A stretch of DNA of 25,596 nt from a virus, in IMG/VR virus record IMGVR_UViG_3300043499_000120, positions 1 through 25,596 of that record. One strand, 5' to 3'. Numbering within the stretch: position 1 is the first letter of the stretch; each line of letters begins with the position of its first letter. Of this stretch, positions 1 through 25,596 are shown piece after piece. Under the pieces are notes generated by a model. It saw nothing but the letters and a program-made list of their open reading frames with translations. It searched no databases and was not told the DNA's origin. The position numbers and the translations under genes were made by a program.

Positions 1-1
1 T

Positions 2-268
2 CGACCGCCAGCCCTACAGGTCATCACCGAGGAACAACTCAGCGGTGGACTGTTGCCGCTGGATTACATGCTTGCCGTTATCCGTGATCCGAATGCCTCA
101 CAACTACGGCGAGACAAGATGGCGATCGCGGCGGCACCCTATTGCCATCCCCGGCTGACTGATGCCGCACCCATGGGCAAAAAGGACCAGCGGGCCGAGG
201 CTGCGGCGACGGCTGGCGGGGCGGGAACCGAGTGGTCCGACGACCTCGAGGTCAATCAGGTCAACTGA
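2..268 (+). CDS. Putative terminase small subunit, 5'-truncated
   Basis: The reading frame is already open at the left edge and runs to a TGA at 266-268, so the true start lies outside the window; an internal TTG at 53 is only a fallback. The visible 88 residues include a stretch around PLDYMLAVIRDPNAS followed by RRDKMAIAAAPYCHPRL, a helical pattern I associate with short phage proteins found just before the large terminase in rhizobial phages. Such proteins are usually small terminases, which bind the packaging site and load the large subunit. The C-terminus is acidic and looks disordered. No DNA-binding helix can be confirmed because the N-terminus is missing. Position directly upstream of TerL is the main support; the exact function is inference. 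Confidence 0.6.
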   Translation, partial: RPPALQVITEEQLSGGLLPLDYMLAVIRDPNASQLRRDKMAIAAAPYCHPRLTDAAPMGKKDQRAEAAATAGGAGTEWSDDLEVNQVN

Positions 269-333
269 TGCGACCCATGCCCCCCGAGGCGAAGGCGTCG
301 CGGCGCTACACCCCTCGGGCACCCATGCGTTAA
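268..333 (+). other. 21-codon ORF in the TerL leader, possible displaced TerL N-terminus
   Basis: An ATG at 268-270 overlaps the TGA of the upstream gene (TGATG arrangement, used by many gene pairs here) and encodes only 21 residues, rich in Pro, Arg and Ala, before a TAA at 331-333. Its composition resembles the basic disordered start of large terminases. The TerL frame (+1 relative to it) is open all the way from 269 but lacks an ATG. Either this is a leader peptide or a one-base indel separates the natural start from TerL. Confidence 0.35.
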
Positions 334-346
334 AACCGGCCCTCCC

Positions 347-2086
347 TTGCTCCACCTAACCCCCGTCCTTGAAAACGAACGAGCGGCCTTGCCTGAGTCT
401 GGGCCGTGCATTGGCGTCGAGGACTGGGACACGAGCTGCCTGGACTGGGAGGCGCGCATCCTCGACGGCCGCAGCCTGGTCCCGGAACTACCGCTGTACG
501 AGGGCGAGGCGGCCAAGGCACTGCGGTGCTTCAAGCGGCTGCGGCTGCCGGACGTGATCGGGACGCCGCGGCTGGGGGACGTCTGCGGGGAATGGTTCTA
601 CCCGATCGTGGCGGCGCTGTTCGGGAGCTTCGACCGGGCCACCAACGTCCGACACATCTCGGAGGTGTTCCAATTAATTCCGAAAGGCAATAGCAAGTCG
701 ACCAATGGCGGCGCGGTGATGCTGACCGCGCTGATCATCAATCCGAGACCCTCCGCAGAGTTTCTTTTCGTCGCCCCCACGATCGAGATTGCCAGCATCG
801 CGTATCGGCAAGCGAAGGGCACCATCCGGCTCGATCCCGAGCTCAGCAAGATCCTGCATGTGCAGGATCACATCCGAAAGATCACCCACCGGCAGACCGG
901 CGCGAGCCTGCAGATCAAGGCCGCGGATACCGACGTGATCACCGGCTCGCTGGCGCTGGGTACCATGATCGATGAGACCCATGTCTTTGCTAAACGAGCC
1001 AACGCGGCGGAAGTGTTCATCGAACTCCGCGGCGCGCTGACCAAGCGGCCGGACGGTTTTCTGTTTCAGACCACGACCCAGAGCAAGCAACCACCGAGCG
1101 GTGTCTTCGCCTCCGAGCTGGCGATGGCGCGCGCGGTGCGGGACGGCAAGACCCGGATGCCGCTGCTGCCGGTGCTGTACGAGTTGCCGGATCGGCTGGC
1201 GCGCGACGGCGGCTGGAAGGAGCGGCGCTACTGGCCGCTGGTCAACCCTAACCTGGGGCGATCGACCAACGAGAATTTCCTGGCGCGCGAGATCGTGCGG
1301 GCCGAGGCCGACGGCCCGGCGGCGCTTGGCTTAATTGCCAGTCAACATTTTAACGTGCAAATCGGGCTGAGTTTGCGCGCCGACGGCTGGGCCGGCGCCA
1401 ATGTCTGGGATCGCGGCACTGAGGACGGCTTGACCTTGGATGCGGTGCTCGAGCGTTCGGAAGCAGTCGTGGTCGGCATCGACGGCGGCGGGCTCGACGA
1501 CCTCTTGGGCATTGCGGTGATCGGGCGCGAGAAGGACACGAAGGCGCATCTGGCGTGGACGCATGCGTTGATTTCGCCGGAAGGGCTCGAGCGGCGGAAA
1601 GCTAATACCGGCTTTTATGAAAGGTTTCAGGCCGACGGCGACTTAACCGTGGTCGAGGAATTGCCGGATGACATTTCGTTTGTCACGGACATCGTGGAAA
1701 AAGTTAAAGGCACGAAAAAACTTGCCGGTGTCGGCGTGGACGCGATCGGGATCGGCGGCATTGTCGATGCCCTCGCGAAAATCGGCGTCACGCAAGAGGA
1801 CAAACTCTTGGTCGGCATCAGGCAAGGTCTCTCGCTGATGGGCAGCATCAAGACGGTCGAGCGGAAACTAGTCGACGGCAGCTTCAAGCACGGCGGCCAG
1901 GCGCTGATGACGTGGTGCGCCGGCAACGCAAGGATTGTCCCGACGCCGACCGGAATGCGGATTGCGCGTGATGATTCGGGTTATGGGAAGATCGACCCGC
2001 TCATGGCGCTGTTCAATGCGTCGGCGCTGATGGCGCTCAATCCGACGCCGCAGAAGCGGCCGGAGTGCCGATTGTTTTTCGCCTAA
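347..2086 (+). CDS. Terminase large subunit (packaging ATPase and nuclease)
   Basis: The large terminase powers DNA translocation into the prohead and cuts the concatemer; it docks on the portal. With the TTG start at 347 it is 579 residues, normal for HK97-type TerL. The ATPase half shows a Walker A-like segment PKGNSKST at residues 112-119 and a Walker B with its catalytic acidic pair in MIDETH (Asp209-Glu210). The nuclease half has spaced acidic residues typical of the RNase H-like fold: Asp379 in GIDGGG, Asp465 in GVGVDAIG and Asp550 in GKIDPLM. The start is uncertain: no in-frame ATG exists before about residue 125, the first motif-bearing region begins near residue 27, and the TTGs at 347 and 389 lack a clear ribosome binding site. 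A frameshift from the ATG at 268 is possible. Function is secure; start is not. Confidence 0.93.
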   Translation: MLHLTPVLENERAALPESGPCIGVEDWDTSCLDWEARILDGRSLVPELPLYEGEAAKALRCFKRLRLPDVIGTPRLGDVCGEWFYPIVAALFGSFDRATNVRHISEVFQLIPKGNSKSTNGGAVMLTALIINPRPSAEFLFVAPTIEIASIAYRQAKGTIRLDPELSKILHVQDHIRKITHRQTGASLQIKAADTDVITGSLALGTMIDETHVFAKRANAAEVFIELRGALTKRPDGFLFQTTTQSKQPPSGVFASELAMARAVRDGKTRMPLLPVLYELPDRLARDGGWKERRYWPLVNPNLGRSTNENFLAREIVRAEADGPAALGLIASQHFNVQIGLSLRADGWAGANVWDRGTEDGLTLDAVLERSEAVVVGIDGGGLDDLLGIAVIGREKDTKAHLAWTHALISPEGLERRKANTGFYERFQADGDLTVVEELPDDISFVTDIVEKVKGTKKLAGVGVDAIGIGGIVDALAKIGVTQEDKLLVGIRQGLSLMGSIKTVERKLVDGSFKHGGQALMTWCAGNARIVPTPTGMRIARDDSGYGKIDPLMALFNASALMALNPTPQKRPECRLFFA

Positions 2087-2101
2087 CACGAGGCCACCAC
2101 C

Positions 2102-4057
2102 ATGTTGAACCGGGCATACGCCCTGCTTGAAATCAAGCAGGTGGACCAGGACGCGCGCACCATCACCGGCATGGCATCGACGCCGACGCCGGATCGGCTC
2201 GAGGATGTGGTCGAGCCGGACGGCGCGCAGTTCAAACTGCCGTTGCCTTTGCTGTGGCAACACGACTCAGGCAATCCGATCGGCCAGGTCACGCATGCCA
2301 AGGTCAGCAAGGCCGGCATCGAGATCGTTGCCAGAATCGCCAAGGGCGTGACGGACGAAATCGATCGGGCCTGGGCGCTGATCAAAGCCGGACTGGTTCC
2401 CGGCCTTTCGATCGGCTTCAAGGCGATCGAGCATGAGTTCATTACTGAAACGAAGGGAATCCGTTTCATCAAATGGGACTGGCTCGAGCTTTCCGCCGTG
2501 ACGATTCCGGCGAACCAACAAGCCACCATCGCGACCATCAAATCGATCGACACAGCGCAGCGGGCCGCGTCCGGCCAAGCAAAGCCGCGTCGTGTCGTTC
2601 ATCTCAACCCACCCGGCGCCTCGGGATCATCGCAACCGAAGTCTGTTGCCCAGGAGGGCGCCATGAAAACCATTGCCGAGCAAATTACTGCGCTCGAGTC
2701 CAAGCGATCCGCGAGTGCGGCGCGCATGGAAGCCGTGATGCAAAAGGGTCTCGACGAGGATCGCACCTCGGACGCGGGCGAGCAAGATGAGTTTGACAAC
2801 CTCTCGTCCGAGGTCGAGGCGCTGGACAAAGACCTTGTGCGGCTGCGCAAGATCGAGCAGGCCAAGGCGTTTGCAGCCAAGGCGGTGAAGGGCGAGAGGA
2901 CCGACGACGGGGTTGCCGCGCGCAGCGGCATCATCAGCGTCAAGGCACCGCCGAAGCTTCAGCCGGGTATTGGTTTCGCGCAAAGGCTCAGATGCGAAAT
3001 CCTCTCGCATCGACAATACCGCCCCGCGGGCGATATCGCTACGGAACTGTACGGACCAGACAGTCCGGTAACGCTTGAATTGACTCAAAAGGCCAACGTC
3101 GTAGCGGGCTCAACGATCTCTGGTAACTGGGCCGCTAATCTCGTGAGCTTGGAAGGTGGCACCGCTCAAGATTTTATCGAATGGTTGCGGCCGCAAACGA
3201 TTCTCGGTCGGTTCGGCCAAGGAGGCGTCCCGTCACTGCGTAATGTCATGTTCAATGTGCCGATGATTGCGCAAACCGCTGGCGGTGCTGCTTGGTGGAC
3301 CGGGGAAGGAAAGGCGAAACCGCTCACTGCGTTCGCCTTCACTCGCACAACGCTGGCGCCGCTCAAGGTGGCGACCATCTGCGTTCTCACCATGGAGTCG
3401 GTGAGATTTAGTTCGCCCAAGTCGGATACGATCGTTCGCGATCAGCTGGGAGCGGCGGTCAGAGAGCGGATTGATATCGACTTCATCACGCCGTCGAAGG
3501 CGGCAGTGGCGGGCATCTCGCCGGCCTCGATCACCAACGGTGCGGCAACGATCGTATCGTCGGGTGACGATGCCGATGCAATCCGGGTCGACATTCGATC
3601 TCTCATAGCCAAGTACACGGCCGCCAATAATCCCCCAACAAGCGGCGTGTTCATCATGGGATCGACCACTGCGGGAGGGCTTGCATCGCTGACCAACCCG
3701 CTCGGCCAGCCGGAATTCGCCTCCATGTCATTCACTGGTGGAACACTTTTCGGCTACCCGGTGATTGTCAGCGATTATGTCCCTGCAGGCATCGTTGCAT
3801 TGGTCAATGCGTCGGACATCTATCTGGCGGATGATGGTGAGGTGTCGGTCGATTCCAGCACGGAGGCTTCGCTCGAGATGACCGATGCGCCGACAGGTTC
3901 ATCGATCACACCAACAGCAACGTCGCTTGTCTCGATGTACCAAACGAACTCAATCGCCGTGCGCGCCGAACGGGTGCTCAACTGGGCTCGTCGCCGGACG
4001 CAGTCGGTTGCCTATCTCACCAGCGCAGACTGGGGCGGACCCGTCCACACCGCCTAG
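2102..4057 (+). CDS. Prohead protease-major capsid protein fusion (HK97 type)
   Basis: One uninterrupted 651-residue frame joins two proteins that HK97 makes separately. Residues 1 to about 150 are an S78-family prohead protease: His54 in LLWQHDS, Ser103 in GLSIGF and Glu129 in WDWLELSAV match the order and spacing of the HK97 gp4 catalytic set. Residues about 150-187 are a Pro/Ser/Gly linker. From Met188 comes a charged, coiled-coil-like delta (scaffold) domain to about 265, then the HK97-fold shell, with WWTGEGKAKP and GYPVIVSDYVP typical of phage capsid proteins. The protease normally removes the delta domain after assembly. A strong internal ribosome binding site before Met188 suggests a separate 464-residue capsid protein is also made. 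GAGG at 2090-2093 precedes the first ATG. Identification is strong; the expression model is inference. Confidence 0.94.
   Translation: MLNRAYALLEIKQVDQDARTITGMASTPTPDRLEDVVEPDGAQFKLPLPLLWQHDSGNPIGQVTHAKVSKAGIEIVARIAKGVTDEIDRAWALIKAGLVPGLSIGFKAIEHEFITETKGIRFIKWDWLELSAVTIPANQQATIATIKSIDTAQRAASGQAKPRRVVHLNPPGASGSSQPKSVAQEGAMKTIAEQITALESKRSASAARMEAVMQKGLDEDRTSDAGEQDEFDNLSSEVEALDKDLVRLRKIEQAKAFAAKAVKGERTDDGVAARSGIISVKAPPKLQPGIGFAQRLRCEILSHRQYRPAGDIATELYGPDSPVTLELTQKANVVAGSTISGNWAANLVSLEGGTAQDFIEWLRPQTILGRFGQGGVPSLRNVMFNVPMIAQTAGGAAWWTGEGKAKPLTAFAFTRTTLAPLKVATICVLTMESVRFSSPKSDTIVRDQLGAAVRERIDIDFITPSKAAVAGISPASITNGAATIVSSGDDADAIRVDIRSLIAKYTAANNPPTSGVFIMGSTTAGGLASLTNPLGQPEFASMSFTGGTLFGYPVIVSDYVPAGIVALVNASDIYLADDGEVSVDSSTEASLEMTDAPTGSSITPTATSLVSMYQTNSIAVRAERVLNWARRRTQSVAYLTSADWGGPVHTA
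2652..2665 (+). promoter_or_regulatory. Internal ribosome binding site and ATG for free capsid protein
   Basis: AGGAGGG at 2652-2658 lies four bases before an in-frame ATG at 2663-2665 (codon 188 of the fusion). This is one of the best Shine-Dalgarno matches in the window and falls exactly at the boundary between protease linker and capsid delta domain. It would give a 464-residue capsid protein, the usual size for HK97-fold proteins that keep a delta domain. Confidence 0.75.
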
Positions 4058-4070
4058 TTCCTCGCGCCTC

Positions 4071-4104
4071 GGGGCGGGTGGCCTCTCCGCCTGCCCCATT
4101 TTTT
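4071..4104 (+). terminator. Rho-independent terminator after the capsid gene
   Basis: An 11-bp GC-rich stem (4071-4081 pairing with 4087-4097, nine Watson-Crick pairs and two G-U) with a five-base loop is followed by A and six T residues at 4099-4104. It begins 14 bases after the capsid stop codon and ends 16 bases before the next start. No promoter is obvious after it, so it probably terminates only part of the transcripts, letting capsid mRNA exceed portal mRNA. Confidence 0.85.
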
Positions 4105-4120
4105 CCGAAGGGACAGCCGA

Positions 4121-4444
4121 ATGAAAATGCGCTCCTTGATGGCGATCAAGCCGCACAAGTACGGCACCCGGCACCTGACCGCCGGCGAGGAATACGAGGT
4201 GCCGCCGCGGCATGCGATCGCGTTGGTCGCGGGCAAGAAGGCGCGCTTTGCCGACAAGGTGGCGAAGAAGGCGCCGGCAGCGAAGGCCGAAGTTGTCGCG
4301 GAGCCTGAACCCGAGCTCGAACCCGCCAGCATCGAGGCAACGCTCGATGACCTGCGACTGCAGGCCACCCAGGCCGGCATCGATGTCGATCGCCGCTGGG
4401 GTGTGACGCGGCTGCAGCAAGAGATCGCGCAGGCAAAACGCTGA
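4121..4444 (+). CDS. Small head-region protein, unknown function
   Basis: This 107-residue protein lies between the capsid and portal genes. Its first 45 residues contain the pattern RHLTAGEEYEVPPRHAIALV, resembling small beta-rich phage proteins that often follow capsid genes. The middle (about 48-70) is Lys/Ala then Glu/Pro rich and probably disordered. The last 35 residues, containing DDLRLQATQAGI and RRWGVTRLQQEI, form two predicted helices like the short SAP/HeH/Rho-N-type modules seen at the ends of phage head proteins. The ATG at 4121 is preceded by GAAGGGA at a good distance; a second in-frame Met lies at codon 3. Its stop overlaps the portal start by one base, implying coupled translation. 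The role is not known; a head-completion or DNA-contacting role is only a guess. Confidence 0.75.
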   Translation: MKMRSLMAIKPHKYGTRHLTAGEEYEVPPRHAIALVAGKKARFADKVAKKAPAAKAEVVAEPEPELEPASIEATLDDLRLQATQAGIDVDRRWGVTRLQQEIAQAKR

Positions 4445-5847
4445 TGCGCATCTTCGGCATGCCGATCCCGTTCACCGGCGAGAAGCAAAAGGCGCTCAAC
4501 TCGCTGCCGACGGATCGCGGCGGCTGGTATCCATTGATCCGCGAGCCATTCACCGGCGCGTGGCAGCGCAATCTTGAGATCAATGTCGATACCGCGTCGT
4601 CATTTCATGCCGACTTCGCCTGCAAGACCTTGATCGCTCGCGACATCGCCAAGCTGCGGGTGAAGCTCGTTGAGAGAGACAAGAACGACATCTGGTCGGA
4701 GACGACAAACCCGGCGTTCAGCCCGGTATTGCGGCGGCCGAACGATTATCAGACGAGGAATCAGTTCTGGGAATGTTGGGTGCTGTCGAAACTCTCGCGC
4801 GGCAATACCTATGTGCTCAAGGTGCGCGATAACCGCCAGGTGGTGACCGCGCTGCATGTGCTCGATCCGACGCGGGTGCAGCCGCTGGTCGCCGACGACG
4901 GCAGCGTGTTCTATCGCTTGAGCAGTGACAACCTGGCCGACATCGACGACATCATCGTGCCGGCGCGCGAGATCATCCACGATCGTTTCAACTGCTTGTT
5001 TCACCCGCTGGTCGGCACGCCGCCGGTGTTCGCCTCCGGGCTGGCCTCGATGCTCGGCCTCAACGCGCAAAAAACCTCGGCGCTGCTGTTCGAGAATGCA
5101 TCGGTGCCCGGTGGCCTGCTGACCACGCCCGGCGAGATCGATGACGTGCAGGAAAAGCGCATCAAGGAGGAATGGGAACAGCGCTTTTCGCGGGTCAATC
5201 TCGGCCGTGTCGCGGTGATGTCCGGCGGCATGAAATACGAAAAGATGGCGATGACCAATGTCGAAGGGCAGATGATCGAGCAGTTGAAATGGTCGGCCGA
5301 GGTCGTCTGCAGCGTCTACCATGTGCCGCCCTACAAGGTCGGCGTCGGCGTGCTGCCGACCTACAACAACGTTCAGGCCCTCAACGTCGAATACTACTCT
5401 CAAGGGCTGCAATCGCACATCGAGGAAATGGAGGAGCTGCTCGACGCGGCGCTGGGCATCGGCGTCGGCATGGGCACCGAATTCGATACCGAGAACCTGC
5501 TGCGCATGGATAGCGTGACGCAGGTCACCGCCATTCGCGATGCGGTCGGCGCCGGCGTGATGACCCCGAACGAAGGCCGCAGCAAGCTCGATCTCAAGCC
5601 GGTAACGGGCGGCGAGTCGCCGTACCTCCAGCAGCAAAATTATTCCTTGGAGGCGCTCGCCAAGCGCGACGCGCAGGCCGATCCGTTCGCGCCGGCAAAG
5701 CCGCCCGCGCCCCCGGCGCTGCCGCCGCCGCAGTCGGATCCGGCAGCACCGAAGACCGAGCCAGCCAAGGAATGGGAAGTCGATGAGGAAGACGCGCGCT
5801 GGCTTACTTTGGAACTGAAGGCCGCGCACTGCGCGCTCGCCGCCTGA
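4444..5847 (+). CDS. Portal protein (HK97 family)
   Basis: The portal forms the dodecameric ring at one capsid vertex through which DNA is packaged and released; it contacts TerL and the neck proteins. The 467 residues fit the HK97 portal family: an N-terminal region with NVDTASSFHADFACKTLIA, wing and stem segments such as FWECWVLSKLSRGNTYVLK, a conserved-looking HDRFNCLFHPLVGTPPV, and the crown-side region ending near residue 395. The final 65 residues are Pro/Ala rich, then acidic, and probably disordered. The ATG overlaps the preceding TGA by one base. In the classic order the portal precedes protease and capsid; here it follows them, downstream of a terminator. Family assignment is firm; the consequence of the rearranged order is not known. 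Confidence 0.93.
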   Translation: MRIFGMPIPFTGEKQKALNSLPTDRGGWYPLIREPFTGAWQRNLEINVDTASSFHADFACKTLIARDIAKLRVKLVERDKNDIWSETTNPAFSPVLRRPNDYQTRNQFWECWVLSKLSRGNTYVLKVRDNRQVVTALHVLDPTRVQPLVADDGSVFYRLSSDNLADIDDIIVPAREIIHDRFNCLFHPLVGTPPVFASGLASMLGLNAQKTSALLFENASVPGGLLTTPGEIDDVQEKRIKEEWEQRFSRVNLGRVAVMSGGMKYEKMAMTNVEGQMIEQLKWSAEVVCSVYHVPPYKVGVGVLPTYNNVQALNVEYYSQGLQSHIEEMEELLDAALGIGVGMGTEFDTENLLRMDSVTQVTAIRDAVGAGVMTPNEGRSKLDLKPVTGGESPYLQQQNYSLEALAKRDAQADPFAPAKPPAPPALPPPQSDPAAPKTEPAKEWEVDEEDARWLTLELKAAHCALAA

Positions 5848-5860
5848 TCGCGAGGCTACA

Positions 5861-6247
5861 ATGGATCGCAACGCAATCGCCGTTCTCGCTAAGGGTCTGG
5901 TGCCGTTCGTGCGCGAGGTCGTGACCGAAGCAGTAGCGGAGCCTATCGCGCGCATTGCCGTTCTTGAGGCGCGACCAATCGAGAAGGGCGATGCCGGCGA
6001 AAGGGGGCCATCAGGGCAGCAAGGCCCGCCCGGACCGAAAGGCGATAGCGGCGAGCTCGCCATGCTGCCGCCCGAGCTCGCCGGACAAGTCGCGAGCGCG
6101 GTGCGCCTGCTGCACGAGTCGCCGGCGCTCGAGCAGCGCAGCGAATCGCCGCGGCCATCGTCCAAGGTCACCCGCATCGAGCGTGACGCCGACGGCAACT
6201 TCGTTCCGGTCTACGAGCCTGCCCTGGCGGGGGAGACCAAGCCGTGA
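5861..6247 (+). CDS. Short collagen-like protein of the head module
   Basis: This 128-residue protein has an N-terminal helical part (residues 1-41), then eight uninterrupted Gly-X-Y triplets at 43-66 (starting GDAGERGPSG), then a helical segment with PPELAGQVASAVRLLHES and a charged tail. Gly-X-Y runs in phage proteins form trimeric collagen-like stalks, so this may be a short trimeric rod or linker on the virion. It follows the portal by 13 bases, with GCGAGG upstream of the ATG, and its stop overlaps the next gene's GTG. A second, longer collagen-like gene occurs at 9522, so the two bracket the fibre cassette. Not recognised as a named family beyond the collagen repeat; structural role is inferred. 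Confidence 0.75.
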   Translation: MDRNAIAVLAKGLVPFVREVVTEAVAEPIARIAVLEARPIEKGDAGERGPSGQQGPPGPKGDSGELAMLPPELAGQVASAVRLLHESPALEQRSESPRPSSKVTRIERDADGNFVPVYEPALAGETKP

Positions 6248-6609
6248 TCATCGAGCTGTCCGAGCAAGCCGGCAATGCCATGCTCGACGTGCTTGCCTCC
6301 ATGATGGACGGCGGCAGCATTGAATTATTGGCAGAAAATGATCGCCTGCTTGCCGTGCTGCGATTGTCTGATCCGGCAGCGCTTGAAGCGGTCAACGGTG
6401 AACTTGAGTTTCGCGACATTGCCGAGGAAGATTCCGCACTGGCGCAGGGCACCGTGACCATGGCACGCATCATCGGCGGCAATGGTGGAACGGTGTTTTT
6501 GTGCACGGTCGGCGACGAGGACAGCGATGCCGTGATCAAGCTCAACACCACCAAGATCTATCGCGGCGGCCCGGTGCGGCTGCAATCGTTCCGGCTGGCG
6601 ATGCCCTGA
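6244..6609 (+). CDS. Hypothetical small head-region protein
   Basis: A 121-residue protein starting at GTG 6244, which overlaps the preceding TGA (GTGA). I do not recognise a named family. The first 50 residues alternate acidic and aliphatic residues (MIIELSEQAGNAMLDVLASM), and the rest looks beta-rich, with GGNGGTVFLCTVGDEDSD near the middle and an Arg-rich C-terminus ending at a Pro. No signal peptide or membrane segment is visible. It sits between a short collagen-like gene and a fibre-like gene, all with minimal spacing, so a minor virion component or fibre attachment factor is possible. Coding status is supported by third-position GC bias and by tight packing. Confidence 0.65.
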   Translation: MIIELSEQAGNAMLDVLASMMDGGSIELLAENDRLLAVLRLSDPAALEAVNGELEFRDIAEEDSALAQGTVTMARIIGGNGGTVFLCTVGDEDSDAVIKLNTTKIYRGGPVRLQSFRLAMP

Positions 6610-6612
6610 GCA

Positions 6613-8391
6613 ATGGCACAGCAGAACATCAATATCGGTGCTGCGCCGAATGACGGCAGCGGCGATAATCCGCGGGTCGCGTTCAAGAAGTGTAATGATA
6701 ATTTTACGGAGCTTTATACATCGGGCGCAGGTAGCAGTACAGAAGGCATCTGGAATTACAATCAAAACAGCACTGATACAAGTACCAGCCCAACATCCGG
6801 CCGTTTCCGAACCAATAGCGGCGATGCTGCCAACGCTACGCAAATTGCAATCCATGGAATCAGCATCAACGGGATTGATCGAGCCAACACGCTGCGGACG
6901 CAGGTCGCCGGCGATATCATCAAGTGTCAGGATGCGAGTGACTCCGATACCTGGGCGCGCTATGTCTTGCAGTCGACGCCCGTGGATAATGGGACATGGT
7001 TTCAACTGAATGTCGCCTTCAATGGTGGCGGCGGAACACCACCCGGCAACAATCAGGAAATCATTTTTGCGTTCGCGGCCAGTGGCGGCGGCACCGCGGC
7101 TCCAGTCGGGGCGGAGTACATCACATCGACGGCCAACGCGACGCTGACCAGCGAGCGGGTGCTGACCGACACCGCGACGATAACGTGGGATCGCACCACA
7201 GCAGGACAGATCAAAGCAAATGCCGCCGGCGGCGGCGGCAATGTCAGCAATTCCGGCACGCCGACCTCGGGGCAATACGCCAAGTGGGTGACAGCAACCA
7301 CCATCCAGGGCGTGGCGGCGGCAACGGTGCTGAGCGACATCGGGGCCGCACCGCTCAATGCGCCGGTGTTCACCGGCGACGCCCGGGCGGTCACGCCAAC
7401 GGCCGGCGACAACGATACCTCGATCGCGACCACCGCCTTCGTGACCGCGGCGGTGGCCGCCATCGCACCATTTGGCCCGCCACAAGGACGGCTGACGCTG
7501 CAGACGCTGACGCCGGTGATGACCACGACGCAGTCGGCCAAGACGACGATATTTTACCCGCCATACCAAGGTAATCTGTGCCCGATCTATGATGGCACGA
7601 CTTTTAGCATGTTGGCATTTACTGAACTGTCGGCGATCACGACTGATACGACGAAGTCACCAGCAGTGATTGGCGACAGCAAAGTCAACGATTGGTTTGT
7701 GTGGAATGACGTGGGTACGCTGCGCATCAGCCACGGGCCAGATTGGACGAACGATACGACGCGGTCGGCTGGTACTGCGTTGGTGATGGTCAAGGGCATC
7801 TGGCTAAACAATGCCTCGATCACCAACGGGCCCGCCGCACAGCGTGGCACCTATGTCGGCACCACGCGCAGCAATGCGACATCGACGTTTGATATGATCT
7901 TCAATCCCGCAGCGGCGCCGGGTGGTGTGGCTGGCGTTATGCTTGGGGTTTACAATGCCTATAATCGAGTCAGAACGATATCTGTAAATCGGGAAAGCAC
8001 AAACAGCTATTCTGTCCCGGCCGGTTGGCGAAATGCTAATGGCAGCGGCGACAATTCTATTGGCTTTGTTGATGGTCTTGCAGAATCTATTGTTGATGCA
8101 ATGTGGTGGACAGGGCCGGTTTCAAGTCAGACTAGCGGTGAAGGAACTGTTCTTGGATTGCATCTGGATTGGGTATCTGGAAATCCTGAGTTTCAGGCCT
8201 TTGGTTGCTACGGTTATTCCCTTCGCATTCAGGCTGGCGTCTCAGTGACTGGTCGTTTCCTCCCCGTTCTTGGTTTTCACGTTGTCAATGCAGTTGAATA
8301 CTCGAATGTTGGCGGAACCAGTTTTCATGGTGCCTCCGCGCCGCAGGCAGGTTTTCAAGCACAGGGTATACAAGTAGAGATGTGGATGTGA
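6613..8391 (+). CDS. Fibre-like virion protein
   Basis: This 592-residue protein starts with NINIGAAPNDGSGDNPRVAF and then NDNFTELY, an N-terminal motif I associate with phage fibre and appendage proteins, likely the virion-anchoring part. Around residues 245-280 a PVFTGDARAVTPTAGDNDTS segment followed by IATTAFVTAAV is the common tail-fibre shaft repeat that precedes a trimerising stalk. The C-terminal half (about 290-592) is Thr/Ser/Gly/Asn-rich with many aromatic residues, as expected for a beta-rich receptor-binding or decoration domain. No membrane segment is present. Codon choice in the C-terminal part (after about 7900) is visibly more AT-rich than the surroundings, consistent with domain exchange. 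Its position among head genes, before the connector, makes a capsid-attached fibre as plausible as a tail fibre. Confidence 0.8.
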   Translation: MAQQNINIGAAPNDGSGDNPRVAFKKCNDNFTELYTSGAGSSTEGIWNYNQNSTDTSTSPTSGRFRTNSGDAANATQIAIHGISINGIDRANTLRTQVAGDIIKCQDASDSDTWARYVLQSTPVDNGTWFQLNVAFNGGGGTPPGNNQEIIFAFAASGGGTAAPVGAEYITSTANATLTSERVLTDTATITWDRTTAGQIKANAAGGGGNVSNSGTPTSGQYAKWVTATTIQGVAAATVLSDIGAAPLNAPVFTGDARAVTPTAGDNDTSIATTAFVTAAVAAIAPFGPPQGRLTLQTLTPVMTTTQSAKTTIFYPPYQGNLCPIYDGTTFSMLAFTELSAITTDTTKSPAVIGDSKVNDWFVWNDVGTLRISHGPDWTNDTTRSAGTALVMVKGIWLNNASITNGPAAQRGTYVGTTRSNATSTFDMIFNPAAAPGGVAGVMLGVYNAYNRVRTISVNRESTNSYSVPAGWRNANGSGDNSIGFVDGLAESIVDAMWWTGPVSSQTSGEGTVLGLHLDWVSGNPEFQAFGCYGYSLRIQAGVSVTGRFLPVLGFHVVNAVEYSNVGGTSFHGASAPQAGFQAQGIQVEMWM

Positions 8392-8400
8392 GGTACTAAG

Positions 8401-8802
8401 ATGGACGCTGCAACACTACAAGGTGCCATCAAAGATGCAGGGTGCCCGGTCCAAGCCACAAAGGTCATTGATGGGAATGATCGTGCCACTTGGAGCTTTG
8501 TGCCGGGTGCAGGGGCTACACAGATTCAGATCGATGCCGGTAACAATGTCATCGCCACCATTCCGATTGATCCGACCGTTCCGCTATCGACACCGGATTT
8601 CATTGGGCGATTTACCAACGCAGAATATCGAGCCGCCACCGCGACGACGTGGCGGCAAACAGCGGGCAATGCGAAGAATTGGGATGTCGTGGTCTTCGAG
8701 CCATCTATCAATTTTACCAAGAAGAAAGTCGCTACTCTAAAAACCTCGCTCGTAACTGATGGCATCCTGACGCAAGCGCGCGCCGACGCGATATTCAGCT
8801 AA
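8401..8802 (+). CDS. Small fibre-associated protein, unknown
   Basis: A 133-residue protein nine bases after the fibre-like gene, with GAGGT just upstream of its ATG. The N-terminal half (MDAATLQGAIKDAGCPVQAT onwards) looks mixed alpha/beta. The C-terminal half runs NWDVVVFEPSINFTKKKV and then a helical end with DGILTQARADAIFS. I do not recognise a named family. Its placement directly after a fibre gene is typical of fibre chaperones, fibre tips or small partners in phage genomes, but no chaperone family motif is evident. Base composition is slightly more AT-rich than the head genes, like the end of the preceding fibre gene, suggesting the two travel together. Confidence 0.65.
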   Translation: MDAATLQGAIKDAGCPVQATKVIDGNDRATWSFVPGAGATQIQIDAGNNVIATIPIDPTVPLSTPDFIGRFTNAEYRAATATTWRQTAGNAKNWDVVVFEPSINFTKKKVATLKTSLVTDGILTQARADAIFS

Positions 8803-8815
8803 AGCCCAACCTGCT

Positions 8816-9511
8816 GTGACAATCTTCTTCGCGGAAATAGTTGAGCCGATCAATCCGGTCACGGTCGACTCGACGACGGCCTTCACCGCCGACAGCACGA
8901 CCTGGCCGACCGCTGACGTCACCTACCTACCGGCCTCGGACACCGCTGACGCCGAAGTCATCGCCGCCGAGATAGTTGAGCCGATCAATCCGGTCACGGT
9001 CGACTCGACGACGGCCTTCACCGCCGACAGCACGACCTGGCCGACCGCTGACGTCACCTATCTACCGGCCTCGGACACCGCTGACGCCGAAGTCATCGCC
9101 GCCGAGATTCCGGTCAGCGGCGGCGGTCGCCGTCCGCAACTGCGGCTGTTGCCGGTCGTGGGTGTCGGCTTTGGCATCCTGCCCGAACTCGAGGGCGAGG
9201 CGCATGGCGTCGTCGGCGTCGTCGGCGTCGGCGCTGGTCGGCTTCCCGGCCTTACCGGTGCGGCGGCAGGAACGGCCGGTGTTGCCGGGCGCAGCGCGGC
9301 GCAGCTCCTCGTCCGCGCGGCGGCAGTCGGGGCCAGCGGCCAGGCCGGCCACGCGACGGCGATGCTCAAGGCTCTTTCGGTGACCAGTGCCGGCGCGGTC
9401 GGCACTCGCGGCTCGGGTTCGGGTGCAATCATGAAATTCACCGGCGCCGCCACCGGGCGACACGATGACGATGATGAAGCGGCGGTGATGACTTTCATGT
9501 TGGCAGCATAG
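8816..9511 (+). CDS. Repeat-containing virion-associated protein
   Basis: A 231-residue protein from a GTG start at 8816. Residues 8-97 are two identical 45-residue units (each beginning with [16 protein letters not shown] and containing [20 protein letters not shown]). The remainder is Gly/Ala/Val rich, including a [11 protein letters not shown] run, and closes with an acidic HDDDDE and a hydrophobic tail. The Ser/Thr/Ala/Asp-rich repeats look like extended beta or linker domains of surface proteins. There is no signal peptide. It lies between two fibre-type genes and is probably a virion decoration or fibre part. No named family recognised. The recent duplication at the DNA level is unusual and may make the length variable among relatives. 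Confidence 0.65.
8837..9106 (+). repeat. Two tandem copies of a 135-bp in-frame repeat
   Basis: Copy 1 is 8837-8971 and copy 2 is 8972-9106. They differ at a single position (C at 8926 versus T at 9061), a silent change in a Tyr codon. The period is exactly 45 codons, so the duplication keeps the reading frame. Near identity implies a recent event or ongoing recombination. Confidence 0.95.
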
Positions 9512-9521
9512 GGCAAGGGGC

Positions 9522-10154
9522 ATGAGCGATCACTCGACGATCCCTGCGCCGCAATACACCTGGAACGAGGCCATCGGCGTTTGCCTAGCCCTGTGCCAGC
9601 GCGCCCTGGCCGAGGTGCGAGCATTGGCGCGTATGCCGGGGCCGCCGGGCGATACCGGCCCAGAAGGCAAGCGTGGGCTGCAAGGTGGGCGCGGCGAGAA
9701 GGGCGAGCGCGGCGAGCCAGGCAAGCCTGGTGCCATGGGGCCGGCCGGCCTCGACGGCAAGAACGGCGAGCGCGGCCAGAAGGGCGAGCCCGGCCGCAAC
9801 GCCGCGGATCTGACCTACCTGCAGGACTATGCCGCCGAGCAGGTCGGGCGCGCGTTCAAGACCGCCACCGTCACCACGCCGGACGGCGGCCGCACCCTGC
9901 GCTGGGCGATCGGCGACACCGTGCATGAAATCAAGACCGCCATCGTTCTCGATGCTGGAGTGTGGAAGGAGGGCACGACCTATGCCGCCGGCGACGGCGT
10001 CACCCTTGGCGGCTCGTTCTTCATCGCCCAGGCCGAGACCAGCGCCAAGCCCGGCAAGTCGGACGACTGGCGCCTCGCCGTCAAGCGCGGCAGCGACGGC
10101 CGCGACGCCAGGCCAGATGAGAAACGCGCGCTCGAACCGCTCAGGTTCAAATAA
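9522..10154 (+). CDS. Collagen-like protein with carbohydrate-binding-like C-terminus
   Basis: The 210-residue protein has a 39-residue helical N-terminus, 18 consecutive Gly-X-Y triplets at residues 40-93 (for example [13 protein letters not shown]), a helical or beta linker (94-145), and a C-terminal segment at 147-188 with [20 protein letters not shown] and a final DDW. That Trp/Tyr-Gly pattern resembles the small chitin-binding CBM5/12-type fold found on phage surface proteins. The likely architecture is a trimeric collagen stalk ending in a sugar-binding tip. ATG at 9522 follows GGGCAAGGGG. Its TAA overlaps the ATG of the connector gene (TAATG). Virion surface display and glycan binding are inferred; the collagen repeat is directly visible. 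Confidence 0.82.
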
Positions 10155-10774
10155 TGCATTCCATTCTCGAAATCCTCAGCGAGTCGACCGACAGCGCCGG
10201 TCCCGATCTGATCAGCCTCGACGACCTCAAGTTTGCGCTCGGCATCGAGGGCACCAGCGAGGACGCGGCACTGCAGGCCGCCATCACGCTGCAGTCACGC
10301 ATCATTGCAGAATATTGCAACCGCCGTTTCGGCCTGGCCGAGGCGCTCGAGACCTTCACCTTCGATCGCAATGAGAACATGCTGCCGCGGCAGGCGCTGA
10401 CGCTGTCGCTCTATCCGGTGATCGAGATCGCCGAAGTCTCGACCGCGGGCGCAACCGCCGCCGACTATGAGTTCGATCCCGACAGCGGCCGGCTGTGGAC
10501 CGGCGGTTGTTGGGCGGAAACTGTCGTCGCCGTGCTCTATTCAGGCGGCTACGATCTGCCGGAACAGGCGCCGGCCCGGCTGCAGCAGGCGATCATCCAG
10601 GCGGTGAACGAGGGCCGCACGTCGGGCACGCGCGATCCCAGCATTCGCGAGGTGCAGCATGGCGATACCCGCGTCAGCTATTTCACCTCGTCGCTGTCGA
10701 CCGCGTCATCGGGCTACCTGTCGGCAGCCGTGGCCAATCTGATCCAACCTTATCGGCGCCTCTATGTCGCGTGA
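10154..10774 (+). CDS. Head-tail connector (gp6-like adaptor)
   Basis: A 206-residue protein of the phage head-tail connector class, which binds under the portal ring. The N-terminal LISLDDLKFALGIEGTSEDA and the following AALQAAITLQSRIIAEYCNR are the helical bundle pattern of HK97 gp6-like adaptors: a short LDDLK-L segment, an acidic turn and a long helix ending near Cys-Asn-Arg-Arg. A beta-rich middle (about 70-130) and a C-terminal helix follow, including the typical LPEQAPARLQQAIIQAV. The start overlaps the previous stop. The next recognisable neck genes (13049 and 13398) are separated from it by a sugar/methyl-transfer cassette. Family assignment is good; length is at the upper end for the family. 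Confidence 0.85.
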   Translation: MHSILEILSESTDSAGPDLISLDDLKFALGIEGTSEDAALQAAITLQSRIIAEYCNRRFGLAEALETFTFDRNENMLPRQALTLSLYPVIEIAEVSTAGATAADYEFDPDSGRLWTGGCWAETVVAVLYSGGYDLPEQAPARLQQAIIQAVNEGRTSGTRDPSIREVQHGDTRVSYFTSSLSTASSGYLSAAVANLIQPYRRLYVA

Positions 10775-10785
10775 AGGAGGGGGTT

Positions 10786-10944
10786 ATGCCAAGAGGACAA
10801 CATGGTCCGTCAATCAAGAATCCGGCGTGTTATGAGGCACTGAGACGCAAAGGCAAGAGCAAGTCCAGTGCTGCGGCGATTTGCAATGCAGCCTTGAACA
10901 AGGGCTATCGCAAGGGTGTCCACAGGAGCAGGCGACGCAAGTGA
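10786..10944 (+). CDS. Small basic protein of unknown function (52 residues)
   Basis: The ATG at 10786 has a very strong ribosome binding site, AAGGAGGGGG at 10774-10783. The product begins MPRGQHGPSIKNPACYEALR, continues RKGKSKSSAAAICNAAL and ends in a cluster of Arg/Lys. Short proteins with a KNP..YEALR.KG.SKS.AAAI.N pattern occur in many phages and plasmids; I know no function for them. The strong positive charge suggests nucleic acid contact. The TGA overlaps the GTG start of the following gene (GTGA), so it may also serve to deliver ribosomes into the sugar-modification genes. Confidence 0.75.
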   Translation: MPRGQHGPSIKNPACYEALRRKGKSKSSAAAICNAALNKGYRKGVHRSRRRK

Positions 10945-11573
10945 CGTTCTGGTCGGTCCCGCGCGAATGGCCAGGCGAAACCGTGTTCATCGTCGGCGGC
11001 GGGCCGTCGGTGCTCGGGGTCGATCTGGAGGCGCTGCGCGGACGGCGCGTGATCGCGATCAACTCCAGCGTCCACAAGATGCCATGGGCGGACATCCTCT
11101 ACTTCGGCGACTGGCGCTGGTGGAACGAGCCCGACAACCGGGCGGCGGTTGCGAGCTTCCGCGGCCGCGTCGTCACCACCTCGCGCATGTGCTCGGAAGA
11201 TAAGAAAGTGCTGATGTGCCGCGCCGCCAAACCGCCGGGGCTTGCGCTCGCGCACGACGGCCTGATGCAGAAATGGACCTCGCTGACGGCGGCGACCAAC
11301 CTGGCGGCGCATCTCATCGGGCCGGGCGGCACCATCGTCTGGCTCGGCGCCGATGGCCGGCTCGCTGCCGACGGCCGCAGCCATCATCACCAGCCGCATC
11401 GCTGGCCGCACCGGCCCGGCTGTTACGACAAGCAGCACGCCGACCTGGTGACGATCGTGCCGTCGCTGCGGACGCTCAAGATCGCGGCATACAATGCCTC
11501 GCCGGGAACAGCGTGGGCCGATCTGCTTCCGGTCATCAGCCTGCAGGATGTCCTTGAACGACGCGCGGCGTAA
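10941..11573 (+). CDS. DUF115/MptE-like sugar-related protein
   Basis: From the GTG at 10941, overlapping the preceding stop, this is 210 residues. Residues 13-24 (ETVFIVGGGPSV) form a glycine-rich nucleotide-binding-like loop; residues 34-40 (GRRVIAI) and 48-56 (PWADILYFG) continue a Rossmann-like core. This layout resembles the DUF115 family, related to archaeal MptE pyrophosphokinases and to bacterial motility-accessory-factor glycosyltransferases that move nonulosonic acids onto flagellin. A His-rich stretch (GRSHHHQPHRWPH) lies in the C-terminal third. With a GT9-like protein and a methyltransferase directly downstream it likely acts on a sugar or nucleotide sugar. An ATG further upstream at 10881 lies inside the preceding gene and is less likely. 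Substrate unknown. Confidence 0.7.
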   Translation: MTFWSVPREWPGETVFIVGGGPSVLGVDLEALRGRRVIAINSSVHKMPWADILYFGDWRWWNEPDNRAAVASFRGRVVTTSRMCSEDKKVLMCRAAKPPGLALAHDGLMQKWTSLTAATNLAAHLIGPGGTIVWLGADGRLAADGRSHHHQPHRWPHRPGCYDKQHADLVTIVPSLRTLKIAAYNASPGTAWADLLPVISLQDVLERRAA

Positions 11574-12453
11574 GCCGGTCCTCATCCGGGGGATGTACGG
11601 GCTCGGCGACAATGTATTCCAGCGGCCGTTCGTGCGCGCGGCAGCGGCGCAATACGAGATCCATCTCGAGACGCCATGGCCCGAGCTCTACGCCGACCTC
11701 GATATCAAGTTCGTGCGCGGCGGACGAAAGCTGCGGACGCAACAGAAGAACATGGCGCGGCAACCGGCGGATCTGTGGTCGCGACGGTTGGTGCCGATGC
11801 GCGAGGTCAAGGTCGGATATGGCGCCGATCTGACGCATGCCTCGATCATCACTGCGCTCGAGCGTCGATGGTCGGTGCTGAAAGTCGCCTTCGATCCGGC
11901 GCTGTTCGATCTGCCGGACATGGGCGCATCGCCGGTGGTCTCGGAGCGGCCGATCGCGGTCATCCGGCCGGTGACGGTGCGCAGCGAATGGCGCAACGAG
12001 GCGCGCAACCCGCGGCCGGAATACATCGCTGACCTGGCGCACGAGCTGATGGCGACCCATACCGTCGTTGCGGTTGCCGACATCGTGCCCGACCAGGAAT
12101 GGGCGGTGGGCGAATTGCCGCCGGCGCATCGCTATTTCGTGTTCGGCGAACTGGCGGTGCGCGAGCTGCTCGCCCTGGTGCGCGACGCCGACATCGTCAT
12201 CGGTGGCGTCGGCTGGATCGTCCCGGCGGGGCTTGCGCTCAAGGTCAAGACCTTCGTGGTGCTGGGCGGCCACGGCGGCCACAACGCACCCGCCAAGATC
12301 ACCGACCCGCGGCTCGATCTCAGCCGGATCGGGTTTGCCGTCCCGGAGAACTTTTGCCGATGCACGAATATGTTGCACAACTGCGACAAGAGGATCGCCG
12401 ACCCCGTCGGGCAGTTCCATCGCTGGTCGCGCAGTTCTCGCGCGGCCGCCTGA
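11548..12453 (+). CDS. GT9-like glycosyltransferase
   Basis: From the ATG at 11548 this is 301 residues, overlapping the previous gene by 26 bases in another frame. The start PVLIRGMYGLGDNVFQRPFV is the N-terminal GDN-type loop of glycosyltransferase family 9 and heptosyltransferase-like proteins (GT-B fold). A second Rossmann domain is suggested by PIAVIRPVTV and by DADIVIGGVGWIVPAGLAL followed by KTFVVLGGHGG, where the nucleotide-sugar donor would bind. Near the C-terminus a Cys-rich segment (FCRCTNMLHNCDK) could bind a metal. Heptosyltransferases normally build LPS core; a phage copy could modify a virion protein or the host surface. The last 31 codons overlap the methyltransferase gene in another frame. 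Activity and acceptor unknown. Confidence 0.75.
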   Translation: MSLNDARRKPVLIRGMYGLGDNVFQRPFVRAAAAQYEIHLETPWPELYADLDIKFVRGGRKLRTQQKNMARQPADLWSRRLVPMREVKVGYGADLTHASIITALERRWSVLKVAFDPALFDLPDMGASPVVSERPIAVIRPVTVRSEWRNEARNPRPEYIADLAHELMATHTVVAVADIVPDQEWAVGELPPAHRYFVFGELAVRELLALVRDADIVIGGVGWIVPAGLALKVKTFVVLGGHGGHNAPAKITDPRLDLSRIGFAVPENFCRCTNMLHNCDKRIADPVGQFHRWSRSSRAAA

Positions 12454-13052
12454 CCTGGTGGCCGGAGCTCGGCATCGGCCACTATCCGGTCGAGGCCGGG
12501 TTTGCGCCCTACGATCAGGGGTACTTCGATAGTTTCGATCGCAATGCGCAGACCGATCTCGGCCGCGCGCTGATGCAGGCGCGCTGCAATTTTGTCGAGC
12601 AGCATTACAGGGGAGCACTGGTCGATGTCGGTATCGGCTCGGGTGCGTTCATCGAAGCGCGGCGAGCGCGCCACCGCACAACCTATGGCTACGACGTCAA
12701 TCCCGCCGGCATCGCCTGGCTCGAGCAGCGGATGCTGCTGGTCGATCCGCATCTGGTTTCGTTCGATGCTGCAACACTGTGGGACGTGCTCGAGCATATC
12801 CCGGATTTTCAGTCGCTCCTGGCCAATGTGAAGGAGTGGGTGTTTACGTCCTTGCCGATCTTCCGCGACGCCGAGCATGCGCTGTCCTCCAAGCATTTCA
12901 AGCCGGACGAGCATTGCTGGTACTTCACCCGCGACGGGCTGGTGGTCGCGATGAACCTGTGCGGCTTCGCGCTGGTGTCGGAAAGCACGATCGAGACCGA
13001 GCTCGGCCGCGAGGATATCGGGACGTTCGCGTTCCGCAGGGAATGGCGATGA
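12360..13052 (+). CDS. SAM-dependent methyltransferase
   Basis: A 230-residue class I methyltransferase. Motif I is VDVGIGSGAF (residues 88-97), the acidic end of strand 2 is in YGYDVNP (109-115), and the motif with WDVLEHIPD (141-149) is typical of small-molecule methyltransferases, including those acting on sugars. FTSLPIF and a C-terminal GTFAFRREW complete the fold. The ATG at 12360 overlaps the end of the glycosyltransferase gene by 94 bases; the conserved-looking part begins near LTWWPELGIGHYPV (residues 31-44), so translation could start slightly later, but no better start codon is seen. It probably methylates the sugar handled by the two upstream enzymes, although protein methylation cannot be excluded. 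Its stop overlaps the next gene's ATG. Confidence 0.83.
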   Translation: MHEYVAQLRQEDRRPRRAVPSLVAQFSRGRLTWWPELGIGHYPVEAGFAPYDQGYFDSFDRNAQTDLGRALMQARCNFVEQHYRGALVDVGIGSGAFIEARRARHRTTYGYDVNPAGIAWLEQRMLLVDPHLVSFDAATLWDVLEHIPDFQSLLANVKEWVFTSLPIFRDAEHALSSKHFKPDEHCWYFTRDGLVVAMNLCGFALVSESTIETELGREDIGTFAFRREWR

Positions 13053-13405
13053 TCGACTATAGCGCGCTGCTATATGACCCGGTCTATGCCGAGATCGGCG
13101 TGCCGGCGACGCTGACCGCGGCCGGAACGGCGGGCGAGGTCGCGCTCACCGTGATCGACGACACCCGGCCGAAGACACAGACGAGTAGCACCGTGGAAGT
13201 GCGCAGCGTCGGGCCTGGTGCCTATGCCCGCATCCCGGAACTCGCCGGCAACGGGATTGCACGCGACGATTACACGGATGCAGTGCTGATGTTCAACGGC
13301 CGATCCTGGGTTGTGCGTTCATACGAAATACGCGGTAGCCCGAATGGTGAGGATGCCGGCGAGGTGCGGTTCCTGTTGAAGGCTATCGAGTCCACCAATG
13401 GCTGA
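13049..13405 (+). CDS. Head closure or stopper-like neck protein
   Basis: A 118-residue protein starting at ATG 13049, overlapping the methyltransferase stop (ATGA); an in-frame ATG at 13043 is an alternative but lies directly on the AGGG ribosome binding site. The sequence is mostly beta: DYSALLYDPVYAEIGVPATL at the start, EVALTVIDDT, then VRSVGPGAYARIPEL and a closing SWVVRSYEIRGSPNGEDAGE followed by VRFLLK. This is the pattern of small neck proteins lying between connector and tail terminator, which plug the portal channel after packaging. Position between the connector and the tail terminator supports that. The exact family is not certain. Confidence 0.7.
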   Translation: MIDYSALLYDPVYAEIGVPATLTAAGTAGEVALTVIDDTRPKTQTSSTVEVRSVGPGAYARIPELAGNGIARDDYTDAVLMFNGRSWVVRSYEIRGSPNGEDAGEVRFLLKAIESTNG

Positions 13406-13853
13406 TGTTCGCGAGGACATCCTGGCGCGGCTGCTCGAGGTAGTCGCCACCATTCCGAATATGCGATCCGCGTATCGCAACAATGTTGATATCCCGGAAG
13501 ATCAGTTGCCGGCGGTGATCGTGCTCGACGGCGACGAGGACTCCGATGGCGCGAATGACGTGTCAATGAAGCAGCCGCATCGGCCATACAATGTGCAGAT
13601 GACACCTGAGATCATCATAGCGCAGCAGGCCGACGAGGTTGGTTCCGACTTAACAACGCTGCGGCGCGAACTGATCAAGCGGGTGCTAATGGATGTCGAG
13701 CTTAACCAGCAGATCGTGAAGACGGGGCGCTACGGCAACGGGGCGATCCGCTACCTCGGATGTCAGACCGATCTCGGTTGGATGCGTTCGCTGCATGGAG
13801 CGCTGCGGGCGCAGTTCCTGTTCAAGTACACACTCCGGCCAGACGATCTCTAG
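13398..13853 (+). CDS. Tail terminator/tail completion protein
   Basis: A 151-residue protein that overlaps the previous gene by eight bases. It opens with a helix (DVREDILARLLEVVATIPNM), followed by LPAVIVLDGDEDSD, then NVQMTPEIIIAQQ, and a helix TTLRRELIKRVLMD. That helix-strand-strand-helix order matches lambda gpU-like and related tail terminators, which cap the growing tail tube and join it to the head. It lies directly before the tail tube gene, the usual place. No catalytic motif is expected. The assignment rests on predicted fold pattern and position, not on strict motifs. Confidence 0.75.
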   Translation: MADVREDILARLLEVVATIPNMRSAYRNNVDIPEDQLPAVIVLDGDEDSDGANDVSMKQPHRPYNVQMTPEIIIAQQADEVGSDLTTLRRELIKRVLMDVELNQQIVKTGRYGNGAIRYLGCQTDLGWMRSLHGALRAQFLFKYTLRPDDL

Positions 13854-13869
13854 AAAGGAGAACACCGCC

Positions 13870-14397
13870 ATGCCCACGTCGCCCAGCGTCCAGAATTATC
13901 ATATCGGCAAAGGAATCGTTTCGTTCAAGGAAGCCGGTGCTAGTACCTATACCGATCTCGGCAATGCACCATCGTTCGTTTACACGCCGAACGTCGAGAA
14001 GAAGGAGCACTTCTCGTCGCGCGAGGGCGTCAAGACCAAGGACCTCACGGCGATCACCTCGCTTGCCGCAACGATCAAGTTCACGCTCGACGAGATCACA
14101 GGACAAAATCTTGCATTCTTCGCCCTTGCCGGAGTGGGCATCGACACCGATGGCAACGCCACTCTGAGCGGCCTATCGAAACCAGAGTTCACCGGCGAGA
14201 TCAAGCTTGTCGGCACCAATGATATCGGCCAGCAAATCGACTTCGATGCCACCGTTTCGTTTGTGCCGTCCGGCGATTTCAGCTTCATCACCGACAGTGA
14301 CGACTTCTCGACGATCGAGATCGAGGCGGAAGTGCAGAGAGACGCCGATGGCAACTTCGGCGTCTGGACGGTCAGGGACGAAACGACAACGGCATGA
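13870..14397 (+). CDS. Major tail tube protein
   Basis: A 175-residue protein starting at ATG 13870, preceded by AAAGGAG at 13854-13860. Upstream in-frame codons exist but lie within the previous gene. The sequence PSVQNYHIGKGIVSFKEAG, the middle KKEHFSSREGVKTKD and TIKFTLDEIT, and the end EIEAEVQRDADGNF are typical of siphovirus tail tube subunits: a beta-sandwich that stacks as hexameric rings around the tape measure. The lack of any sheath-like protein in the window indicates a non-contractile tail. Position after the tail terminator and before the tail chaperones is canonical. Confidence 0.86.
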   Translation: MPTSPSVQNYHIGKGIVSFKEAGASTYTDLGNAPSFVYTPNVEKKEHFSSREGVKTKDLTAITSLAATIKFTLDEITGQNLAFFALAGVGIDTDGNATLSGLSKPEFTGEIKLVGTNDIGQQIDFDATVSFVPSGDFSFITDSDDFSTIEIEAEVQRDADGNFGVWTVRDETTTA

Positions 14398-14885
14398 GGA
14401 CAGTCATGGCGGATCTTCTGGACATCGCGCCGTCAACGGCCGCCGAGGTCGTCAAGATCAACGGTCAACGGTTGTCGGTACACAGCCTAGGCGCGAATGC
14501 TCTCGCATCTCTTGCGGTGCGTTTTCCTGATGTCATTGCAGTGTTGTTTGGTGGTGGTATTGGCGGCGCAGATGTTGGGCGGAAATTGTTTGAACAGCTT
14601 GGTGCTGCGGCCGGCCCGATCATTGCCGCAGGCTGCGGACATCTCGGTGACGAAAAATATGAGCAGTACGCCGACACGGCGTTTCTCTTGGAAGACCAAT
14701 TGAAATTGGTAACCGCGATCATCGGAATCACGTTCCCAAACGGATTCGGCTTCCTCGACGAAACGGTGAAGCGGTTCACCGGCGCGGCGGGCGGGGAAGC
14801 AAAGACATACAAAGTCCGCTTGAGGAAATCGCCGTCGCCATTACAGCCCTCATCCGCCGAGGATTCCCACCCGAATATGCAATGA
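14394..14885 (+). CDS. Tail assembly chaperone, upstream frame (G-like)
   Basis: A 163-residue protein starting at ATG 14394 (a second in-frame ATG is at 14406) and overlapping the tail tube stop. Residues 1-135 look like a real globular protein, with VKINGQRLSVHSLGANALAS, KYEQYADTAFLLEDQLK and ITFPNGFGFLDETVKRF. The last 25 residues (after KTYKVRLRK) become Ser/Pro rich and unlike a folded domain, while the -1 frame over the same DNA reads as a plausible helix. This is the layout of lambda G/GT-type chaperones, where a -1 frameshift makes a longer minor product that helps load the tape measure protein. Gene position, just before the tape measure region, agrees. Confidence 0.8.
   Translation: MRTVMADLLDIAPSTAAEVVKINGQRLSVHSLGANALASLAVRFPDVIAVLFGGGIGGADVGRKLFEQLGAAAGPIIAAGCGHLGDEKYEQYADTAFLLEDQLKLVTAIIGITFPNGFGFLDETVKRFTGAAGGEAKTYKVRLRKSPSPLQPSSAEDSHPNMQ
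14735..14804 (+). other. Candidate -1 ribosomal frameshift zone
   Basis: The -1 frame is open from 14663 to the TAG at 15032-15034. Two candidate slip sites occur. C CCA AAC at 14735-14741 is an exact X XXY YYZ heptamer in the gene's frame. A AAG at 14801-14804 lets a lysine tRNA re-pair on AAA. The upstream frame keeps strong third-position GC bias and sensible protein sequence up to about 14798, which favours the later site; the first site matches the canonical rule better. Confidence 0.5.
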
Positions 14886-15034
14886 CGCTATCGCCGCGGC
14901 AGATCGTGGCCTATCTCGAATTCAGCGACAAGCTCGACCGCATCGAGCGCGCCCACGCCCTGACGATCGCCGCCATCGGCACGCAGGGCGACAGCAAGGC
15001 GATCGAAAAGACGCTCAAGGAAATCAGCGGGTAG
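14882..15034 (+). CDS. Tail assembly chaperone, downstream frame (T-like extension)
   Basis: From ATG 14882 (ATGA overlap with the upstream stop) this encodes 50 residues, containing LSPRQIVAYLEFSDKLDRIE and ending KAIEKTLKEISG. The same frame upstream of the ATG reads PLEEIAVAITALIRRGFPPE YAM, an amphipathic helix continuous with it, and no start codon is available there. It is therefore more likely the -1 frameshift extension of the 14394 gene than only a separate 50-residue protein, though independent coupled initiation at 14882 is also possible. By analogy with lambda GT, the fused product would bridge tail tube subunits and the tape measure protein. Confidence 0.7.
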   Translation: MTLSPRQIVAYLEFSDKLDRIERAHALTIAAIGTQGDSKAIEKTLKEISG

Positions 15035-15054
15035 CGCGGTAATAAGAACGGTAG

Positions 15055-15081
15055 GTGCTATCAAGCACGCCATACGGCGTG
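15055..15081 (+). promoter_or_regulatory. Two mutually exclusive small hairpins
   Basis: GTGCT at 15055-15059 can pair with AGCAC at 15064-15068 (loop ATCA), and CACGCC at 15066-15071 can pair with GGCGTG at 15076-15081 (loop ATAC). The two stems share bases 15066-15068, so only one can form at a time. No T-run follows, so they are not a terminator by themselves. They lie in the longest gap of the tail region. Confidence 0.4.
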
Positions 15082-15108
15082 ACCGTCCGGGAACGGCTTT
15101 CATATAAT
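15079..15108 (+). promoter_or_regulatory. Possible sigma70-type promoter
   Basis: A perfect TATAAT at 15103-15108 is preceded, 18 bases away, by GTGACC at 15079-15084, a four-of-six match to the -35 consensus. It lies in the only intergenic gap of about 100 bases in the tail region, just before the minor tail and tape measure genes. Could give extra transcription of the tail genes. Sequence match only. Confidence 0.4.
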
Positions 15109-15136
15109 AGGGCTTGAAATTTTGGACCCCTGGCAA

Positions 15137-15697
15137 ATGGCCTCGAAACTAAAGGTCAAGGTCACGGTCGACCAGCCGCGCTGGCTCCAAATGATCCGCG
15201 ACAAGCAACGGCCGGTGGCCACGGCTGCGGTCGCGGCGTTGCGCGAGACCGCCGCCAACGCGGTGCAGGAGGGACGCAGTAATATCGCGGGCTCCGGCAA
15301 GTTCGGGCCGAAGTGGCAGAGCGGATTGCAATATCGGACGGTGGGCGCAGTGGAAGGCGGCGAGCCGTCGCTGCAGGCCAAGGCCATCATCTTTCATAAG
15401 TACGGGTACGCCGGCGTGTTCGAGCATGGCGCGACCATTGCGGGCAAGCCGCTGTTATGGATACCGACCACACCAGGCGGGCCGACGGCGAGCCAGTCGG
15501 GAAAGAAGCTGGTCTCGGCCACTGTCCGCGGCAAGCCGATGCTGTTCGATGCCAATGACAAGGACCGCGACCGCAAGCCGCTCTATATCGGCGTGCCGTC
15601 GGTTCGCATCCCGAAGAAGTGGCGCATAACCGAGATCGTCAAGCAACACGCGGCGCGGATCGCGCAACTGTTCATCAAGTATTTCAAGGACAATTAG
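15137..15697 (+). CDS. Minor tail protein before the tape measure (DUF6441-like)
   Basis: A 186-residue protein from ATG 15137 (the in-frame TTG at 15122 has a slightly better AGGG upstream and adds five residues). It starts with KLKVKVTVDQPRWLQMI, continues with a long helix (RDKQRPVATAAVAALRETAA) and GRSNIAGSGKFGPKWQSGLQ, and later has IFHKYGYAGVFEHGATIAGK with PLLWIPT. The pattern of helix, GKFGPKWQ, and HK..YA.VFE.G..I.GKPLLW resembles the DUF6441-type phage proteins, which occur in tail operons and may be tail-completion or minor tail components. It lies between the chaperones and the tape measure. Family placement is from memory of the motif pattern; function is inferred from position. 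Confidence 0.75.
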   Translation: MASKLKVKVTVDQPRWLQMIRDKQRPVATAAVAALRETAANAVQEGRSNIAGSGKFGPKWQSGLQYRTVGAVEGGEPSLQAKAIIFHKYGYAGVFEHGATIAGKPLLWIPTTPGGPTASQSGKKLVSATVRGKPMLFDANDKDRDRKPLYIGVPSVRIPKKWRITEIVKQHAARIAQLFIKYFKDN

Positions 15698-15707
15698 GCA
15701 GCACGTC

Positions 15708-17744
15708 ATGGCCGAGAAACTGTCGATCCTGATTGCGCTCGAGGGCGGCGACGAGATCGCGAAACAGCTCGCCGATATCGGCGAGGCTGGCCAGAAGGCG
15801 TTCGCCGACATCGGCAAGTCGGCGGAGCAGGCCGGCGGCTTCAAGAACATCAAGCCGGAAGAGGTGACGCAAAAGCTCAAGGACATGGGCGTCACCGGCG
15901 TCGACGCGATCAACAAGATCCAGAAAGCGGTGCAATCGGCGGGGCGGCTAGAAACCCTTGTTGAAGGCATCACCGCGGTGGAGACCGGCTTCGTCGCGCT
16001 GGGTCGCGCAGCAGGGCCTGTGATCGGGACACTGATTGCTGCTGCCGGTGCCATCGCCAAGGCATGGTTGGGGATCGCAAAGTCGATCAATGAAGTCGAT
16101 GCGGCGGCGGCAAAACTGGGTGTTTCATTCCAACAATTCGACAAGTTGCGGCAAGGCTTTCTGCAGGCCGGAATATCAAGTGAAGCCGTTACCAGTGGTT
16201 TGCAGAAGTTAAAAAGCCAGCTCGACCAAATGGATGTCGAGCGAGTCAAGCAGGCTTTCAATGAACTGGCAGATGCAGCTACGCGCGGATTCGGCGCCCA
16301 GGGCACGGCGCAATTGCGGCTCCTGCAGCAGGCGGCAGAGGGTGTCGGGCCGGCTGCTGACGCCGCGCGCGAAGCCCTCGTTAAGCTTGGCCAGGCTTCA
16401 GGTGGGGAACAGCTCGGCAAGACTGCTGAAGCGTTTCAGCGGTTGGGCATTCAAGGTCGCACCCTCAACGAGGTCATGCCGCAGATCATTGCAAAACTGC
16501 AGGCAATGCCGGACAGCGTCGAGCGCACCAATCTAGCGATCTCGTTATTGGGAGATAAGCTAGGGGTTGAGTTGATCGCAGCCTTGCGAACGGGCAGTCT
16601 AACCATTGAACAATTCAATGCTGCAACGGGGAACCTCACACGCGAACAGCAGATTGCAGCCGCTCAAACGCAGCAATCCCTCAATCAGATGAGCACGGCA
16701 TGGGATAACTTCAAAGCCAATGTCATCGCACCGATCGCGATTCCGCTCTTTGATTTCATGAAGAGGGAACTCGACGAGATCAGCAAACGGATTGCAACAA
16801 CAAAGCAAGAATGGGACGCGCTGAAAGGCGCTCTGTCAACCATCACGCCAAAGACGACCATAGACATTTCTCTGACGCAATCGCTGGCGCCAGAGATAGA
16901 TAAGGTCAACCAAAAGCTTGCGGAAACTGAGCAGAAGGCAGCGGCCACCAATCAAGCGCTGCAACAGACCGGCCAGGCGGGGCAGCAGGCAGGCCAGCAA
17001 GCCGCGCAAGGATTGCAGTTGATAACCGATCCTTTTACCGGGTTGCCTCAATATGTCCGTGCGGCCAATGAGGCACTCGCGCAAACCGGACAGGCGGGCC
17101 AGCAGGCGGGCCAGCAGGCGTCTCAAGGATTGCAGCAGGTCGATACGGCAGCGCAGACCACGAATTCCACGCTTTCCACTCTTGCATCAACGCTCGCCGG
17201 TTGGAACTGGGATCCGATCGCGGCCGGCGTGCGGGTGTGGAACGATATCACCGCGGCGGTACAGAGGTTCATCGACAAGGTGCTGGTGGCCATCGGGTTG
17301 AAACCGGCGGGCGGCAGCGCCCCAGCGGCGGCGGACGGTGGCGGCGGCATGGCAGGTGGCGGTCTACTCGGCGGCCGTGGCAGCGGCACCTCCGACAGCA
17401 ATCTGGCGTGGGTCTCGCGCGGCGAGCACATCATGCCAGCCAGGGCAGTGGCACAGCCTGGTGTCCTGGCCTTTCTGGAGGCGCTGCGGCGCTCGGGCGG
17501 CAACCTGAGCCGGGTGCTTGACGGCATGGGCCGGTTCGAGCTCGGCGGCTTAGTGCGCAGCCCGATGCCGGCCTTTGCCGCTGGCGGGCTCGCTGGCGGC
17601 ATGAGCAACGTCACCATTCAATTTCCAGGCCTGCCGGCGATCGGCGGCCTGCGCGCTTCCTCCGACGTGGTCGACCAATTGCATCGGGCGGCAGCGTTGG
17701 CGCAGGTCCGTAGCGGTGGCCGCAAGCCAAGCCGGTATTCCTGA
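15708..17744 (+). CDS. Tape measure protein
   Basis: A 678-residue protein, by far the most helical in the window. Residues 1-90 are charged helices; about 100-125 (RAAGPVIGTLIAAAGAIAKA) is a hydrophobic segment typical of tape measures; 130-380 are long amphipathic helices; 413-475 is a Gln-rich region with two related 25-residue repeats 39 residues apart; the C-terminus is Gly-rich with AWVSRGEHIMPARAV, an HIMPA-type motif common near the end of phage tape measures. Tape measures set tail length and enter the host membrane during DNA injection. At about 0.15 nm per residue the tail would be near 100 nm. No lysozyme-like or peptidase domain is seen. Start ATG 15708 is 10 bases after the previous stop; its stop overlaps the next start. 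Confidence 0.92.
   Translation: MAEKLSILIALEGGDEIAKQLADIGEAGQKAFADIGKSAEQAGGFKNIKPEEVTQKLKDMGVTGVDAINKIQKAVQSAGRLETLVEGITAVETGFVALGRAAGPVIGTLIAAAGAIAKAWLGIAKSINEVDAAAAKLGVSFQQFDKLRQGFLQAGISSEAVTSGLQKLKSQLDQMDVERVKQAFNELADAATRGFGAQGTAQLRLLQQAAEGVGPAADAAREALVKLGQASGGEQLGKTAEAFQRLGIQGRTLNEVMPQIIAKLQAMPDSVERTNLAISLLGDKLGVELIAALRTGSLTIEQFNAATGNLTREQQIAAAQTQQSLNQMSTAWDNFKANVIAPIAIPLFDFMKRELDEISKRIATTKQEWDALKGALSTITPKTTIDISLTQSLAPEIDKVNQKLAETEQKAAATNQALQQTGQAGQQAGQQAAQGLQLITDPFTGLPQYVRAANEALAQTGQAGQQAGQQASQGLQQVDTAAQTTNSTLSTLASTLAGWNWDPIAAGVRVWNDITAAVQRFIDKVLVAIGLKPAGGSAPAAADGGGGMAGGGLLGGRGSGTSDSNLAWVSRGEHIMPARAVAQPGVLAFLEALRRSGGNLSRVLDGMGRFELGGLVRSPMPAFAAGGLAGGMSNVTIQFPGLPAIGGLRASSDVVDQLHRAAALAQVRSGGRKPSRYS
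16944..17135 (+). repeat. Imperfect internal repeat in the tape measure gene
   Basis: Copy 1 (16944-17018) and copy 2 (17061-17135) are 117 bases apart, exactly 39 codons. Both encode A-x-N-x-A-L-x-Q-T-G-Q-A-G-Q-Q-A-G-Q-Q-A-x-Q-G-L-Q with only a few changes. In-frame duplication here changes predicted tail length by about 39 residues (roughly 6 nm). Confidence 0.85.
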
Positions 17745-18130
17745 TGGCTCATCCGCCCTACACGCTGCTCGCGATCGACGACATCGACTTCTCGCAATAT
17801 GCCGTGCGCGGCATCACCATGACGCTCGAGCCGATCGACCAGGCAAAGAACGTGGCGCGCGACTGCCGCGGCGACCTCGCCGACATCTCGCTGGCGCAGT
17901 TCCGGCAATACAAAGTTTCGATCTCCTGCACCGACCACGAGGCGCCCGAGCTCACCGACGTATGGCCCGGCCAGGACATCACCATCACCTGCATTCCTGG
18001 CCTCGGTGCTGCCAACACGACCGGTGACGTGCTGATCATTCTTGCCAAGGTCACGGCCTGGAATACCTCGCGCGACGAATGGGCGGCCGAGGTGGCGTGG
18101 CAGCTCGAGGCCGAGCAGAGGACTATCTGA
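17744..18130 (+). CDS. Conserved tail protein after the tape measure
   Basis: A 128-residue protein starting at ATG 17744, overlapping the tape measure stop by one base. It is mainly beta: PPYTLLAIDDIDFSQYAVRG, then MTLEPIDQA, a central KVSISCTDHEAPELTDVWPG and a closing NTSRDEWAAEVAWQLEAEQ. I know similar small proteins between the tape measure and hub genes of rhizobial and other alphaproteobacterial siphophages; by position it could be a distal tail or hub-adaptor protein. Two Cys residues lie near CRGD and SCTD. No signal peptide. Exact role is not known. Confidence 0.72.
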   Translation: MAHPPYTLLAIDDIDFSQYAVRGITMTLEPIDQAKNVARDCRGDLADISLAQFRQYKVSISCTDHEAPELTDVWPGQDITITCIPGLGAANTTGDVLIILAKVTAWNTSRDEWAAEVAWQLEAEQRTI

Positions 18131-18133
18131 GCG

Positions 18134-20083
18134 ATGCCTGCCGGGTTGCCCTATTTCGCCTGGATCGATGCCAGTGAAACTACGTTCGGGCCTGAGCATT
18201 TGCGCTGGGACGAGAGCGTGTTTTCGTTCACGCTCAAGCAGGACGAGGGTGACCCGGCCAGCCTCACTGCCGTCGTCCGCCGGCCGCGCAACGTCGACGG
18301 CGATGCGATCGGGCTGCTCGGTCCCGGCCGCAAAATCTGGTGTTGGTTCGCGCTCGACTGCGGCCCGGACCTGATCAGGTTTCGCGGCCGGCTGGTTGGC
18401 ATTCCAACCAGCATATTCGAGGAACTGGTCACGCTGGAGTTCGTCGCGAAGCCGGTCGACATGGTGGCGCAGAAGGAAGCACTGGCCGATACGTTGCGCG
18501 TGCTGCCGTACTACGATGAGGCGGTAATCAACAAGGACAAGCGCGACGATCCCGATGTCGTGCTCGAGGGCTACACCAAGATCTGGCACTTCGACCGCGA
18601 GACTCATGTCGTCACCGTCTCGGATGAAATCGACGGCGAAGACGGCATGGTCGATTTCTTGTGCGCGAATGGCGATGTGCTTTATGACGGCCTCGGCCTC
18701 AACCTGAGCAGCGGGCCGCTCTCGCGCGTTGATGTCACCGCCGAGTATACCTGGACGCAGCAGGCGAACGGCACCGTTGATCTGACGCCATACCTTATTT
18801 CGCATTGGCCCGGCGTGCGATCCGGTGCCATCCCCTCTTTGAATGCCGGCGATTGGCCCAAGAACAAGGCCGGCCTTGGCGACGGCTGGGAAGTAGCGGA
18901 TTCCACAGCTCAAGATGTGGCCGGTTTTGCCCAGCACAGCGAGAGCAAACAGGGCAGCTTCACGCTGGAAGAATATGACGGCGGCACCGCCAAGGTTCAA
19001 TGGAGCGAATCAAGGTCTTCGGTCGATGTCGGCGGAGCGGATGTCGGGTTTGGTGGGACAGTCGTGACTCAAGATAGTTATAATGTTCAGTGGGGCAGTG
19101 AGGAGAACCCAAGCTGGTCCGTCAGCCACAACCATTCGGAGAATAGTTCTCTGATAGCGATGCAATATATCAGGGCGACTTTGATCGCGGGCTATAAGGC
19201 TGCGCGGCAATGTACCGAACGGGTATCGTTTACGTTGTTTGCCGACGTGCAGCCGATCCTAACCGATCCCGAGGACGGCGAGGCCCTGCGCCTCGATGAT
19301 ATCCGTTCCGTTAATCTGAGCAGCGGGGAAGAACTGGCGCCGATCGTTGATCCGCGGCGCCGATCTTATATCGCAACCGAGCGCGGCAACCAAAGCATCG
19401 AGCATTTGATTGCATTCGCGCGGGCACACCTCATGAAACGGGCGCGCGTAGTCGAAATTACGTTTGCACCCAAGCTCGCGCGCATGCCGGAAGTGACATT
19501 GCGCAAGAATGCATTTCTGGCCGAGCCGCGCGTCGGCGAAGCAACAGGCAAGATCATCGGTTATTCGGTTGCGCTGGACGGCTCAGATGGCCGGATCAAG
19601 TGTGAGATCAAGATCGGCTGCACGATCGGCAATGGCGGCACGGTGGCAGCGGCCGAGGGCGATCCGACCTATTGCACGATCGATTATACCGGTCCCGATT
19701 ATCAAGTGTTCATTAATCGGGTGATCCTGTTTCCGCTCGATTTGTCAGTGGGCTATGCCCCGCCGGTCGCCGAGCCGAATGATGATGGCATCGACTTTCT
19801 ATCTGTGCTCACGGCAGATGATGTCATCGAGGTGGGACTCACTGTTGAGCATGGCCCCGCGCCGGATGAGAACGTGCCGCCGCCAGCCGGGGTCGCCACA
19901 AGTGACGAAGAACGGCAAAACATGGTGGCCGCGCGGGACGCAGCGGTTCAACTTGCGTTGCGTCAATATGAGACCCGCGCCAAATTCAAACTCAAGAGCA
20001 TGACGCGAGCATTCGAAACCAATTACGAAATCCAAATGACCGACCTGAAGATACCCACCGGGTATGATCTGGAGGCAGCGTGA
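18134..20083 (+). CDS. Tail hub/baseplate protein
   Basis: A 649-residue protein three bases after the preceding stop. The N-terminal part (about 1-130) shows PYFAWIDASETTFGPEHLRW and SFTLKQDEGDPASLTAVVRR, then FRGRLVGIPTSIFEELVTLE; this alternation of beta strands resembles hub-domain proteins of the gp27/Tal type that cap the tail tube. A middle region (about 190-370) is Ser/Asp/Gly rich. Near 410-500 is FARAHLMKRARVVEITFAPK followed by a further beta domain, and the C-terminus (about 600-640) is helical. No peptidoglycan hydrolase motif is visible. Its size and place directly before the fibre genes support the central hub or tail-tip role. Domain assignment is by pattern only. Confidence 0.78.
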   Translation: MPAGLPYFAWIDASETTFGPEHLRWDESVFSFTLKQDEGDPASLTAVVRRPRNVDGDAIGLLGPGRKIWCWFALDCGPDLIRFRGRLVGIPTSIFEELVTLEFVAKPVDMVAQKEALADTLRVLPYYDEAVINKDKRDDPDVVLEGYTKIWHFDRETHVVTVSDEIDGEDGMVDFLCANGDVLYDGLGLNLSSGPLSRVDVTAEYTWTQQANGTVDLTPYLISHWPGVRSGAIPSLNAGDWPKNKAGLGDGWEVADSTAQDVAGFAQHSESKQGSFTLEEYDGGTAKVQWSESRSSVDVGGADVGFGGTVVTQDSYNVQWGSEENPSWSVSHNHSENSSLIAMQYIRATLIAGYKAARQCTERVSFTLFADVQPILTDPEDGEALRLDDIRSVNLSSGEELAPIVDPRRRSYIATERGNQSIEHLIAFARAHLMKRARVVEITFAPKLARMPEVTLRKNAFLAEPRVGEATGKIIGYSVALDGSDGRIKCEIKIGCTIGNGGTVAAAEGDPTYCTIDYTGPDYQVFINRVILFPLDLSVGYAPPVAEPNDDGIDFLSVLTADDVIEVGLTVEHGPAPDENVPPPAGVATSDEERQNMVAARDAAVQLALRQYETRAKFKLKSMTRAFETNYEIQMTDLKIPTGYDLEAA

Positions 20084-20577
20084 TGGCCGGGTTTGAAGTC
20101 ATCGTCCGGCCGGTTGTCTTTCCTGACATACGACCGGCGCCAGCCCAGCCGGTGCCACCGGCGGACGATCCCGACAAGGGCTTTGCCACGATCCACGGCA
20201 ATGGCGGCAAGTCCTTTACTCTGCAATGGAGTTATAACTCCAGCGCATCTACATCGCAGCGCTCCGAAATCAAGCGACGTGAAGATGAGGCGCGCGTCTA
20301 CCAGAAGGAAGAAAATGGCAAGATCAACAAAAAGAACTTTGTCGACATCCGGCATGCAAACAAGGTCTGGATGAAAGGGCCGCCACAGCCAGAGGCTGAT
20401 AACAGGCCGAGCTTTGGATTCGGTCAGGGACCGATGGCGGGAGAGGCACCGCCTCGCCCCTTTGGGCCTGAAACCGAGGTGTATAATTACGTGAAGATGC
20501 AGGAGAAGGACAACATCGAGATTAGAAGGCGGAATATAATTACAAAGAGTGACGGGCAAGAATCCGGGGGCGAGTGA
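20083..20577 (+). CDS. Conserved hypothetical tail-tip protein
   Basis: The ATG at 20083 overlaps the hub stop (TGATG) and gives 164 residues; a GTG one codon earlier is an alternative. It opens with GFEVIVRPVVFPDIRPAPAQ and a Pro/Asp-rich linker, then GKSFTLQWSYNSSASTSQRS and REDEARVYQKEENGKINKKN, and finishes with a Lys/Arg/Glu-rich helix. I recognise the overall type as a gene that accompanies the hub in many alphaproteobacterial siphophages, but I know no function. No membrane segment, no Cys. It may attach fibres to the hub, since fibre-type genes begin immediately downstream (the next ATG directly abuts its TGA). Confidence 0.68.
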   Translation: MAGFEVIVRPVVFPDIRPAPAQPVPPADDPDKGFATIHGNGGKSFTLQWSYNSSASTSQRSEIKRREDEARVYQKEENGKINKKNFVDIRHANKVWMKGPPQPEADNRPSFGFGQGPMAGEAPPRPFGPETEVYNYVKMQEKDNIEIRRRNIITKSDGQESGGE

Positions 20578-21381
20578 ATGACGATTGTCTATGTCACGAC
20601 TGGCGCTTGGGGTGGCGGCACCGGCACGCCGAACGCTGCCGCGCAAGTCGATGGCAATTTCTATGATCTCGATCAGCGTGTCGTCGCGCTCAATGCCGAC
20701 TTGGCCGAGGGCAAGCGCATCGATACTGTTACTTATGCTGGCAACAGCATGACGTTCCATTACACGGATGGAACATCGCAAGTCATTCCACTGCCGCTCG
20801 CGACTTTCACCTATGTCGGCGACTGGGCGAACAGCGCACCATATATGCCGGGGCATTTGTTCACCGCAGATAATGGCTTCTATCAGGTGCTCGAGAACCA
20901 CACCACGCCGCCTTGGCCGGCGCCGTTCGATCCGAATGCCACTGATGGATCAACCGACCAGAATCCGCTCTATTCACTCTGGATGCCGATCCGAGATGTT
21001 AATTATGACGCGGCGATCTTCGTGCCGGGGAGCATCCAACGAACAGCCGACGAGCTGCTGTTCGTTGGCATCGCCAATCGAAATATGCGACTCGATGCTG
21101 GGAGCGGGCGCACCTACGCCTATCTCGATGCCGGCAACGATTCGACCGGCGCAACCGATATCATCATATCCATTGAATGGAACCGGACCGAGATCGGCAC
21201 CATCACATTCGTGGGGGGCGGCGAGATTGATACCGCCGGCGGCCAGGTCGGCGAGTTCAATATCCCCACCGCAGTAGGTTTTGCCGAGGGCGACACCTAC
21301 GGGCTGCGGGTTACTCAATCCGACAATGCCGAGCCGGCCGGGTTGTCAGTCACCTTGCCATTCATACGGACGGATATCTGA
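20578..21381 (+). CDS. Fibre-like or tail-tip protein with sugar-binding-like module
   Basis: A 267-residue protein. The N-terminus TTGAWGGGTGTPNAAAQVDG NFYDLDQRV parallels the anchor motif of the 6613 gene (a Gly-rich turn then NF-x-x-L). Residues about 75-125 (TFTYVGDWANSAPYMPGHLF, then FYQVLENHTTPPW) resemble a CBM5/12-type or related carbohydrate-binding segment with spaced aromatic residues. The C-terminal half (about 148-267) is beta-rich with IFVPGSIQRTADELLFVGIA and AYLDAGNDSTGA. It probably forms part of the tail tip and contacts host glycans. Adjacent to the hub group upstream; its TGA overlaps the next ATG. Roles are inferred from domain style and position. Confidence 0.72.
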   Translation: MTIVYVTTGAWGGGTGTPNAAAQVDGNFYDLDQRVVALNADLAEGKRIDTVTYAGNSMTFHYTDGTSQVIPLPLATFTYVGDWANSAPYMPGHLFTADNGFYQVLENHTTPPWPAPFDPNATDGSTDQNPLYSLWMPIRDVNYDAAIFVPGSIQRTADELLFVGIANRNMRLDAGSGRTYAYLDAGNDSTGATDIIISIEWNRTEIGTITFVGGGEIDTAGGQVGEFNIPTAVGFAEGDTYGLRVTQSDNAEPAGLSVTLPFIRTDI

Positions 21382-22580
21382 TGCCGGTTCAACACGATCC
21401 GTTTGCGCAGATCGTCAATGTTCATTGGGGAGACGGGCTGCAATTTCTCTATTCCGGTGCTGATGGGATGTGGGCATCGGAAGATGGACAGAGCTGGAAG
21501 AAAGCCGAACACTCGGTGCCTGCAGTATCATTGGCGACGGTCGACGAGGTATGGGTCGGCGTCGGGCCAGATGGGGTATGGAGATCGGTAGACGACGCGA
21601 CAACCTGGGCGCCCATCACCGGTGTGCCAGCATTGTTGGAAGTCGTCGCCATGAAGCCGAAAGATGTTGGTCCTGATGGCGGGTCGAAGAAGGGCGTTTT
21701 TGCCGGCTGGATGGAGGACGAGGAGGGCGAAAATCACATCGTTTATACGTCTCTGGATCTTGGCAAGACCTGGCTCAGGGCATTGTCGATTTCGACGACC
21801 GTCGGTGAGAACGGCTATGAGTTTATTCAGGGGATCAGCGGTTGCGATGGGACTCTTTTTGTCTGCACGAGTAGAGGTGCCACCGCTTCTCATAACGGTG
21901 ATGGCCTGATCTATTCCTCTATTACTGGCAGCGCTTTTAAATCCCAGCTCGTATTTGGTCCCGGCACCGATCCCGGCATTGGCGCCTTTCCCAGGCTGGG
22001 CTTTTACGCTTGCGCTGTTGCCTTTGATGAAAAGGCCAAAAGATACATCGCCATCGGCGGCAAGGAATATCGCCCGGATGCTGGTGGCGTACACGAGTCC
22101 TTTTTGATTTACGCCACGTCGGCAACAAGCTCGTTCGGCACAAGCGAGGGCACGATTGCGGCGTCGGCATCGCAAACAACCGGCGCTGGTGACTTTATTT
22201 CGGTGGCCACAAGCGCAGCCGGGGGTAATGGCAAGCATATCGCGGGGCTCTATCTTTTTCACAATGGAGTTGGGGGCGTATTTGTCAGCGGTGAGCTCAA
22301 GGCGGGGTCTATTCCAGGGTTGTTGGCTTCGTTGCAGTCAATGGGTGGTTCGGCCGGCGGCTATATTGGATCATTCTGCTTCAAACCCGACGAGGTCAGC
22401 ACTGACGGGAGCGGTTCGGACCAGGGCGTGTTTGCCTGTACCGCGTTCGGTGCCGACAAGTCTGGTGGGGCTTACCTTACGTCTGGCGCAGCATTTACAA
22501 GGACGCACAGCGGCAAAGGTATTGACATCGGTGGCGCTCCGCGCGGGGCGGTGGCGGTTGGAACAGTAGGCTTCCTCTGA
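21381..22580 (+). CDS. Asp-box (BNR-repeat) propeller-like virion protein
   Basis: A 399-residue protein with three Asp-box (BNR) motifs in its N-terminal third: SEDGQSW (33-39), SVDDATTW (69-76) and SLDLGKTW (124-131). Asp boxes mark beta-propellers of sialidases and of many non-enzymatic surface proteins. The later part is Gly/Ser/Thr rich with repeated strands (for example GVFVSGELKAGSIPG and AYLTSGAAFT), consistent with further blades that have lost the motif. A sialidase-type Arg triad is not evident, so binding is more likely than cleavage. It lies between two fibre-type genes with overlapping stops and starts, so it is probably a receptor-binding tail protein. No signal peptide. Confidence 0.78.
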   Translation: MPVQHDPFAQIVNVHWGDGLQFLYSGADGMWASEDGQSWKKAEHSVPAVSLATVDEVWVGVGPDGVWRSVDDATTWAPITGVPALLEVVAMKPKDVGPDGGSKKGVFAGWMEDEEGENHIVYTSLDLGKTWLRALSISTTVGENGYEFIQGISGCDGTLFVCTSRGATASHNGDGLIYSSITGSAFKSQLVFGPGTDPGIGAFPRLGFYACAVAFDEKAKRYIAIGGKEYRPDAGGVHESFLIYATSATSSFGTSEGTIAASASQTTGAGDFISVATSAAGGNGKHIAGLYLFHNGVGGVFVSGELKAGSIPGLLASLQSMGGSAGGYIGSFCFKPDEVSTDGSGSDQGVFACTAFGADKSGGAYLTSGAAFTRTHSGKGIDIGGAPRGAVAVGTVGFL

Positions 22581-23827
22581 TGCTGGTCTGTAATGTCAGC
22601 ATGCGGCCACCGCGGCGGGCGATCGCGGCCGACCTCGCCGAGATTTCGGAGGCGGCGGATTCGCTTGGTGCCGGCAATATTGTTTTCGCCACGCTGGTCG
22701 ACGATCCAGCCTCGGTGAATGAAATCGTCGACGCCTATCTCGGCGAGATCATGATCGAGGCGGCGAGCGCGGCCGATGCCCCAAGCGCCGGATTGACCTT
22801 CGCCGCGACGGTCGACGAGGCGACCACATCTGCCGACGCACCCGATGCCTACATTCCTGCCATAATTCCGGGCACGACCGTTATCGTCTTGACCAGCGGC
22901 ACCTCTTGGACCGTGCCGTTCGATTTCAACAGTTCGAATAACAAGATCGAATGCATTGGCGGCGGCGCTGGTGGTGGGGCTGGATTTGGTGCCACGTCAT
23001 CAGGTGCTGGTGGCGGTGGCGGTGCATACGCAACAAAATCCAATGTCGCATTGTCCGGCGGCGCTTCGGTAACAATTCAAATCGGCCAGGGCGGCGCGGG
23101 CAAGACGACCAATGGTCAAACCACAGCTTCCAATGGGACAAACACGATTTTCGACACCGCCAGTTCGACGGTTATTGCGACCGCCGGATCTGGTTCGACC
23201 GGTGGTCTTTCCGGGGGCTGTACGCCGGTCACTGGCGCATTTGCCGGCGGCAATGGTGGTGGGGCAGCGGCTTCGGGAAGCGGCGGCGGTGGCGGTGGTG
23301 CTGGCGGCAAGAATGGTGTCGGCAAGAATGCTGCAGCCGGGACGACTGGCAACTTCTGGTCTGGCGCGGGTGGCGGCGCATCGGATGGATCAACTGGCAC
23401 AGCAGCGCAGCAGCAAGGGGCCGGCGGTGGTGGCGCCGGCGGACAAGCCTTTGATGGTACTGCGGGCGGTGCAGGTGGAATAGGCAGCATCACAGCCGGC
23501 GTGGCAACTGCGGGCGGTGCTGGCTCACATGGTTCGGGTGGTGGTGGCGGCGGTGGCACTTTTTCTGGTGCTACCACAGCGCAACCCGGTGGGGCCGGCG
23601 GCGCCGGCATAGGCTGGACACAGACTTCCGACAGTAGCATTGCCGGGCCCGGTGGTGGCGGCGGCGGGGGATCAGGTGGTGGGGCGGGATCAAGCGCGTC
23701 TGTGGGCGGCGCTGGTGGCGTCTATGGCGGCGGCGGTGCCGGCGGTGGGGCAACGGCGAATGCCGGCGTCTTCGGCAACGGCGGCAATGGTGCCAACGGC
23801 GTCATCATCATCACGTATACCAACTAG
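22580..23827 (+). CDS. Glycine-rich tail adhesin
   Basis: A 415-residue protein. Residues 1-95 hold Ala/Asp/Ser-rich linker units (ASAADAPSA, TTSADAPDAY). Residues 98-125 (TVIVLTSGTSWTVPFDF then IECIGGGAGGG) are the usual entry to glycine-rich phage tail proteins, and about 126-405 consist of long Gly runs separated by short Ala/Ser/Thr/Asn segments, ending VIIITYTN. This resembles adhesins of T-even-like phages (S16 gp38 type), where Gly-rich motifs form polyglycine II helices and the loops between them contact the receptor. The Gly codons keep high GC3. Loops such as QTSDSSIAGP would be the variable receptor-contact parts. Assignment to the glycine-rich adhesin class is good; receptor unknown. 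Confidence 0.8.
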   Translation: MLVCNVSMRPPRRAIAADLAEISEAADSLGAGNIVFATLVDDPASVNEIVDAYLGEIMIEAASAADAPSAGLTFAATVDEATTSADAPDAYIPAIIPGTTVIVLTSGTSWTVPFDFNSSNNKIECIGGGAGGGAGFGATSSGAGGGGGAYATKSNVALSGGASVTIQIGQGGAGKTTNGQTTASNGTNTIFDTASSTVIATAGSGSTGGLSGGCTPVTGAFAGGNGGGAAASGSGGGGGGAGGKNGVGKNAAAGTTGNFWSGAGGGASDGSTGTAAQQQGAGGGGAGGQAFDGTAGGAGGIGSITAGVATAGGAGSHGSGGGGGGGTFSGATTAQPGGAGGAGIGWTQTSDSSIAGPGGGGGGGSGGGAGSSASVGGAGGVYGGGGAGGGATANAGVFGNGGNGANGVIIITYTN

Positions 23828-23838
23828 GAGAAAATCCA

Positions 23839-24423
23839 ATGACTGAGGAACGCGCACACGCGCGCGACTGCAACGACGCATCCGTAATTCGTGGCACTGG
23901 CCTCGACGAATGCGCCGACGCGCATGGCCGTTATGAGATCGAGTGCATCGGCGCCGACGGCAAGCTCAAATGGCGCGATACCATCGAGAACGTGGTCGCG
24001 ACCGTCGGCAAGAACCTGGCGCTCGACACCTTCCTTGCCGGTTCGACCTACACCGTGACCGGGCCATACATGGGCCTGATCTCGTCGGTCTCCTATTCGG
24101 CGGTCGCGGCGGGCGACACCATGTCCTCGCATGCGGGCTGGCTCGAGGCCGGTGGCACCAATGCGCCGACCTATTCCGGCAATCGCAAGACCGCGGCCTG
24201 GTCGGCCGCTGCCTCGGGGGCCAAGGCGCTGTCGGCGGCGCTGTCGTTCGCGATCACCGGTACAGGAACCGTCAAGGGCGCATTCCTCTGCTACGGCAGC
24301 GGCGCGCTCAACACCAAGGACAACACCGCCGGCGTGCTGTGGTCGGCCGGTACGTTCTCGACCGGCGACAAGGCGGTGGTGAACGGTGACACATTGAATT
24401 GCAACTACAGTTCGTCGCTATGA
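23839..24423 (+). CDS. Conserved virion/tail protein
   Basis: A 194-residue protein with a good AGGAGAA ribosome binding site before ATG 23839. After a variable 30-residue N-terminus comes GRYEIECIGADGKLKWRDTI followed by ENVVATVGKNLALDTFLAGS, TVTGPYMGLISS, and a C-terminal Ala/Gly/Ser/Thr-rich beta region (SAALSFAITGTGTVKGAFLC). I know this pattern (ECxxADGKLKW, GKNLALDTxLAGS) from a widespread phage protein of alphaproteobacteria and other groups; it lies near fibre genes and may be a tail or decoration subunit, but I cannot name its role. It is the last virion-type gene; its stop overlaps the start of the first membrane protein. Confidence 0.72.
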   Translation: MTEERAHARDCNDASVIRGTGLDECADAHGRYEIECIGADGKLKWRDTIENVVATVGKNLALDTFLAGSTYTVTGPYMGLISSVSYSAVAAGDTMSSHAGWLEAGGTNAPTYSGNRKTAAWSAAASGAKALSAALSFAITGTGTVKGAFLCYGSGALNTKDNTAGVLWSAGTFSTGDKAVVNGDTLNCNYSSSL

Positions 24424-24533
24424 CCCCAAACACCAGAGCGGCATTGCCCTGGATCGCGGTCGTTGTCGTGATCCTGCTGGCGCTCGCATTTCTGGGCTGG
24501 CTCGGGTTCGAGCACTGGTCGGAGCTGCCGTGA
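24420..24533 (+). CDS. Very small membrane protein (37 residues)
   Basis: ATG 24420 overlaps the previous TGA (ATGA) and its own TGA overlaps the next GTG. The product has a short polar N-terminus, one strong membrane helix (about residues 10-30, WIAVVVVILLALAFLGWLGF) and a seven-residue tail. It is far too small for most family assignments. As the first of five tightly overlapping small genes leading to a holin candidate, it is likely part of the lysis cassette, perhaps a pinholin-like or accessory membrane protein. The tight coupling and clean membrane helix argue it is real. Confidence 0.6.
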   Translation: MTPNTRAALPWIAVVVVILLALAFLGWLGFEHWSELP

Positions 24534-24766
24534 GCGCAGTCGGCGAAGCCGGCAAGGCCGTCGGCGGCTTCTTCGACATCATGCGCACGCAGCCGCTCGC
24601 GCTGGCGCTAGTCGTCATGAACTTTGCACTGCTGGCCTATATCTTCTGGACCGGCGGCAACGCGATGGAGCAGGTCTACAAGGCCAATGCCGAGTCGCAG
24701 AGGCTGCTGGCCAAATGCGTCGACCTGGATTGGGAGCACCTCAAGACGTTGATGGGTGGCAAATGA
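24530..24766 (+). CDS. Small membrane protein with periplasmic or cytoplasmic helix
   Basis: A 78-residue protein from GTG 24530, overlapping the previous stop. Residues 1-22 are amphipathic, 23-41 (LALALVVMNFALLAYIFW) form a membrane helix, and 45-76 (MEQVYKANAESQRLLAKCVD onwards) are a charged helix containing one Cys. A single N-terminal helix followed by a helical soluble part resembles inner-membrane spanins or antiholin/holin accessory proteins, but no clear signature is present. It is probably part of the lysis cassette. The product ends WEHLKTLMGGK, and its TGA overlaps the next ATG. Confidence 0.65.
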   Translation: MSAVGEAGKAVGGFFDIMRTQPLALALVVMNFALLAYIFWTGGNAMEQVYKANAESQRLLAKCVDLDWEHLKTLMGGK

Positions 24767-25134
24767 TTCCCGAACTACCAGCGTTGGTCTTAGGTCTCTG
24801 GTGTGGGGTGGTGCGCTGGGAGTACGAGCCTGATGTTTTGATCTATTCCCGTGGCGGCTGCCTTGCAGGCGACAATTTTTTGCAGGTAGAGAAGCATCAG
24901 CTACGAAGTCCACGCGCAACGTGTGAAGTGAGCAAGGTGGTCCGGCTTGGGGACAATCGCTGGGTGTCGTCGGGTGAGATGGTCTATTCGGCGTGGGGAA
25001 ACTGCAAGGACGACCAGACAACCTGGCAGCAGAAGGTGACGTTGTTGGAAAACAATTATCTCAAGGCGCGATCTGATTGGCTGCTCTATGAGCCAAACTA
25101 CAAAGGGCATGGACGCTCGCTGCTGCAATGGTGA
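24763..25134 (+). CDS. Small Cys-containing, possibly exported protein
   Basis: ATG 24763 overlaps the previous TGA and gives 123 residues. The first 18 residues (MIPELPALVLGLWCGVVRW) are hydrophobic and could be a weak signal or anchor, though they lack a positive N-terminus and a proper lipobox (the sequence before Cys14 is LGLW). Three more Cys (CLAGD, TCEVS, NCKDD) could form disulfides if exported. The last third is a charged helical region with TWQQKVTLLENNYLKARSDW. I do not recognise it. Possible roles include an outer spanin partner of the preceding gene or a superinfection/lysis modulator; neither is shown by sequence. Base composition is less GC-rich than the neighbours. Confidence 0.6.
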   Translation: MIPELPALVLGLWCGVVRWEYEPDVLIYSRGGCLAGDNFLQVEKHQLRSPRATCEVSKVVRLGDNRWVSSGEMVYSAWGNCKDDQTTWQQKVTLLENNYLKARSDWLLYEPNYKGHGRSLLQW

Positions 25135-25301
25135 GGCGACCACCTAATGTCATCAGCGAAGCCGCCGAGCGATTGACCGGGTATCGGATCAAGGCGCTGC
25201 GCACGGAGATCGAACTGTTCGTGCGCTATCGGGATGCTGTCGATGCCGCGATTGAGGAGCACGAGCGTAAAAACAAAGAAGTAGCGGAGCCTGATGGATA
25301 A
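25128..25301 (+). CDS. Small charged protein (57 residues), unknown
   Basis: ATG 25128 lies seven bases before the end of the upstream gene; a GTG at 25131 forming a GTGA overlap is an alternative start. The product is helical and charged: ISEAAERLTGYRIKALRTEI and ELFVRYRDAVDAAIEEHERK. It has no membrane segment or Cys. Its end overlaps the holin candidate by eight bases in another frame. No family is recognised. Its place inside an overlapping lysis cassette, and clean overlaps at both ends, support that it is translated. Confidence 0.55.
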   Translation: MVRRPPNVISEAAERLTGYRIKALRTEIELFVRYRDAVDAAIEEHERKNKEVAEPDG

Positions 25302-25587
25302 GGAACAGCTCACCGGGGTGCTGCGCATTTTTGTTCCGAGCGTGGTGGCATGGTTCAGCGCGCGCGGGCTTGTTGCGGCTGACCTGGTCGGACCGATGAC
25401 CGACATGGTGATCAACACGCTTGTTGGTATAATTCTGCTCGGTGCGATGATCTGGTCGTTCGTGGCGAACTCGAAGACGGCGCAGATCGCCAAAGTGGCG
25501 GATATGCCTGACGTCAAAAAGGTGGTGACATCGGTAGAGATCGCAGAGGGGACGCTGAAGGACCATGACAAGGTGGTCGAGAGATAA
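25294..25587 (+). CDS. Holin candidate (two membrane helices)
   Basis: A 97-residue protein with two predicted membrane helices: about 9-30 (VLRIFVPSVVAWFSARGLVA) and 37-58 (DMVINTLVGIILLGAMIWSF), then a short polar C-terminal part with AQIAKVADMPDVKKVVTS. Length, helix pair and the MPDVKKVVT-type tail resemble the Pam3-gp28-type putative holins of alphaproteobacterial phages, which oligomerise in the inner membrane and release the endolysin. No endolysin is in the window; it would be expected just downstream. The window ends nine bases after its stop. Assignment depends on topology and tail motif, with no functional evidence. Confidence 0.75.
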   Translation: MDKEQLTGVLRIFVPSVVAWFSARGLVAADLVGPMTDMVINTLVGIILLGAMIWSFVANSKTAQIAKVADMPDVKKVVTSVEIAEGTLKDHDKVVER

Positions 25588-25596
25588 GGCTCCGCA

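Follow-up and report, generated by a model that had tools for sequence, protein, structure and literature searches.

A mobile module of three predicted glycan-modifying genes among the head-tail genes of a tailed phage

The DNA analysed here, a 25,596-base fragment of a tailed-phage genome that we call the window, carries three genes, A, B and C, in overlapping frames on the + strand between the head-tail adaptor gene and a putative head-closure gene. Together they constitute a real, mobile, phage-restricted and rather widespread module. We tentatively propose that A-B-C is a dispensable, exchangeable cassette of late genes for glycan modification, with a virion protein as its most likely acceptor. 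The genes of the window run in the order terminase, fused protease-capsid protein, portal, adaptor, tail terminator, major tail protein and tape-measure protein; the cassette and its flanks are as follows.

10154 to 10774, + strand: head-tail adaptor, upstream flank (phrog_442, E 3.2e-27; Pfam Phage_connect_1)
10786 to 10944, + strand: 52-residue DUF7218 protein, upstream flank (Pfam DUF7218, E 1.2e-15)
10941 to 11573, + strand: gene A, GTG start, predicted Maf/CstII-like (MptE-like, DUF115 superfamily) protein of 210 residues (phrog_4603; model)
11548 to 12453, + strand: gene B, putative glycosyltransferase of 301 residues, GT-B fold, GT9-like (phrog_6804; model)
12345 to 12349, + strand: GGAGA inside B, probable ribosome-binding site of C, read from the sequence about 10 nt upstream of the C ATG
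12360 to 13052, + strand: gene C, ATG start, predicted class I SAM methyltransferase of 230 residues (Methyltransf_23; phrog_6564)
13049 to 13405, + strand: putative head-closure protein, downstream flank, named from position only
13398 to 13853, + strand: tail terminator, downstream flank (phrog_4204, E 4.5e-4)

The frames bear out the first-pass annotation, which had placed three such genes, joined by overlaps, between connector and head closure genes. The start of A overlaps the end of the DUF7218 gene by GTGA, A and B have 26 nt in common, B and C have 94 nt in common, and the stop of C overlaps the start of the next gene through ATGA (13049-13052). For C, the ATG at 12360 is the only standard start codon ahead of the conserved domain. 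The product of 13049-13405 had no family match in Pfam and PHROGs searches and is called head closure because its gene precedes the tail-terminator gene; the gene is kept downstream of the slot in relatives. Compared with 11 relatives, pN/pS is 0.12-0.42 for A, 0.25-0.38 for B and 0.10-0.38 for C, a purifying selection similar to that on the neighbouring virion genes. Gene order is conserved across dozens of contigs and, taken with these ratios, this makes the arrangement more than a chance one.

The names first given to the three products (a DUF115/MptE-like protein, a GT9-like glycosyltransferase and a SAM methyltransferase) hold up, the first two by predicted fold and the third by family match. 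C is a solidly predicted class I SAM methyltransferase: it matches Pfam Methyltransf_23 (E 4.8e-13, 49.6 bits against a cut-off of 27) and phrog_6564 (E 1.7e-62), and the SAM-binding motif D-x-G-x-G-x-G is kept in all seven of seven homologues. A matches phrog_4603, named 'alpha-2,3-sialyltransferase' (E 7.6e-20 in PHROGs), and B matches phrog_6804, for which PHROGs gives no function (E 2.5e-100). Neither A nor B of the window matched a curated sugar-enzyme family in Pfam or NCBIfam, Pfam MptE-like and Glyco_transf_9 included, because they are too diverged. Homologues of A from phages Eowyn and P1 match MptE-like weakly (4.9e-7 and 5.7e-5, both under the cut-off) and the Eowyn homologue of B stands at 0.069 against Glyco_transf_9, also under the cut-off. 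Searching the PDB by sequence, whether with profiles or with A and B singly, gave nothing useful, and the relatives named below come from folds only, through AlphaFold2 models based on viral-contig homologues.

The best structural match of the A model (pLDDT 89.9, pTM 0.90) is the central domain of Maf (5mu5; Z 15.3 over 189 of 210 residues, 3.5 Å). The sialyltransferases CstII and Cst-I come next (Z about 11), A also resembles archaeal MptE-type HPPK (Z 10.4) and thiamine pyrophosphokinases (Z 9-10), and matches outside the Maf/CstII/MptE-like superfamily fall to Z 5. The fold of this superfamily, in which CstII represents GT42, is common to most of the A domain. In Foldseek, CstII matched A with a probability of 1.00 and a TM-score of about 0.5, and the fold assignment rests on this match plus the VIA alignment; NADP-dependent reductases, top by Foldseek E-value, were rejected as relatives with TM-scores near 0.3. 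The invariant residues of A (G-G-x-S, N41, D57, S114 and H149) would be compatible with an active site. The models support A as a predicted member of the Maf/CstII/MptE-like superfamily; as fold similarity by itself is no proof of activity, a catalytic role is putative for A and for B alike.

The model of B (pLDDT 91.8, pTM 0.90) has a predicted GT-B fold that is closest to GT9 enzymes. Its best match is TibC (4rap; Foldseek E 2.6e-9; Z 18.5 over 254 residues, 2.9 Å), with which the GT9 enzyme 3tov ties (Z 18.3); the LPS core heptosyltransferases WaaF (Z 16.7) and WaaC (Z 16.3) follow, and the remaining GT-B enzymes reach Z 10.7 or less. Among 41 relatives, a diverged group (B', below) included, the invariant or nearly invariant residues are D21 in a GLGD loop, R-T-Q, R140-P141, R145, E147-W148 and a C-terminal CxC..HxC. 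In TibC, D110 is the base, T226 and K230 lie at the donor phosphate and four cysteines bind iron (PMC4358343). D21 of B would fit the catalytic Asp of the N-lobe, and E147 seems to stand where TibC has its phosphate-binding Lys, a placement made from the motif pattern T143-x3-E147-W148 and not from superposition. The putative replacement suggests that the donor or chemistry of B may differ from ADP-heptose transfer; because of it we call B GT9-like, rather than GT9 or a TibC-type heptosyltransferase. The apparent Glu, with the different chemistry that it may imply, also counts against the proposal made above.

We suggest the following course of events. A, B and C would be three soluble enzymes working in the cytoplasm of the host, and membrane segments are predicted in none of them. 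A (Maf/CstII-like) and B (a GT9/TibC-like GT-B protein) would transfer sugars from nucleotide-sugar donors of the host, C may methylate a sugar hydroxyl, perhaps as a cap, and the acceptor, a virion protein, would receive its sugar ahead of particle assembly or in the course of it, giving the particle an altered surface. Both Maf (PMC11339370) and TibC (PMC4358343) attach sugars to Ser/Thr of proteins. We favour a virion acceptor because the enzymes look soluble, sit among virion genes and resemble these protein-modifying enzymes. No protein of the window stands out as a Ser/Thr-rich acceptor.

The evidence that bears most directly on function comes from what occupies the same slot in relatives. 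The survey was seeded with the major tail protein of a relative without B and C, which avoided selection by the trio, and 52 viral-contig loci, each with both flanks, were counted. The slot holds A-B-C in 17 of the 52 and A-B'-C' in 12, where B' is a diverged B paired with C' of another methyltransferase family (Methyltransf_24, E 8.2e-12); five have mixtures and one has A alone. The remaining 17 are trio-less, with an unrelated glycosyltransferase in four and none of these genes in 13. Many viral contigs are near-copies, which inflates these raw counts; by tail-protein similarity there are about 27 distinct lineages, of which about ten carry A-B-C, seven A-B'-C', three mixtures, one A only and five no trio. 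Mapped on a tree built from the adaptor, tail-terminator and tail-tube proteins, the slot shows at least 11 changes of state, at least three of which switch between trio-bearing and trio-less. Exchange involves either the whole cassette or the B-C pair, and the predicted methyltransferase role is kept in the slot through the analogue C'.

One pair of loci is almost identical around the slot. L274 (A-B-C) and L278 have 97-99% identity over most of the stretch of portal, collagen-like gene and adaptor; they part where the adaptor gene ends, L274 with 2,143 nt that hold A-B-C and L278 with about 621 nt in their place, and are similar again (86%) from the gene after the slot. The 621 nt encode one protein of 208 residues, which matches phrog_1962, 'glycosyltransferase' (E 5e-29), has a DLD motif, matches Glyco_transf_8 weakly and is homologous to P1 PmgQ. 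The same lone glycosyltransferase is found in L282, L284 and L287. Because the trio is exchanged for an unrelated glycosyltransferase in a near-identical pair, sugar modification is the best-supported function of the cassette, and no other result speaks as strongly for selection of sugar transfer in the slot. PHROGs classes this alternative glycosyltransferase under moron/host takeover, which counts against our proposal. In the 13 further trio-less loci the slot holds nothing recognised or only an 81-residue membrane protein; its function is thus dispensable. Seven slot-empty contigs of up to 48.6 kb, which may be fragments, lack A and B elsewhere.

The trio also occurs well beyond these close relatives: a survey of co-occurrence finds A, B and C together in unrelated phages and prophages. 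PAJU2 has A-B-C (gp10-gp12) in the same place of the head-tail block, with a protease-capsid fusion upstream, and D3 has B-C in that place with A about 1.3 kb upstream of B (orf7, orf12 and orf13). With profile searches, the full set was also recovered from phages Mulvp2 and Psp6, from the jumbo Klebsiella phage Eowyn, where it stands away from the recognised virion genes, and from prophage-type loci. These loci belong to Mesorhizobium, P. mendocina, Pantoea agglomerans (where the trio separates lysis genes from terminase genes) and P. ananatis (where it reads B-C-A). BUCT-ZZ01 has B-C with no A detected within the stretch examined, and PACT201 has broken pieces of all three. Among public viral contigs, B has coding relatives in at least 358 stretches. 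A B profile run against 385 alphaproteobacterial and 369 gammaproteobacterial genomes found two known carriers and one marginal match (E 8e-4), and a scan of genome contigs with B, a search of low sensitivity, found two loci only. B is thus nearly confined to phages. That the trio can lie outside the virion genes, as in Eowyn and Pantoea, counts against our proposal.

These comparisons divide the original suggestion, which was that sugar modification of a virion protein or of the host surface accompanies late gene expression, that the nearby collagen-like protein might be its target and that the cassette lies within the neck genes. The folds, the overlaps and the slot swap speak for the general idea; its two particulars gain no support. 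The collagen-like gene is kept in nearly all trio-less relatives in which the region is covered, and the stretch that holds it is 97% identical between L274, which has the trio, and L278, which does not. Nor is a special link with the neck borne out, in view of Pantoea, of the B-C-A order of another prophage and of Eowyn.

The cassette might instead alter a glycan of the host surface (exopolysaccharide, or the core or O-antigen of LPS), either late during infection or as a prophage, and so block re-adsorption to debris or superinfection. WaaC and WaaF, which act on the LPS core, belong to the fold family of B, several carriers are temperate phages or prophages, and the moron/host takeover class of the alternative glycosyltransferase points the same way. 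Co-translation is, however, with virion genes and not with lysogeny genes, the slot lies within the head-tail gene block in many lineages, and the cassette comes without a membrane segment or a flippase or acyltransferase partner. We consider an effect on the host surface unlikely, though it is the main alternative to a virion acceptor.

A second alternative is suggested by the resemblance of A to archaeal HPPK and thiamine pyrophosphokinases, and by the Pfam name MptE-like of its family. A could be an enzyme of the MptE/HPPK kind, pyrophosphokinase-like or nucleotidyl, and activate a small molecule from which B and C make a diffusible or cofactor-like product rather than a glycan on a macromolecule. 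The match to Maf is clearly higher, the partners of A in other phages are glycosyltransferases and it is a glycosyltransferase that takes the place of the trio in L278, all of which make such a role improbable.

Phage P1 raises a further possibility. A is homologous to P1 PmgO (phrog_4603, E 4e-74), PmgP is a second, diverged A-like protein, and pmgO, pmgP and pmgQ are called putative morphogenetic. A might then be a genuine morphogenetic factor that serves head-tail joining rather than sugar transfer, with B and C as riders. The neck position of the cassette would fit this role, as would A-like proteins that occur without B and C (PmgO; locus L216) and the constancy of A while B and C are exchanged. 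In P1, however, the three genes are nonessential for plaques, with relative plating under CRISPRi of 1.1 for pmgO, 0.72 for pmgP and 1.4 for pmgQ (PMC10695390), and an earlier deletion analysis, as tabulated there, likewise has them as nonessential. The surrounding virion genes are kept in trio-less relatives, whose contigs have no A or B elsewhere, and the fold of A is of the glycosyl-/pyrophosphoryl-transferase type. We therefore give a morphogenetic role very little weight. Hypermodification of phage DNA with a methylated sugar has a precedent in virus-encoded DNA-modifying glycosyltransferases (Pyle et al. 2024, as cited in PMC12619734) and is the least credible alternative, since the 14 trio-bearing records examined, which include four isolate genomes, have no thymidylate-synthase-family hydroxymethylase, and the fold matches point to protein- and lipid-glycan enzymes.

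Returning to glycosylation of the virion, a more specific scheme can be drawn with added caution: the trio may be a compact, soluble system in which the Maf-like and TibC-like enzymes build a short O-glycan on virion proteins in the cytoplasm, which the methyltransferase would cap, and it would be one of several interchangeable sugar cassettes of a fixed slot in the late operon, with P1 pmgO, pmgP and pmgQ as a variation on the same theme. This is a possibility that we hold more loosely than the general proposal. It offers a candidate function for the three 'putative morphogenetic' genes of P1. The database name 'alpha-2,3-sialyltransferase' also covers, as the comparisons suggest, a much wider phage family. 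To our knowledge, only a few tailed phages have so far proved to carry glycans on their particles. The trio carriers PAJU2 and D3 are genetically tractable, as is P1 with its A-family genes, and the module would make it testable how common decoration of the particle is and what purpose it serves, be it escape from recognition, adsorption or stability.

Phage-encoded glycan modification is already known as a kind of system; what the literature searched does not describe is this combination of genes, the way in which it is exchanged and the folds to which it is probably related. That literature yielded no papers on the function of the trio, in PAJU2 and D3 or elsewhere, and nothing relevant for DUF115 or 'norphogenetic protein'. 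The first-pass annotation, which knew of no characterised system with these genes in this place, was accordingly right as to function; the trio itself stands in the published genome of PAJU2 and, rearranged, in D3. There A is only 27% identical to A of the window, B about 50% and C about 40%.

Glycans on virion proteins occur in mycobacteriophage Che8 and relatives (Freeman et al. 2023, as cited in PMC11256854 and PMC12619734), where the glycosyltransferases are phage-encoded, as predicted for the trio, and this precedent speaks for a virion acceptor. According to PMC11256854, the glycosyltransferase genes of Maravista lie near the 3' end of the genome, unlike the trio, and no mycobacteriophage was among the matches listed in protein searches of annotated phages, which were aimed at other questions. 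The P1 cluster pmgO-pmgP-ppp-pmgQ includes a protein phosphatase gene, and no B or C homologue was found in it. Further clusters are seen in Tetraselmis virus S20, where the region bounded by capsid and head closure includes two genes like A, glycosyltransferases of the GT-D and GT2 types, a methyltransferase and a PmgQ-like gene, and in CcrColossus, where A, a putative nucleotide-sugar transferase, a methyltransferase and a protein above the Glyco_transf_9 cut-off follow a tail gene. Among characterised enzymes, Maf, CstII and Cst-I are like A in predicted fold only, with no detectable sequence similarity, and A, with its 210 residues, corresponds to the central domain of Maf alone. B aligns to residues 95-394 of TibC and lacks its N-terminal beta-barrel (residues 1-97); near its C-terminus a conserved CxC-x4-HxC stands against the spacing of the four-Cys iron finger of TibC. 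The predicted GT-B fold is what B has in common with TibC and WaaC/WaaF; the N-lobe Asp in its GLGD loop and its C-terminal Cys cluster may be further points of agreement.

The slot between the head-tail adaptor gene and the putative head-closure gene is variable among relatives. At locus L255, on a contig shared with L066, the order is A (Maf/CstII-like), B (GT9-like putative glycosyltransferase), C' (a methyltransferase of another family) and C (SAM methyltransferase), together with a second, short B-like fragment. This arrangement looks like an intermediate produced by recombination of the two types of cassette, A-B-C and A-B'-C' (B' being a diverged B). In another relative (L138:6200-8153), A is the only cassette gene kept and a long collagen-type tail-fibre reading frame fills the remaining slot. 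Many relatives possess homologues of an 81-residue predicted membrane protein (L252:6963-7205), which either separates the cassette from the adaptor gene or is the sole slot occupant; in the window, a DUF7218 protein takes its place.

In phage PACT201 (L008, 3480-7390), A, B and C are split into several frames, reflecting either decay or sequencing errors in the record. The phage P1 region L291:5941-8499 comprises pmgO, pmgP and pmgQ; ppp, which encodes a protein phosphatase, separates pmgP from pmgQ. The three pmg genes appear to be of the sugar-transferase type, not genes for assembly.

The window also encodes a collagen-like protein (9522-10154), whose C-terminal part (residues 135-196) resembles the C-terminal end of portal-protein family phrog_1289 (E 3e-18); the C-terminal part also weakly matches the carbohydrate-binding module CBM_5_12 (E 0.0011). 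A single 651-residue protein (2102-4057) combines prohead protease with major capsid protein and matches both phrog_80 and phrog_617. A protease-capsid fusion is likewise annotated in Pseudomonas phage PAJU2, which carries A-B-C homologues at the same place.
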